A stretch of 56,235 nt of DNA, from assembly GCA_016870475.1 (NCBI GenBank), contig VGBO01000009.1, forward strand, positions 1-56,235, given 5' to 3'. This DNA is from Actinomycetota bacterium (GTDB lineage: Bacteria; Actinomycetota; Acidimicrobiia; Acidimicrobiales; CAIXPF01). This document shows, piece after piece, positions 1 to 56,235 of this stretch; the stretch's first letter is position 1; each line of letters opens with the position of its first letter. The translations under genes were made by a program, and so were the position numbers. A model generated the notes under the pieces. The model did no database searches. It saw only the letters and a list, made by a program, of their open reading frames with translations, and was not told the origin of the DNA.

Positions 1-197
1 ATGCCCGGGATCTCGTCAGAACGGTGTCCCCGCAGTCGCTCGCCGCCACGAAGCGCCAGATCTACACCGACCTCCACCGCGACGTCGCGTCATCGGTGAC
101 CGAGGCGGAGGACCTCCTGCGCCAGATGATGCGCGAGCCGGCGTTCCGTGAGGGTGTGGCGGCGCTACTCGAACGACGGACACCCCGGTTCCGGTGA
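1..197 (+). CDS. Enoyl-CoA hydratase/isomerase, C-terminal fragment (cut by window start)
   Basis: Reading from base 3 gives 64 codons and a TGA at 195-197. The peptide holds the typical C-terminal end of crotonase-family enzymes: a helix beginning SPQSLAATKRQIY, then a stretch ending FREGVAALLERRTPRF, matching the family's FxEGxxAFxEKRxPxF tail. These enzymes hydrate or isomerise enoyl-CoA thioesters in beta-oxidation; the catalytic loops lie outside the window, so the substrate cannot be named. Its stop overlaps the next start (GTGA, 194-197), so it is probably translationally coupled to cysQ. Confidence 0.8.
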   Translation, partial: ARDLVRTVSPQSLAATKRQIYTDLHRDVASSVTEAEDLLRQMMREPAFREGVAALLERRTPRFR

Positions 198-991
198 AGC
201 TCGCCGATCTCGACGACCACGCGCTCGCGGCCGTCGTGGCGGAGCGGACGGGCTCGATGCTCGTCCGGTTGCGCGACGACCTGCTCGAACGGGGGACCTC
301 AGCCTGGGAGCTCGAGGTGCAGGGCGACCGGCAGGCACACGAGCTGATCGTCCACCTCCTGGCCGAGGCCCGCCCCGACGACGCCGTGCTGTCGGAGGAA
401 GGCGCCGACAGCCGCGAACGACTCGATGCGTCGCGCGTGTGGATCGTCGACCCGCTCGACGGCACGAACGAGTTCGCCTCGCCGCCGCGGCGCGACTGGG
501 CGGTGCACGTCGCGCTCGTCGTCGACGGCGTCCCCGCGGCCGGGGCGGTCGCGCTCCCGGCGATGGGCGGCATCACGCTCGGCACCGACCCGGCGCCCGC
601 ATTCCCCCTCCGGGAGGACGGACCGCCACGTGTGATCGCCTCACGGTGGAGCCCCTCCGCCGCGGCCCAGGTCGTGGCCCGTGCCCTCGGCGCCCAGGTT
701 CTCGGCATGGGATCCGCCGGGGCGAAGGCGATGGCGGTCGTGCTGGGCCACGCCGACGTGTACGCGCACTCCGGCGGGCAGTACGAGTGGGACAACTGCG
801 CGCCGGTCGCCGTCGCCGCCGCCGCCGGGCTGCACGTGTCGCGGATCGACGGGTCGCCGCTGCGGTACAACAACGCGTCGGTGTACCTGCCGGACTTCCT
901 CATCTGCCGGCCCGAGTACGCCGACACCTGCCTCGAGGCGCTCGACCATGCCGTCCGCCGCAGCCGGCTGTGGCTACCTGGCGACCGCTGA
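194..991 (+). CDS. cysQ: 3'(2'),5'-bisphosphate nucleotidase CysQ (inositol monophosphatase family)
   Basis: A 265-residue FIG/IMPase-fold phosphatase. Magnesium-site motifs are visible: LSEE near residues 66-69, WIVDPLDGTNEF near 83-94 and EWDNCAPVAVA in the C-terminal third. The N-terminal layout (GDRQAHELIVHLL, then AVLSEE) closely resembles mycobacterial CysQ, which hydrolyses 3'-phosphoadenosine 5'-phosphate to AMP in sulfate assimilation and can act on inositol phosphates. The GTG start at 194 overlaps the stop of the preceding hydratase by four bases. Cytoplasmic. A plain inositol monophosphatase is the alternative. Confidence 0.87.
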   Translation: MKLADLDDHALAAVVAERTGSMLVRLRDDLLERGTSAWELEVQGDRQAHELIVHLLAEARPDDAVLSEEGADSRERLDASRVWIVDPLDGTNEFASPPRRDWAVHVALVVDGVPAAGAVALPAMGGITLGTDPAPAFPLREDGPPRVIASRWSPSAAAQVVARALGAQVLGMGSAGAKAMAVVLGHADVYAHSGGQYEWDNCAPVAVAAAAGLHVSRIDGSPLRYNNASVYLPDFLICRPEYADTCLEALDHAVRRSRLWLPGDR

Positions 992-1058
992 GCGCCGGTC
1001 CGACCCCCGGCTCCCCTCCGCCTACGGACAGCGTCGCGGATCCCGCCACACTGGACTC

Positions 1059-2654
1059 GTGCCCCCCACCTCGTCCCGCCCGGCTCCCGCCGACCTCGTC
1101 CACGGCACCTTCAGCGAGGACCCGCCCTGGCTCGTCGAGCCGGACACGTTCCCGTGGCGTCGACGCGTGCCCGCGTTGCGGGCAGCGACGCGCCGCAGCG
1201 TCCCCGAACTGACCACACCCGGACGGGTGCCGCCGGGCCTCCGGGTCGGCCGCACCGTCGTCGAGCTCGGCGGCGCCGTGGCGCTCTGGGCGGTCCGGGC
1301 TCGGAGAGGTCCCGATTCGAAGGCGGACATCTCCCGGCGCATCCGTCGGGCCGCCGAACGGCTCGGTCCCACCTACATCAAGCTCGGCCAGATCATCTCC
1401 TCCGGCGAGGGCCTGTTCCCCGCCGAGCTCGTCGCCGAGTTCCGCAAGCTCAGGGACCAGGTGCCCGCCGAGGACTGGGACGTCGTCCGGGCGGTGATCG
1501 AGGAGGACCTCGGCCGCCCAGTCGACGAGGTGTTCAGCTCCATCGACCGCATCCCGCTCGCCGCCGCGTCGATCGCGCAGGTGCACCGGGCGCGGTTGCG
1601 CGACGGCGACGTCGAGGTCGTGGTCAAGGTGCAGCGTCCGAGCGTGGCGTCGCTCGTGCGCCGCGACCTGCGGGTGATGTCGTGGATCGCCCCGTTCCTG
1701 ATCGGCCGCATCCCCGTCGCCGCGCTCGCCAACCCGCCGGCCCTCGTCGAGCTGTTCGCGGAGACCATCACCGAGGAGCTCGACTTCCGTGTCGAGGCGC
1801 AGAACATGCTCGACGTCGCGGCGAGCTTCGGCGAGCTCGGCCAGGACGGCTTCGTGATCCCCCGCCCCCACCCGACGCTCGTCACCCGTCGGGTGCTCGT
1901 GATGGAGCGGCTCGACGGCTTCCGGTTCGAGGACGCCGCCGGCATGCGGGGCGCCGGGGTCGACACCGCCGCGGTGATCCGCACCGGCATGATCGGGTTC
2001 CTCGAGGGGTGCATGATCCACGGGATCTTCCACGGCGACCTCCACGGCGGGAACCTCTTCGTGCGCCCCGACGGCCGCACGGCGCTGTTGGACTTCGGGA
2101 TCACGGCGCGCATGAACCCGACCGAACGACACGCGTTCCTCCGCCTGCTGATGTGCGCCTCCATGAACGACGTGCGCGGCCAGCTCGGCGCGCTCCGGGA
2201 CCTCGGCGCACTCCCGCCCGACACCGACCTCGACGCCGTCATCCGGGACCTGCAGCTCGACCGGCCGCCCGTCGACCCGACCACCCTCACCCCCGACGAG
2301 CTCGTCGGCGAGATCCAGCGCACGATCAAGCAGCTCCTCGCCTACGGTGCCCGCCTGCCGAAGACGCTCATGCTGTTCGTGAAGAACCTCGTGTTCCTCG
2401 ACGGGGCGATCGCCACCCTCGCCCCCGGCCTCGACCTGTTCGCCGAGATCACCCACATCTCCATGTACTTCGCGACCGAGCACGGCAACCGGATCGCTGC
2501 GGAGCTCGGTGTCGACCCGTCGACGTACCGCATGGATCTCGACGGGTTGAAGGCCGGGTTCGGTGTGGACCCGGCGACCACCGCCACGCTCACCTACGCC
2601 GATCTGCAGAAGCGGCGGGACCTGATCGCGTCGCGGCTCCGCGACCGCGCCTAG
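1059..2654 (+). CDS. ABC1/AarF/UbiB-family atypical kinase
   Basis: About 531 residues. It carries the ABC1 signatures in order: the KxGQ motif (TYIKLGQIISS, near residue 105), the alanine-rich nucleotide loop PLAAASIAQVHRA, the lysine strand VVVKVQRP, the catalytic HGDLHGGNLF and the metal-binding LLDFGI. UbiB-family members are ATPase-like proteins linked to isoprenoid lipid or quinone metabolism; no ubiquinone gene lies nearby, so the substrate is unknown. I chose the GTG at 1059 because CACACT ends six bases upstream; the frame stays open further 5' across the cysQ tail, which is probably noncoding in this frame. The TAG stop forms the start of the pheA promoter hexamer. Confidence 0.85.
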   Translation: MPPTSSRPAPADLVHGTFSEDPPWLVEPDTFPWRRRVPALRAATRRSVPELTTPGRVPPGLRVGRTVVELGGAVALWAVRARRGPDSKADISRRIRRAAERLGPTYIKLGQIISSGEGLFPAELVAEFRKLRDQVPAEDWDVVRAVIEEDLGRPVDEVFSSIDRIPLAAASIAQVHRARLRDGDVEVVVKVQRPSVASLVRRDLRVMSWIAPFLIGRIPVAALANPPALVELFAETITEELDFRVEAQNMLDVAASFGELGQDGFVIPRPHPTLVTRRVLVMERLDGFRFEDAAGMRGAGVDTAAVIRTGMIGFLEGCMIHGIFHGDLHGGNLFVRPDGRTALLDFGITARMNPTERHAFLRLLMCASMNDVRGQLGALRDLGALPPDTDLDAVIRDLQLDRPPVDPTTLTPDELVGEIQRTIKQLLAYGARLPKTLMLFVKNLVFLDGAIATLAPGLDLFAEITHISMYFATEHGNRIAAELGVDPSTYRMDLDGLKAGFGVDPATTATLTYADLQKRRDLIASRLRDRA

Positions 2655-2657
2655 CCT
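2652..2657 (+). promoter_or_regulatory. -10 hexamer TAGCCT of pheA, fused to the aarF stop codon
   Basis: TAGCCT lies nine bases before the pheA GTG (2667). Its first three bases are the TAG stop of the kinase gene. The spacing implies a leaderless mRNA. Confidence 0.6.
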
Positions 2658-2666
2658 GCCGTCCTC

Positions 2667-3482
2667 GTGAGCATCGGATACCAGGGCGAACCGCACTCCT
2701 ACAGCCACCGGGCCGCCGGGGAACTCTTCCCCGGGGTGGAACGCGTCGGGTACGAGAGCTTCCCGGCGGCGTTCGACGCGCTCACCGACGGCGCCGTCGC
2801 CCGGCTCGTGCTCCCGATCGAGAACTCCACGACCGGGTCGATCCTGCCGGTGCTCGACCGGCTCGTGGGCAACAGCGTCCACATCACCGGCGAACACCAC
2901 GTCGCCGTGCGGCACGCGCTGCTCGCCCACCCCGGCGCGACCCTCGCGTCGATCCGCACCGTGCACTCCCACCCTGAGGCGCTCGCGCAGGCGCAGTCGG
3001 TCCTCGCCCGCCACGGGTGGACCGCACAGCCCGAGCACGACACCGCCGGCGCCGTGCGCCTCGTCGCCGAACGGGGCGACCCGGCCGAGGCCTGCCTGGC
3101 ACACGCCTCGGCCGCCGACGCGCACGGTCTGACGGTGCTGCTCGACGACGTGGTGGACCGCTCCGACAACACCACCCGGTTCGTCGTGCTCGAACCCGGC
3201 CCGGCGACCATCGCCGCCGACGCCGACAAGACCTCGATCGCGTTCGAGACCCATCACCAACCGGGGGCGCTGGCCCTGGCGCTCACCGAACTGGGGCTGC
3301 GCAGCGCGAACCTCACCCGCATCGAGTCACGACCGTCCGAGGTCGCCTGGAGCTACCGCTTCTTCATCGACCTGCTGCATCCTGCCGGCGCGGAGGGGTT
3401 CCGCTCGGTGTTCGAGCCGGCGCTCGTGAACGTGCCGCGGTTCCACCACCTCGGCACCTACCGCTCGGTGGCCGGCGCCTGA
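2667..3482 (+). CDS. pheA: Prephenate dehydratase
   Basis: 271 residues: a two-lobe dehydratase domain (about 1-180) and a C-terminal ACT domain (about 185-265). The catalytic Thr-Arg-Phe triplet is at 170-172 (DNTTRFVVL), and the ACT domain has the phenylalanine-binding GALALAL and ESRP (220-223) motifs, so feedback inhibition by phenylalanine is likely. It converts prephenate to phenylpyruvate in phenylalanine synthesis. It is monofunctional, without a chorismate mutase domain, as usual in Actinobacteria. nucS starts 13 bases downstream and is probably co-transcribed. Confidence 0.95.
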
Positions 3483-3495
3483 GGGCGCGCTGCGC

Positions 3496-4155
3496 ATGCG
3501 TCTCGTCGTCGCGCGCTGCACCGTCACCTATGCCGGTCGACTGAGCGCCCACCTGCCGTCCGCCGTGCGACTGGTGATGGTGAAGGCCGACGGCTCGGTC
3601 CTCGTCCACGCCGACGGCGGCGCCTACAAGCCGCTCAACTGGATGAACCCCCCGAACCGGCTCGTCGAGCACGACGACCACTGGGTCGTCACCAACCCGG
3701 CGGGCGAGACGCTCACGATCCTGTTCGAGGAGTACCACGCCGACCACCGCCACGACCTCGGCGTCGACCCGGGCCTGCAGAAGGACGGGGTCGAGGCCCA
3801 CCTCCAGGAACTGCTCGCCGCCGACCCGTCGACGATCGAGACCGACCTCCGGCTCGTCCGGCGGGAGTACCCCACCGACATCGGTCCCGTCGACCTGCTG
3901 TGTCGCGACGCCGGCGGCGCGACCGTCGCCGTGGAGGTCAAACGTCGTGGCGACATCGACGGTGTCGAACAGCTCGCCCGCTACCTCGAGCGGCTGAACC
4001 TCGACCCCGCACTCCGACCGGTCCGGGGGGTCTTCGTCGCCGAGCAGATCCGGCCGCAGGCCCGGGTGCTCGCCGGCGACCGCGGCATCAGCTGCGTGGA
4101 GGTCGACTACCACGACCTGCGCGGGGTCGAACGGGACCAGATGCGGCTGTTCTGA
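3496..4155 (+). CDS. nucS: Mismatch-specific endonuclease NucS/EndoMS
   Basis: 219 residues, colinear with mycobacterial NucS from the first residues ([10 protein letters not shown]) to the last. The N-terminal half is the DNA-binding/dimerisation domain ([19 protein letters not shown]). The C-terminal half is a RecB-like nuclease with [10 protein letters not shown] and [22 protein letters not shown], giving the D-(E)xK active site. It ends QMRLF, the sliding-clamp binding tail of the family. NucS provides non-MutSL mismatch repair in Actinobacteria by cutting both strands at G-T, G-G and T-T mismatches. A GAGGG element precedes the ATG. Confidence 0.96.
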
Positions 4156-4156
4156 A

Positions 4157-4178
4157 CTCGGGCGGTCTTGCGCCCGGG
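4157..4178 (+). terminator. Hairpin after nucS
   Basis: An eight-pair stem with one G-U wobble: CTCGGGCG (4157-4164), six-base loop, CGCCCGGG (4171-4178). It begins one base after the nucS stop. There is no T-tract, as is common in GC-rich actinobacteria. Confidence 0.5.
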
Positions 4179-4221
4179 TCGGTCCGTCTGGTCGACTGAT
4201 GCCGTGACCGAGGGGGACGGC

Positions 4222-5175
4222 ATGCCGTCGGACGATCGCCGTCCACCCGAGATCTTCACCGACTTCGACCGGTCGACGTGGGCGAGCCTGCGCGACGCGG
4301 CGACGCTCGACGTCACCTCGGAGGAGCTCGGCGCGCTGATCAGCTTCACCGACGCCCTCTCCCTCGAGGAGGTGCGCGACGTCTACCTGCCGCTCACCCG
4401 CCTGCTGAACCTCTACGTCGCGGCGACCCAGAGCCTGCACCGGGCCACCGACGACTTCCTCGGTCGCCGCACCCGGAAGGTGCCCTTCGTGATCGGCATG
4501 GCCGGAAGCGTCGCCGTCGGGAAGTCGACGACGGCCCGTCTGCTGCAGCTCCTGCTCGCCCGGTGGCCCGATCACCCCCGCGTCGACCTCGTGACCACCG
4601 ACGGGTTCCTCCACCCCACCGCCGAGCTCGAGGCGCGGGGGCTCCTGGGGCGCAAGGGGTTCCCCGAGAGCTACGACGTCCGACGGTTGATCCGCTTTCT
4701 CGCCGACGTGAAGGCCGGCTGTCCGGTCGTGCAGGCGCCCGTGTACTCCCACCTCAGCTACGACATCGTGCCGGAGGAGTACCAGGAGGTCCGGTCGCCG
4801 GACATCCTGATCTTCGAGGGCCTCAACGTGCTGCAGCCGCCGACACCACGCGACCTCGACGCGAGCCGTCCCGTGGCGTCGGACTACTTCGACTTCTCCA
4901 TCTACGTCGACGCGTCGGCGGAGGACAACGAACGCTGGTACGTCGAACGGTTCCTCGCGTTCCGGCGCACCGTGTTCGCGGACGAGCGGTCGTACTTCCG
5001 GCGCTACGCGGAACTTTCGGAGGCGGAGGCGGTCGAGACCGCCCGCACGATCTGGGCGACCATCAACCAGCCCAACCTCGAGGACAACATCGAGCCGACC
5101 CGGGAGCGCGCCCACCTCGTGATCGAGAAGGGCGCCGACCACCACGTGACCGGGCTGCGACTCCGCAAGCTCTGA
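4222..5175 (+). CDS. coaA: Type I pantothenate kinase
   Basis: 317 residues, the normal CoaA length. Walker A is [18 protein letters not shown] near residue 95, followed by [10 protein letters not shown] with the catalytic aspartate, then RKGFPESYD and [12 protein letters not shown], all diagnostic of bacterial PanK-I. The enzyme phosphorylates pantothenate in the first and regulated step of CoA synthesis, fitting the CoA-thioester-rich neighbourhood. I chose ATG 4222 because GAGGGGG (4210-4216) sits five bases upstream; the GTG at 4204 would add six residues. Confidence 0.94.
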
Positions 5176-5187
5176 GCCCGGACGCGC

Positions 5188-5219
5188 CTCCGCCCGGCGG
5201 CCGGTGCCACCGGGCGGAG
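5188..5219. terminator. Bidirectional terminator between coaA and the maoC-like gene
   Basis: A perfect ten-base inverted repeat, CTCCGCCCGG (5188-5197) and CCGGGCGGAG (5210-5219), with a 12-base loop. It lies between two convergent genes and can serve both. Confidence 0.65.
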
Positions 5220-5241
5220 CGACGGGAAGGATCGGGAACCC

Positions 5242-6096
5242 TCAGCGGTAGGTGAACAGGCCGCTGTCGAGCACGACCCGGCTGTCGTCGGCACGGGTGC
5301 GGAACAGCGCCCCTTCCTCGGTGCGCCACGCCTCCACCGTGAGCGACTCACCCGGCATCACCGGCGACGCGAACCGTGCGTCCATGCTGCCGAACCGCGA
5401 CGGATCACTCCCGCAGAGCAGGTGCAGCAGACCCCGGCCGGTGAACCCGTAGGTGCACAGACCGTGCAGGATCGGCCGGTCGAACCCGCCGCGTGCCGCG
5501 AACACCGGGTCGGCGTGCAAGGGGTTGCGGTCGCCGTTGAGCCGGTACAGCAGCGCCTGGTCGTGGCGGGTGGTGTAGGTGACCGACAGATCCGGATCAC
5601 GTTCGGGTGCGGCGTTCTTCGGACCGGAGGGACCCCTGTCACCACCCCAACCACCCTCGCCCCGGATGAACAGCGACGCCCGGGTGGTGAACAGCTTCTC
5701 GCCGGTGTCGGCGAGCACGGTCACCGCCTCGTTCTCCACCACGGCGGCCGATCCCTTGTCGTAGATCCCCGTCACCGTGGTCGTGGTCTGCAGCGTGCCC
5801 GCCACCGGGATGTCCCGGTGCAGGGTGATGCCCTGCGTGCCGTGCAGCATCATGGCGAAGTTGAACGGTCCGAGCGCGGCGAGGTTCATGCCGCCGGCCT
5901 GCAGCACCACCGCCATGGTCGGCAGCACGCGCTGGGTGACCCCCTCGGAGTTCTCGGTCGTGAACTCGAGCTCGAACCCGGTCGGGTCGGTCATCCCCGC
6001 GCCCACACCGAGCGCGTAGAGGATGGCGTCGTCGTGGTCCCAGGTCCGGGATCGCGGCCCCTCGACGGTTCCGACGGCATCGTGGTTGATCGGCAT
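5242..6096 (-). CDS. MaoC-family (R)-specific enoyl-CoA hydratase, double hotdog
   Basis: 284 residues, two tandem hotdog domains as in the hydratase-2 part of peroxisomal multifunctional enzyme type 2. The second carries the active-site signature YRLNGDRNPLHADPVFA with catalytic Asp and His. The N-terminal hotdog (DAILYALGVGAG, VLPTMAVVL) is the usual degenerate acyl-binding half. It should hydrate 2-enoyl-CoA to (3R)-hydroxyacyl-CoA. Its ATG overlaps the stop of the upstream SDR by one base (TGATG), so the two are coupled and likely catalyse consecutive steps. Confidence 0.9.
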   Translation of the reverse strand: MPINHDAVGTVEGPRSRTWDHDDAILYALGVGAGMTDPTGFELEFTTENSEGVTQRVLPTMAVVLQAGGMNLAALGPFNFAMMLHGTQGITLHRDIPVAGTLQTTTTVTGIYDKGSAAVVENEAVTVLADTGEKLFTTRASLFIRGEGGWGGDRGPSGPKNAAPERDPDLSVTYTTRHDQALLYRLNGDRNPLHADPVFAARGGFDRPILHGLCTYGFTGRGLLHLLCGSDPSRFGSMDARFASPVMPGESLTVEAWRTEEGALFRTRADDSRVVLDSGLFTYR

Positions 6097-7001
6097 CAGT
6101 CGAAGTCCTGTCCGCTCATGTCGGCGTTCTTGCGGGCGTTCGCGAGCAGCCCACGCACGACGGTGTCCATGTTCTTGGGGTCGTCCACCGGCGTGGTGGT
6201 CGGCCCGCGGTGCCAACCCTCGGCGATGGCGAGCATCTGCCCGGAGACCTCGATGACCCGGCCGGTCACATCCGCCGACAGGGGGGATGCCAGCCAGGTC
6301 GCCACCGGGGCGATCCAGCGGGGCGACATCATCTCCCGCTGGGCGTCGTCATCCTGGGGCATCCCGACGAGGCCCTCGGTCATGCGGGTGAGCGCCCCCG
6401 GGGCGATGGCGTTGACCGTGACGCCGTACCGCTTGAGCTCACGCGCCGCGATGATCGTGAACGACGCGATGCCGGCCTTCGCCGCGCCGTAGTTCGTCTG
6501 ACCCGGGTTGCCGTAGATGCCCGAGACCGAGCTCGTGTTGATGATGCGGCCGTCGACCTTCTCGCCCGCCTTCACCTTGTCCCGCCAGTACGCCGCCGCC
6601 CACCGCGTGGGGGCGAACGTGCCCTTCAGGTGCACGGTGATCACCGCGTCCCATTCGGCCTCGGTCATGTTCGTGAGCATCCGGTCCCGCAGGATGCCGG
6701 CGTTGTTCACGACCACGTCGAGCGTGCCGAAGGCCTCGACCGCCGAGTTCACGAGCCGCTGGGCACCCTCCCAGTCGGCGACGTTGTCGCCGTTCGCGAT
6801 CGCCTCGCCGCCGAGGTCGCGGATCTCCGCCACGACCTGCTCGGCGGGCAACAGGTCACCACCGGTGCCGTCCACGCTGCCGCCGAGGTCGTTCACGACG
6901 ACCTTCGCCCCCTCCGACGCGAGCATCAACGCGTGCTCGCGTCCGATGCCGCGTCCGGCACCGGTCACGATGCACACCCGTCCGTCGCACATCCCCGCCA
7001 T
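6096..7001 (-). CDS. SDR-family (3R)-hydroxyacyl-CoA dehydrogenase-like oxidoreductase
   Basis: 301 residues. The Rossmann motif VTGAGRGIGREHALMLA is at 13-29; NNAG and the Ser-Tyr-Lys triad (NTSSVSGIYG, then NYGAAKAG) follow. The sequence after the glycine motif (VVVNDLGGSVDGTG) is characteristic of the dehydrogenase domain of 17-beta-HSD type 4/multifunctional enzyme 2. With the coupled MaoC gene it forms a two-gene bacterial version of that enzyme, suited to branched-chain or steroid side-chain acyl-CoAs; the true substrate is not known. GGAGGAGA lies eight bases before the ATG. Confidence 0.88.
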   Translation of the reverse strand: MAGMCDGRVCIVTGAGRGIGREHALMLASEGAKVVVNDLGGSVDGTGGDLLPAEQVVAEIRDLGGEAIANGDNVADWEGAQRLVNSAVEAFGTLDVVVNNAGILRDRMLTNMTEAEWDAVITVHLKGTFAPTRWAAAYWRDKVKAGEKVDGRIINTSSVSGIYGNPGQTNYGAAKAGIASFTIIAARELKRYGVTVNAIAPGALTRMTEGLVGMPQDDDAQREMMSPRWIAPVATWLASPLSADVTGRVIEVSGQMLAIAEGWHRGPTTTPVDDPKNMDTVVRGLLANARKNADMSGQDFD

Positions 7002-7135
7002 CGTCGTATCTCCTCCCGCCGGGCCGTCCGCCCGTGGCGTCGGTCCACGTTCTAGCCGCGACGGACGGCCGCGTTGCAGGCCGTGCGACCGGTGTTACCG
7101 CTCCGCCCCGCCGATGTGGAATCCTTGCCAACCTG

Positions 7136-8923
7136 GTGGACGCTCTCACGCCGTACCTCGCGTTGCTTCGCGAACGACTCCTGGTCGTTGCGGCCGTCGG
7201 CATCCCCGTACTCCTGTACCTCCTGCTCGTCGCCGCGACCGCCGTCGACCATGCCGGTGACGGTGACACCGTGCGCCGGAACGTGACCGTTGCCGGTCGT
7301 GACGTCGGCGGGCTCGATCGGGACTCGCTGCGCGCCGCGCTCGGCGGACTCGACGAGGTCGTAAGGACGACGACGATCGAGCTCGTGACCAAGGGCCCGA
7401 CCGCCCGCAGCGACGGGACGGCGCTCGGCCTGTCCGTCGACACCGACCGCACCATCACGGGCGTCCTCCGAGAGCGCCGGGGAGGGTTCCTGCTCTTCGC
7501 GCCGTTCCGCTGGGTCGGCTCCTTCCTCGGCGATCGCGAGGCCTCGCTCCACCTCCTCGTCGACGAGCCGACCGCCACCGCGACGCTCACCACGCTCGAC
7601 GAGCAGGTCCGGGTCGCGCCGGTCGAACCCGACCTCGCCGTGCGCTCCGGCAAGCTCACCGTCGTCGAAGGTCGACCGGGCGGCGGCCTCGACCCTGCGG
7701 CCGTCCTGCCGCTGCTCGAGACCCTCGAGGGCTTCGACGACGACGTCGTCGCCGTCGAGGTCCCCCTCTCGCCGATCCCACCGAACTTCACCGCAGGCGA
7801 TGCCGAACGCCTCCGTCAGATCGCCGAGACGACGCTCGGCCGCGGGGTCACCGTCACCATCGCCGAGCTCAGAACGCAACGGGTCCTCACCGGCGACGAA
7901 CTGCGACCGCACGTCCGGGCCGTGGTCCGTGACGGCGAGTTGCACCTCGGCTTCGAACAGCCCGGACTCGACCAACTGCTCGAGACCGTCTTCGCCGGCC
8001 TCGGTGCGCCACCGAGTGCACGCAGCCTGACCATCGTCGACGGGAAGGTCGCCCCAGCATCCGGGTCCGCCGGCCGGATGTGCTGTGACCCGTCGTCCGG
8101 GTCGGCGATCGCCGATGCCCTCGAGACCGGCCGCGGCACCGCCGACCTCCTCATGAAGGATCGGCCCGCCGTGGCCGACCAGGCCTACATCGACCGTCTC
8201 GGTCTGAAGGAGAAGATCGGGGAGTTCACGACGGAGTTCCCTTGTTGTCCGGCCAGGGTGACGAACATCCAACGCATGGCCGATCTGGTGACCGGTTCGG
8301 TGCTCAAACCGGGCGAGAGCTTCTCGATCAACGACACCGTCGGCCGGCGGACCACCGAGAAGGGGTTCCTCCCCGCACCGATGATCGACGGCTCCGGCAA
8401 CTTCGTGGACGACGTCGGGGGCGGGGTTTCGCAGTTCGCGACGACGCTGTTCAACGCGGCGTTCTTCGGCGGGCTCGAGATCGACGAGTACATGGCCCAC
8501 GGCCTCTACATCTCCCGCTATCCCTACGGCCGCGAGGCGACGCTCAGCTTCCCCGGTCCCGACCTCGTCGTGCGGAATCAGACGCCCTACGGCGTGCTGA
8601 TCGTCGCGACGCACACCGACACGTCGGTGACCGTGCAACTCTGGTCGACCCCGTGGGTGCGCGGTGAGCAGACCGGGCAGTTCACCTCGACGTACGGCGC
8701 CGTCTGCACTTACGTCACGACGGTTCGCACCCGAACCGCGCTCGCCACCGGCGCGACGTCGACGGATCGCTTCTACGCCCTGTACGCACCCAGCGAAGGC
8801 GTCCAGTGCGACGGGACGATCATCCCGAAGCCGGGAGCGACGACCACGACGGTGGCGCCGCCGCCCACGACGGCCGCGCCGCCCACCACCGCCGCGTCGA
8901 CGACCACTTCGTCCACCCCCTGA
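7136..8923 (+). CDS. VanW-domain membrane-anchored cell-wall protein
   Basis: About 595 residues. One transmembrane helix (about 13-37, rich in Leu/Val after RERLL) leaves the bulk outside the cell. Two peptidoglycan-binding-like repeats follow (beginning VRRNVTVAGRDVGGLDRDSLRAAL and a later DAERLRQIAE). The VanW domain then runs from about ARVTNIQRMADLVTGSVLKPGESFSIND through VGGGVSQFATTLFNAAFF. The C-terminal ~30 residues are a Thr/Pro/Ala low-complexity tail typical of wall-spanning proteins. VanW domains accompany vancomycin clusters but are common in ordinary Gram-positives, where their role is unclear. The start is uncertain: GTG 7136 precedes the helix directly, but the frame is open further upstream. 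Confidence 0.82.
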   Translation: MDALTPYLALLRERLLVVAAVGIPVLLYLLLVAATAVDHAGDGDTVRRNVTVAGRDVGGLDRDSLRAALGGLDEVVRTTTIELVTKGPTARSDGTALGLSVDTDRTITGVLRERRGGFLLFAPFRWVGSFLGDREASLHLLVDEPTATATLTTLDEQVRVAPVEPDLAVRSGKLTVVEGRPGGGLDPAAVLPLLETLEGFDDDVVAVEVPLSPIPPNFTAGDAERLRQIAETTLGRGVTVTIAELRTQRVLTGDELRPHVRAVVRDGELHLGFEQPGLDQLLETVFAGLGAPPSARSLTIVDGKVAPASGSAGRMCCDPSSGSAIADALETGRGTADLLMKDRPAVADQAYIDRLGLKEKIGEFTTEFPCCPARVTNIQRMADLVTGSVLKPGESFSINDTVGRRTTEKGFLPAPMIDGSGNFVDDVGGGVSQFATTLFNAAFFGGLEIDEYMAHGLYISRYPYGREATLSFPGPDLVVRNQTPYGVLIVATHTDTSVTVQLWSTPWVRGEQTGQFTSTYGAVCTYVTTVRTRTALATGATSTDRFYALYAPSEGVQCDGTIIPKPGATTTTVAPPPTTAAPPTTAASTTTSSTP

Positions 8924-8984
8924 TCGACCCGCCGGCGGCGTGTCCCGCTTGGCCAACCCTTCGCCCGGGCCGCAGACTGCATTG

Positions 8985-10214
8985 GTGCAGACCGTCGACA
9001 TCGTCGTCGTCGGCGCCGGACCAGCCGGCGCCGCGGCCGCCATAACCGCCGCCAGGGGCGGACTCGACGTCCTCGTGGTCGACCGGGCGCGGTTCCCACG
9101 GGACAAGTGCTGTGGCGACGGCCTGACGGCGCTCGCCCTCCGCGAGCTCGAGGCCCTCGGCCTCGACCCCACCGACGTGCCGTCGTGGTGTCAGGTCACC
9201 GAGGTCGTCCTGCACGGCCCGGACGACGCCCGCACCGCCCTGCGCCTGCCGGACGACGGCGTGCACGCCGCGGTTGCCCGGCGAGCCGACCTCGACCATG
9301 CGCTCGTCGCGCTCACCCGGAGCGTCACCGAGGTGCGTGAGGGCACCGAGGTGACCGCCGTGTCCGTCGACACCGCGGGGATCACCGTCACCGCCGATGA
9401 TGGACCGGTGCGGGCCCGGACCGTCATCGCCGCGGACGGCATGTGGTCGCCGGTCCGCCGCATGGTCGGCGCCGACCCCGCACCGGGGTACCGCGGCGAC
9501 TGGCACGCGTTCCGCCTCTATGTCGTGAATGTCGCACCCCCGGCCCGGGACGGGCTGCACGTGTTCTTCGAGAAGGACCTGCTCCCGGGCTACGCCTGGT
9601 CGTTCCCCCTCGCGGACGGGCGGGCGAACGTCGGGTTCGGGGTGCAACGCTCCGACGGCGGCACCGGCAGTCTCTCCGGCAAGGAACTCGCCCGCCTCGG
9701 CGCCACGCTCCTCGACCGTCCCGCGCTCCGCACCGTGCTCGGCCCGGACGCCTCGCCGGAGGGACCGGTTCGGGCGTGGCCGATCCCCGCCCGGTTCGAG
9801 CACGCGACCCTCGACGCTGCCGACGGTCGGGTCCTCGTCGTCGGCGACGCCGCCACCGCCACCGACCCGCTCACCGGCGAGGGAATCGGCCAGGCGCTCC
9901 TCACGGGACGGCTCGCCGCCGAGGCCGTCCTCGCCCGCCCCTGGGACCCGCCGGCCGCTGCGGCGCACTACCGGCGAACCGCCCGGTCCCACCTCGTCGC
10001 CGACCACCGGCTCGCCGACCTGCTCATCGGCCCGTTGCGCCGGCCGGGAGGCGTCCGCCTCACGCTGCGCGCCGTTGACACCTGCGACTGGACGCGCCGG
10101 AACTTCGCCCGCTGGATGTTCGAGGACTACCCCCGAGCCCTGCTCGCCACCCCGCGACGGTGGCACCGAGGGATGCTCCGACCGCCAGGCGCCTACCGCA
10201 ACACCGCGGGATAG
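8985..10214 (+). CDS. Geranylgeranyl reductase-family FAD-dependent oxidoreductase
   Basis: 409 residues from GTG 8985, which follows CAGACT (8973-8978) by six bases. The FAD dinucleotide fold begins at once (DIVVVGAGPAGAAAA). The family cysteine motif PRDKCCGDGLTALAL and the second FAD motif VLVVGDAATATDPLTGEGIGQAL are present. Related enzymes saturate isoprenoid double bonds: archaeal lipids, chlorophyll side chains, or menaquinone in mycobacteria (MenJ). Menaquinone or another polyprenoid is the likely substrate class, by inference only. A GTG at 8940 would add 15 residues. Confidence 0.88.
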   Translation: MQTVDIVVVGAGPAGAAAAITAARGGLDVLVVDRARFPRDKCCGDGLTALALRELEALGLDPTDVPSWCQVTEVVLHGPDDARTALRLPDDGVHAAVARRADLDHALVALTRSVTEVREGTEVTAVSVDTAGITVTADDGPVRARTVIAADGMWSPVRRMVGADPAPGYRGDWHAFRLYVVNVAPPARDGLHVFFEKDLLPGYAWSFPLADGRANVGFGVQRSDGGTGSLSGKELARLGATLLDRPALRTVLGPDASPEGPVRAWPIPARFEHATLDAADGRVLVVGDAATATDPLTGEGIGQALLTGRLAAEAVLARPWDPPAAAAHYRRTARSHLVADHRLADLLIGPLRRPGGVRLTLRAVDTCDWTRRNFARWMFEDYPRALLATPRRWHRGMLRPPGAYRNTAG

Positions 10215-10290
10215 TGGCGACGGCCGTCACAGCGCGGCGAGAATCAGCGAGTCCGACGTCGCCGTGGACGTCCGGGGGAGGACTCGAACC

Positions 10291-11904
10291 GTGACCGACT
10301 GGAACTTCGCCCACCTGTGGGAGATCGCCGCCGACAACCTGCCCGGCGCCCCCGCCGTGGTGCAGGGGGCCCGCCGCACCCTCTGGGCCGATTTCGACCG
10401 TCGCTCCGACGGCGTGGCCCGAACCCTCCTCGACCGGTGCGCCGCCCAGCAGGACAAGGTCGCGCTCTACCTGTACAACGCTCCCGAGTACCTCGAAGGG
10501 TGCTTCGCCGCGTTCAAGGCGGGCCTCGTCCCCGTCAACACCAACTACCGCTACGCGGACGACGAACTGGTCTACCTCTGGGACAACGCGGACGCCGTCG
10601 CCGTCGTCTTCCACGGCAGCTTCACCGAGCGCGTCGAACGCATCCGCGACCGCGCCCCCAAGGTACGGAGCTGGCTGTGGGTCGACGACGGCAGCGGACC
10701 CCGTCCCGACTGGGCGCTCGACTACGAGGCCGTGGCGGCGACACCGGTCGAAGGACGGGTCAGCGCACCGTGGGGTCGCAGCGGCGACGACCTGATGATG
10801 CTCTACACCGGCGGGACGACGGGGATGCCGAAGGGCGTCATGTGGCGCCAGGACGACCTCGTGCGCGGCCTGCTCGGCGGCACGAACGCCCGCTACCGCC
10901 ATGACGCCGACTACGACGCCATCCGGGCGAAGATCACCCGACCCGGCAAGGTCAGCCTTCCCGCCTGCCCGCTCATGCACGGCACCGGCTGGTTCACTGC
11001 GCTGTCGATCCTCGCGGTCGGCGGGTGCGTGGCCCTCCTCGAGCAGCGACACTTCGACGTCGAGGAGCTGCTCGGCGTGATCGAACGGGAACACGTGAAC
11101 ATCGCAGCGATCGTCGGCGACGCGTTCGCCAAGCCCATGGCCGCCGCACTCGACGCGTCGCCCGGCCGCTGGGACATCAGCTCCCTCGTCGCCCTGTCCT
11201 CCTCGGGGGTGATGTGGTCGGCACCGGTCAAGGAGTCCCTGCTGCGCCACCACCCCGGCATGCAGCTCATCGACAACTTCGGGTCCTCCGAGGCCATGGG
11301 AATGGGCCAGTCGGTCTCGACCGGCGCCGACGCCGTCCGGACCGCGAAGTTCCGCCTCGGCGAGAACACCCGGGTCATCGACGACGACGGCGACGACGTC
11401 GCCCCCGGCTCGGGGGTGCAGGGCCGGGTCGCCGTCGGCGGCTTCCAGCCGATCGGCTACTACAAGGACCCCGACAAGTCCGCCGCCACCTTCATCGTGC
11501 TCGACGGACGCCGCTACTCGGTCCCCGGCGACTACGCCGTCGTCGAGGCGGACGGGACCCTCACCCTGCTCGGACGGGGCTCGGTGTGCATCAACACCGG
11601 TGGCGAGAAAGTCTTCCCCGAGGAGGTCGAGGAAGCCCTCAAGCTCCACCCCTCCATCGCCGACGCCGTCGTCGTCGGGGTGCCGGACGACCGCTTCGGC
11701 GAGTCCATCACCGCCGTCGTCGAAGCCCGGCCGGGCAGTGCCGTCGACGAGGCCGACATCGTCGACCACGTGAAGGGCCGCCTCGCGGGGTACAAGGCAC
11801 CTCGTCGGGTGCTCGCGATCGACACGATCGGTCGCGCACCCAACGGCAAGGTCGACTACAAGCGCCTCAAGCAGTACGCCGTCGACACGCTCGCCGCAGG
11901 CTGA
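10291..11904 (+). CDS. Acyl-CoA synthetase (FadD family)
   Basis: 537 residues. The adenylate-forming P-loop is MLYTGGTTGMPKGVMWR near residue 170; the acid motif IDNFGSSEAMG, the GDYAVVEADG hinge region and the C-terminal lysine context APNGKVDYKRLK are all there. The WRQDDL extension after the P-loop resembles mycobacterial FadD19/FadD17-type synthetases of steroid catabolism. It makes an acyl-CoA from a carboxylic acid via an acyl-AMP. GGGGGAGGA (10274-10282) sits eight bases before the GTG. It is followed after six bases by an acyl-CoA dehydrogenase, so ligation and first oxidation are probably co-expressed. Confidence 0.9.
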   Translation: MTDWNFAHLWEIAADNLPGAPAVVQGARRTLWADFDRRSDGVARTLLDRCAAQQDKVALYLYNAPEYLEGCFAAFKAGLVPVNTNYRYADDELVYLWDNADAVAVVFHGSFTERVERIRDRAPKVRSWLWVDDGSGPRPDWALDYEAVAATPVEGRVSAPWGRSGDDLMMLYTGGTTGMPKGVMWRQDDLVRGLLGGTNARYRHDADYDAIRAKITRPGKVSLPACPLMHGTGWFTALSILAVGGCVALLEQRHFDVEELLGVIEREHVNIAAIVGDAFAKPMAAALDASPGRWDISSLVALSSSGVMWSAPVKESLLRHHPGMQLIDNFGSSEAMGMGQSVSTGADAVRTAKFRLGENTRVIDDDGDDVAPGSGVQGRVAVGGFQPIGYYKDPDKSAATFIVLDGRRYSVPGDYAVVEADGTLTLLGRGSVCINTGGEKVFPEEVEEALKLHPSIADAVVVGVPDDRFGESITAVVEARPGSAVDEADIVDHVKGRLAGYKAPRRVLAIDTIGRAPNGKVDYKRLKQYAVDTLAAG

Positions 11905-11910
11905 CGACCC

Positions 11911-13053
11911 GTGGACGACCACCAGGACCCGGCCGGCGAGAGCGTCGGGGAGTTCCGGGCCCGCGCGGAGGCGTGGCTCGCGGAGAACGCCGTGCACGCC
12001 CCGCGCGACTACGGCGCGATCATGCCGCCGGACCTGCGGGACGCCGGGGTGGACTGGCAGCGACGTCTCCACGCCGCGCGCCTCACCGGCATCTCCTGGC
12101 CGACCCGCTACGGCGGCCTCGGTCTCGGACCCGACCACCACGCCGCCTGGCTCGAGGCCGCGGCGATCGCCCGGGTGCCGCCGTACGTGAACATGGTCGG
12201 CTACGTGCTCGCCGGAGGGTCGATCCAGCGCTACGGCACCGACGCGCAGAAGGAGCGGTTCCTCCGACGGATCATCGCGGCGGACGACGTGTGGTGCCAG
12301 CTCTTCTCCGAACCCGAGGCCGGGTCGGACCTCGCATCGCTGCGGACGAGCGCCACGCTCGACGGCGACGAGTACGTCGTGCAGGGGCAGAAGGTGTGGT
12401 GCTCGGGTGGACGGTGCGCGGAGTGGGGCATCCTCCTCGCCCGCACCGCCGCCGACGCCCCGAAGCACAAGGGCATCTCGTTCTTCCTCCTCGACATGAC
12501 CCTGCCCGGGGTCGAGGTCCGTCCCCTGCGCCAGATCACCGGTGACGCCGAGTTCGACGAGGTGTTCTTCACCGATGTGCGCGTCCCCGCCGACTGCCTG
12601 CTGGGCCCGCTCCACGGGGGCTGGTCGGTCGCCATGACCACCCTCACCAACGAACGAGGATCGGTCGGCGCCGCTGCGGTCTCCCTCGGTCGCCGTCTCG
12701 ACGCCATGGCCGCCGGTCTGCGCAGCACCACCGACCTCGACGGCTCCGCGACCGTCGTGCGGCGCGACGCCGCCGCCGCGCTCGCCGCTCGTGGCCGGGC
12801 CTACGCCGCAATGGTGCGTCGCCAGGGAGCCGTCGCGTCGACGACCGCGTCGCTCTCCAAGCTCGGTATCGGGGCGATGGGCTACGCGGCAGCGGCGCTC
12901 GCCGTCGACGCCGCAGGCCCCGCCGGCATGCTCGCCGACGACCGCACCAGGGCGCTCCTCGCCGCGCCGGCCGGCGAGATCGCCGGCGGCACCACCCAGA
13001 TCCAGAAGAACATCATCGGCGAACGCCTCCTGGGCCTGCCCAAGGAGCCCTGA
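11911..13053 (+). CDS. Acyl-CoA dehydrogenase
   Basis: 380 residues. ACAD hallmarks: WCQLFSEPEAGSDLASL (FAD/substrate loop), VQGQKVWCSGG, and the C-terminal AGGTTQIQKNIIGERLLGLP. It should oxidise acyl-CoA to trans-2-enoyl-CoA with electrons to ETF. It begins six bases after the fadD stop on the same strand. Mycobacterial steroid-degrading dehydrogenases of this shape often act as alpha2beta2 heteromers; I do not see an adjacent partner subunit. Confidence 0.92.
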   Translation: MDDHQDPAGESVGEFRARAEAWLAENAVHAPRDYGAIMPPDLRDAGVDWQRRLHAARLTGISWPTRYGGLGLGPDHHAAWLEAAAIARVPPYVNMVGYVLAGGSIQRYGTDAQKERFLRRIIAADDVWCQLFSEPEAGSDLASLRTSATLDGDEYVVQGQKVWCSGGRCAEWGILLARTAADAPKHKGISFFLLDMTLPGVEVRPLRQITGDAEFDEVFFTDVRVPADCLLGPLHGGWSVAMTTLTNERGSVGAAAVSLGRRLDAMAAGLRSTTDLDGSATVVRRDAAAALAARGRAYAAMVRRQGAVASTTASLSKLGIGAMGYAAAALAVDAAGPAGMLADDRTRALLAAPAGEIAGGTTQIQKNIIGERLLGLPKEP

Positions 13054-13077
13054 GCGCGCCACCCGCCGGTGCAGCGG

Positions 13078-13476
13078 CTAGCGACGCAGCACCGGCGACC
13101 CGTGGTGGGCGACCATCCGCCACGCGCCGTCACGCCGTCGGAACACGTTGAGCGCGGAGACGGTCTGCCCCGCTCCCCCGTCGAGCAGGTTCTCGTCGAC
13201 CGACACCCACGCGGCGTCGCCCTCGACCGTCACCGCCGCCGACGTGAGGATCACCTGCAGCCGCTGGGGGTTCCGGAAGATCGCGAACCACGACGACGAC
13301 ACCTGCGCCCAGCCCCGCAGCGTCGGCCACCCCGGATGGGTGCACACGACATCGCCGGCGTGCTCCCACAACGCCGACATCGCATCGAGGTCCGCCGCCT
13401 CGAACGCCTCGTAGAAGCGGGCGTTCACGGCGAGGACCGCGTCGGCCGGACCGGACTCGGCAGGCGGGTCGTCCAC
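13078..13476 (-). CDS. SnoaL/NTF2-like small protein
   Basis: 132 residues with the NTF2-like cone fold pattern: an N-terminal helix (ARFYEAFEAADLDAMSALWE), a tryptophan-containing loop (THPGWPTLRGWAQVSSSW), and strands ending with TVSALNVFRRRDGAWRMVAHHGSPV. The HP(G)W...HHGSP signature is shared with conserved actinobacterial proteins annotated as nuclear transport factor 2 family; their function is not established. The GTG start is set by TAGGCT (13490-13485) eight bases upstream. It is divergent from the hydrolase gene. Confidence 0.85.
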   Translation of the reverse strand: MDDPPAESGPADAVLAVNARFYEAFEAADLDAMSALWEHAGDVVCTHPGWPTLRGWAQVSSSWFAIFRNPQRLQVILTSAAVTVEGDAAWVSVDENLLDGGAGQTVSALNVFRRRDGAWRMVAHHGSPVLRR

Positions 13477-13533
13477 GGCGGCGGAGCCTACCGACTGCGG
13501 TCCCGGGGCCCCCGGCACGGCAGTATGGAGGGG

Positions 13534-14409
13534 ATGGACGAACCACGCCGCATCCCCGCCACCGACGGCGTCGTCGTCGCGCTGCACGACCTCGGCGGCG
13601 ACGGGCCGCCGCTGCTGCTCGTCCACGCGACCGGGTTCTGCGGCCGGATCTGGGAGCCGGTCGCCCGCCACCTCGCCGATGCGACCCACGTCTTCGCGCC
13701 GGACATGCGCGGCCACGGCCACAGCGCCGTACCCGCGGGCACCGACCTCTCCTGGACCGCCATCGCCGCCGACCTCGCCGCCGTCGTCGCCGACCTCGGG
13801 GTCACCGGTGCCGTCGCGGCGGGCCACTCCATGGGTGGGGCCGTCCTGCTCCTCGCCGAGGCCGCCGCCCCGGGGACCTTCGGTGCGCTGTGGTGTTACG
13901 AACCGGTGTGCTTCCCCGGTGACGCCGCCGCCCGGACCGACGGCGAGAACCGGCTCGCAGCGAGCGCCCGGCGTCGGCGGGCCGACTTCCCCTCTCCCGC
14001 GGCCGCGCTCGACAACTTCGCGTCGAAGCCCCCGTTCTCGGCGCTGCACCCCGATGCCCTCGCCGCGTACATCACCCACGGGTTCGCCCCCACCGCCGAC
14101 GGTGGCATCACACTTCGCTGCCGCCCCGCGGACGAGGCCCAGCTCTACGAACACGGGTCCCGCCACGGGGCGTTCGACCGACTCGACCGGGTGCGCTGCC
14201 CGGTGACGGTGTGCGCCGGCGCCGTGGACGACCCCGACCAGCCCGCGGCATGGGCGGCGGCGATTGCCGCTGGGTTGCCTCGAACCGCACCCCGACCTCG
14301 GCCACTTCGGCCCCCAGCAGGACCCCGGCCGCATCGCCGCGTCGATCCGCGCCGCGCTCCTCGAGGACAGGAGGGCCTGAGATGCCCGTCGATCCCTTCG
14401 GACCCCTGA
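13534..14409 (+). CDS. Alpha/beta hydrolase with a C-terminal frameshift
   Basis: The fold is clear: oxyanion strand LLLVHATGFCG, PDMRGHGHS, nucleophile elbow GHSMGG (Ser near residue 99), and the acid-strand region VTVCAGAVDDPDQP. After about residue 249 (base ~14275) this frame becomes an Arg/Pro-rich run and stops at 14409, 28 bases inside the next gene. Slipping one base forward there yields 35 residues starting CLEPHPDLGHFGPQQDP and a stop at 14380, one base before the PAP2 ATG. That stretch carries the expected catalytic histidine. So the gene is either a decayed hydrolase, a sequencing error, or decoded by +1 shift. ATG 13534 follows CAGTAT (13521-13526) by seven bases. Confidence 0.8.
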   Translation: MDEPRRIPATDGVVVALHDLGGDGPPLLLVHATGFCGRIWEPVARHLADATHVFAPDMRGHGHSAVPAGTDLSWTAIAADLAAVVADLGVTGAVAAGHSMGGAVLLLAEAAAPGTFGALWCYEPVCFPGDAAARTDGENRLAASARRRRADFPSPAAALDNFASKPPFSALHPDALAAYITHGFAPTADGGITLRCRPADEAQLYEHGSRHGAFDRLDRVRCPVTVCAGAVDDPDQPAAWAAAIAAGLPRTAPRPRPLRPPAGPRPHRRVDPRRAPRGQEGLRCPSIPSDP

Positions 14410-14930
14410 GCGGCGCCGTCGCCACCTTCGACCGTGCCGTGGACCGACGGCTCGAACCGCTGCGCGCCAACCCCACGGCGAACCGGGTCCTGTACGCGGC
14501 GTCGGAAGCCGGGAACTTCTCGCTGCTCTGGCATGCGCTCGCGTGGGCCCCCGTCGCCCTCGCGCCGACGCCCCGACGGATCGCCCGTGCCGCACAGGTG
14601 AGCGTCGCCCTCGGCGTCGAGTCCGCTGTCGTGAACGGGCCGGTGAAGTCCGTGTTCCGCCGCGAACGCCCCGAGGTGCCGGAGGGTGGTCGACCGCACC
14701 GTCTGCGCGCCCCGAAGACGTCGAGCTTCCCGAGCGGTCACGCCACCGCGGCGATGGTCGCCGCCGCAATGCTCGGTCGGCGGAGCCGGCTGTCGCCGAT
14801 CTACCACCTCGCCGGCGTCGTCGTGGCGACGAGCCGGGTCCACGTGCGCATCCACCACGCCTCCGACGTCGTCGGCGGCCTGGCGATCGGCGTGGTTCTC
14901 GGGCGGGTGGCCCGACGCATCCTGCGCTGA
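14382..14930 (+). CDS. PAP2-family membrane phosphatase
   Basis: 182 residues. All three acid phosphatase motifs are present: KSVFRRERP (KX6RP), SSFPSGHATA (PSGH), and SRVHVRIHHASD (SRX5HX3D). Hydrophobic stretches around them indicate a small membrane protein whose active site faces outward. Substrates of such proteins include undecaprenyl pyrophosphate, phosphatidate and other lipid phosphates; I cannot choose. AGGAGGG (14368-14374) lies seven bases before the ATG, inside the restored-frame tail of the hydrolase, indicating translational coupling. Confidence 0.92.
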   Translation: MPVDPFGPLSGAVATFDRAVDRRLEPLRANPTANRVLYAASEAGNFSLLWHALAWAPVALAPTPRRIARAAQVSVALGVESAVVNGPVKSVFRRERPEVPEGGRPHRLRAPKTSSFPSGHATAAMVAAAMLGRRSRLSPIYHLAGVVVATSRVHVRIHHASDVVGGLAIGVVLGRVARRILR

Positions 14931-14968
14931 GCGGGCTCCGGCGTGCGCCGGGCCCGGCGCGGCTCAGC
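14926..14968. terminator. Inverted repeat holding both convergent stop codons
   Basis: GCTGAGC (14926-14932) pairs with GCTCAGC (14962-14968). The TGA of the PAP2 gene lies in the left arm and the TGA of the minus-strand 59-residue gene in the right arm. Inside is a GC-rich 16-base palindrome (14945-14960). Likely a shared terminator. Confidence 0.45.
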
Positions 14969-15143
14969 CCGCGTCGGCGAGCGCTGCGGCGAGCAGCATG
15001 CGGACGTCGAGCAGGAGGTCGGTGACCTCACCCGCAGCAACGAGATCGCGCTTCACCAGCACGGGGAGCCCTCGGTCGATCAGCGCGATCGCCTCGGCGA
15101 CCTGCTCCCCGACGGTGCTCTTCATCTCCAGCTCGACCGACAT
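14964..15143 (-). CDS. Small conserved-looking protein, 59 residues, unknown function
   Basis: An ATG-started frame of 59 codons: an N-terminal MSVELEMKSTVGEQ, then an amphipathic helix (VAEAIALIDRGLPVL), a charged turn (VKRDLVAAGE) and a Leu-rich second helix. No membrane segment or cysteine motif. Two things argue it is real: TAGGGT (15155-15150) ends exactly six bases before the ATG, the same arrangement as the annotated leaderless genes here, and its stop sits in a terminator-like repeat. I do not recognise the family. It could be a helical partner or regulator; nothing in the sequence says of what. Confidence 0.65.
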   Translation of the reverse strand: MSVELEMKSTVGEQVAEAIALIDRGLPVLVKRDLVAAGEVTDLLLDVRMLLAAALADAG

Positions 15144-15223
15144 GCGCCCACCCTACTGCGGCCCGGGGCGCTGAACCGGGCACCGACGCCGGGGGCGTCG
15201 GCGACGCTCGCTAGTGTCCGGCC

Positions 15224-16246
15224 ATGTCCGCCATCGGCGTCACCTTCGCCAGCTTCTCCGCCCTCGGGTCCGCCCGCGGTCTCGGCGCCGCCCGACTCGC
15301 CGCCGACCTCGGCTACGGGTCCTTCTGGACGGCGGAGGCCTCGGCGATGGACGGCTTCACCATGCTCGCCGCGGCCGGTGTCGCGGCGCCGTCCCTCGAT
15401 CTCGGGACCGGGGTGCTGCCGATCCAGCTCCGGTCCCCGCTGCTCGTCGCGATGACCGCGGCGACGCTGCAGGACCTCCACCCCGACCGGGACGTCCTCG
15501 TCGGCGTCGGCATGTCCTCACCGGTGATCACCGAACGCTGGCACGGTGTCCCCTACCTGCCCGACGGCACCACCCCGCTCGCCTACATGCGCGCCTACCT
15601 GACCGTGCTCCGATCGCTCCTCGCCGGCGAGGAGGTCACCACGACCGACGGGCCGATCCGGCTGCGGGGCGCCCAGCTCGGCGTGCGGCTGCGGGACCGG
15701 CGGCCGAAGACGGTGCTCGCCGCCCTCAACCCCCGCATGCTCGCGCTCGCCGGCGAACTTGCGGACGGGGTGCTGCTCAACTATTTGCCGGCGAGCCACG
15801 TCGCATGGTCGGTGGAGCAGGTGCGGCGCGGTGAGGCGGCCGCCGGCCGACCCGCAGGGTCCTGCACCGTCTACGCGTACGTGCACGTCGGCGTCGGCGA
15901 CGCCGAGGCCTCCCGCGACCGGGCCCGCCGTGACCTGTGGTCCTACGCCGTCGTCGACGGCTACGCCCGCAACTTCGACCGTGCCGGGTACACCACCGAG
16001 ATCGCCGGGGTCCGCGAGGCGTCGGCCCGCCGCGACCGGGCGGCGGCGATCGCAGCGATCTCGGAACGCATGTGCGACGACATCGACGTCATGGGCGACG
16101 AGGACCTCGTGCGGAACACCGTCGCCGCCTATCTCACCGCCGGCGTCGACCACGCCGTCGTCATGCCGTTGCCGTGGGGCGAGGACCGCATGGGCGTGGT
16201 CGAGGCGACGCTGCGGGCGGTCGCCCCGCTCGCCGACGGCGTCTGA
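15224..16246 (+). CDS. LLM-class flavin/F420-dependent oxidoreductase
   Basis: 340 residues of the bacterial luciferase-like TIM-barrel type. Recognisable stretches are AADLGYGSFWTAEAS, LDLGTGVLPIQLRSP, DVLVGVGMSSPVITERWHG, and the late VMPLPWGEDRM. In F420-producing Actinobacteria such proteins often use F420 rather than FMN, and a cofC gene is in this window; cofactor choice is inference. ATG 15224 follows TAGTGT (15212-15217) by six bases. It ends four bases from the convergent second LLM gene. Confidence 0.88.
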   Translation: MSAIGVTFASFSALGSARGLGAARLAADLGYGSFWTAEASAMDGFTMLAAAGVAAPSLDLGTGVLPIQLRSPLLVAMTAATLQDLHPDRDVLVGVGMSSPVITERWHGVPYLPDGTTPLAYMRAYLTVLRSLLAGEEVTTTDGPIRLRGAQLGVRLRDRRPKTVLAALNPRMLALAGELADGVLLNYLPASHVAWSVEQVRRGEAAAGRPAGSCTVYAYVHVGVGDAEASRDRARRDLWSYAVVDGYARNFDRAGYTTEIAGVREASARRDRAAAIAAISERMCDDIDVMGDEDLVRNTVAAYLTAGVDHAVVMPLPWGEDRMGVVEATLRAVAPLADGV

Positions 16247-16249
16247 GGG

Positions 16250-17230
16250 TCAGCGGGGCGCGAGGTCCCGGCACGCCTGCCGGACGTCGATCCCGCCGAA
16301 CTTCATCACCGACAGCGCCGGGGTGGTCACCCCGGCCTCGATGTAGCGCCCGATGTGCTCCCGGCACGCCTCGGGAGAGCCCCACACGATGAGCTCGTCG
16401 ATGAGGTGGTCGGGGATCGCCGCGAGGGCGGCCTTGCGGTCGCCCGCCTTCCAGTGCTGCCACATCGGGGTGAGCACGTCGCTGCGCCCGAGCCACTCGT
16501 GGAACGCCGCGTAGACGGGGACGTTGAGGTACGCCGCGATCGCCATGCGGGCCCCGGCGTAGACCGCCTCACGGTCGGTCGAGGGGCACACGAAGATGCG
16601 GGCGACGATCTCCTTCGGCGTGCCACCTCCGGCCTCCTGTACCGGCCGGACGACCGCAGGCACGTCGGATGCGGCGAGCCAGTTGATGATCGCCCCGTCG
16701 CCCTCACGGCCGGCGAGGCGCAGCATGCCCTCGCGCAGCGCGGCGATGAGGATCGGGACCGGCTGCTCGGGCAGGATCCCCGAGCGGAACCCGTTCACCT
16801 CGAAGGTGTCGTAGCGCTCCGTCACCTTCTCCCCGGCGAGCGCCGTCCGCAGGAACCGCACCATGTCCCGGGTCCGCTTGTACGGCTCGACGAAGGGGAT
16901 CCCGTTCCAGCGCTCGACGATCACGTTCGAGGACGTGCCGATCCCGAGCACGAACCGGCCGGGGGCGGCCTGTGCGACCGACGCGACGGTCTGCGCCATG
17001 AGCGCCGGCCCCCGGGTGAAGGCCGGCACGATCGCACAACCGAGGCGGAGCGACGGGGCCCACTGCGAGGCGAGGACCAGCGGCGTGAAGGCGTCGGCGC
17101 CGTCGGCCTCCGACGACCAGACGTCGGTGTAGCCGAGATCGGCGAGCTCCGCGACCCAGTCCCGCTGGGCGTGGAGGGGGACCCCGGCGAAGGGGATGCT
17201 CATGCCGTAGCCGTGGTGCAGTCCGCTCAT
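16250..17230 (-). CDS. LLM-class flavin/F420-dependent oxidoreductase
   Basis: 326 residues from ATG 17230; a second luciferase-like barrel, related to but clearly diverged from its convergent neighbour (AELADLGYTDVWSSEADGADAFTP, RFVLGIGTSSNVIVERWNGIPF, VSPEACREHIGRYIEAGV-like end). ATG 17230 is preceded by a strong AGGAGGAGG about seven bases upstream. An alternative ATG at 17275 has TACAGT (17290-17285) nine bases before it, so the transcript probably starts near 17277 and the longer 341-residue form is possible. Substrate unknown. Confidence 0.86.
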   Translation of the reverse strand: MSGLHHGYGMSIPFAGVPLHAQRDWVAELADLGYTDVWSSEADGADAFTPLVLASQWAPSLRLGCAIVPAFTRGPALMAQTVASVAQAAPGRFVLGIGTSSNVIVERWNGIPFVEPYKRTRDMVRFLRTALAGEKVTERYDTFEVNGFRSGILPEQPVPILIAALREGMLRLAGREGDGAIINWLAASDVPAVVRPVQEAGGGTPKEIVARIFVCPSTDREAVYAGARMAIAAYLNVPVYAAFHEWLGRSDVLTPMWQHWKAGDRKAALAAIPDHLIDELIVWGSPEACREHIGRYIEAGVTTPALSVMKFGGIDVRQACRDLAPR

Positions 17231-17352
17231 GCCGGGTCCTCCTCCTCGCCGGGCCACCTCGTCGGCACCGGTCATCGCCGGCGGACTGTAGCGGGCGGGC
17301 CACAGGGTCGGCCGCAGGCTTCGTTGTCACACCCGCCCGGCACCATGGCGCC

Positions 17353-17544
17353 ATGACCAGGCAGCTCCGTCTCCTCGATCCGACCACGGTCGATTGGCGC
17401 CTCGACGACCACACCCGGGCGGTGGGCCGTGCGGGGGTCGCCCGGGCACGCGCCGCATTGGCGGCGGCACGTGCGGCGCGCCACGTGACCGACGCCGCCG
17501 ACACGCCGCTCGCCACGCCCGAACCTCGTCGACACGCCGCCTGA
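17353..17544 (+). CDS. Small basic protein, 63 residues, unknown function
   Basis: The peptide begins MTRQLRLLDPTTVDWRLDD and continues as an Arg/Ala-rich helix (RAGVARARAALAAARAAR) with a polar tail. The N-terminal block looks constrained and not like random GC-rich translation, but I cannot assign a family. No clear -10 hexamer or ribosome binding site precedes it. A three-codon frame (ATG at 17345) ends in a TGA that overlaps its ATG. It ends 24 bases before the thiolase gene, whose promoter lies between. Confidence 0.5.
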   Translation: MTRQLRLLDPTTVDWRLDDHTRAVGRAGVARARAALAAARAARHVTDAADTPLATPEPRRHAA

Positions 17545-17568
17545 CGGCCCGACCTAGGCTGCGGTCCC

Positions 17569-18747
17569 ATGCGCGAGGTCGTCATCGTCGAAACCGTCCG
17601 TACGCCCGTCGGTCGTCGGGGAGGTGGTCTCGCCCCGCTGCATCCCGCCGACCTGCTCGCCGTCGTGCAGCAGGAGGTGATCGCCAGGTCCGGGATCGAC
17701 CCCACGGCGATCGAACAGGTCGTGAACGGCTGCGTGAGCCAGGTCGGCGAGCAGTCCTTCAACGTCGGCCGGACGGCGTGGCTGTCGGCAGGCCTGCCCA
17801 TCACCACCGCGGTCACCACGGTCGACAGCCAGTGCGGCTCCTCGCAGCAGGCGACGAACCTTGCCGTCGGCCTGATCGCCGGCGGGGTGGTCGACGTGGC
17901 GCTCGCGTCGGGGGTCGAGTCGATGAGCCGCATCCCGATCGGCTCCAACTCCGACAAGAAGCTCGGCCTCGGGCGGGCGATCCCGAAGTCGTACTTCGCC
18001 GAGCACGAGTTCACCTCCCAGTTCGAGGCCGCCGAACGGGTCGCCGACGCCTGGTCCATCACCCGCGACGACGCCGACGCGTTCGGCCTGCAGTCCCAGC
18101 AGCGGGCGGCCGCAGCATGGGCCGAGGGGCGCTTCGAGACCCAGGTCGTCCCCGTCACCGTCCCGGTGCTCGACGCCGACGGCAACCCCACCGGCGAGAC
18201 CCGCCTCGTCGCACGGGACGAAGGCATGCGGGAGACCACCATCGAGGGACTGCGCGAGCTCCGGCCGGTCGCCCGGCCGGACGGCGTGCACACGGCGGGC
18301 AGCTCGTCCCAGATCTCCGACGGCGCCGGTGCCGTCCTCATGATGACCGCCGAGCGGGCGGCGCAGCTCGGCCTTCGTGCCCGAGCCCGTGTCGTGGACA
18401 CCTGTCTCGTCGGCTGTGATCCCGTGCTCATGCTCACCGGCCCGATCGACGCCGCCGCCCGGCTCTTCGGCCGGACCGGGCTCGGCATCACCGACATGGA
18501 CGTCTTCGAGATCAACGAGGCGTTCGCCTCCGTCGCGCTCGCGTTCGAGCGGGAGTGCGGTGCCGACCCTGCCCGCATCAACCCCAACGGCGGGGCCGTT
18601 GCCCTCGGTCATCCCCTCGGCGGCACGGGCGCGATCCTCGTGACAAAGGCGCTGCACGAGCTCGAGCGCACCGGAGGCCGGTACGGCTTCGTGTCCATGT
18701 GCTGCGGCGGCGGGCTCGGAACCGGAACCATCATCGAGCGGCTCTGA
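17569..18747 (+). CDS. Acetyl-CoA C-acyltransferase (thiolase, FadA5-like)
   Basis: 392 residues with the complete degradative thiolase active site: nucleophile Cys in TVDSQCGSSQQA (near residue 90), NEAFA, the histidine motif GGAVALGHPLGGTGA, and the second cysteine in MCCGGGLGTG. The sequence style (VNGCVSQVGEQSFNVGRTAWLSAGLP) resembles mycobacterial steroid side-chain thiolase FadA5, but chain-length preference cannot be read off. It cleaves 3-ketoacyl-CoA with CoA to acetyl- or propionyl-CoA. ATG 17569 follows TAGGCT (17555-17560) by eight bases. Confidence 0.93.
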   Translation: MREVVIVETVRTPVGRRGGGLAPLHPADLLAVVQQEVIARSGIDPTAIEQVVNGCVSQVGEQSFNVGRTAWLSAGLPITTAVTTVDSQCGSSQQATNLAVGLIAGGVVDVALASGVESMSRIPIGSNSDKKLGLGRAIPKSYFAEHEFTSQFEAAERVADAWSITRDDADAFGLQSQQRAAAAWAEGRFETQVVPVTVPVLDADGNPTGETRLVARDEGMRETTIEGLRELRPVARPDGVHTAGSSSQISDGAGAVLMMTAERAAQLGLRARARVVDTCLVGCDPVLMLTGPIDAAARLFGRTGLGITDMDVFEINEAFASVALAFERECGADPARINPNGGAVALGHPLGGTGAILVTKALHELERTGGRYGFVSMCCGGGLGTGTIIERL

Positions 18748-18807
18748 CGCCACTCCCCGTTCGCGGCCCGACAGCCGCCGCACGACCCTCCACGGGGAGG
18801 ACCCACC

Positions 18808-19356
18808 ATGGCCGGCAGCGTCGGGCATGCTCGGACCTGGCGACGCGGCACGGCGCCGTTGCTCGTCGTGCTCGCGTCGTGCACGTCCACGACGCCCCCA
18901 CCGACCGACTCCATGCCGGCGCGCGCACCGGCGGAACGCACCGTGGTCGTCGCCGTCATCGACGGCGACACCGTCGACGTCCGCATCGCAGGGCGAGCCG
19001 AACGCGTCCGGCTCATCGGCGTCGACACCCCCGAGACCGTGCATCCGAACAAGCCCGTCGAGTGCTACGGACCCGAGGCGTCGGCCCGCCTCAGCGAACT
19101 CCTGCCGCCGGGAACCGAGATCGACCTCGCCGGCGACGTGGAGGAGCGCGACCGCTACGGCCGCCTGCTCGCCTATGTGCTCCGCCGCACCGACGACCTC
19201 TTCGTCAACCTCGCCCTCGTGGCCGAGGGGTACGCCGGCATCCTCCCCCTCCCCCCGAACACGGCCTTCGCCGCCGATCTCGAAGCGGCCGAGGCGACGG
19301 CGCGCGCTGCGCGCCTCGGCCGTTGGGGCAGCTGTGCCGCAGGCGCCGGCCGATGA
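18808..19356 (+). CDS. Thermonuclease (SNase-like) lipoprotein
   Basis: 182 residues. A short N-terminus with Arg, hydrophobic stretch and lipobox LVVLASC (Cys near 25) marks a lipoprotein exported by Sec or Tat (TWRRG precedes it). The SNase fold follows: VVVAVIDGDTVDVRIAGR with active-site Asp, VRLIGVDTPETVHPN, then DRYGRLLAYVL and a C-terminal GRWG. It probably degrades extracellular DNA/RNA at the cell surface for phosphate or nucleoside scavenging. GGGGAGGA (18794-18801) is six bases before ATG. Confidence 0.88.
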   Translation: MAGSVGHARTWRRGTAPLLVVLASCTSTTPPPTDSMPARAPAERTVVVAVIDGDTVDVRIAGRAERVRLIGVDTPETVHPNKPVECYGPEASARLSELLPPGTEIDLAGDVEERDRYGRLLAYVLRRTDDLFVNLALVAEGYAGILPLPPNTAFAADLEAAEATARAARLGRWGSCAAGAGR

Positions 19357-19386
19357 GGCCGGCCGACACCGCTAGCGTGCGGAGCG

Positions 19387-20232
19387 GTGACCTCGAAGCT
19401 CCTCCACCGCCTCGGCCTCCTCGAGACCACCCGGGCCCTCGTCGTGTCCTGCAGTGGGCTCGGTGTCAGCCACGCCACCACCCAGGGCGTCCTCGGTGCC
19501 CTCCGGCTCGGTGTGGCGACGACCGCCTCCCTGATGGTGCCCTGCCCGTGGGCACGCGACGCCGCTGGCCGCGCGACGAACCGCGACGACCTCGGGGTGG
19601 CGATCACCCTCAACGCCGAGAACGATCAGCTCCGCTGGGGTCCGATCACCACGGCGCCCACGTTGCACGACGGCGACGGTGGCTTCCCCCGCACCGTCGA
19701 GGACCTCTGGGACCATGCCGATGTCGAGGAGGTCCGCCGGGAGGGTCGGGCGCAGCTCGAGCGAGCCGTGCAGTGGGGCATCGACGTCACCCACCTCTCG
19801 AGCCATCTCGACGCACTGCTCCTGCGTCCGGAGTTCTACGACGTGTACCTCGACCTCGCCGTCGAGTTCGGCCTCCCGATCCGCCTCCCCGAGCCGGCTG
19901 CCGAGGCCCGCGTGCAGTTCCCGCTGCGCGACCTCGCCGAGGAGGCTTCGGTGCTCCACGTCGACCGAGTCGTCAGCCTCCGCTCGACCGGTTCACGTAC
20001 CGCGCTCCTGGAGGTTCTCCGCAGTCTCGAGCCGGGGGTCACCGAGGTGCGGCTCCGCCCCGCGATCGACAGCGCCGAACTCCGGGCGTACGCACCTGAT
20101 TGGGCGAACCGGGTCGACGACTACAACCTCGCCACGGGCGATGCCGAGCTCGCCGCCGTACTCTCCGGCGTGCGCCGCCTCGGCTACCGGGAGCTCCGCG
20201 CCGCGCAGCGCTCGTCACCGACGCCCCGCTGA
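19387..20232 (+). CDS. ChbG/HpnK (YdjC)-family protein lacking its metal ligands
   Basis: 281 residues with the overall layout of YdjC-type carbohydrate deacetylases: glycine turn, GALRLGVATTASLMVPCPWA, LNAENDQLRWGPIT, VTHLSSHLDALLLRPEFYDVYLDLAVEFGLPIRLPE. The metal-binding residues are replaced, however: the DDxG motif reads S23-G24-L25-G26, the GxHLTL histidine is Ala72, and the D of the DSH motif is Ser138; His136 and His140 remain. The frame is intact over its full length, so it looks like a maintained pseudoenzyme rather than debris. GTG 19387 follows TAGCGT (19373-19378) by eight bases. Confidence 0.78.
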   Translation: MTSKLLHRLGLLETTRALVVSCSGLGVSHATTQGVLGALRLGVATTASLMVPCPWARDAAGRATNRDDLGVAITLNAENDQLRWGPITTAPTLHDGDGGFPRTVEDLWDHADVEEVRREGRAQLERAVQWGIDVTHLSSHLDALLLRPEFYDVYLDLAVEFGLPIRLPEPAAEARVQFPLRDLAEEASVLHVDRVVSLRSTGSRTALLEVLRSLEPGVTEVRLRPAIDSAELRAYAPDWANRVDDYNLATGDAELAAVLSGVRRLGYRELRAAQRSSPTPR

Positions 20233-20247
20233 GCGGGCGCGCCGAGC

Positions 20248-20574
20248 TCAGCCGAGCAGACGGAGTAGTTCGTAGACCGGCCGGGTCGCGCCCTTGGTCT
20301 TGGTCTGCCCGCGCATGAAGGCCACGACGGGAGCGAGCGCACCCGACGCCTGGGCGACCGCGTCGACCCAGACCTGTTCGAGGGTGGCATCGGGTCGCTC
20401 CGGCGCCGCCCCGGCGACGACCTCGGGGGCTGAGCCGTCGGCGAGGACGACGTGGTAGACGAGCGTCCCCGCCGGTGCTCCGGCGACGACGACGTCGATG
20501 GTCCGGCGAGGGCCGTGGTAGATCCGACCGTGCCAAGTCAGCTCGAGGGTACTCAGCTCGGCCTCGGCGCTCAC
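20248..20574 (-). CDS. SCP2-like sterol/lipid-carrier domain protein
   Basis: 108 residues. Strands such as TWHGRIYHGPRRTIDVVV and the C-terminal motif VVAFMRGQTKTKGATRPVYELLRLLG fit the SCP2 sterol-carrier fold (usual form: lmxGklkvxGdxxxaxxLL). Such proteins bind acyl-CoAs or sterols in a hydrophobic tunnel. GTG start seven bases after the stop of the PhoU/TrkA-C gene, so it is likely in the same operon. The fold assignment rests on the last 25 residues and is moderately sure. Confidence 0.7.
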   Translation of the reverse strand: MSAEAELSTLELTWHGRIYHGPRRTIDVVVAGAPAGTLVYHVVLADGSAPEVVAGAAPERPDATLEQVWVDAVAQASGALAPVVAFMRGQTKTKGATRPVYELLRLLG

Positions 20575-20581
20575 GCGGGCC

Positions 20582-21826
20582 TCACAGCCGTACCTCGTCG
20601 AGCGGCTGGAGTTCCATCTCGCCGGTGTCCTCGTCGAACTCGACGGCCCACCCGAGCATCTCGGCGAGTGCGCCGCGCCCCTCCGATGGGCCCTGCGCGA
20701 TGAGCTCGTCCTCGGCGAGGAGCACGACCGAGCCCCGCGGTCGGTAGAGGTACCCGCCCGCCCGCCGGATGGCGAGGACCTGGAACCCGGGTTCCACGTC
20801 GAGCGCGAGCTCGTTCAACGACGCACCGTCCGCCCGTGCACCGGGCGCGACCGGCGCCTGGAACACCACCTCGTCGGTCTCGCCGAAGGCGATCGCGAGG
20901 ATCGGGTGCACCTCGTCGTCGGGATCCTCGACGAGCCAGACCATCTGCTTCGCCTGGTTCCCGAGATCCTCCGCCGCCTGCGACAGGTGCAGCAGACCGC
21001 GCAGTGCAGCGGGGTCGAGGTCACGCCCCGCGGCCCGGAGCACCCACAGCTCGAGCCGGTCCTTCATCTCGTCGAGGCGATCCTCGAGCTGCTTCACCTC
21101 CGCCGCGAGCAGCGGGTCCCGGAGCACGAGCGCGGAATAGGCGAGGCCGACCGCCACCTCGGAGAGGTTCTTCATCTCCACGAGCACGTCGACCGCACGG
21201 TCGAGGTCGGACAGTGCCGGACCGTCGTCGGGCGTCGCCGGCTGCCAGTAGGGCGCTCCCGCCATCTCACGGATCCGGGTGATCCCAGCCGGTGGTCCGT
21301 GCAGGAAGATCACGTCCGAGGGCAGCAGCACGACGTCACCGTCGATGTCGTCGGTGATCCATTCACGGCCGCGGCGGATCGCGGTCACCCGCATGCCCGT
21401 AACCGTCGGCAGTTCGAGACCGGCGAGCGGGCGGTGCGCCATATGCGAACCGTCACGGACGAGGACCCGGTGCGCGACCTCCTCGGCGTTGGAGAGGTCG
21501 GCGACGAGCTCGGCGGGGATCCCGAGGCGATGGGTAACGATCCGCGCGATCGCCCCCGCATCGTCCGCGATCCGCAGGATGCAGTCGATCACCTGCAGCA
21601 CCGACGACATCGCCGCAGCGTCCTGGGGCGTCCGGGCGCTCAGCACGCACACGGACCGCATGTCCGACGCGAGCTCCTGGAGGTCGTCCTGGAGCTCACC
21701 GACCTCCTCGGCCATGTCCGGATCGCCGAAGTAGAGCGCCGCGTAGGCGAGGTCGACCATCAGCTCCGACGTGTCCTTCGCCTCGGCCAACATCGACCGC
21801 AGGCTGCGACGTTTCCCGCTGTCCAC
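20582..21826 (-). CDS. Tandem PhoU-like/TrkA-C (RCK_C) domain protein
   Basis: 414 residues built as an internal duplication. Half one: PhoU-like helices (about 1-110, with KDTSELMVDLAYAALYFGDPDMAEEVGELQ), then an RCK_C domain (about 130-200, with VTAIRRGREWI and VLLPSDVIFLHGPP). Half two: PhoU-like helices (about 225-310, with KNLSEVAVGLAYSALVLRDPLLAAEVKQLE), then a second RCK_C (about 330-400, with VLAIRRAGGYLYRPRG and LLAEDELIAQGP). The type is best known from archaea and some bacteria (COG3273-like). RCK_C domains bind small ligands such as cyclic dinucleotides and gate ion transport; no channel gene is nearby. GTG 21826 follows TAGAGT (21841-21836) by nine bases. Confidence 0.82.
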   Translation of the reverse strand: MDSGKRRSLRSMLAEAKDTSELMVDLAYAALYFGDPDMAEEVGELQDDLQELASDMRSVCVLSARTPQDAAAMSSVLQVIDCILRIADDAGAIARIVTHRLGIPAELVADLSNAEEVAHRVLVRDGSHMAHRPLAGLELPTVTGMRVTAIRRGREWITDDIDGDVVLLPSDVIFLHGPPAGITRIREMAGAPYWQPATPDDGPALSDLDRAVDVLVEMKNLSEVAVGLAYSALVLRDPLLAAEVKQLEDRLDEMKDRLELWVLRAAGRDLDPAALRGLLHLSQAAEDLGNQAKQMVWLVEDPDDEVHPILAIAFGETDEVVFQAPVAPGARADGASLNELALDVEPGFQVLAIRRAGGYLYRPRGSVVLLAEDELIAQGPSEGRGALAEMLGWAVEFDEDTGEMELQPLDEVRL

Positions 21827-21867
21827 TGGCGGAGAACTCTAGCGGGCCTCCGCCCGGGTGGCCGCGG

Positions 21868-22689
21868 TCAGGCCGGCCAGACGGGGAGGTCATCCACCGG
21901 CGACATCGTCCAACGGGGCGGGCGACGCTCGAGGAACGACGTGATCCCCTCCCTGGCGTCGGCCTGCCGTCCGATCCAACCGAACAGCGGGTCCTCCCGA
22001 GCCATCGTGGCTCGAAGTTCCGCGAGCACCGGTTCCCACAGCAGGCGCTTGGTCACCGCGACCGACACCGGCGCGGCCTCGCCGTAGGCCCGCGCCCGGC
22101 CCATCGCCACGGTCAGCACGTCGGCGGCAGGCACGGCGTCGACGGCGAGGCCGAGGGCGACCGCCTCCGTGCCGCTGATCGTGCGACCCGACAGCAGCAG
22201 GTCGGCGGCGTTCTGCAGCCCGACGACACGGGCGAGGAGCGTGTGGGAACCGAGCTCGGGCATCATCCCGCGCCGCACGAACGCGAAGGCGATCTTGGCG
22301 TCCTCCGCGACGATCCGGAGATCGGCGAGCAACGGGTAGGTGATGCCGACACCGATCGCTGCGCCGTTGATCGCCGCGATGACCGGCTTGCGCAGCTCGC
22401 ACGGCAGCACGATCGGCATGTCGGTCCCGTCGCGGCGTGCCTCGCTCGCACGGTCGTCGAAGGTGGCACCGCCGGCATCGAGGTCGGCGCCGGCACAGAA
22501 CGCCCGACCCGCACCGGTCAGCACCACCGACCGCACCGCGTCGTCGGTGTCGGCGCGGACGAGCGCCTCGCCGAGATCGGCGGCGAGCGCCGCGTTCCAC
22601 GCGTTCAGCCGTTCGGGCCGGTCGAGGGTGATCACGGCGACATCGCCGTCGAGGTGGTAGCGGACGGTCCGGGGACGTCGTTCGGCCAT
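21868..22689 (-). CDS. Enoyl-CoA hydratase/isomerase
   Basis: 273 residues, complete crotonase: VAVITLDRPERLNAWNAAL, the first oxyanion-hole strand AFCAGADLDAGG, and the second GAAIGVGITYPLLADLRIVAEDAKIAFAFVRRGMMPELGS with the catalytic-glutamate position. The C-terminus EGITSFLERRPPRW is the family tail. ATG 22689 is preceded at seven bases by TACGGT (22702-22697). It is divergent from the methyltransferase with only 39 bases between starts. Confidence 0.92.
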   Translation of the reverse strand: MAERRPRTVRYHLDGDVAVITLDRPERLNAWNAALAADLGEALVRADTDDAVRSVVLTGAGRAFCAGADLDAGGATFDDRASEARRDGTDMPIVLPCELRKPVIAAINGAAIGVGITYPLLADLRIVAEDAKIAFAFVRRGMMPELGSHTLLARVVGLQNAADLLLSGRTISGTEAVALGLAVDAVPAADVLTVAMGRARAYGEAAPVSVAVTKRLLWEPVLAELRATMAREDPLFGWIGRQADAREGITSFLERRPPRWTMSPVDDLPVWPA

Positions 22690-22728
22690 GCGGCGCACCG
22701 TAGCGGGACCACCCCTACGCTGCGGCCC

Positions 22729-23544
22729 ATGACGCCGGAACGGCGACCCCAGTCGCAGGTCTTCGGCGAGGACCCGGACCTCTACGCCCGCCACCGCGAC
22801 GGCTACGCCCCCCTGATCCACGCGGTGCTCGCCGCGCTCACGCCCGGCCGTGCGGCGATCGAGATCGGCCCGGGGACGGGGCTCGCCACGACCGACCTGC
22901 TCGCCGCCGGGTTCCGGGTCACCGCCCTCGAACCGTCGGCGCCGATGGCCGCCGCACTCCGGGCCGGCGTCGCCGACCGGCACCTCGTCGTGCACGAACA
23001 CCGCTTCGAGGACCATCGCGCCGAACCCGCCTCGGTCGACCTCGTCGCCGCCTTCCAGTCATGGCACTGGGTCGACCCGGCGGCGGGCTGGCCGCACGCC
23101 GCCCGCCTGTTGCGCCCCGGCGGCGTCCTCGGCCTGTGCTGGCACCATCCCGACCCGGTCGAGCCGGGGCTCCGGGCCCGCCTCGATTCCCACTACGCCC
23201 GCCTCGCCCCGGGGCTCACCGCCCGGGAGCCGGGGGCGAAGGGGCGGGACGTCGACGCTCCCGACGGCCCGGCGCGCGCCGTCGCCCGGCGCTGGTTCGA
23301 TCCGCCCGTGGTCGTGGAGATCCCCGGACGACGCATCCTCGACGCCGAGGCGTACGTCGGCCTCCTCGCGACGCAGTCCGACCACCGCCTGCTCGCAGCG
23401 GACCGCCGCGCCGAGCTCCTCGCCGCACTCGCCGACACCGTGCGCTCGAACGACGACCCCGACGCCGGACCCGGCCGGGTCACGCTCGGGACCACCACGC
23501 GTCTCGTCGCATTGCGTCGCTCCTTCGCACCCCCGCCGGCCTGA
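22729..23544 (+). CDS. Class I SAM-dependent methyltransferase
   Basis: 271 residues. Motif I is IEIGPGTGLATTDLLAAG with the acidic end of strand 2 in TALEPSAPM; LVAAFQSWHWVDPAAGW and LRPGGVLGLCWH fit motif II/III of the UbiE/type-11 group. Similar actinobacterial proteins are annotated generically; the substrate is unknown. ATG 22729 follows TACGCT (22716-22721) by seven bases, so a leaderless transcript is likely. Confidence 0.88.
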   Translation: MTPERRPQSQVFGEDPDLYARHRDGYAPLIHAVLAALTPGRAAIEIGPGTGLATTDLLAAGFRVTALEPSAPMAAALRAGVADRHLVVHEHRFEDHRAEPASVDLVAAFQSWHWVDPAAGWPHAARLLRPGGVLGLCWHHPDPVEPGLRARLDSHYARLAPGLTAREPGAKGRDVDAPDGPARAVARRWFDPPVVVEIPGRRILDAEAYVGLLATQSDHRLLAADRRAELLAALADTVRSNDDPDAGPGRVTLGTTTRLVALRRSFAPPPA

Positions 23545-23616
23545 GGGGGACGTCACCACGCCCGCACCGTCACGCCCGCGCCGCCGGTCCCGCACCACCG
23601 CGCCGGCAACCGCAGC

Positions 23617-26600
23617 TCAGTGGAAATCCCGCAAACGCAGCGGTGCGACCACCGCGTCGAGGGGTTCGAGTCGTTCCGCGACGATGTTCACCACCCCACC
23701 GTCCCCGCGTTCGAGCCGACCTCGCACCACGAGCGCAGGAGCGTCGCGGGCGATCCGACGATGCCGGGTCCAGCAGCCACGTGAGACCACCACGTTGATC
23801 AGGCCGGTCTCGTCCTCGAGGTTGAGGAAGGTCGTCCCTCCCGCCGTCGCCGGACGCTGCCGGTGCGTCACGACACCGGCGACCCGCAGACGCGTGCGGT
23901 CCGCGACCCGGGGCAGCCCTGCAGCGGGCACGACCCCGAGCGCGTCGAGGGCAGCCCGGTGGAACCGTGTCGGGTGCCCGTCCGGGGAGATCCCCGTCGC
24001 CCGGAGATCAGCGAGCGCCTCCTCCTCCTGGGTCATCGGGGGCAGAGGTGGGGCATCCGTCCCCGTCACGATCCCGGGGAGGCGGTCCGGCGCCGCCTGG
24101 GCGAACGCCCCGGCCGCCCACAGTGCCCGCCGCCGGTCGAGCGGTCGACCGGACGGGTCGATGAGCCCGTCGAGCGCACCGGCGAGCGCGAGCTCCTCGA
24201 GCGCCGGCAACCCCGCGCCGCTACGCCGGCGCAGATCGACACCGTCGCGGTAGGGCTGCCCGGCGACGATCCGGTCGGCGAGGTCGGCGCCCACCGACCG
24301 AACCGACCCGATGCCGAGCCGGACCGCCACCCCGCCCGCCGAGTCGCTGCACGGCTCGAGGGTCGGACCGCGCCCCGACCGGTTCACGTCCGGTGTACGG
24401 ACCTGAACGCCGTGCCGGCGGGCGTCCTGCACGATCGTGTGCGGCGAGTAGAAGCCCATCGGTTGGGCGTCGAGCAGCGCGGCGCAGAACGCCGCCGGAT
24501 AGTGGAGCTTGCACCACGCCGACGCGTAGACGAGATGGGCGAAGGACACCGAGTGGCTCTCGGGGAACCCGTAGTTCGCGAACGCCGCGAGCTTGTCCCA
24601 GATCTGTGCCGTCGTCGCCGCGTCGACCCCACGGGCGGCGGCTCCCGCCCCGAACCGCTCCCGCAGCCGCTCCATCCGCTCCCGGCTGCGCTTGGACCCC
24701 ATCGCCTGGCGGAGCTGATCGGCCTCCGCCGGGGTGAACCCTCCGACGTCGATCGCGATCTGCATGAGCTGCTCCTGGAACAGCGGGACGCCGAGGGTCT
24801 TGCGCAGCGCCGGCTCGAGGAGCGGGTGCAGGTAGGTGACCGGCTCCCGACCGTTGCGCCGTCGGATGTAGGGGTGCACCGACCCGCCCTGGATCGGTCC
24901 GGGCCGGATCAGCGCGATCTCGATCACGAGGTCGTAGAAGGTGCGGGGCCGGAGGCGGGGCAGGGTCGCCATCTGGGCGCGGGACTCGACCTGGAACACC
25001 CCGACGGTGTCCGCCGCGCACAACCGGTCGTAGACGGCGTCCTCCTGGGGAAGCGCACCGAGGTCGACCTCCACCCCGTGGTGCGCGGCCACGAGATCCA
25101 CCGTGCGGTGCAGCACGGTCAGCATGCCGAGGCCCAACAGGTCGAACTTCACGAGGCCGACGGCCGCACAGTCGTCCTTGTCCCACTGCAGCACCGACCG
25201 GTCACGACGGCTCGCCCACTCGACGGGGCACACGTCGACCACCGGCCGGTCGCAGATCACCATGCCCCCCGAGTGGATGCCGAGGTGTCGTGGCGCGTCC
25301 TCGACCGCAGCGGCGAGCACCAGTACGTCCTCGGGGATCCCGTGTCCCTCCTCCGCCGCGGTCGCAGCGACCCTCCCCCAGGCGTCGACCTGTCGGGCCC
25401 AGGCGTCCTGCTGGCCTGGGGCGAACCCGAGCGCCCGGGCGGTGTCCCGCACCGCGGAACGGGCCCGGTAGGTGACGACGTTCGCCACCTGGGCGGCATG
25501 GGTGCGGCCGTACCGGCCGTAGACGTACTGGATGACCTCCTCACGGCGCCCGGACTCGATGTCGAGGTCGATGTCGGGTGGTCCGTCGCGTTCGCTCGAC
25601 AGGAACCGCTCGAACAACAGACCGAGCCGCCACGCGTCGACGTTGGTGATGCCGAGCACGAAACAGACGACGGAGTTCGCCGCCGAGCCGCGCCCCTGGC
25701 AGAAGATGTCGGAACGCCGACAGAACTCGACGATGTCCCACACCGTGAGGAAGTAGCCGGGGAACCCGAGCTGTTCGATCACCTCGAGCTCGTGCGCGAT
25801 CTGGCGGTGCGCGCCGTCCTGCGGCCCGCCCGGCGGCCCGTAGCGCCGCTCGGCCCCCTCCGCCACGAGGACCCGCAACCAGCTCATCTCGTCGTGCCCC
25901 TCGGGCACCGGGAAGGCGGGCAGGCGTGGGGCGACGAGCGCCAGGTCGAACGCACAGGAACGGGCCAGCTCCACCGACCGCTCCACCGCGCCGGGATACC
26001 GGGCGAACCGCACCGCCTGCTCCCGAGGGGAGCGCAGGTGCGCGGCCCCGCACGCCGGCAACCACGGATCGAGCTCGGGAAGGGAACGCCGGGCCCGGAC
26101 CGCGGCCACCGTCGCCGCAACCCGACGCTGGGCGGGCCGGGCGTAGTGCACGTTGTTCGTCACGACGGGGTCGACCCCGACCCGGGAGGCGAGCTCGACG
26201 AGCGCGTCGTTGCGCACCCCGTCGAGCGGATCACCGTGGTCCCACAGCTCCACCACGACGGCATCCCGTCCGAACCGGTCGACGAGTTCCTCGAGACGCC
26301 GCTGCGCCGCTGCCGGCCCCCCGTCCTGCAACGCCCGGGCCACCGCACCCTTACGACACCCCGTCCCCACCACCCAACCGGCCGAGGACGCACCGCCGAC
26401 GAAGCCGGCGAGCCCGTCGAGGTCGATCCGGGGGGCACCCTTGGAGCCGGCGAGCTGCGCGGCGGAGATCGCACGGGACAGCCGCACGTACCCCTCCGGC
26501 CCCCGGGCGAGGACGAGGAGGTGCTCCCCCGCCGGGTCCTCGGAACCGGACCGCTGCGTCGGACGGCCACCCGGTGCGGTGAGGGTGATCTCCGCACCGA

Positions 26601-26994
26601 ACACGGTCGGGAGACCGTGCGCCCGCGCCGCCTCCGCGAACCGCACCACGCCGTACAACCCGTCGTGATCGGTGAGCGCGAGCGCCTCGAGACCCAACCG
26701 GGCCGCCTCGGTGACGAGCTGCTCCGGCGAGGACGCCCCGTCGAGGAAGGAGAAGTTCGAGTGGCAGTGCAACTCTGCGTAGGGGACGTCACCGCCGACC
26801 GGGCGGCGTTCCGCCACCGGACCGGGGACCGCCGGACCTCCCGCCTCCGGCTCGTAGGGCTGTCGACGACGGGACCACGCCGGGCTGTCGCTGCCGTCAC
26901 CGGGGTGGGTGACCGCGCGCCGACCCTGCGTCCCCCCGTTGCCGAGGCGACGTTCGAGTTCCGACCACGGCACCGGGGGGTTCTCGAAGCCCAT
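23617..26994 (-). CDS. dnaE2: Error-prone DNA polymerase DnaE2
   Basis: 1125 residues. The PHP domain starts at about 71 (AELHCHSNFSFLDGAS, His76 and His78), the C-family polymerase core carries the catalytic PDIDLDIESGRREEV acidic pair, and an OB fold lies near the end (LRVAGVVTHRQRP, LEDETGLINVVV). The N-terminus MGFENPPVPWSELERRL matches DnaE2 rather than replicative DnaE1. It performs translesion synthesis together with ImuA and ImuB during the SOS response. A LexA-type box lies two bases upstream of the ATG and overlaps a candidate promoter TTGCGG (27032-27027)-N17-TAGAAC (27009-27004). Confidence 0.95.
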   Translation of the reverse strand: MGFENPPVPWSELERRLGNGGTQGRRAVTHPGDGSDSPAWSRRRQPYEPEAGGPAVPGPVAERRPVGGDVPYAELHCHSNFSFLDGASSPEQLVTEAARLGLEALALTDHDGLYGVVRFAEAARAHGLPTVFGAEITLTAPGGRPTQRSGSEDPAGEHLLVLARGPEGYVRLSRAISAAQLAGSKGAPRIDLDGLAGFVGGASSAGWVVGTGCRKGAVARALQDGGPAAAQRRLEELVDRFGRDAVVVELWDHGDPLDGVRNDALVELASRVGVDPVVTNNVHYARPAQRRVAATVAAVRARRSLPELDPWLPACGAAHLRSPREQAVRFARYPGAVERSVELARSCAFDLALVAPRLPAFPVPEGHDEMSWLRVLVAEGAERRYGPPGGPQDGAHRQIAHELEVIEQLGFPGYFLTVWDIVEFCRRSDIFCQGRGSAANSVVCFVLGITNVDAWRLGLLFERFLSSERDGPPDIDLDIESGRREEVIQYVYGRYGRTHAAQVANVVTYRARSAVRDTARALGFAPGQQDAWARQVDAWGRVAATAAEEGHGIPEDVLVLAAAVEDAPRHLGIHSGGMVICDRPVVDVCPVEWASRRDRSVLQWDKDDCAAVGLVKFDLLGLGMLTVLHRTVDLVAAHHGVEVDLGALPQEDAVYDRLCAADTVGVFQVESRAQMATLPRLRPRTFYDLVIEIALIRPGPIQGGSVHPYIRRRNGREPVTYLHPLLEPALRKTLGVPLFQEQLMQIAIDVGGFTPAEADQLRQAMGSKRSRERMERLRERFGAGAAARGVDAATTAQIWDKLAAFANYGFPESHSVSFAHLVYASAWCKLHYPAAFCAALLDAQPMGFYSPHTIVQDARRHGVQVRTPDVNRSGRGPTLEPCSDSAGGVAVRLGIGSVRSVGADLADRIVAGQPYRDGVDLRRRSGAGLPALEELALAGALDGLIDPSGRPLDRRRALWAAGAFAQAAPDRLPGIVTGTDAPPLPPMTQEEEALADLRATGISPDGHPTRFHRAALDALGVVPAAGLPRVADRTRLRVAGVVTHRQRPATAGGTTFLNLEDETGLINVVVSRGCWTRHRRIARDAPALVVRGRLERGDGGVVNIVAERLEPLDAVVAPLRLRDFH

Positions 26995-26995
26995 C

Positions 26996-27007
26996 GAACA
27001 TATGTTC
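26996..27007 (-). promoter_or_regulatory. SOS box (LexA operator) of dnaE2
   Basis: A perfect palindrome GAACATATGTTC, in the context TCGAAC-N4-GTTC of actinobacterial SOS boxes. It begins one base upstream of the dnaE2 start codon and overlaps the candidate -10, so LexA binding would block initiation. Confidence 0.85.
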
Positions 27008-27046
27008 TATCGCGCTCCTGCGACCGCCGCAACGGGCCGGACACGC

Positions 27047-27076
27047 ACCGGCCGCCACCGCGAGGTGACGGCCGGT
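27047..27076 (-). terminator. Strong hairpin downstream of sodA
   Basis: A 13-base stem (27047-27059 with 27064-27076) with one T/G wobble and a four-base loop, 24 bases past the sodA stop. It should separate sodA transcription from dnaE2. Confidence 0.65.
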
Positions 27077-27099
27077 CGCAGACTTCGGGAACCGCAGGT

Positions 27100-27714
27100 T
27101 CAGCGCAGGGCGTCGAACCGGGCGCCGACCGCGTTCCAGTCGACGACGTTCCACCAGTTCGCCAGGTACTCCGGACGACGGTTCCGGTAGCGCAGGTAGT
27201 AGGCGTGCTCCCACACGTCGTTGCCGAGCACGACCTCGCCGAGACCGTCCATCACCGGGTTGTCCTGGTTCGGGGTGGACACCACCTCGAGCCGACCGGC
27301 AGGCGACACGACGAGCCACACCCAGCCCGACCCGAACCGCTTCACCCCACCGTCGTTGAAGGTGGTCTTGAAGGAGTCGAAGTCACCGAACACCGAGTCG
27401 ATCGCCTCGGCGAGCGCACCCGTGGGGGCACCGCCGCCGTTCGGGCTCATCAAAGTCCAGAACATCGAGTGGTTCACGTGACCACCGGCGTTGTTGCGCA
27501 CCGCGGTGCGGATCGCCTCCGGTACGGCGCCCAGGTTCCGGATCAGCTCGTCGGCCGACTTCGTGGCGAGATCGGGGTGGTCCTTCAACGCGTTGTTCGC
27601 GTTGGTCACGTAGGCGTTGTGGTGCAGATCGTGGTGGATCTGCATCGTCTCCGCGTCGATCGCCGCCTCGAGCGCGTCGTAGGCGTAGGGCAGCGGGGGC
27701 AGTTCGAGTGCCAT
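27100..27714 (-). CDS. sodA: Superoxide dismutase, Mn-type of the Fe/Mn family
   Basis: 204 residues, full length. Metal ligands are His27 (MQIHHDLHH), His82 (HVNHSMFW), Asp166 and His170 ([10 protein letters not shown]). Gly78 and Gln150 (TPNQDNP) are the pair typical of manganese rather than iron enzymes. It dismutates superoxide in the cytoplasm. GGAGGA lies six bases before the ATG, and TAGGAT (27763-27758) is a likely -10. Hairpins on both sides isolate it from imuB and dnaE2, yet it interrupts an otherwise SOS-related block. Confidence 0.96.
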
Positions 27715-27757
27715 GGGTGGTCCTCCAGCAGGCGATCCCGGGTCCGGGTCGCGCCCG

Positions 27758-27763
27758 ATCCTA
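27758..27763 (-). promoter_or_regulatory. -10 hexamer of sodA
   Basis: TAGGAT on the minus strand, 43 bases before the sodA ATG. Unlike most genes here this gives a leader of about 35 bases containing GGAGGA. No SOS box is seen near it. Confidence 0.5.
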
Positions 27764-27781
27764 CGTCGACGCCCGACCCTT

Positions 27782-27811
27782 GTCCGCAGGCGGAGGGGGC
27801 CACCTGCGGAC
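27782..27811 (-). terminator. Hairpin at the end of imuB
   Basis: A perfect nine-base inverted repeat GTCCGCAGG/CCTGCGGAC (27782-27790, 27803-27811) with a 12-base loop, starting three bases after the imuB stop. It marks the end of the imuA-imuB operon. Confidence 0.65.
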
Positions 27812-27813
27812 GC

Positions 27814-29439
27814 TCAGTCGTGCGCCGCCGAGAGCCACCAGGAGCCGTCCTCGAGCTCGACGAGCAACGCCCGACCGTCCTCGAGGACGACCTGGAGACG
27901 CGCGACCCGGCGGCGGGCGCGACGATCCCACCAACGCTCCTCCACCGGCCAGGGCCCGCCCCAGGCCACGACCCGCCGACCGTCCACCGCCACCGGGGGT
28001 TCCCCCAGCACCCCACGACCGTCCACCACCACCGGTGCGCCCGAGGCGTCGACCACCGCGCACGGCGCCGGCGCGGCCGCCACCCGGGCCGGGGCGGCGG
28101 GTAGACGCCCCGGCCACGGAGCCCCGCCCCGCTCGGACGGACGGCGACGCGACCGGGGTCGCGGATGCGGACCCGACCGCTCCCCCAGGTCGACCGTCGT
28201 CGCCGGCACGAGCACGTGGGACTCCCCCGGATGGCGTCCGCCACGCCGCTCGGGCACCCGCACCGCGTCGGGTCCGAGCAGGCCGGCGAGGCGCGCCACC
28301 GTGCGGGCGATCTCCTCGGGATCGCCACCGACGCCGCCCCACAACCCCTCCTGGCGACCCGTCGCCGGCGTGACGAGATCGGGCGACAACGACAACGAGA
28401 CCAGCCCCGCACCCGGCCGATCGGCCGCCGGTCCGGCCACCCAGCCCTCGAGCTGCCAGCGCACCCGCTCCGCGATCGCCCCCGCGGTGAACCCGACCGG
28501 GTGCAGCCAGGGGCGGACCAGGACGTCCCCGTCCTCCGTCACCGCCTCCACGACGAGGCGACGGCACACCAGACCGGCGTCCCCGAGCGTGGCGACGAGA
28601 CGGTCGGCGAGCGTCTTCGCGACGAAGGCCGCCCGATCGAGACGATCGACCGGATCGTCGAACCCGACGGCGACCGCGAGATCGGTCGGCGGTTCGACCA
28701 CCTGGGGCAGGACCGGGTCGTCGCCTCGGGCCAACCGGTGCAACGCCACACCGTGGGCACCGAACCGGGCGAGCACGGTGGCGGGGTCGAACGCGGCGAA
28801 CGCGCCGAACGTGTCGACCCCGAGTCGGTCGAGCAGGTCGAGCGTCGCCCGGCGATCGGCGACCCCCGCCGCCGTGACCGGCATCCCCCGCGACCACGGT
28901 CGGGCCAGCACCCCGAGGGGGAACGGGGCGAGGAACGCCGCCGATCCACCGGGCGGGACCGTCCCGCCGCCGGTCCGGGCGGCCAGCTCGGCGGCGACGA
29001 TGCCGTCCGCGATCCCGACCCCGCAGCACCATCCCCGGGCGAGGACGGCGAGGACGGCGTCGACCCGTTCGGTGACCGCACCCACGAGCAGGTCGTCGCC
29101 ACCGGCGTGACGCGAGGCCGCAGCAGCGAGGAACCGGCACGTCCCGGGGACGGCGAGCTCCACCGCCGGGACGCAGGTGGTGACCGCGGCGACCACCGCC
29201 TCGAACCGGCGGGCCTCGAGATCCCGATCGCGTTCGAGGACCACCAGCGCAGGGGCGCGCGCCTGCGCCGTCCGGCGGCGCATCCCCTCGACGACGCCCT
29301 CGTCACGCGCCGCCGGCGTCGCCGTCACCACCCGGTCGGCGGCGACCACCACGACGGGATCGCCCGCGTCGACCCCGAGTGCGACCGCGGGCCAGTTGGG
29401 GACGTGCAGCACCGCCACCCGGGGAGGCTGGTCGCTCAC
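27814..29439 (-). CDS. imuB: ImuB, Y-family-like mutasome adaptor
   Basis: 541 residues. The N-terminal Y-family fold is recognisable (RVAVLHVPNWPAVALGVDAGDPVVVVAADRVV, later GIADGIVAAELAAR and LLDRLGVDTFGAFAAF), but the expected catalytic acidic residues of DinB-type palms are not evident, as usual for ImuB. The sequence RQEGLWGG fits the sliding-clamp binding motif QxxLW. The long C-terminal part probably contacts DnaE2 and ImuA. ImuB recruits DnaE2 to damaged DNA. Its GTG overlaps the imuA stop by four bases. It ends in a hairpin. Confidence 0.9.
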   Translation of the reverse strand: MSDQPPRVAVLHVPNWPAVALGVDAGDPVVVVAADRVVTATPAARDEGVVEGMRRRTAQARAPALVVLERDRDLEARRFEAVVAAVTTCVPAVELAVPGTCRFLAAAASRHAGGDDLLVGAVTERVDAVLAVLARGWCCGVGIADGIVAAELAARTGGGTVPPGGSAAFLAPFPLGVLARPWSRGMPVTAAGVADRRATLDLLDRLGVDTFGAFAAFDPATVLARFGAHGVALHRLARGDDPVLPQVVEPPTDLAVAVGFDDPVDRLDRAAFVAKTLADRLVATLGDAGLVCRRLVVEAVTEDGDVLVRPWLHPVGFTAGAIAERVRWQLEGWVAGPAADRPGAGLVSLSLSPDLVTPATGRQEGLWGGVGGDPEEIARTVARLAGLLGPDAVRVPERRGGRHPGESHVLVPATTVDLGERSGPHPRPRSRRRPSERGGAPWPGRLPAAPARVAAAPAPCAVVDASGAPVVVDGRGVLGEPPVAVDGRRVVAWGGPWPVEERWWDRRARRRVARLQVVLEDGRALLVELEDGSWWLSAAHD

Positions 29440-30212
29440 GACACCTCGGGGGCGGCGGGACCACCGGGGACCGGCACGGGCCGCAACACCGGACGCGCCA
29501 CGGCGGCGACCCTGCCGTCCGGGCCGGGGAGCCATAGCGTCGCCGCCTGCGGAACGGACGCCGCCCGGCGACCTCGCGCCGTCACCTCGACCCGGCGGGC
29601 CAGCAAGGTCCCGTGCCCCACGCCGATGCCCTCCCAACCACCGGGACCCGCCGCGAGGTCGGGGGCGACCTGCAGGGAGTGGTCGGCCCCCTCCGGCCAC
29701 CGGCCCCCGCCCCAGCCGATCGGGACGAGCACGGCGCCACGCTCCCGGGCCCGGGCGAGGAGTCGCCGGACCCGACCCTGCGGCACCGCCGCCGGTGGCG
29801 CGACGAGGAGCACCACGTCGACCGCCTCGACCAACGCGGCGACCACGTCGACCCACCGGTCGGCGGGGACCGGGTCGACCACCACGAGCCGCGCCGGATC
29901 GACCCCCGCCCGTTCCGCGGCCTCGAGCCCGACCGGGAGCGGGCGGGCGGCACCGACCGGACCGGGGACGACGACGGCGAGCCACGACCCGGCCCGTGAC
30001 GCCGCTGCGACGAGTCCGAACGCGCACGTGGTCGCCCCCACCCCGTCGATGGCGACCGTCAACCCACGCTGCAGCCCGCCCCGGCGGAGGAGGCCGGCGA
30101 ACGCGTCGTCGAGGGGGAGCAACCGGTCGGTCGCGTCGGCTCCGGCCGGACGCACCCGTGCGGCCAACGCGGCGAGCAGCGACGGGTCGACGTTCCGGAA
30201 AGCCGAGGCCAT
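29436..30212 (-). CDS. imuA: ImuA, RecA-like SOS mutagenesis protein
   Basis: 258 residues from ATG 30212. It begins with ASAFRNVDPSLLAALAARVRP and a helix preceding GLQRGLTVAIDGVGATTCAFGLVAAASRAG, a RecA-like P-loop region in which the conserved lysine is absent (GVGATT). Downstream are core strands (WLAVVVPG, RLVVVDPVP, VVLLVAPP) resembling RecA/RadA folds. It forms the mutasome with ImuB and DnaE2. The start is fixed by TATGCT (30224-30219) six bases upstream and a SOS box just beyond; the frame continues 83 codons further 5' but through the promoter. Confidence 0.88.
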   Translation of the reverse strand: MASAFRNVDPSLLAALAARVRPAGADATDRLLPLDDAFAGLLRRGGLQRGLTVAIDGVGATTCAFGLVAAASRAGSWLAVVVPGPVGAARPLPVGLEAAERAGVDPARLVVVDPVPADRWVDVVAALVEAVDVVLLVAPPAAVPQGRVRRLLARARERGAVLVPIGWGGGRWPEGADHSLQVAPDLAAGPGGWEGIGVGHGTLLARRVEVTARGRRAASVPQAATLWLPGPDGRVAAVARPVLRPVPVPGGPAAPEVS

Positions 30213-30218
30213 CCGGTC

Positions 30219-30224
30219 AGCATA
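30219..30224 (-). promoter_or_regulatory. -10 hexamer of imuA
   Basis: TATGCT on the minus strand, six bases before the ATG, directly downstream of the SOS box. It makes imuA leaderless. Confidence 0.65.
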
Positions 30225-30225
30225 G

Positions 30226-30240
30226 CGAACAGGTGTTCGA
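30226..30240 (-). promoter_or_regulatory. SOS box (LexA operator) of the imuA-imuB operon
   Basis: TCGAACACCTGTTCG on the minus strand, i.e. GAAC-N4-GTTC with the flanking TC and G of the actinobacterial consensus. It abuts the -10 hexamer, the expected place for a repressor site. Confidence 0.88.
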
Positions 30241-30276
30241 TAGACCGGGGCCCTGCCCCGACCGCACGACCCGCCG

Positions 30277-30585
30277 TCAGGACGGGACCGCGACCTCGAC
30301 GCCGGGTCGGTAGTACACGTACAGGTCCTCGATGATCTCGCGGATCCCCGACGCATCGGGCTCGTCGAGCTCGACGGTGACCACCCCGCCGTACACGTGC
30401 ACCCGGCGCACCCCGCCCCGTTCGAACAGGCGACGGGCGAGCACCTCGGTCGGACGGTCACCCGTGGGCGGCTGCGCGACGTCGAAGCGGTCGTGTCCCA
30501 TCCCGGAAAGCGTCCGGTTCGTCTCGTAGCGGATCACCCCGGCGCGAGCGGTCGGGATCTCGATGACGTGAACGGGCTGGCCCAT
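30277..30585 (-). CDS. Stand-alone Nfu N-terminal-like domain protein
   Basis: 102 residues. VHVIEIPTARAGVIRYETNRTLSG, then PTEVLARRLFERGGVRRVHVYGGVVTVELDEPDASGIREIIEDLYVYY, follow the Nfu_N fold pattern found before the iron-sulfur scaffold domain in Nfu proteins. The CxxC-bearing scaffold domain is missing and there is no cysteine at all, so it cannot build a cluster itself. TAACCT (30600-30595) ends nine bases before the ATG and begins with the TAA stop of the upstream membrane gene. The family call is moderate; the function is unknown. Confidence 0.72.
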   Translation of the reverse strand: MGQPVHVIEIPTARAGVIRYETNRTLSGMGHDRFDVAQPPTGDRPTEVLARRLFERGGVRRVHVYGGVVTVELDEPDASGIREIIEDLYVYYRPGVEVAVPS

Positions 30586-30597
30586 AGGGCCCCGAGG

Positions 30598-31005
30598 TTA
30601 CCGCGCCGGACGGAACCGCAGCAGCACGGCCGTCGCCAGCCCGACCGACACCACCGCGAGCACGACGTGGACGGCCACGAACCCCGCCGCATGACCGTTG
30701 CCCACGAGCAGGACCGTCCGCACCGGCCAGTACACGACCGTGCACGAAGCCGCCGCCCGCACGACCCACCCGGCGGCCGTCCCCGGCAGCCACCGCCGCA
30801 GGAGCGCGACCGCCCCACCGGCCGCGAACAGCACCGCCGGCAGCGACCACCACAGCCGGCCCGTCGTGTCGAGATCCGGGTCGCCCACGATGTTGCGCAC
30901 CCGCGCCGACCACATCGCCACGTTCCACACGCCGAAGAGCACCAGCGTCACGGCCGTGGTGCGGGCCGATGTCGCAGGAAGGGACTCGAGCGGGGCGGAG
31001 CGCAC
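30598..31005 (-). CDS. Small integral membrane protein, unknown function
   Basis: 135 residues with four predicted transmembrane helices: about 15-35 (TTAVTLVLFGVWNVAMW), 51-69 (WWSLPAVLFAAGGAVALL), 79-101 (WVVRAAASCTVVYWPVRTVLLV) and 106-128 (AAGFVAVHVVLAVVSVGLATAVLL). No catalytic motif. The GTG start follows TAGCGT (31017-31012) by six bases and is only 24 bases from the divergent acyl-CoA dehydrogenase start. The stop is TAA, the only one in the window, shared with the next gene's -10 hexamer. Confidence 0.75.
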   Translation of the reverse strand: MRSAPLESLPATSARTTAVTLVLFGVWNVAMWSARVRNIVGDPDLDTTGRLWWSLPAVLFAAGGAVALLRRWLPGTAAGWVVRAAASCTVVYWPVRTVLLVGNGHAAGFVAVHVVLAVVSVGLATAVLLRFRPAR

Positions 31006-31011
31006 GCCACG

Positions 31012-31021
31012 ACGCTACCGT
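31012..31021. promoter_or_regulatory. Two divergent -10 hexamers sharing two bases
   Basis: ACGCTACCGT contains TAGCGT on the minus strand (31017-31012) and TACCGT on the plus strand (31016-31021). Each lies 6-8 bases before its start codon. RNA polymerase can occupy only one at a time. Confidence 0.6.
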
Positions 31022-31029
31022 TCCCCCTC

Positions 31030-32310
31030 ATGGCAGACGTCCCCACCCTCGATCAGTTCCGCGCCGACGTGCTCGCGTTCCTCGAGGCGAACGCCAAGCC
31101 CAAAGCGGAACAGAAGAAGTTCGTCTGGGGGCAGGGTCCCGACCACACCTCCCTCCTGCGGGAGCCGGACCGCGACGAGGAACAGACCGAGATCGTCGAG
31201 GCGAAGGCGTGGCGGGCGAAGCGCTTCGACGCCGGGTTCGGGTGGATCACCGGACCGAAGGCGTTCGGCGGACGCGAGCTCCCCCACGCCTACGACCGGG
31301 TGTACAGCGAGCTCGAGTCGCGCTTCGAGGTGCCGAACCAGGCGTTCTTCGGGATCGGGCTCGGCATGGTCGCGCCGACGATCAACGAGCACGCCCACCC
31401 CGACGTCAAGGCGGCGCTGCTGCCGAAGATGTTCCGCGGGGACCTGATCGGCTGCCAGCTCTTCTCCGAGCCCGGCGCCGGGTCCGACCTCGCCGGCCTG
31501 CAGTGCAAGGCCGAGCGCGACGGCGACGAGTGGGTCATCAACGGGCAGAAGGTGTGGACGTCGGGCGCGCACTACTCCGACGTCGGTGAGGTGGTCTGCC
31601 GGACCGACCCGAACCTGCCGAAGCACCGGGGCATCACCGGGTTCGTCGTCGACATGCACGACCCGAACATCGAGGTGCGCCCGCTCCGGCAGATGTCCGG
31701 CGGCGCGGCGTTCAACGAGGTGTTCTTCAACGACTACCGGGTGCCCGACGTGAACCGCCTCGGCGAGGTCAACGACGGCTGGCGGGTCGCGCTCACCACC
31801 CTCATGAACGAGCGGGCGTCGATCGGCTCGGGCGGTGCGGGCGGCGGCGGGAACGTCTCGGTCAACCGACTCATCGAGATGGTGCGCCACTTCGGCCTCG
31901 TCGACGACGCCGTCGTGCGCGACGAGCTCATGCGGATCTACACCGGGTCGATGGTCGCCCGGTACTCGGCGCAGCGGATGATGGACCGCGTCCGCGCCGG
32001 ACAGGTCCCCGGCCCCGAGATGTCGGCGTCGAAGCTCGCGCTCACCGACAACATGCGCGCGATCTCGAGCTTCGTGTCCCGGGTACTCGGACCCCGCATC
32101 ACCGCCGACACCGGCGAATGGGGCACCTACTCCTGGACCGGCTACCTGCTGACCGTCCCCGCGATGAGCATCGCCGGCGGGTCCGACGAGACGCTGCGGA
32201 ACATCGTCGGCGAGCGCGTGCTCGGCCTGCCGAAGGAGCCGGGCATCGACACGACCAGCGCCTTCCGGGACATCCCGAAGGGCGGGTCGCTCACCGCCCG
32301 TCCGGCCTGA
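31030..32310 (+). CDS. Acyl-CoA dehydrogenase
   Basis: 426 residues. ACAD motifs: IGCQLFSEPGAGSDLAGLQ, VINGQKVWTSGAHY, RPLRQMSGGAAFNEVFF, and C-terminal AGGSDETLRNIVGERVLGLPKEPG. The N-terminal KAEQKKFVWGQGPD block is like mycobacterial FadE enzymes of cholesterol or branched-acid catabolism, but I cannot fix the substrate. ATG 31030 follows TACCGT by eight bases. Its last 20 bases overlap the convergent rnhB. Confidence 0.92.
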   Translation: MADVPTLDQFRADVLAFLEANAKPKAEQKKFVWGQGPDHTSLLREPDRDEEQTEIVEAKAWRAKRFDAGFGWITGPKAFGGRELPHAYDRVYSELESRFEVPNQAFFGIGLGMVAPTINEHAHPDVKAALLPKMFRGDLIGCQLFSEPGAGSDLAGLQCKAERDGDEWVINGQKVWTSGAHYSDVGEVVCRTDPNLPKHRGITGFVVDMHDPNIEVRPLRQMSGGAAFNEVFFNDYRVPDVNRLGEVNDGWRVALTTLMNERASIGSGGAGGGGNVSVNRLIEMVRHFGLVDDAVVRDELMRIYTGSMVARYSAQRMMDRVRAGQVPGPEMSASKLALTDNMRAISSFVSRVLGPRITADTGEWGTYSWTGYLLTVPAMSIAGGSDETLRNIVGERVLGLPKEPGIDTTSAFRDIPKGGSLTARPA

Positions 32311-32977
32311 CCCCGGGAAGCCGCCAACTCCGGCGGTGCTCGGCACACGGACCGAGCGCCGCCAGCGCGTCGATGTGCTCGGCGGAGCCGTACCCCTTGT
32401 TGCGCTCCCAGCCGTAGCCCGGGTACCGACTCGCCAGCCCGGCGAGGATCCCGTCACGTTCGACCTTCGCGAGCACGCTCGCCGCCGCGACCACCGCGCA
32501 CCGTCGGTCGGCGCCCACGACGGTGACCACCTCGGGCAGGGCGACGAGCTCGTCGACCGGACCGTCGAACAGACCCGCCCGCGGCGGCGGCGACAACCAG
32601 TCGTGACGACCGTCGAGCAGCACGACGTCGACACGGTCCGAGAGACGGGCGAACGCCCGGTGGCCAGCCACCCGCAACGCGGCGGTGATGCCCCACGCGT
32701 CGATCTCCGCGGCCGTCGCGTGCCCGACGGCGGCGTCCCGCACCCACGAGCGGAGCGACGGGACGAGCGCCTCACGTCGACGGGCCGACAGCAGCTTGGA
32801 GTCCGCGAGACCTTCCGGGACCGGAGCAGCCGCCGCCCCGAGCACCGCAACCCCCACCGTCACCGGGCCGCCGAGCGCCCCGCGACCGACCTCGTCGACC
32901 CCTGCGACGAGACAGCGCCCGCGGACGGCGAGCAGTTCCGTCTCGATGCTGCGGTCGGGGACGGCGGCCTGGCGCAC
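32291..32977 (-). CDS. rnhB: Ribonuclease HII
   Basis: 228 residues. The catalytic acidic cluster begins in VAGVDEVGRGALGGPV (DE pair), continues with LADSKLLSARRRE, and the conserved ERNKGYGSAEHIDAL is near the C-terminus. It nicks RNA-DNA hybrids and misincorporated ribonucleotides. GTG 32977 starts eight bases after the stop of the upstream unknown gene, giving a gpsA-unknown-rnhB operon. The tail overlaps the convergent acyl-CoA dehydrogenase. Confidence 0.93.
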   Translation of the reverse strand: MRQAAVPDRSIETELLAVRGRCLVAGVDEVGRGALGGPVTVGVAVLGAAAAPVPEGLADSKLLSARRREALVPSLRSWVRDAAVGHATAAEIDAWGITAALRVAGHRAFARLSDRVDVVLLDGRHDWLSPPPRAGLFDGPVDELVALPEVVTVVGADRRCAVVAAASVLAKVERDGILAGLASRYPGYGWERNKGYGSAEHIDALAALGPCAEHRRSWRLPGVRPDGR

Positions 32978-32984
32978 GAGACCC

Positions 32985-34409
32985 TCAGGAGAAACTCGTC
33001 GACCCGCCGTCGACCACGGTGACCCGCGGGACGAGGAGCGCCTCGCCGCGGAGCGCCGTCGTCGACCACGCGTCGTCGACGGACCCGCACCGCAGCACCG
33101 GCGCCGCCACCCCTGCGGCGAGGTCGAGCTCCCACAGCAACGCGACGTTCGGGCCGTGCCACCGCAACGCAAAGGAGACCGGCCCGAACCGTGTCGGGAG
33201 GCCGACGACCTCCATCGGTCGGCCGACGAGGTCCGCCGTCCAACCCGTCAGCAGGTCGAGCGTCCCGTCGGTGTCGTCGTCGACGAGGAACGCCCGGAGC
33301 GGATCGACGGCGGGCGGCGGTGATCCCGCCGCCGTGGGGGTGGAACGGCCGAACAGGCGCCGCCGGGGTCGCCGGGCGACGGCCGCAGCGGCCGGCTCCC
33401 CCGCCACCTCGAGCAGGCGCGCCGCCTGCGCGACCGCGGCCCGGGCGGAGGGGTCGCCACGACCGCGCAACGCGTCGACCGCGACGAGCACCGACGGCAC
33501 GGCCGCGCGGGCGAACTCCACGTCCGCGGTCCGGCGCTGGTGGTGGTCGAGTGCGCCGAGGAGACGCACGTGGTCGGCGTCGACGTCGGGCACCTCCGTC
33601 AACCGGGCGAGCACGCCGACCGCGTCGCCGTGATGCCCCCAGTCGTCGAGCACCGCAGCGACCGCCGGCGAGGCGCTGCCGGGCGAGAGCACGAGTGCCT
33701 CGGCGACCATGGACCGCAGGCGGTGCAGCGAGCCGTCGTCGCCGACCTCGACGCGGGTCCCGCCCTCGATCTGGCGGATCCACCCGCGGACGACCTGGTC
33801 GGCGGTCGGCAGCACCGTCGACGCCGTGGCACCGTCGGGCAGGGGCGCCAGGGCGAACCGGGTCGTCGACCCGTGTGCGAGCGGCCAGACCGCTGCGACG
33901 AGTGAGCCGACCTCGTCGATGCCCGGCTCGGCGAGCCGTTCGACGACCTCGTCGGCCCCGCCACCCGCGCGCACCGAACCCGGCGGGCGAGCGCCGACGA
34001 CGACCGCCACGTCGTCGAGGAGCAGTGCCGGGCCGTCGAGTGCGACCCGCAGCGGTCGGCCGTCGTCACGCCGCCACAGCAGCGCCGCGGCGACCGGCAG
34101 CCGACCCTCCACGGTCACCTCGGCCACGAGCTGCGGGCCGGACGGTCCCATGGCGGCATAGGTGCGACGGACGACGTCGGCCCCCTCCACCCGCACCACC
34201 GTCTCGACCACCGGTGTGCCCTCGACCGCCCGGCGACGCAACGTCGCCTCCGTCGCCGGTCGCACCCACCCCGACGCCCCGCCGAACCAGACGTCGGCGA
34301 CGAACGACGAGCCGTCCGTCGCGGTGGTACGGATCCGTCCCGTGGCGTCGACGACCGCGAGGGGGCCGCTGCCCGCGACGCCGAGGACGACGTCGGACGT
34401 CGCCGTCAC
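32985..34409 (-). CDS. Unknown protein between gpsA and rnhB; possible six-hairpin glycosidase-like fold
   Basis: 474 residues, no signal peptide. The N-terminal half looks beta-rich (VLGVAGSGPLAVVDATGRIRT, VTVEGRLPVAAALLWRRDDGRPLRVALDGPALLL), the middle is helical (VAAVLDDWGHHGDAVGVLARL, then HHQRRTADVEFARAAVPSVLVAVDAL), a short Arg/Pro linker follows near residue 350, and the C-terminus is beta again (GRPMEVVGLPTRFGPVSFALRWHGPNVALLWEL). The middle-plus-end pattern recalls alpha/alpha-barrel glycosidases with an appended beta-sandwich, but no catalytic acid pair is evident. Its GTG overlaps the gpsA stop (GTGA), so it is coupled to gpsA. I do not recognise it with confidence. Confidence 0.7.
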   Translation of the reverse strand: MTATSDVVLGVAGSGPLAVVDATGRIRTTATDGSSFVADVWFGGASGWVRPATEATLRRRAVEGTPVVETVVRVEGADVVRRTYAAMGPSGPQLVAEVTVEGRLPVAAALLWRRDDGRPLRVALDGPALLLDDVAVVVGARPPGSVRAGGGADEVVERLAEPGIDEVGSLVAAVWPLAHGSTTRFALAPLPDGATASTVLPTADQVVRGWIRQIEGGTRVEVGDDGSLHRLRSMVAEALVLSPGSASPAVAAVLDDWGHHGDAVGVLARLTEVPDVDADHVRLLGALDHHQRRTADVEFARAAVPSVLVAVDALRGRGDPSARAAVAQAARLLEVAGEPAAAAVARRPRRRLFGRSTPTAAGSPPPAVDPLRAFLVDDDTDGTLDLLTGWTADLVGRPMEVVGLPTRFGPVSFALRWHGPNVALLWELDLAAGVAAPVLRCGSVDDAWSTTALRGEALLVPRVTVVDGGSTSFS

Positions 34410-35407
34410 CGGGAACGCAGCGCGGCCTGCGGCGACCGGCGCAACAGCCCCCGGTACGCCTCCGCCGGCGACCGCCCGTAGTTCACGACCGCGTCCATCT
34501 CCGCACAGATCGGCAGGTCGATGCCGTGCCGACGGGCGAGCGCCATCACCGATGCGGCGGCGCGTACCCCTTCGACACCGTTCGGGTACACCTCGAGCAG
34601 TTCGTCGAGCGGGCGACCACGGCCGAGCTCCTCGCCGAAAGACCGGTTCCGGCCCTCCGCCGCGATGCAGGTCGCGATCAGGTCACCCATCCCGGCGAGC
34701 CCGGAGAGCGTCTCCGACCGTCCGCCGAGCGCCGTCCCGAGCCGCATCATCTCGCCGAATCCTCGGGTGATCACCGTCGCACGGGTGTTGTCACCCGTGC
34801 CGAGGCCGTCCGCGATGCCCGAGGCCAGCGCGATCACGTTCTTCACCGCGCCGGCGATCTCGCAGCCGACGACGTCGTCGTTGGGGTAGACCCGGAACAG
34901 GTCCGAGGCGAACACCCGCTGCAGGACCTCGCTGATGTGGGGCACCCCGAGAGCGATCACCGCGGCAGCGGCCTGACCGTCGAGGATCTCCCGGGAGAGG
35001 TTCGGCCCGGTCAGCACCCCGACGGGATGGCCCGGCAGCACCTCCTCGACGATCTCGGTCATGCGCAGGTTCGTCCCGGGCTCGAGACCCTTGGTCAGGC
35101 TGACCACCGGGACCCACGGCCGCACGTGCGCGGCGACCTCGTCGAGCGTGTCCCGGAACACGTGGGACGGCACCGCCATCACCACGACGTCGGCCGCCTC
35201 GACCGCGTCCTGCAGCGACGCGGTCGCCCGCAACGCCGGATCGAGTGCGAAGCCGGGCAGGTACCGGGAGTTCGTCGCGTGCCGGTCGATCTCCTCGGCG
35301 AGCGCAGGGTCGCGAGCCCACAGCGTCGTCGACGCGTTGCGCACGGCGAGGTTCGCCACGGTGGTCCCCCACGGACCGGCTCCGACGACGACGACCCGCA
35401 CGTTCAT
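34406..35407 (-). CDS. gpsA: Glycerol-3-phosphate dehydrogenase [NAD(P)+]
   Basis: 333 residues. The N-terminal NAD(P) fold is RVVVVGAGPWGTTVANLAVRN. GLEPGTNLRMTEIV, VLTGPNLSREI, GAVKNVIALASGIADGLGTGDNTRATVITRGFGEM and LAGMGDLIATC are diagnostic for GpsA; the catalytic lysine is in the AVKN stretch. It makes sn-glycerol 3-phosphate for phospholipids. ATG 35407 follows TAGGGT (35420-35415) by seven bases. First gene of a gpsA-unknown-rnhB operon. Confidence 0.95.
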   Translation of the reverse strand: MNVRVVVVGAGPWGTTVANLAVRNASTTLWARDPALAEEIDRHATNSRYLPGFALDPALRATASLQDAVEAADVVVMAVPSHVFRDTLDEVAAHVRPWVPVVSLTKGLEPGTNLRMTEIVEEVLPGHPVGVLTGPNLSREILDGQAAAAVIALGVPHISEVLQRVFASDLFRVYPNDDVVGCEIAGAVKNVIALASGIADGLGTGDNTRATVITRGFGEMMRLGTALGGRSETLSGLAGMGDLIATCIAAEGRNRSFGEELGRGRPLDELLEVYPNGVEGVRAAASVMALARRHGIDLPICAEMDAVVNYGRSPAEAYRGLLRRSPQAALRSR

Positions 35408-35470
35408 GCGCCACACCCTAGGGCGCGCCCGCCGCATCGTCTCGGATGCCGCACCCCTAGAGTCGGCCCC

Positions 35471-36070
35471 GTGACCGCAGCCGTGCTCGTCCCGGTGAAG
35501 GCGTTCGGGCAGGCGAAGGCACGGCTCGCCGACGTCCTCGACCCGACCGGTCGCGCCCGGCTCGCCCGAGCGCTCGCGACCCGGGTGGTCCGGGCCGCCG
35601 CCCCGCTCCCCGTCACCGTCGTCTGCGACGACCCGGCGGTCGCCGCGTGGGCGGAATCGGTCGGAGCGACGGTGCTGCACTGCCCCGAGAGGGGCCTCGA
35701 CGCGGCGGTTCGTCACGGCACCACGACCCTCGCCGCCCGGGGCGTTCACCGCGTCGTCGTCGCCCACGCCGACCTCGCGGAGCCCCGGGGGCTCGCCCGG
35801 CTCGCCGGGGGCACAGGCGTGACGATCGTGCCGGACCGCCACGACGACGGCACGAACGTGCTCGTCGTCCCGACCGGGGTCGACTTCACGTTCGCGTACG
35901 GCCCGCAGTCCTTCCACCGCCACGGGGCCGAGGCGCTCCGGCATCGTCTCGCACTCCGCGTCGTGCGCGATCCCCGCCTCGGCTGGGACGTCGACCACCC
36001 CGAGGACCTGCGCGGTTCCCCCGCCGACCTCGACGACCTCGACGACCTCGACGACCTCGACGCCGTCTAG
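35471..36070 (+). CDS. cofC: F420 biosynthesis guanylyltransferase CofC/FbiD
   Basis: 199 residues. VLVPVKAFGQAKARLADVLDPTGRARLARALATRVV and VVAHADLAEPRGLARL followed by VTIVPDRHDDGTNVLVVPTG are the nucleotidyltransferase signatures of CofC. It activates a three-carbon phospho-acid (phosphoenolpyruvate in mycobacterial FbiD) with GTP for coenzyme F420 assembly. The C-terminus ends in four D-L-D repeats encoded by a 9-base tandem repeat. GTG 35471 follows TAGAGT (35458-35463) by seven bases; the TAG stop forms the next gene's -10. Confidence 0.9.
   Translation: MTAAVLVPVKAFGQAKARLADVLDPTGRARLARALATRVVRAAAPLPVTVVCDDPAVAAWAESVGATVLHCPERGLDAAVRHGTTTLAARGVHRVVVAHADLAEPRGLARLAGGTGVTIVPDRHDDGTNVLVVPTGVDFTFAYGPQSFHRHGAEALRHRLALRVVRDPRLGWDVDHPEDLRGSPADLDDLDDLDDLDAV
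36026..36061 (+). repeat. Four perfect tandem copies of GACCTCGAC
   Basis: A 9-base unit repeated four times without change, in frame, encoding Asp-Leu-Asp four times at the CofC C-terminus. Slippage would add or remove three residues without shifting frame. Confidence 0.9.
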
Positions 36071-36073
36071 CGT
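36068..36073 (+). promoter_or_regulatory. -10 hexamer TAGCGT, fused to the cofC stop codon
   Basis: Seven bases before the GTG of the PIG-L gene. Bases 36068-36070 are also the cofC stop TAG. Confidence 0.6.
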
Positions 36074-36080
36074 CCCAGCG

Positions 36081-36878
36081 GTGACCTCCCGCGACCGCAG
36101 CGCCGACGACGGCACCACCGCACCGCTCACCTACGGCGCCGTCGCCGCCACGGTGCAGCGCGACCTCCCGACCCCTGCCCGGGTGCTCGCCACCGGCGCG
36201 CACCCCGACGACATCGAGTTCGGCTGCGGTGGGACCCTCGCCAAGTGGGCGGCCGCCGGCGCGGAGATCCACCACCTCGTGTTCACCGACGGCTCGAAGG
36301 GGACCTGGGACCCGGGCGTCGACCCCGCGGAACTGGTGGTCCTGCGACGGTCCGAGCAGCGTGCCGCCGCAGCAGCGCTCGGCGCACGCGGCGAGGTCGT
36401 GTTCTGCGGGTGGACCGACGGTGAGCTCGAGTCGGGCCTACGCCAGCGCGGGGTGACCGCGTCGTGGATCCGACGACTCCGCCCCGACGTCGTGATCGGC
36501 CACGACCCCTGGAAGCGCTACCGCCTCCACCCCGACCACCGCAACGCCGGGCTCCTCGCCGTCGAGGGCATCGTCGCCGCACGGGACCCGCTGTTCTTCC
36601 CCGAACAGGCGCTCTCGCCGCACCGGCCGTCGGCACTGCTGCTGTACGAGGCCGACGAGGTCGACCACGTCGAGGACGTCACCGGGTTCGCCGAGCGCAA
36701 GATCGACGCGCTGCTCGCGCACGCGAGCCAGTTCCGCTCGACCATGCACATCGACGGCGACGACGACGGCCGCCAGCTCGCCGTCTTCCGCGGCCGCATC
36801 CTCGACCGGCTCGCCGACCACGGCGGGATCGTCGGCGTCGCCGAGGGCGAGGCGTTCAAGCGCATCGACCGGCTGTGA
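36081..36878 (+). CDS. PIG-L family N-acetylglucosaminyl/LmbE-like deacetylase
   Basis: 265 residues. The zinc motif AHPDDIEFGCGGTLAKW and the downstream HPDHRNAGLLAVEGI are those of the PIG-L/MshB superfamily, which deacetylates GlcNAc-inositol in mycothiol synthesis or related amidated sugars. Nothing distinguishes MshB from other LmbE-like deacetylases here; no other mycothiol gene is in the window. Its TGA overlaps the next GTG by three bases (GTGA), so the DUF429 gene is coupled to it. Confidence 0.88.
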   Translation: MTSRDRSADDGTTAPLTYGAVAATVQRDLPTPARVLATGAHPDDIEFGCGGTLAKWAAAGAEIHHLVFTDGSKGTWDPGVDPAELVVLRRSEQRAAAAALGARGEVVFCGWTDGELESGLRQRGVTASWIRRLRPDVVIGHDPWKRYRLHPDHRNAGLLAVEGIVAARDPLFFPEQALSPHRPSALLLYEADEVDHVEDVTGFAERKIDALLAHASQFRSTMHIDGDDDGRQLAVFRGRILDRLADHGGIVGVAEGEAFKRIDRL

Positions 36879-37591
36879 CCGGCGCCGTCCAGGGCGATGG
36901 ACCCGACCTCGTCGCCGGCGTCGACGGGTGCCGCGGCGGATGGGTGGTCGTGACCGTCGGCTGCACGCCGCAGGACCGCGTCCGCCCCTCGGTGGTCGTG
37001 TGCGCGACGTTCGCCGAGGTGGCCCGGCGCCGGTTCCGTGCCATCGCCGTCGACATGCCCATCGGGCTGCCCACCGCCGGCGCCCGTGCCGCCGACGTCG
37101 CGACCCGGGCGGTGCTCGGGCCGCGACGTTCCTCGGTGTTCCCCGCCCCGGTCCGAGGGGTCCTCGACGCCGTCGAGTACGCCGAGGCCTCGGCCCGGCA
37201 CCGCAGCATCGACGGGCGCGGCCTCACCCGCCAGGCGTGGAATCTGCTCCCGAAGATCCGCGAGGTCGACGCCGTGGTGCGCGCCGAGGGCGACGACCGC
37301 ATCCGGGAGGCACACCCCGAGGCGGCGTTCGCAGCGCTCGCCGGGGCGCCGCTCGTGGACCCCAAGCGCAGCGCCTCGGGTGCGGCCCGGCGGCGAGCCC
37401 TCCTCCGTGCCGCCCTGCCCGAGCTCGCATCGACGCTCGACGCCGGTCCGCCGGCCGGGGCGGCGGCCGACGACCTCGCCGACGCAGCGGTGCTCGCGTG
37501 GAGCGCACGCCGCCTCGTCACCGGGACGGCGGTCACCGTCGGCGACGGGGCTCCCGACGCAATGGGACTGCGCATGCGCATCTGTTGGTGA
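36875..37591 (+). CDS. DUF429-family protein
   Basis: 238 residues. The DUF429 pattern is clear: VAGVDGCRGGWVVVTV at the start, IAVDMPIGLPTAGARAADVATRAVLGPRRSSVFPAPVR, and a middle KIREVDAVV, EAHPEAAFAAL. The acidic residues in VDGC and VDMPIG suggest an RNase H-like nuclease or phosphotransferase fold; no function is established. Translationally coupled to the PIG-L gene. Confidence 0.88.
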   Translation: MTGAVQGDGPDLVAGVDGCRGGWVVVTVGCTPQDRVRPSVVVCATFAEVARRRFRAIAVDMPIGLPTAGARAADVATRAVLGPRRSSVFPAPVRGVLDAVEYAEASARHRSIDGRGLTRQAWNLLPKIREVDAVVRAEGDDRIREAHPEAAFAALAGAPLVDPKRSASGAARRRALLRAALPELASTLDAGPPAGAAADDLADAAVLAWSARRLVTGTAVTVGDGAPDAMGLRMRICW

Positions 37592-37608
37592 CCGGTCGCC
37601 GGGCACCC

Positions 37609-37638
37609 TTGAGGCCGCCGCCCCCGGGGCGCTAGCGT
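37609..37638 (+). promoter_or_regulatory. Promoter of the first whiB gene
   Basis: TTGAGG (37609-37614), an 18-base spacer and TAGCGT (37633-37638). The start codon is at 37687, so unlike most genes here this one has a leader of about 40 bases, with a GAGAGGA element in it. Confidence 0.55.
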
Positions 37639-37686
37639 GCCCGCCCGGGGGGAACCACGTCCGACGCGGAGAGGATCCCGACACAG

Positions 37687-38010
37687 ATGAGCACGACGGC
37701 TGCACGGCGGAACGCCGAAGTCGACCCCGTCCCGCCCGGTGCCTGGATGGCGGATGGTTCCTGTCGGGGTCACACCGACCTGTTCTTCGCTCCCCACGCC
37801 GAACGCCCCCAGGCGCGCCTACGACGTGAGGCGAAGGCCCGGGTGCTCTGCCAGGGGTGCCCCTCGCTCGAACCTTGCCGTACCTGGGCCCGTGAGCAGC
37901 GGGAGTACGGGTTCTGGGGTGGCGAGAGCGAAGAGGAACGGTTCCGTGCCGGCTTCGCCGTGACCGTCGCCGCACCGGGCGCCCGCCCCCGCACGCTCGT
38001 CGACGTCTGA
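37687..38010 (+). CDS. WhiB-family iron-sulfur transcriptional regulator
   Basis: 107 residues. Four cluster cysteines: Cys26 (DGSCRG), then Cys55-x2-Cys58-x5-Cys64. The WhiB turn GFWGGESEEER follows, with a short basic tail. WhiB proteins bind a [4Fe-4S] cluster and regulate cell division, redox or stress genes through the sigma factor. The block ERPQARLRREAKAR is almost the same as in the second whiB 11 kb away, so they are close paralogues. Subclass not assigned. Confidence 0.93.
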   Translation: MSTTAARRNAEVDPVPPGAWMADGSCRGHTDLFFAPHAERPQARLRREAKARVLCQGCPSLEPCRTWAREQREYGFWGGESEEERFRAGFAVTVAAPGARPRTLVDV

Positions 38011-38115
38011 CCGGGGCGCCGGGACGTCACAGCCCTCGGGCAGACTCGGCACCGCGGGTCCGACCCTCCCGCCCTGCACCCGGGGTCGCACCGTCGTGCG
38101 AACCGGAGTCCTGCG

Positions 38116-38940
38116 TTGCCCCACGCCAGTTCGAGATCCTCGGGCCGTTCCGGCCCCAACCCCCTCGGCCGGACGGCCGCAGTGCTCGCCGGCCTCGTGG
38201 CGGACGGCGCACCGGCGCTCGTCGCGAGCCTCGGCCGGACGGACCACGGCGTCGTGCCGCTCCTCCTCGCCGCAGTGCCTGGTGACGGCAGCCTCGACGC
38301 CCTGATCGGCTGGAGGGCCGCGCCCGACCACGACGCGGTGGCCGTCGCCGTGCCCGCCCGGGCGGTAGACCGACCCGGAGACGACGACGTGGCGATCGCG
38401 CACGTCGTCGACCGTCGGGGCCGGTCCGCAACGGTGCGCAGCGCCGCTCCGGGCGCCTGTCGGCACGTCCCGACCTCCGCGGTCGGCGGGCGCATCGACG
38501 ACCTCTGCCGAAGGTCCCTCGACCTGCCGACCCCCGCGGCGACCGGTCCGACGACCTGCTACTGGGCGGGCACGCTGCTCGTCGCTCTGGCCACGACGAG
38601 GGTCCGTTGCTGGGCGGACGTCGCCCGCACGGCGAACCGCCACCTCGGCGTCACCGTGTCGGTCGACGACCCGACCGACCTCGCCGCCGCCCTCCGACGG
38701 CTAGGCGCCGGCCTCGACTGGTCGAGGATCCGCCGGGCGGTGCGCGACGGCGCGCACGCCGCCCCCGGGCTCGACCCGTCCGCCGCAGCGTGGATGGACG
38801 ACGGCATGTTCGCCCGATGGTCGCTCGGGGCGCTCCGTCACGCCGCACCCCTGCACCGGGTGCTCCTCGACCTGCCACCCCCGACCGCCTCCGCACTGAC
38901 CGCGGCGCTCTCGGCCTGCGGTACCGTTCCACGCCGATGA
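38116..38940 (+). CDS. Unknown protein downstream of whiB
   Basis: Up to 274 residues from TTG 38116; GTG 38182 is another possible start, and neither has a convincing ribosome site or -10. The sequence is Ala/Arg-rich with alternating strand-like segments (VAVAVPARAVDR, AIAHVVDRRGRSATVRS), and a C-terminal helical part (LAAALRRLGAGLDWSRIRRAVRDGAHAAPG, then MDDGMFARWSLGALRHAAP). No domain recognised, no signal peptide. It overlaps the thioesterase start by four bases (ATGA), which supports its 3' end and an operon. Confidence 0.65.
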   Translation: MPHASSRSSGRSGPNPLGRTAAVLAGLVADGAPALVASLGRTDHGVVPLLLAAVPGDGSLDALIGWRAAPDHDAVAVAVPARAVDRPGDDDVAIAHVVDRRGRSATVRSAAPGACRHVPTSAVGGRIDDLCRRSLDLPTPAATGPTTCYWAGTLLVALATTRVRCWADVARTANRHLGVTVSVDDPTDLAAALRRLGAGLDWSRIRRAVRDGAHAAPGLDPSAAAWMDDGMFARWSLGALRHAAPLHRVLLDLPPPTASALTAALSACGTVPRR

Positions 38941-39410
38941 GCATCCCGGAGACCGCCGCACCGAACGCCGCCCGATTCGCCGAGCTCCCCTCGGACCGGG
39001 CAGCGCCCTGGGCGCGCTTCCTGCGCCCCGACCGGGTGATCTTCCCCACGCACGCCGGCATCGTGCTCGAGGAGGTCCGGGCCGGGTACGCCCGCCTCCG
39101 TCTGCCGGTCCGAGCCGAGGTCAGCCAGGTCGCCGGCCTGCTCCACGGCGGCGCGCTCGCCACCCTCCTCGACACCGCCGCCGTGCCGGCGGTCGCCACC
39201 GCCTACCCGGAACAGCCCGACATGGTCACCGTGTCGCTGCACATCGACTTCTGCGGCGCCGTGCGCGACGAGGACGCCGTCGCCGAGGCATGGGTCACCC
39301 GGGCCACCGGATCACTCGCGTTCGTGCAGGCCGAGGCACGCGGAGCAGCGAGCGGCGAGCTGGCGGCCACGGCGTCGTCGGTGTTCCGGGTGCGGCCCCG
39401 GTCGCACTGA
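38937..39410 (+). CDS. PaaI-like hotdog thioesterase
   Basis: 157 residues, single hotdog fold. ARLRLPVRAEVSQVAGLLHGGALATLLDTAAVPAVATAYPE includes the active-site HGG(A) loop with Asp on the following helix; SLHIDFCGAVRDED and the final VQAEARG strand complete it. It hydrolyses acyl- or aryl-CoA thioesters in the cytoplasm. It overlaps the upstream stop, and TACCGT (38922-38927) nine bases before the ATG may also give it its own leaderless message. Confidence 0.88.
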   Translation: MSIPETAAPNAARFAELPSDRAAPWARFLRPDRVIFPTHAGIVLEEVRAGYARLRLPVRAEVSQVAGLLHGGALATLLDTAAVPAVATAYPEQPDMVTVSLHIDFCGAVRDEDAVAEAWVTRATGSLAFVQAEARGAASGELAATASSVFRVRPRSH

Positions 39411-39419
39411 CCCCGACGC

Positions 39420-40115
39420 TCAGTCGAGCGTCGACACCATGATCCGGTCGGCGGCGAACCGTCCGATGCCCACGCTGCGACCGGCGACCTCGACGGTCAC
39501 CGTGCCGTCGGGCGACACCGCGGTGAGCAACCCCTCGTTCCCGGGGGTCACCGACGCCGCCTCGAGGAAGGTGAGCAGACCGTCGGTGAACTCGAGTTCC
39601 TCGGGGATCCGGGTGACGACGAACCGTTCCCCGACCCGCACGTCGCAGAGCATCACCGTGTCCGGCGGCAGGTAGCCCGACCCGGGGATCGGGTTGCCGT
39701 GGGGACAGGTCGTCGGGGAGCCGAGCACCCGGTCGAGCGCCGCCTCGACGTTGGGGGAGATGACCGCCTCCCAGCGGTTGGCCTCGACGTGCGCCTCGGC
39801 CCACGACAGGCCGAGGATGTCGGTGAGCATCCGCTCGGCCAGACGGTGCCGGCGCACCACCCGCACGGCCAGCGCCTCGCCTCGCGGCGTGAGCTCGATC
39901 CCGCCGTCGAGGGTCACCAAGCCCTCCGCCCCGAGCCGGCGGATCATCTCCGACACCGACGGTCGGGAGACCCCGAGCCGCTCGGCGATCCGGGCCTGGA
40001 TGACCTCGACGTCGTCCTCGTGCAGCTCGAAGATGGTCTCGCAGTACTGCGCGAACGCCGGATTCAGCCCCTCGAGGCCGGCATCACCGTGCGGAGCCGT
40101 CGGAACGAACGTCAT
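39420..40115 (-). CDS. DtxR/IdeR-family metal-dependent repressor with altered primary metal site
   Basis: 231 residues. Winged helix (ARIAERLGVSRPSVSEMIRRLGAEGLV), dimer domain (VVRRHRLAERMLTDILGLSWAEAHVEANRWEAVIS), C-terminal SH3-like/FeoA domain (VMLCDVRVGERFVVTRIPEE). By alignment with IdeR the ancillary-site residues are kept (His90, Glu94, His109), but the primary-site Met, Cys and His are replaced by Gln23, Asn113 and Ala117; Glu116 remains. It may sense a different metal or lack one site. ATG 40115 follows TACGCT (40129-40124) by eight bases. Confidence 0.88.
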   Translation of the reverse strand: MTFVPTAPHGDAGLEGLNPAFAQYCETIFELHEDDVEVIQARIAERLGVSRPSVSEMIRRLGAEGLVTLDGGIELTPRGEALAVRVVRRHRLAERMLTDILGLSWAEAHVEANRWEAVISPNVEAALDRVLGSPTTCPHGNPIPGSGYLPPDTVMLCDVRVGERFVVTRIPEELEFTDGLLTFLEAASVTPGNEGLLTAVSPDGTVTVEVAGRSVGIGRFAADRIMVSTLD

Positions 40116-40183
40116 CGCCGCCCAGCGTAGTGGAGCCGTCCCGGCCGATGGCGGGCCGTGGACCGTCGGTATCGTGCGGTCCG

Positions 40184-41059
40184 ATGCCATTCCGCGACGC
40201 TTCTCGGCACACCCGGTCCCGGCGGGTGACGGCGGGTGCTGCGCTCGTGCTCGGCGGGCTCGTCGCCGCCTGCTCGCCCACCGAGCCGGCTGCGGGTCCC
40301 GCCACGACGGCGACCTCGACCCTTCGGACCGTCACGGTGCGCGCCGAGGTGGTCGGCACCCTCCCCCACGACCCGACCGCGTTCACGCAGGGTCTCGAGC
40401 TGCACGACGGCGTGCTCATCGAATCGACCGGGCTCGTCGGGTTCTCGTCACTGCGCGTCACCGATCTCCGCACCGGCGACGAACGTCGTGTCACGGTGCC
40501 CCCACCCCACTTCGCCGAGGGTGCCACCGTGGTCGGGGACCTCATCGTGCAGCTCACGTGGCGCACCGGGGTCGCCTTCACCTACGACCGTTCGAGCCTC
40601 GCCCCCGGGCCGACCTTCCGCTACGCGGGCGAAGGGTGGGGGATCTGCGACGACGGCACCCGGCTCGTGCAGTCCGACGGCTCCGCCCGGCTCACGTTCC
40701 GAGCCCGGGACACCTTCGCCGTCATCGGCCACATAGACGTCGTCGACGACGAAGGTCGACCCGTGCGTCGGCTGAACGAGCTCGAGTGCGTCCCGCCGAC
40801 GGGCGGCACCCTGCGGCCTCCGCTCAGCGCCGCGGGCCCGACCGTGTGGGCGAACGTTTGGCAGACGGACACCGTCGTCGGGATCGACCCGACCACCGGC
40901 GCCGTGCGCGCCGAGCTCGACGTCGCCGCGCTCCGTCCACCCGGAGCGGGTCCCGACGACGTGGCGAACGGCATCGCCCTCGACCGCTCCGACGGCACGC
41001 TCCTGCTCACCGGCAAGCGCTGGCCGCTCATCCACCGGGTCCGGCTCACCAGCGGCTGA
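40184..41059 (+). CDS. Glutaminyl-peptide cyclotransferase lipoprotein
   Basis: 291 residues. Arg-rich N-terminus, hydrophobic stretch and lipobox GGLVAAC (Cys near 30) indicate a lipoprotein. The beta-propeller glutamine cyclotransferase motifs follow: LPHDPTAFTQGLELHDG, GEGWGICDDG, RLNELECV, VWANVWQTDTVVGID, ANGIALD. It converts N-terminal glutamine of peptides to pyroglutamate outside the membrane. ATG 40184 follows TATCGT (40170-40175) by eight bases; divergent from the DtxR-type gene. Confidence 0.9.
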   Translation: MPFRDASRHTRSRRVTAGAALVLGGLVAACSPTEPAAGPATTATSTLRTVTVRAEVVGTLPHDPTAFTQGLELHDGVLIESTGLVGFSSLRVTDLRTGDERRVTVPPPHFAEGATVVGDLIVQLTWRTGVAFTYDRSSLAPGPTFRYAGEGWGICDDGTRLVQSDGSARLTFRARDTFAVIGHIDVVDDEGRPVRRLNELECVPPTGGTLRPPLSAAGPTVWANVWQTDTVVGIDPTTGAVRAELDVAALRPPGAGPDDVANGIALDRSDGTLLLTGKRWPLIHRVRLTSG

Positions 41060-41075
41060 CCGGCCGGGGCTCCGA

Positions 41076-42611
41076 TCAGTCCACGACCTCGGGACGCAGC
41101 GTCGGGAACAGGATCACCTCACGGATCGACGCGCTGCCCGAGAGCAGCATCGCCACCCGGTCGATGCCGATGCCGAGCCCGCCGGTCGGCGGGAGGCCGT
41201 ACTCGAGCGCCCGCAGGTAGTCCTCGTCGACGCTGCGCTGCGCCTCGTCGTCACCGTGCTCGGCGGCGGTGACCTCGGCCTCGAACATCGCCCGCTGCCG
41301 GACTGGGTCGTTGAGCTCGGAGTACCCGTTCGCGAGCTCCCGCCCGCCGACGAAGAGCTCGAACCGGTCGGTGTTCTCCGGCTCCCCCGGGGTCGGCTTC
41401 GCGAGCGGCGACACCTCGGCGGGGTAGCCGGTGGCGAACAGCGGCCGATCGTGGCCGAGGTGCTCCTCGACCCGCTTGTCGAAGATCGCGTACACCAGCC
41501 GCCCGGGGCCCCACCACGCCTCGTAGGACACGCCGAGGTCGTCGCAGGTCCGTCGCAGGTCGGCGACGTCGTCGTGCACCGACACCGTCCGACCCGTGTA
41601 CTCGGCGACGAGGTCGACGATGCTGCGCCGAGGCCACGGCGGGGTGAGGTCGATCGAGGCCCCCGCCCGCTCGGGATGCGCCACGGTGTAGGAGCCGGTC
41701 GCCTCGAGCGCCGCCCGGCAGATCATCCGCTCCGCGACGCCGATCATGTCGTCGAAGTCGGCGAGCGCCCGGTACACCTCGACCATCGTGAACTCGGGGT
41801 TGTGACGGGTCGAGATGCCCTCGTTGCGGAACACCCTGCCGATCTCGTAGACGCGTTCGATCCCACCGACGACGAGCCGCTTCAGGTGCAACTCGAGCGC
41901 GATCCGCAGGTACATCTGCTGATCGAGCGCGTTGTGGTGGGTGACGAACGGGCGGGCCGCCGCGCCGCCGACCTCGGTCTGCAGCACGGGCGTCTCGACC
42001 TCGACGTAGCCCTCGTCGTCGAGCTGGCGACGGAACGCGGCGATGGTCCGGTGGCGGACCCGGAAGGTCTGGCGGGCCTCCTCGTTCACGATGAGGTCGA
42101 CGTACCGCTGCCGGAACCGGGTGTCGGTGTCGGAGAGCCCCCGCCACTTGTCGGGCAGAGGGCGCACCGCCTTCGCGAGCAGGGTCACCGTCGCGGCGCG
42201 GACCGACAGTTCGCCGGTCTTCGTCGTCATCACCGTGCCCTCGGCGCCGACCCAGTCGCCGAGGTCGAGGTCTGCGACGGCGTCGAAGGGGCCCTCACCG
42301 AGATCGGCCCGCGACACGAAGAGCTGCACGGTGCCCGAGTCGTCCTGCACGGTGAGGAAGATCAGCTTCCCCATGCGCCGGGCGAGGAGCACCCGACCGG
42401 CGACCCGCACCGACACGTCGGTCTCGGTCTGCGGCCCGAGGTCGCCGAACCGGCCGTGCAACTCCCCGGCGGTCGCCGTGCGGTCGAAGCGCGACGGGTA
42501 CGGGTCGACCCCGGCGGCGCGCAGCGCGTCGGCCTTCGCCTGGCGGATCCGCCGCTGCTCCTCCAGCGCCCCCGCCGACGGGACGGCCCCCTCCTCACCG
42601 GTGCTGGTCAC
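41076..42611 (-). CDS. lysS: Lysyl-tRNA synthetase, class II
   Basis: 511 residues. OB-fold anticodon domain (about 60-170, with VRVAGRVLLARRMGKLIFLTVQDDSG), then class II motif 1 (FRRQLDDEGYVEVETPVLQ), motif 2 (FRNEGISTRHNPEFTMVEVY) and motif 3 (GLGIGIDRVAMLLSGSASIREVILFP). Charges tRNA-Lys. The acidic, variable N-terminal tail is normal for the bacterial enzyme. GTG 42611 follows TACGCT (42624-42619) by seven bases; divergent from mutA. Confidence 0.97.
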   Translation of the reverse strand: MTSTGEEGAVPSAGALEEQRRIRQAKADALRAAGVDPYPSRFDRTATAGELHGRFGDLGPQTETDVSVRVAGRVLLARRMGKLIFLTVQDDSGTVQLFVSRADLGEGPFDAVADLDLGDWVGAEGTVMTTKTGELSVRAATVTLLAKAVRPLPDKWRGLSDTDTRFRQRYVDLIVNEEARQTFRVRHRTIAAFRRQLDDEGYVEVETPVLQTEVGGAAARPFVTHHNALDQQMYLRIALELHLKRLVVGGIERVYEIGRVFRNEGISTRHNPEFTMVEVYRALADFDDMIGVAERMICRAALEATGSYTVAHPERAGASIDLTPPWPRRSIVDLVAEYTGRTVSVHDDVADLRRTCDDLGVSYEAWWGPGRLVYAIFDKRVEEHLGHDRPLFATGYPAEVSPLAKPTPGEPENTDRFELFVGGRELANGYSELNDPVRQRAMFEAEVTAAEHGDDEAQRSVDEDYLRALEYGLPPTGGLGIGIDRVAMLLSGSASIREVILFPTLRPEVVD

Positions 42612-42704
42612 GCCGTGCAGCGTAGGAGCCGCACCCCGCCGACCCCGGGATCGTCCCGCCCGCCCCGTGTGAGCGGGACACCCGGTCGGCGGTAGGGTCC
42701 GCAC

Positions 42705-44627
42705 GTGGACGCAGACGTCTCCCTCCCCCCGGACCTGCCGCTCGGCGCCGAGTTCCCGACCCCCGACCGCGACCAGTGGCTCGGACTCGTCGACAAGGTC
42801 CTCGCCGGCGCACCCTTCGACCGCAAGCTCGTCACCACGACGGCCGACGGGATGCGCATCGAACCGCTCTACACCGACGGCGACGGCCCCGCCCCCGACG
42901 CGGCAGGGGTCCCGGGAGTCGCCCCCTTCGTGCGGGGTGCGACGGCCGGATCCCGCAACGTCTCCGGCTGGGACGTGCGGCAGTGGCACGGTCGACCGGA
43001 CGGCACGACCCTCGACGAGGTGAACCGGGCGGTCATCGACGATCTCGAAGGCGGGGCCACCTCCGTCGTGTTGGGACCGCTCGGTGCGAACGACGTCGAG
43101 ACCCTCGACCGGGCGCTCGCCGGCGTGTACCTCGATCTCGCCCCGATCTGTCTCGACTGGGGCCCGGACGCGTTCGCCGGCGTGCGCGCCCTCACCGAGC
43201 TGTGGGCCCGTCGCGAGGTCGCCCCGAGCGCCGCCCTCGGAGAGTTCGGCATCGATCCGCTCGGCGCGACGGCACGCCACGGCTGGAGCATCGACCCGTT
43301 GCCGACCGCGCTCGCCGCAGCCGGCGCCGCCGCCGCGGCGACCGCGGAGACCTACCCCGGTGTGCGGGCGCTGCTCGCCGACGGCACCGTGTACGCCGAC
43401 GGCGGCGCCTCGCCCGCCGAAGAGCTCGCCTACGCGCTCGCCACGGGCGTCGCGCTGCTGCGGGCCACCGTCGACGCGGGAGCGTCCGTCGCCGACGCGG
43501 CAGCTCAGATCACCTTCCGCCTCGACGCGACCGCCGACCAGTTCACCACCATGGCGAAGCTCCGCGCCGCCCGCCGCTGCTGGGCCCGTGTGCTCGAGGT
43601 GTCCGGTGCCGCGGAGGTGCCGATGCACCTGCACGCGTGCACGGCCCGGTCGGCGATGAGCCAGCGCGACCCGTGGGTGAACCTGCTCCGGGCGACCATC
43701 GGCACGTTCGCCGCGGCGACGGCGGGCGCCGACGCGATCACCGTGCTGCCCTTCGGCGACGCGGCGGGGCGCACCGACGACGACGGTCGCCGCCTCGCCC
43801 GGAACACCCAGATCGTGCTCGCGGAGGAGTCGAACCTCGCCCGCGTCGCCGACCCGGCGGGTGGGTCGTGGTACGTCGAGTCCTTCACCGAGATGCTCGC
43901 CCAGGCCGCCTGGGAGCGGTTCCGGGCGATCGAGGGGGCGGGCGGCATGGCGGCGGTGCTCGCCGCCGGCGAGGTCGGTCGCGCGCTCGCCGCCCGGTGG
44001 GAGGAACGCGTCGCGGCCATCGCCACGCGACGGGAGCCGATCACCGGGGTGAGCGAGTTCCCCGACCTCGACGAGCCCGCTCCGGCGGCGACCGCCCGGT
44101 TCGTGCCGGCCGCCGCAGCACCGCGGGCCGTGCCCCCCGGGCCGGCGCCGGCCGTGCGGATCGACGCGGTCCCGCTGCGACGCCTCGCCGCCCCGTTCGA
44201 GGCGCTGCGCGACGCTGTCGATGCGGCGGCCACCCGGCCGACGGTGTTCCTCGCCAACCTCGGCCCGGTCGCCACCCACACCGCCCGGGCGACGTTCGCG
44301 AAGAACCTCTTCGAGGTGGCCGGGATCCGCGCCGTCGGCAACGACGGCTTCGAGGACGACGACACCCTCGTCGCCGCGTTCACGGCGGCGGGCGCACCGC
44401 TCGCCGTGATCTGTTCCTCCGACACCGTCTACGCGGAGCGAGCCGCAGCGGTCGCCACGGCGCTGCGTGCGTCCGGTGCACGACGCGTCTACCTCGCCGG
44501 CGCCCCCGGCGAGCGCCGCGCCGAACTCGAGGCGGCCGGGGTCGACGAGTTCGTGATGCTCGGCGTCGACGCACTCGACGTGCTGTCCCGCGCGCTCGAC
44601 GCCGCCGGCGTGCCGACATCCGCCTGA
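42705..44627 (+). CDS. mutA: Methylmalonyl-CoA mutase, small (beta) subunit
   Basis: 640 residues. The TIM-barrel half resembles MutB (GLPLG-like start, PGVAPFVRGAT, FTTMAKLRAARRCWARV) and the C-terminal half is a degenerate B12-binding Rossmann fold (PTVFLANLGPVATHTARATFAKNLFEVAG) that lacks DxHxxG. This is the non-catalytic partner that stabilises MutB. It is followed by mutB after 45 bases and then meaB. GTG 42705 follows TAGGGT (42693-42698) by six bases. Confidence 0.93.
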   Translation: MDADVSLPPDLPLGAEFPTPDRDQWLGLVDKVLAGAPFDRKLVTTTADGMRIEPLYTDGDGPAPDAAGVPGVAPFVRGATAGSRNVSGWDVRQWHGRPDGTTLDEVNRAVIDDLEGGATSVVLGPLGANDVETLDRALAGVYLDLAPICLDWGPDAFAGVRALTELWARREVAPSAALGEFGIDPLGATARHGWSIDPLPTALAAAGAAAAATAETYPGVRALLADGTVYADGGASPAEELAYALATGVALLRATVDAGASVADAAAQITFRLDATADQFTTMAKLRAARRCWARVLEVSGAAEVPMHLHACTARSAMSQRDPWVNLLRATIGTFAAATAGADAITVLPFGDAAGRTDDDGRRLARNTQIVLAEESNLARVADPAGGSWYVESFTEMLAQAAWERFRAIEGAGGMAAVLAAGEVGRALAARWEERVAAIATRREPITGVSEFPDLDEPAPAATARFVPAAAAPRAVPPGPAPAVRIDAVPLRRLAAPFEALRDAVDAAATRPTVFLANLGPVATHTARATFAKNLFEVAGIRAVGNDGFEDDDTLVAAFTAAGAPLAVICSSDTVYAERAAAVATALRASGARRVYLAGAPGERRAELEAAGVDEFVMLGVDALDVLSRALDAAGVPTSA

Positions 44628-44672
44628 CCTCCCACCGTCCCGCCCCGAGGGCCCGAACGTAGAGTTGCCACC

Positions 44673-46856
44673 ATGCCGGTTCCCGATTTCTCCTCCGTCG
44701 TCCTCGGCCCTCCGACGGGCCGCGCCGATCTCGGACCGTGGGTGGACGCCCTCGCCGCCGAGACCGGCAAGGACGTCGACGCGCTGGCGTGGGACACGCC
44801 GGAGGGCATCGCGGTCCGCCCGCTGTACACGGCAGCCGACCGGGACGGGCTCGACTTCCTCGGCGGACTGCCCGGGATCGCGCCGTTCGGCCGGGGCCCG
44901 TACCCGACGATGTACGTCAACCAGCCCTGGACGATCCGGCAGTACGCCGGGTTCTCCACGGCGGAGGCGTCGAACGCGTTCTACCGGCGGAACCTCGCCG
45001 CCGGCCAGAAGGGCCTGTCGGTGGCGTTCGACCTCGCGACCCACCGCGGGTACGACTCGGACCACCCCCGCGTCTCGGGCGACGTCGGCATGGCCGGGGT
45101 CGCGATCGACTCGATCCTCGACATGCGCCAGCTCTTCGACGGCATCCCCCTCGACGAGATGTCGGTGTCGATGACGATGAACGGCGCCGTGCTCCCGGTG
45201 CTCGCCCTCTACATCGTGGCGGCCGAGGAGCAGGGGGTCGCCCAACGACAACTCGCCGGGACCATCCAGAACGACATCCTCAAGGAGTTCATGGTCCGGA
45301 ACACCTACATCTACCCGCCGGCCCCGTCGATGCGGATCATCTCCGACATCTTCGGGCACGCCTCGAGGGAGATGCCGAAGTTCAACTCGATCTCGATCTC
45401 CGGCTACCACATGCAGGAGGCCGGGGCGACCGCCGACCTGGAGCTGGCCTACACGCTCGCGGACGGGGTGCAGTACCTGCGGGCCGGGATCGGCGCCGGT
45501 CTGGCCGTCGACGCGTTCGCCCCACGGCTGAGCTTCTTCTGGGCGATCGGCATGAACTTCTTCATGGAGGTGGCGAAGCTCCGGGCCGCCCGGCTGCTGT
45601 GGGCGAAGCTCACGAAGACCTTCTCGCCGTCGGACCCGCGTTCGCTCGCGCTGCGGACCCACTCCCAGACGTCGGGCTGGTCGCTCACCGCGCAGGACGT
45701 CTACAACAACGTCGTCCGCACCTGTGTCGAGGCGATGGCGGCGACGCAGGGGCACACGCAGAGCCTGCACACGAACTCCTTCGACGAGGCGCTCGCGCTC
45801 CCGACCGACTTCTCGGCCCGCATCGCCCGGAACACCCAGCTCGTGCTGCAGCAGGAGTCGGGCACCACCCGGGTGGTCGACCCCTGGGGTGGCAGCTACT
45901 ACGTGGAGCGGCTCACCTACGAGCTCGCCCGGCGGGCGTGGGGTCACCTCACCGAGATCGAGGCGATGGGTGGCATGGCCGAGGCGATCGAGGCCGGTAT
46001 CCCGAAGCTGCGCATCGAGGAGGCCGCCGCCCGCACCCAGGCGCGCATCGACTCCGGTCGCCAGACCGTCGTCGGGGTGAACCGGTACCGGCGCGACCAG
46101 GAGCCGCCGGTCGATGTGCTGAAGGTCGACAACGCAGCCGTGCGGACGGGGCAGCTCGCCAAGCTCGACCGTCTCCGTGCCGAACGCGATCCCGCAGCGG
46201 TCGAGGACGCGTTGCGGGCCCTGACCAACGCCGCCGACCGGGGCGAGGGGAACCTCCTCGAGCTGTCCGTCGCCGCGGCACGCGCCAAGGCGACCGTCGG
46301 CGAGATCTCCGAGGCGATGGAGAAGGTGTTCGGCCGTCACACGGCGCAGATCCGCTCGATCCAGGGCGTGTACTCCTCGGAGGTCGGCGTGGAGAACCCG
46401 ACGGTGGCCCGGGCCCGGGAGCTCGTCGCGGCGTTCGAGGACGCCGAGGGACGTCGCCCCCGCCTGCTCGTCGCCAAGATGGGCCAGGACGGCCACGATC
46501 GCGGCCAGAAGGTGATCGCCACCGGGTTCGCCGACCTCGGTTTCGACGTCGACATCGGCCCGCTGTTCCAGACCCCGACGGAGGTCGCACGCCAGGCCGT
46601 CGAGGCCGACGTGCACGTCGTCGGGGTGAGCTCGCTCGCCGCGGGGCACCTCACCCTCGTGCCGGCGTTGCGGGCGGCGCTGCACGCCGAGGGGCGCGAC
46701 GACATCCTCGTCGTGGTCGGCGGCGTCGTGCCGCCCCAGGACTACGAGGCGCTCCTCGCGGCCGGCGCGGCGGCGATCTACCCCCCGGGCACGGTGATCG
46801 CCGAGGCGGCGGTCGATCTGCTGGGCACGCTCGGCGCGTCCCTGCCGGGCGACTGA
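44673..46856 (+). CDS. mutB: Methylmalonyl-CoA mutase, large (alpha) catalytic subunit
   Basis: 727 residues. Substrate barrel at the N-terminus ([42 protein letters not shown], given here in part) and C-terminal cobalamin domain with the axial-ligand motif D606-G-H608-D-R-G. It rearranges (R)-methylmalonyl-CoA to succinyl-CoA with adenosylcobalamin, the end of propionyl-CoA assimilation from odd-chain, branched or steroid substrates. ATG 44673 follows TAGAGT (44660-44665) by seven bases, so it has its own leaderless promoter within the mut cluster. Confidence 0.96.
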
Positions 46857-46873
46857 ACGGCCACGGGGTCGGC

Positions 46874-47878
46874 GTGGCACCGACGTTGCGGGTGGAGGAC
46901 TACGTCGACGGCGTGCTCGCCGGCGACCGGGCGGTACTCGCGCGGGCGATCACGCTCGTGGAGTCGCGTCGGGCCGACCACCGGGGCCTCGCCCAGGAGG
47001 TGCTCGTCCGCCTGCTCCCCCACGCCGGCCGGTCCCACCGCGTGGGCATCACCGGGGTGCCCGGCGTCGGGAAGTCGACGTTCATCGAGGCGTTCGGCAC
47101 GAACGTGACCGCTGCCGGACACCGGGTGGCGGTGCTCGCGGTCGACCCGACGTCGTCGCGCACCGGGGGGTCGATCCTCGGGGACAAGACGCGCATGCCG
47201 GAGCTGTCGGTCGACCCTGCGGCGTTCGTCCGACCCTCGCCGTCGGGGGGGACGCTCGGCGGGGTGACCCGCACGACCCGGGAGACGATGGTCCTCGTGG
47301 AGGCCGCCGGGTACGACGTCGTACTCGTCGAGACGGTCGGGGTGGGTCAGTCCGAGACGATCGTCGCCGACATGGTGGACTTCTTCCTCGTCCTGATGCT
47401 GCCCGGTGCAGGCGACGAGCTGCAGGGCATCAAGAAGGGGATCCTCGAGCTCGCCGACCTCATCGCCGTGAACAAGGCCGACGGCGAGAACCGCAATCGG
47501 GCCACGGCGGCGGCGACCGAGTACGCGTCGGCGCTCCACCTCATCACGCCACCGTCGGCGCCCTGGCAGCCGCCGGTCGTGATCTGTTCGGGGCTGCGGA
47601 ACGAGGGTCTCGACACGGTCTGGACCCATATCGCACGCCACCGGGACGTGCTCGTGGCCAACGGAGCGTGGGACCGGAACCGTGCAGAGCAGCAGCTCCG
47701 CTGGATGTGGTCGATGGTGGAGGACCGGCTCGTCGCCGATCTGCACCGCCGCACCGCGGCGCTCGTGCCCGAGCTCGAGGCGTCGGTACGCGCCGGCACG
47801 GTGACCGCCGCGATGGCGGCCGACCGTCTGCTCGCCGCGTTCGGCGAGGGGTCGGCCGCCGACGCGGTCACTGCTTGA
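46874..47878 (+). CDS. meaB: MeaB, GTPase chaperone of methylmalonyl-CoA mutase
   Basis: 334 residues. G1/Walker A GVPGVGKSTFIEAF near 60-73, the LAVDPTSSRTGGSILGDKTRM switch region, VETVGVGQSE, and the guanine motif NKADGE. G3E-family GTPase that guards cobalamin loading of MutAB and swaps out inactivated cofactor. It begins 17 bases after mutB; the GTG at 46874 starts just before the conserved RVEDYVDGVLAGD. The stop overlaps the convergent yceI by 11 bases. Confidence 0.95.
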   Translation: MAPTLRVEDYVDGVLAGDRAVLARAITLVESRRADHRGLAQEVLVRLLPHAGRSHRVGITGVPGVGKSTFIEAFGTNVTAAGHRVAVLAVDPTSSRTGGSILGDKTRMPELSVDPAAFVRPSPSGGTLGGVTRTTRETMVLVEAAGYDVVLVETVGVGQSETIVADMVDFFLVLMLPGAGDELQGIKKGILELADLIAVNKADGENRNRATAAATEYASALHLITPPSAPWQPPVVICSGLRNEGLDTVWTHIARHRDVLVANGAWDRNRAEQQLRWMWSMVEDRLVADLHRRTAALVPELEASVRAGTVTAAMAADRLLAAFGEGSAADAVTA

Positions 47879-48407
47879 TCGCTTCGATCTCGAGCTCGAT
47901 CTTCACGGTGTCGCCGATGACCACACCACCGGTCTCGAGCACGGCGTTGTACTCGAGGCCGAAGTCCTTCCGGCTGATCTCGGTCTCGGCGGAGAACCCG
48001 GCACGGGTGCCGCCCCAGGGGTCGCCCGAGGTGCCGTTGAACTCGACCTCGAGCTCGACGCTGCGGGTCACGCCGCGGATGGTGAGGTCGCCGGTGACGA
48101 TCCAGTCGTCGTCGTCCGCCCGCACGCCGGTCGACCGGAAGGTCCAGGTCGGGTGGGCCGCCACCTCGAAGAAGTCGCCCGAGCGCAGGTGCTCGTCACG
48201 CTTCGCGTCCCGGGTGTCGATGGACGCCGGGTCGAGGGTGACCTCCACGGAGGACTGCAGCGGGTCCTCGGCGATGACGACGGTGCCGGAGAAGGTGGAG
48301 ATGCGGCCACGGACCTTGGACACCATCAGGTGGCGGACCGAGAAGCCCGCCTCGGAGTGGGCGGGGTCGATGCTCCAGGTGCCGACGGGGATCGCGGGGG
48401 TGGACAT
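47868..48407 (-). CDS. YceI-family lipid-binding protein
   Basis: 179 residues. TWSIDPAHSEAGFSVRHLMVSKVRGRISTFSG, LTIRGVTRSVELEVEFNG and the final GDTVKIELEIEAIKQ are the YceI lipocalin-like signature: a beta-barrel that binds polyisoprenoids or amphiphiles. It has no signal peptide, so it is cytoplasmic here. GGGAG precedes the ATG. Promoter TTGCGG (48474-48469)-N17-TATGGT (48451-48446) overlaps both operator-like palindromes, so the divergent MarR protein probably controls it. Confidence 0.92.
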   Translation of the reverse strand: MSTPAIPVGTWSIDPAHSEAGFSVRHLMVSKVRGRISTFSGTVVIAEDPLQSSVEVTLDPASIDTRDAKRDEHLRSGDFFEVAAHPTWTFRSTGVRADDDDWIVTGDLTIRGVTRSVELEVEFNGTSGDPWGGTRAGFSAETEISRKDFGLEYNAVLETGGVVIGDTVKIELEIEAIKQ

Positions 48408-48433
48408 GGGTGCTCCCTTGGGGATCGGGGATC

Positions 48434-48447
48434 GTTGCGGATGCAAC
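48434..48447. promoter_or_regulatory. Operator-like palindrome 1 in the yceI-marR intergenic region
   Basis: GTTGCGGATGCAAC, five-base arms around GGAT, with the core TTGC-N4-GCAA. It overlaps the yceI -10 hexamer and start point. Confidence 0.6.
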
Positions 48448-48461
48448 CATAGCGATCTTTC

Positions 48462-48475
48462 CTTGCGGCCGCAAG
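48462..48475. promoter_or_regulatory. Operator-like palindrome 2 in the yceI-marR intergenic region
   Basis: CTTGCGGCCGCAAG, a perfect 14-base palindrome with the same TTGC-N4-GCAA core, 28 bases from the first. It contains the yceI -35 and abuts the marR -10 TAGTAT (48476-48481). Confidence 0.65.
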
Positions 48476-48488
48476 TAGTATCCCCGAC

Positions 48489-48959
48489 ATGGTCGACTAC
48501 TCCGGGACCACGGCATGGCTCGACCCGCTCGAACAGCGGGCCTGGCGGAGCCTCGTGCAGGCCACCTCCCGCCTCGACGCCGTCCTCGACGCGGAGCTGC
48601 TCGCCGCCCACGACCTCCCGCTCGCCGACTACGCCGTCCTCGTGGTGCTGTCGGAGGCCGAGGGCCGGCGGCTCCGGATGCACGAACTGGCCGATCGCCT
48701 CCACCTCTCCCCCTCGGGCCTGACACGGCGGATCGACCGGCTCACCCGAGCCGGCCTCGTCGACCGGCAGCGCTGTGCCACCGACGGCCGCGGCATGTTC
48801 GCCGCACTGCGCGAGCAGGGGCTGCGACGCCTCGAGGAGGCCGCCCCCACCCACGTGGCCGGCGTACGTCGCCACTTCGTGGACCGGCTCGACCGGACGG
48901 CGCTCGAGACGCTCGCCTCGGCGCTCGAACGGGTCGCCGAACCCGACCGGAAAAAGTAG
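48489..48959 (+). CDS. MarR-family transcriptional regulator
   Basis: 156 residues. The MarR fold: LDAELLAAHDLPLADYAVLVVLSEAEGRRLRMHELADRLHLSPSGLTRRIDRLTRAGLVDR contains the helix-turn-helix, then the wing (RCATDGRGMFAALREQG) and a C-terminal dimer helix. Divergent from yceI with two palindromes between; it most likely represses both. ATG 48489 follows TAGTAT by seven bases. Ligand unknown. Confidence 0.92.
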   Translation: MVDYSGTTAWLDPLEQRAWRSLVQATSRLDAVLDAELLAAHDLPLADYAVLVVLSEAEGRRLRMHELADRLHLSPSGLTRRIDRLTRAGLVDRQRCATDGRGMFAALREQGLRRLEEAAPTHVAGVRRHFVDRLDRTALETLASALERVAEPDRKK

Positions 48960-48967
48960 AACGAACG

Positions 48968-48997
48968 TTTACATCGGTCGCTCCATTGTGGCAGACT
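48968..48997 (+). promoter_or_regulatory. Promoter of the second whiB gene
   Basis: TTTACA (48968-48973), 18-base spacer, CAGACT (48992-48997), then seven bases to the GTG start. Leaderless arrangement. Confidence 0.5.
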
Positions 48998-49004
48998 GAT
49001 TGAC

Positions 49005-49352
49005 GTGACTCCCCCCAACGTCGACACCACCCCCCGGCCGACCGAGGACCTGCTCGCCCGACTCCTGCCCCGCTGGACCCAGCAGGCATGGATGGCGGAG
49101 GGGCACTGCTCCGGCCGGACCGAACTGTTCTTCCCCCCGCCCGCCGAACGCCCGCAGTCCCGCGTGCGACGCGAGGCCCAGGCCCGCGCCGTGTGCGCCG
49201 ACTGCCCGGTGATGCTCGAGTGCCGCAGCTACGCCCGGATCAACCGTGAACACGGCTTCTGGGGCGGCGAGAGCGAGGAGGAGCGCACCCTCGCCGGGTT
49301 CGCACCGCCGCACCCCATCGGCAGCCCGAGCCGGCTGCGCACGGCGAGCTGA
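49005..49352 (+). CDS. WhiB-family iron-sulfur transcriptional regulator
   Basis: 115 residues. Cluster cysteines Cys35 (GHCSGR), then Cys64-x2-Cys67-x5-Cys73, and the turn GFWGGESEEERTLAGF. It closely resembles the WhiB at 37.7 kb across the block between the first and second cysteines, but differs in N-terminal length and tail. Role probably stress or developmental regulation, not resolvable here. Small gap after marR but with its own promoter. Confidence 0.93.
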   Translation: MTPPNVDTTPRPTEDLLARLLPRWTQQAWMAEGHCSGRTELFFPPPAERPQSRVRREAQARAVCADCPVMLECRSYARINREHGFWGGESEEERTLAGFAPPHPIGSPSRLRTAS

Positions 49353-49361
49353 CCGGGCCGC

Positions 49362-50858
49362 TCAGGCCCGTAGCTCTCCCTTGGTGACCTTGCCGAGCGC
49401 ATTCCGGGGCAACGCGTCCACCAAGTGGACGATCCGTGGCCGCTTGTAGTTGGCGAGCCGTTCCGCGGCGAAGGAGGCGATCTCGGCCGGCGTCACGGCG
49501 CCGTCGGTCTCGCACCAGGCGGTGACGACCTCCCCCCACTCGGGGTCGGGTGTCCCCGTGACCGCGACGTCGACCACGGCCGGGTGCTCCCGCAGCACGT
49601 CCTCGACCTCGCGCGGGTACACGTTGAACCCTCCGCTGATCACCAGCTCCTTCAGCCGGGCGACGAGCTCGAGGTACCCGGCGGCGTCGAGACGGCCGAC
49701 GTCGCCGGTGCGGAAGAATCCCTCGGGGTCGAACGACGTCGCCGTCGCCTCGGGTCGGTCGAGATAGCCGGCGAACACGTTCGGCCCGCGCACGAGCACC
49801 TCGCCCGACGTGGGGTCGAGGCGCAGGTCCACACCCGGCAGCGGGATGCCGACCGTGCCCGGGCGACGCTGCCCGTCGTAGGGGTTCGACACGAGCATGA
49901 CCGTCTCCGTCATGCCGTACCGCTCGAGTACCCGCTGGCCGGTCGAGCTCGCGAGCGCCTGCCACAGGTCCGCCGGCAGCGGCGCCGACCCCGACACGCA
50001 CAACCGCAGCCTCGCCAGCTCGCCAGCACGCGACGACGTGGCGAGCCGGTGGTACATCGTCGGCACACCGAAGAACAGTGATGCGCGCTCCGCCGCCGCA
50101 GCGTCGAGCACGGCATCGACCTCGAACCGTTCGATCAGCACCGCCGAGGCACCCGCAGCGAGCGTCCCGTGGAGGCCGACCCCGAGCCCGTGCATGTGGA
50201 ACAGCGGCAGCGCCAGCACCAGACGGTCCTCCGGCGTCCACCGCCACGCGAGCCGCAACGCCTCCACACTCGCAGCCAGGTTGGCGTGGGTGAGCACCGC
50301 GCCCTTCGGACGCCCCGTGGTGCCCGACGTGTAGCCGATCAGCGCGGGGGCGCCCGGTGGGGCGACGTCGAGGTCGCCCGGTGGCCCGCCGGGAAGATCG
50401 ACGTCGGTCCCCACCACCCGGACCGACGGATCCGCCGCCCGCACCCACGCCGCACGCTGTGCGTCGTCGACCACGGCGAGCCGAGGTGCACCGTCCAGCA
50501 CGAGGTGAGCGAGCTCGTCCGGCCCGTACGCCGTGTTCGCCGGGATCACGGTGAGCCCCGCCCGCAGGCAGGCCACGTGCGCGACGACCAGTTCGACCGA
50601 CGACGACGCCGACAACAGCACCCGGTCCCCCGGACCGAGCCCTGCGGCAGCGAACCGCCCCGCGATCGACGCGGTCGCCTCCTCGAGCGCACCGCCCGAC
50701 CACCACCGTCCGACCGTGTCCCGCAGCACCGGTCGCCCCGGATCAGCGTGCCAGTTCGCCAACCACCGCTGGGGCAGGGTCCCGCCGATGCCGAGATCGA
50801 CCGTCGAGGGATCGGTCCCGGTGGGCAGATGGGCCGACCAGTGCGGTGCGGAGCTCAT
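49362..50858 (-). CDS. AMP-binding acyl-CoA ligase, malonyl-CoA-synthetase-like (MatB/ACSF3/FadD36 type)
   Basis: 498 residues. P-loop LIGYTSGTTGRPKGAVLTHANLAAS near 172, ALPLFHMHGLGVGLHGTLAAGAS, YGMTETVMLVSNPYDGQRRPGTVGIPLPGV, then FFRTGDVG and the C-terminal lysine region LPRNALGKVTKGEL. The AVLTHANL/HMHGLG/RPGTVG combination is typical of malonyl-CoA ligases (MatB, ACSF3, mycobacterial FadD36), but a medium-chain substrate is not excluded. ATG 50858 follows TAGGAT (50872-50867) by eight bases. Confidence 0.85.
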   Translation of the reverse strand: MSSAPHWSAHLPTGTDPSTVDLGIGGTLPQRWLANWHADPGRPVLRDTVGRWWSGGALEEATASIAGRFAAAGLGPGDRVLLSASSSVELVVAHVACLRAGLTVIPANTAYGPDELAHLVLDGAPRLAVVDDAQRAAWVRAADPSVRVVGTDVDLPGGPPGDLDVAPPGAPALIGYTSGTTGRPKGAVLTHANLAASVEALRLAWRWTPEDRLVLALPLFHMHGLGVGLHGTLAAGASAVLIERFEVDAVLDAAAAERASLFFGVPTMYHRLATSSRAGELARLRLCVSGSAPLPADLWQALASSTGQRVLERYGMTETVMLVSNPYDGQRRPGTVGIPLPGVDLRLDPTSGEVLVRGPNVFAGYLDRPEATATSFDPEGFFRTGDVGRLDAAGYLELVARLKELVISGGFNVYPREVEDVLREHPAVVDVAVTGTPDPEWGEVVTAWCETDGAVTPAEIASFAAERLANYKRPRIVHLVDALPRNALGKVTKGELRA

Positions 50859-50866
50859 GGCCGCCG

Positions 50867-50872
50867 ATCCTA
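50867..50872 (-). promoter_or_regulatory. -10 hexamer TAGGAT, fused to the SpoU-gene stop codon
   Basis: Bases 50872-50870 read TAG on the minus strand and end the SpoU methylase gene; the hexamer lies eight bases before the ligase ATG. Confidence 0.6.
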
Positions 50873-51712
50873 CGGACGGTCAGGCGCAGCGAAGGCCCAG
50901 AAGGCGATCGCGGAGGCCGCCGCGACGTTGAGCGAATCGACACCCCCCGACATCGGGATCGCCACACGCTCGTCCGCGAGGACGAGCGCCTCGGCGCTCA
51001 GCCCCTCCCCCTCACTGCCGAGCAGCAGCGCCCGCGGCGAACCGGCGCGGGCCACCCCGGCGCCTCCACCTGCCGCCGGCGCCAACGGGACCCCGGCCGG
51101 CGTGAGTGCGACGAGCCGGTACCCGCGGTCACGCACGACCGCGAGGTCGGCGGGCCACGCCGGCAGTCGGGCCCACGCCACCTCGAGCACCGCGCCCATC
51201 GACACCCGAACCGTGCGGCGGTAGAGCGGGTCGCAGCAGCGCGGGCACAACAGCACCGCCCCGACCCCGAGCCCGGCGGCGTTGCGGAAGATCGCACCGA
51301 GGTTCGCCTGGTCGACCACGGCCTCCACGACCGCGACCGTGCGGCCCGCCGCCGCAACCATCGCCTCGGCTGCCGTGCGTTCCGTCGGTCGCACCACCTC
51401 GGCGAGCACCCCCCGGTGCACGTCGAACCCGGCGACCGCCGCGAGTACCGGGCGGTCGACGAGGAGCACCTCGGGCGTCGGCCGGCCGGACCGGGCGTGC
51501 TCCTCGAGCGCCGGGACGAGCCGCGGGTACGCGCCCGGGGTCACTGCGACGGTCCGCACGTCGCAGCCGGCGCGCAGCACCCGGTCGACGACGAGCAGGG
51601 ACTCGGCGACGAAGGTCGGTGCGGGAGCACGCCGAAGCACCCGGTCCGTGAGGCCGATGAACGGGCCGAGACGCGGGTCGCCCGGGTCGTCGACCCGGAC
51701 CGGGTTCGTCAT
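50870..51712 (-). CDS. SpoU/TrmH-family RNA 2'-O-methyltransferase
   Basis: 280 residues. N-terminal substrate-binding segment, then the SPOUT knot motifs: DQANLGAIFRNAAGLGVGAVLL (motif 1), ALLLGSEGEGLS (motif 2) and IPMSGGVDSLNVAAASAIAFW (motif 3). It methylates a ribose in rRNA or tRNA using SAM; the target nucleotide is not inferable. Its final TAG doubles as the -10 of the following ligase. Confidence 0.9.
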   Translation of the reverse strand: MTNPVRVDDPGDPRLGPFIGLTDRVLRRAPAPTFVAESLLVVDRVLRAGCDVRTVAVTPGAYPRLVPALEEHARSGRPTPEVLLVDRPVLAAVAGFDVHRGVLAEVVRPTERTAAEAMVAAAGRTVAVVEAVVDQANLGAIFRNAAGLGVGAVLLCPRCCDPLYRRTVRVSMGAVLEVAWARLPAWPADLAVVRDRGYRLVALTPAGVPLAPAAGGGAGVARAGSPRALLLGSEGEGLSAEALVLADERVAIPMSGGVDSLNVAAASAIAFWAFAAPDRP

Positions 51713-51741
51713 CGTGCCCCGCAGGGATAGCTTCCGTCGGC

Positions 51742-52191
51742 ATGGGACACGCCACCGCCCGAGTGCTCACCGGTTCGGCCATCGCCCTCACTGTGGTGCT
51801 CGTCGGCATGCTCGTCGCATGCAGCGGCAACGAGACCGGCGGCGGCGCCACCTCGTCGAGCGGTGGAGAACCGCCGGCGACGAGCGCAGCGAACGCCGCA
51901 CCGCCCGACTCGATCCGCGTCGCCGCCACCTCCGGCGGCGCCGTGGTCGTGCTCGAGGGGATGCTCCCGACCCCGTGCCACGAGATCGCCTGGACGGCGG
52001 GCAGCCTCGACGCCGAGGGGGTCGCACCGCTCGCGCTCACCGTGTCGGCTCCGACCGACCGGCTCTGCGCGCAGGTGCTCACGCCCTACCGGCTCGAGAT
52101 CCTCGGATCGCAGCTCCCGCCGGGAACCCGAGCCGTCGCCGTCGGTGACCGCATCGTGCCGCTCACGCCGAACGGGCCCGCGACCGGCTGA
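51742..52191 (+). CDS. Small lipoprotein, unknown function
   Basis: 149 residues. Hydrophobic signal and lipobox GMLVAC (Cys near 27), a Ser/Thr/Gly/Pro-rich linker, and a compact domain with two cysteines (LPTPCHEI, DRLCAQV) that could form a disulfide. No family recognised. ATG 51742 follows TAGCTT (51728-51733) by eight bases. Confidence 0.75.
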   Translation: MGHATARVLTGSAIALTVVLVGMLVACSGNETGGGATSSSGGEPPATSAANAAPPDSIRVAATSGGAVVVLEGMLPTPCHEIAWTAGSLDAEGVAPLALTVSAPTDRLCAQVLTPYRLEILGSQLPPGTRAVAVGDRIVPLTPNGPATG

Positions 52192-52214
52192 CGGCGCCGG
52201 GGACGTCCCGACGC

Positions 52215-53066
52215 TCAGGGGCGCAGCTTCACCCATCCGAACTCGGTGTCGGGGTCGCCGTCGTCGTAGCCCGGGTCGCCCGGCAGCACGACCTCGTAGC
52301 GCGGTTGGTCACGGGTCACCCGGACCTGGTGGGCCGGAACGGCCGCTGCGGCCGCCCGCACGGCGCTGGCGGCGACGTCGAAGGGCTCGAGGCACTGGAG
52401 CATGCGTGCCGTCGGGGTCATCATCGCCATTCCCTCGCCGCGCCAGGCGGACATGCCCTGACTCGGGGCGATCCAGTCGTGGTGCACGATCTCGGTGTCG
52501 TCGTGCATCGGGACCTGTCCCGGCGGGGCCGCTGCGAGGAAGAACCGGGTGTCGAAACGGCGCGGCGGCCCGAGCGGGGTGATCCAGTGCGCCACGTAGT
52601 GGACCTGCGACGCGTCGAGCACCACGTCGAGCTCGTCGACGACGGTCGCGAAGTCGACCTCGCCGGCGTTCAACCCGGTGCGGAGCACCTCCGCCGCGGC
52701 GCGCCGAGCGGGATCGTCGAAGCGGATGGGAACGCCGGTGCGACGGTCGACCCCGAGGAGGATCCCCGCCTCCTCGAAGCACTCCCGCAGCGCCGCGACC
52801 CAGTACGCGAGACCGCCCTCGGCGATCCCGAGTGCGGCCGACGCGGCGACGTCGTCGAGCCCCCGGATCCGGTCGAACACGGCGGCGGCGTCCTCGGGGT
52901 CGACCCGCCCGCCGGGGTACACCCACATGTCGCTCGCGAACACGGCCTGCACGGTTCGGCGCAGCATCAGCACCCGGAGGTCGGGACGGTCGTCGACGAG
53001 CATCACCGTCGCCGCCGGCCGGATCGGGACCGTCGTGGGGTCGAGGTCTTCGCCGGAGTTGCTCAT
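52215..53066 (-). CDS. NUDIX hydrolase (NUDT19/RP2-like)
   Basis: 283 residues. The NUDIX helix is AALRECFEEAGILLG; the upstream glycine half of the box is degenerate, as in CoA-diphosphatase-like NUDT7/NUDT19 relatives. It may trim CoA or acyl-CoA, which fits the neighbourhood, but this is inference. The ATG overlaps the upstream thioesterase stop by four bases, so the two form an operon. Confidence 0.85.
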   Translation of the reverse strand: MSNSGEDLDPTTVPIRPAATVMLVDDRPDLRVLMLRRTVQAVFASDMWVYPGGRVDPEDAAAVFDRIRGLDDVAASAALGIAEGGLAYWVAALRECFEEAGILLGVDRRTGVPIRFDDPARRAAAEVLRTGLNAGEVDFATVVDELDVVLDASQVHYVAHWITPLGPPRRFDTRFFLAAAPPGQVPMHDDTEIVHHDWIAPSQGMSAWRGEGMAMMTPTARMLQCLEPFDVAASAVRAAAAAVPAHQVRVTRDQPRYEVVLPGDPGYDDGDPDTEFGWVKLRP

Positions 53067-53944
53067 CGTGCCGCCTTCCGTGCCGTCGCCACGTCGAACG
53101 GCGTCATCACCGCGAGTTGTCGGGACATCGCGACGAGCCGTCCGTCCGGCCCGCGGATCTCCCCGTCCTCCTCGAGGAACCCCTCGGCGACCGCCCGGGT
53201 GCGGAACTCGCCGAGGAACCAGCTGTCGGGGGCGTACCGGCCGACGTGGTCGTGCCGGAAGTGGACGGTCAGCTCCACGGTCGGCACAACGACACGAGGC
53301 CGTCCGGCGAGCGCGAGCACCGGCGGCAGCCACGCGTCGGCCATCGCCGCGATGACGACGTGGTCGACCGGCACCGGCTCGGCGAGCCGCATCCAACCGC
53401 CCGAGGTCGCCTCGGTCTCGCCGATGCGTTCCGGTGGGACCGCTGCGACGTGGCCGAGCGCAGCCGGACCGATCCCGTGCCGGGTGTCCCAGCGTTCACG
53501 CAGCGCGACCGGCCCGTCCTTACGATCGGGGTAGTCGAGGATCGGGCACGCGTCCGGTGGCGGCGGGGAGGCGACGGGGATCTCGTCGAACGCGTAGGGC
53601 TCGGCACGCGGTGCGGCGAGCGCGGCGATCGCGTTCGCCACGAGGCGGTCTCCCTGCCGGATCCGGGCCGACAGGAACGACACCCCGGCGCCTGCACGCT
53701 CGACGGCGACCGTGACCTCCGCCGGACCGACCACCGCGGGTGCGAGATAGTGCACCGTGACGGTCCGGGGCACCCGGGCGCCACCGTCGAGGTTCGCCTC
53801 AGCGATGCACGCACGGGTCACGAGCGCGGCGGGGATCCCACCGTTCGGTCCGACGTGGACCCACCAATCGGCGCTGAAGGCGACGCCGTAGCGGCCGCCG
53901 CCGCGCGGGTCGACGGCCGTTTCGACCGCAAGGTTCGTGCTCAC
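53063..53944 (-). CDS. Acyl-CoA thioesterase, double hotdog (TesB-like)
   Basis: 293 residues. N-terminal hotdog (VAFSADWWVHVGPNGGIPAALVTRA, TVTVHYLAPAVVGPAEVTVAVER) and a second one (PTVELTVHFRHDHVGRYAPDSWFLGEFRTRAVAEGFLEEDGEI). It hydrolyses acyl-CoAs. GTG 53944 follows TACCGT (53957-53952) by seven bases; divergent from the DUF4349 gene, coupled to the NUDIX gene behind it. Confidence 0.88.
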   Translation of the reverse strand: MSTNLAVETAVDPRGGGRYGVAFSADWWVHVGPNGGIPAALVTRACIAEANLDGGARVPRTVTVHYLAPAVVGPAEVTVAVERAGAGVSFLSARIRQGDRLVANAIAALAAPRAEPYAFDEIPVASPPPPDACPILDYPDRKDGPVALRERWDTRHGIGPAALGHVAAVPPERIGETEATSGGWMRLAEPVPVDHVVIAAMADAWLPPVLALAGRPRVVVPTVELTVHFRHDHVGRYAPDSWFLGEFRTRAVAEGFLEEDGEIRGPDGRLVAMSRQLAVMTPFDVATARKAAR

Positions 53945-54007
53945 CGGTGCGACGGTAGCGGGCGACGTCCCCGACCGGGGCGACGGTGACCTGCCTAGGA
54001 TCTGGGG

Positions 54008-54931
54008 ATGCCGACACCTGCACGCTACCGCCCGTCAGTCCGGCACGCGATCGGCATCCTCGTCCTCGGTGCCGTCGTCGCGGTCGGCTGCGGTTCCGAC
54101 GACAGCGGTGGACCGGTGAACGGCGGGGCCCTCGGCGGGCCGGCACCGCTCGAGCGGTCGCTGCCGGCGACCGTGGGATCGGCCGACACGGTCGTCACAC
54201 CCGGCTCAATCGACCTCGACGCCGGGCGGTCGCTCGTCGTCCGCGGGTCGGCGACCGTGCTCGTCGACGACGTCGAGGACGCCGTCGAGGTGGTCCGACG
54301 GGTTGCGGACGCTGCCGGTGCCGAATTGGTGGCGTCCGACGTCGCCCTCGAAGGTGACCGTCCGACGGCGCGTCTCACCTACCGGGTGCTCCCCGACCGC
54401 TACCGCGACCTGGTCGCGTCGTTCGCCGGGATCGGCAAGCTGCTCGCCGAGGAGTCCTCCGTCGACGACGTGACGGGAACCGTCGTCGATCTCGACGCCC
54501 GCATCGAGGCCACCGAAATCAGCGTCGAACGGCTCCGTGACCTCCTCGCCCGGACGGCCGACGTGGCCGCGTTGACCGCCGTCGAGGCCGAGCTCGCCAC
54601 CCGTGAGGCCGACCTCGCCGCGCTCCGGGCCGCGCGTTCCGCCCTCGGGAACCTCGTCGACCGGGCGACGCTCACCGTCGTGCTCACCGCCACCGACCCG
54701 GCGACCTCGCTCGAGGAACCCCCGGCAGGGTTCGTCGACGGGGTGCGCGCCGGATGGGACGTCGTCGTCGCCATCGGGCGGGCGATCGCGGTGGTCGCCG
54801 GGTTCGGTGCGCCGGTGGCGCCGTTCGCCGTCGTGCTCGTGGTGGTGGTCCGGCTGCTCCGGTGGCGCCGACGGCGACGCCGGGCGGCCCGCCTAGCTGC
54901 AGCCCCACCCCCGCCGCCGCCGGCCACGTAG
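54008..54931 (+). CDS. DUF4349-domain lipoprotein
   Basis: 307 residues. Lipobox VVAVGC (Cys near 28). The DUF4349 body: SLVVRGSATVLVDDVEDAVEVVRRVADAAGAELV, a LTYRVLPDRYRDLVASFAGIGKL block, then a coiled segment of RIEATEISVERLRDLLARTADVAALTAVEAELATREADLAAL type. A transmembrane helix near 265-290 precedes a basic cytoplasmic tail. Function not known. ATG 54008 follows TAGGAT (53996-54001) by six bases. Confidence 0.87.
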   Translation: MPTPARYRPSVRHAIGILVLGAVVAVGCGSDDSGGPVNGGALGGPAPLERSLPATVGSADTVVTPGSIDLDAGRSLVVRGSATVLVDDVEDAVEVVRRVADAAGAELVASDVALEGDRPTARLTYRVLPDRYRDLVASFAGIGKLLAEESSVDDVTGTVVDLDARIEATEISVERLRDLLARTADVAALTAVEAELATREADLAALRAARSALGNLVDRATLTVVLTATDPATSLEEPPAGFVDGVRAGWDVVVAIGRAIAVVAGFGAPVAPFAVVLVVVVRLLRWRRRRRRAARLAAAPPPPPPAT

Positions 54932-54944
54932 CGGACCTCGGGCG

Positions 54945-55796
54945 TCAGGCCCGGCAGACGTTCACCATCGTGCCGATGCCCTGGATGATGGTCCGCAGCA
55001 CGTCACCGTCGCCGAGGAACACCCCGCGGGCCATCCCCACCCCGTCGGGGGTGCCGGTGAAGATGAGATCACCGACCTCGAGCGTGCAGATCGAGGACAG
55101 GTAGGCGATCAGCTCGGCGACCGGGAAGATCATTCCGGAGGTCCGCGCCGCCTGAACGACCTCCCCGTTGCGTTCGCAGGTGATCCCGAGATCGGTCGGA
55201 TCGGCGAAGCATCCGAGCGACGCGACCACGGGGCCGGTCGGCCCGAACCCGTCGTAGGACTTCCCGAGGGAGAACTGCGGTGGCTTCACCGCGAGCTGGA
55301 GTCGCCGGTCGGAGATGTCCTGGCCGCAGGTGAGACCGGCGACGTGGTCCCACGCATCCGCGACCGCGATGTCGCGGCCGCGGCGCCCGATGACGACGAC
55401 GAGCTCTGCCTCCCAGTCGGTGCGGGTGCCGTGGACCGGCACGTCGGCGGCGGGCCCGCTCAGGCAGTTCGGGAACTTCGTGAACACGAGCGGTTCCGCA
55501 GGGAGCTCCATCGCGGACTCCGCCGCGTGGTCCCGGTAGTTGAGCCCGACCCCGAAGATCTTCTGCGGCCGCGGAACCGGCGGGCCGAGGTCGGCGAGCA
55601 CGAGCGGGCCGTCGGCCGGGGTCCCGACGAGCGATGCGGCGAGGGCCCCGAGGCCGTCGTGGTGGCGCAACGCCTCCATCGGGTCGCTGCCGTACCGACC
55701 TGCCGAGTGGCACTCGAGGTCGTAGACACCGTCGTCGATCACGAGGACCGCTCGTCCGGCTGCGTTGGCGAGCCGCCACGGCGTGGGGGTGGTCAT
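54945..55796 (-). CDS. Fumarylacetoacetate hydrolase-family protein
   Basis: 283 residues. FGVGLNYRDHAAESAMELP, VFTKFPNCLSGPAADVPVHG, DWEAELVVVIGRRGRDI, GQDISDRRLQ, GKSYDGFGPTGPVV, and the tail FTGTPDGVGMARG are FAH-family metal and catalytic motifs. Members cleave or decarboxylate diketo acids in aromatic catabolism. It begins four bases after the stop of the upstream enoyl-CoA hydratase fragment, so they are probably one operon. Confidence 0.91.
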   Translation of the reverse strand: MTTPTPWRLANAAGRAVLVIDDGVYDLECHSAGRYGSDPMEALRHHDGLGALAASLVGTPADGPLVLADLGPPVPRPQKIFGVGLNYRDHAAESAMELPAEPLVFTKFPNCLSGPAADVPVHGTRTDWEAELVVVIGRRGRDIAVADAWDHVAGLTCGQDISDRRLQLAVKPPQFSLGKSYDGFGPTGPVVASLGCFADPTDLGITCERNGEVVQAARTSGMIFPVAELIAYLSSICTLEVGDLIFTGTPDGVGMARGVFLGDGDVLRTIIQGIGTMVNVCRA

Positions 55797-55800
55797 CCGT

Positions 55801-56235
55801 TCACCGGCCTTGGAAGTTCGGGGGTCGCTTCTCGAGGAAGGACTGCAACCCCTCCCGGAAGTCCTTGGTGCGGAACAGGGGCAACAGGGCGAGGAACTGC
55901 CGTTGCACGTGGTCCTCGAGGGACTCGGTCGCTGCGTGGCGCAGCATCCGCTTGACGGCGCGCACGGCGAGCGGGGCATTCGCCGCGATGCGGCCGGCGA
56001 GCTCGTCCGCCGCAGCGGCGAGGTCGCCGTCGACGACGTGGTCGACGAGCCCGAGCGCGTGCGCCTCGGTCGCGTCGAGCGTGGCCGCCGTGTAGAGCAG
56101 CTCCGCGGCGCGGGACGCGCCGACGAGCCGTGGGAGGTGCCAGGTGCCGCCGCTCTCGGGGAGCACCCCACGGGCGGTGAACGCGAACGACAGCTTCGCG
56201 GTCGGTACGGCGATGCGGAGGTCGCACCCGAGGGC
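55801..56235 (-). CDS. Enoyl-CoA hydratase, C-terminal part (cut by window end)
   Basis: The frame is open to the window edge: ALGCDLRIAVPTAKLSFAFTARGVLPESGGTWHLPRLVG, then AAELLYTAATLDATEAHALGLVDHVV and the tail FREGLQSFLEKRPPNF. This is the second half of a crotonase; the first oxyanion strand is outside the window. The gene at the window's start is the same family but not the same sequence. Confidence 0.88.
   Translation of the reverse strand, partial: ALGCDLRIAVPTAKLSFAFTARGVLPESGGTWHLPRLVGASRAAELLYTAATLDATEAHALGLVDHVVDGDLAAAADELAGRIAANAPLAVRAVKRMLRHAATESLEDHVQRQFLALLPLFRTKDFREGLQSFLEKRPPNFQGR

Follow-up and report, generated by a model that had tools for sequence, protein, structure and literature searches.

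It is likely, though well short of certain, that an order-wide orthologue of the YdjC (ChbG-like) family has lost metal-dependent deacetylation and has been kept for a non-catalytic job. The member of this group described here is encoded in the window, that is, the whole 56,235-nucleotide stretch of DNA from an Actinomycetota bacterium that was analysed (Table 1), and the window protein probably does something other than sugar deacetylation. By its fold and Pfam match it belongs to YdjC, and by its catalytic residues it stands outside the YdjC deacetylases.

Table 1. Coordinates of the YdjC-fold gene in the window, of its notable codons and segments, and of the features upstream of it
Feature	Coordinates	Strand	Remarks
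CDS of the YdjC-fold protein (putative pseudoenzyme)	19387..20232	+	281 aa, GTG start, stop included
SNase-family nuclease, upstream neighbour, active-site residues intact	18808..19356	+	profile match, locus comparison
TAGCGT, -10-like TANNNT, proposed leaderless promoter	19373..19378	+	starts 14 nt before GTG; order-wide conservation
Ser23-Gly24 codons, replacing general base Asp and metal Asp (ChbG D10, D11)	19453..19458	+	alignment
Ala72 codon, replacing metal His (ChbG H61)	19600..19602	+	alignment
Loop, residues 76-103	19612..19695	+	N76, R83, W84, D95, G96, G98, G99 and P101 kept, lost as in intact members; low pLDDT
Mostly helical stretch, residues 104-131	19696..19779	+	smallest conservation drop; W108, H110, D112, E115, E119, Q123, R126, W130
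Ser138 codon, replacing Asp of the D-x-H motif	19798..19800	+	not a ChbG metal ligand; alignment
His140 codon, metal ligand kept (ChbG H125)	19804..19806	+	alignment
Arg224 codon, replacing general acid His (ChbG H206)	20056..20058	+	alignment

The ORF translation of the plus-strand frame reads through 281 codons without an internal stop. Its product matched the Pfam YdjC profile (PF04794) over most of its length, with an E value of 1.1e-36 and 127.5 bits against a gathering cut-off of 29.7. An AlphaFold model, for which 18 family sequences served as input, had a mean pLDDT of 82.1 and a pTM of 0.83. The top structural matches of this model were all YdjC proteins (8jqf, 8jqe, 2i5i, 2e67 and 7vi8), with Z scores running from 28.4 to 23.0, the latter for ChbG (7vi8), and with the next match at 16.5; Foldseek ranked the same YdjC entries first. 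The initial annotation had proposed an intact YdjC scaffold of 281 residues, and had suggested structure prediction and superposition on ChbG as a check; on both the Pfam match and the structural comparison the YdjC fold is kept. One loop (residues 77-99) was poorly predicted. However, an intact relative, L043, gave a similar model in which this loop is just as weak; catalytic loss is therefore not the cause of the low pLDDT.

In a study of ChbG (PMC9402603), zinc is bound by D11, H61 and H125, D10 is proposed to act as the general base, and the general acid is H206; the H61A and H206A mutants gave no product, and D10A failed to express. By alignment, D10, D11, H61, H125 and H206 correspond to Ser23, Gly24, Ala72, His140 and Arg224, and thus the window protein carries a different residue at four of the five catalytic positions. 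Only one of the three metal ligands (His140) is kept in place of the D, H, H set of ChbG, the general base and general acid give way to Ser23 and Arg224, and the window protein differs from ChbG at both positions whose mutants were without product as well as at D10 and D11. From these residues we infer that it is inactive as a deacetylase. The translation bears out the replacements first noted, namely SGLG at residues 23-26, Ala at 72 and Ser at 138. The accompanying statement that the replaced residues hold the metal was right for Gly24 and Ala72, which occupy ligand positions, but not for Ser23 and Ser138, as judged from PMC9402603. Similarly, the catalytic site is gone as had been claimed, but it had been overlooked that the ligand His140 survives and that the general acid is missing too, with Arg224 in its place. 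Two trivial explanations were ruled out. When the window protein was aligned with four solved YdjC proteins, the region of residues 23-26 matched their DD motif without a gap, and the substitutions there are therefore no alignment slip. Assembly error is excluded by the recurrence of losses across genera and in single-contig genomes (G037, G055, G092 and G177).

All 6 genomes of the window's family contain a match to the protein, as do 329 of 397 genomes sampled from its order (259 of 291 among good genomes), figures that are slightly high for the orthologue because a few of the order matches are a distant second copy or a fragment (e.g. G066 and G074). The remaining 68 of the 397 had no match, and the gene is therefore not indispensable. 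In a draw of 296 genomes from the phylum, 33 matched: 20 belonged to the order, one (G439) was a close orthologue from the same class and 12 were weaker. Close orthologues are thus rare in the phylum outside the order, and the contigs that carry names place the orthologue group in the class Acidimicrobiia.

Relatives were called lost when a metal ligand or the general base was replaced, and partial when only residue 138 and/or 224 was replaced. In a draw of 99 relatives, the same orthologue could be scored in 87 genomes, 42 of them lost and 45 not lost; the other 12 comprised 10 without a match, one with only a distant copy (G066) and one with a fragment (G074). The window protein had been presented as a single odd protein; its substitutions are real, but it is one instance of this order-wide pattern. 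Of 107 proteins in an initial alignment, 55, including seven second copies, carried the five-residue signature DDHDH, and the remainder showed 40 other forms. When six residues were scored across 90 genera, 32 kept DDHDHH throughout, 16 were partial, 40 were lost and 2 were mixed; extra relatives of lost lineages, including several lost f33 genera, had been added, so the genera are no random sample, and the count without this bias is the 42 of 87 given above. These counts rest on the 90 coded genera and supersede an earlier one-per-genus set of 104 rows (43 complete, 16 partial and 45 lost), which serves the conservation figures only; that set includes the class-level row L184 and 13 contigs without a genus code, and two of its rows (L038 and L047) duplicate genes of other genomes. 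Since all six signature residues are kept in every sampled member of only 32 of 90 genera, a Pfam match alone is an unsafe basis for annotating this widespread gene as a deacetylase.

Both mixed genera contain different states among close relatives. In g26, L120 (genome G170) is complete whereas L063, L119 and L121 (G028, G114 and G194) are lost, and in g32, L124 and L125 (G118 and G239) are without the general acid only whereas L019 (G034) is minus a metal ligand. Seven genera of family f7 (L093, L097, L185-L187, L191 and L194) have the form DDHAHQ in common, in which the metal ligands and base are kept and D138 and the general acid H224 are lost; it is possible that this form represents an intermediate stage. 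Genome G092 holds a lost copy (HDQDHH, L111) together with a second, intact copy (DDHDHH, L067) of the same group, the latter 43% identical to the window protein. Erosion was not seen as a general trait of YdjC proteins: outside the order, the class-level orthologue L184 and eight of nine other phylum homologues (L197-L205) keep all six residues, the exception being L201, which carries E for the metal D.

A gene tree of 113 rows was built with the catalytic columns removed and rooted on the intact L198; it leaves out most f33 rows as well as L196, L110 and L114. If loss is assumed to be irreversible, the maximum likelihood tree has 17 losses, and Fitch parsimony gave 12 changes. After branches were collapsed, the minimum was 12 losses (branches under 50/50), 9 (under 80/80) or 4 (under 95/80). 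The deep branches are weakly supported, and 17 is therefore the upper figure. The multiple origin of the losses is firm, their exact number is not. We put forward more tentatively the stronger statement that a near-universal orthologue had an ancestral non-catalytic function strong enough to let the site be dropped on some 9 to 17 independent occasions.

The eroded gene had been taken to be maintained, and its frames, close-pair dN/dS and conserved -10 element all agree with this. A single frame covers the whole domain in all 99 lost rows sampled, and these rows show none of the frame-disrupting changes in relatives that the initial annotation had named as a refutation; since only ORFs of 140 aa or longer served as rows, a severely disrupted copy might have escaped. 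The genome tables flag stops within some matches, mostly those reaching query residue 277-281; in the one case inspected (L178) the flagged stop lies upstream of the frame, and G416 and G329 are outside the sequence set. Among 86 close lost pairs (80 to 99.5% identical), which come from about 14 genera, are non-independent and include one pair counted twice (L047 = L123), dN/dS had a median of 0.086 and a range of 0.022-0.24. For 56 intact pairs, which are more divergent, the median was 0.171, and the 12 intact pairs above 85% identity gave 0.046 to 0.178. Therefore, lost members are under purifying selection similar in strength to that on intact ones over short distances. Synonymous sites saturate in this GC-rich DNA, and dN/dS of distant pairs is of little use; the window branch itself, whose nearest relative is 70% identical, gave a poorly measured ratio of 0.27 at a dS of 0.9. 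The combination that marks a pseudoenzyme, lost catalytic residues under purifying selection, is accordingly seen for pairs of lost relatives and not for the window branch alone.

The leaderless promoter suggested at the outset is supported by the TANNNT at -14. An element of this form starting at -15 to -11 before the start codon was present in 113 of 166 orthologues, whereas a control stretch upstream had it in 8 of 166; start codons were picked by alignment, so some may be off. A sigma-70 two-hexamer scan of the promoter region found nothing. By eye, a GC inverted repeat of 7 bp with a loop of 5 is seen at window positions 19345-19363, where it overlaps the SNase stop and precedes the promoter; it has no T run, and a terminator scan made no call there.

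An explanation by relaxed selection would hold that the deacetylase is unneeded in many lineages, that the gene is heading for loss and that its full frames are a matter of slow decay. Lost members do have longer root-to-tip paths (median 1.60 vs 0.95 for intact members), and this faster overall evolution indicates that some constraint beyond the site has been relaxed. The 68 order genomes without a match, the diversity of substitutions at the site and the somewhat lower frequency of the -10 element in lost (59/95) than in intact (54/71) members point the same way. However, slow decay sits poorly with a domain spanned in every sampled lost row, with the low dN/dS of close lost pairs and with entire genera that hold the lost form: in g61 the gene is present in 10 of 11 genomes and lost in all 10, and in g37 it is present in all 6 and every copy is lost. 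We thus regard relaxed selection as unlikely.

Retention for a non-catalytic job also raises the question of where constraint remains. For this purpose 149 columns conserved in complete members were scored in 35 of the 45 lost rows (families f33 and f23 omitted). Identity in lost rows dropped by a mean of 0.59 in the six catalytic columns, a figure that is partly circular because four of the six define the lost class, and by a mean of 0.13 (median 0.08) in the other 143. The largest further drops were at columns 21, 141, 145, 142, 200, 238 and 169; columns 138, 224, 21, 141, 142, 145, 238 and 245 were not used in defining the lost class. Regional mean drops were smallest at residues 104-131 (0.05), 76-103 (0.06) and 214-233 (0.07). 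We read this pattern as a pocket that may have been released while a surface or framework was retained, and the constrained segments could be a surface for a partner protein or ligand. The residues of the ChbG dimer, mapped by eye, gave no clearly conserved positions. The same segments are kept in intact as in eroded members, so the binding role probably arose before the losses.

The conservation data bear as well on the idea that eroded members are still enzymes that use the same pocket for other chemistry, either metal-independent or with different ligands. The one-per-genus set still has the metal ligand His140 in 35 of its 45 lost rows, and the loop at 76-103 is conserved, both of which would agree with this idea. 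The old motif, however, has no common replacement. In the same 45 rows, residue 24 is G in 15 and D in 9, and is otherwise N, Q, E, L, S, R or others. At position 72, H persists in 7 rows, and the rest carry Q, E, S, A, N, R, D, L, T or G. The columns around the pocket have been released too, and other chemistry therefore seems improbable to us.

With regard to possible partners, an SNase gene was found directly upstream at 33 of 38 lost compared with 22 of 53 intact loci. On 85 tree rows the figures were 31 of 34 lost and 21 of 51 intact (Fisher p 2.9e-6); with only three independent supported pairs, a sign test did not separate this association from phylogeny. By eye, the SNase N-terminus resembles a lipoprotein signal. 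Of 58 loci that extend over 7.3 kb or more, 42 have a gene for Mca (mycothiol conjugate amidase) close by, namely 21 of the 31 intact loci and 21 of the 27 lost ones. In 40 of these 42 it is encoded on the opposite strand, and the family was verified on two members. In the window genome, mca is located on C47 instead (G000:C47:6222-7070). Both SNase and Mca are partner candidates as leads only, and no link is claimed for either. Within the window, positions 36180-36638 gave a weak match to the Mca model (34.6 bits, under the cut-off), and two luciferase-like monooxygenase genes (15224-16246 and 16250-17275) face each other with three bases between them.

The catalytic sites of these neighbors, scored at residues and motifs that we take to be the functional ones, are well kept. 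All five SNase active-site residues are present at 32 of 33 lost loci (the remaining row is gapped at four) and at 21 of 22 intact loci (the other has N for a D), and both metal motifs of Mca are present at 26 of 27 lost and 30 of 31 intact loci that have it. The search for an intact paralogue, which the initial annotation had recommended, found a distant second YdjC in the window genome at C24:4612-5388; another occurs in four of the window's five family members, 30-35% identical over the matched part, and in each of the five second copies of this family the five scored residues are all in place. With the SNase and Mca sites and the second YdjC copies intact, erosion is specific to the pseudoenzyme gene. 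The presence of a second YdjC in the window genome and most of its family suggests a takeover of the reaction by that paralogue, which would have relieved this copy of it, but such a takeover is very unlikely as a general cause of loss, since a second YdjC occurs in 11 of 42 lost and similarly in 10 of 45 intact genomes and the family's second copy is so distant, although it might still apply in the window's own family.

A course of events by which the orthologue came to lose deacetylation and to be kept for a non-catalytic job can be proposed as follows. The ancestral YdjC orthologue may already have had a binding role beside catalysis, and this role would have made catalysis dispensable. The active site was then lost on several to many branches of the gene tree, with different replacements, while the constrained segments would form the surface that binds a partner protein or ligand.

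Gene duplication is an origin often given for pseudoenzymes. Here the site was lost repeatedly from the orthologue itself while the rest was conserved, and most of the lost genomes (31 of 42) carry no further YdjC. Thus, a comparison of sister lineages can test which of the two, catalysis or binding, is under selection in a YdjC protein. If the proposal is correct, the order offers a natural replicated experiment in which the enzyme, half-eroded and dead versions coexist among close relatives.

In the open-access literature, we found no report of a YdjC pseudoenzyme, of an Acidimicrobiales pseudoenzyme or of repeated loss of this kind. With ChbG of Klebsiella pneumoniae (PDB 7vi8), the window protein shares the fold over residues 15-270, at 22% identity, and one metal His; unlike ChbG, it is without the general base, two of the three metal ligands and the general acid. 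None of the curated NCBIfam cut-offs was reached: the score was 54.1 bits against 227 for ChbG (NF002559), and the sequence is similar to HpnK and to the carbohydrate deacetylase family CarbhyDeactlThm (NF052308), at 70.4 and 148.9 bits, far under cut-offs of 232.6 and 400, respectively. The closest solved protein is CmCBDA (PDB 8jqe and 8jqf; Z 28.2 and 28.4, identity 26% and 27%), and TTHB029 (PDB 2e67) matched with a Z of 24.4 and 33% identity. Both have the stretch that follows the second metal motif in common with the window protein, but in the alignments both keep the residues that it has replaced. Inactive yet retained proteins with a deacetylase fold do have a precedent in Bacillus. 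BA3943 (PDB 7bkf; Z 11.4) is titled a CE4 pseudoenzyme in its structure entry, and BA0330 and BA0331 are reported to be inactive and to matter for salt stress and cell shape (PMC4505593); these proteins belong to a different family (CE4/NodB) rather than to YdjC.
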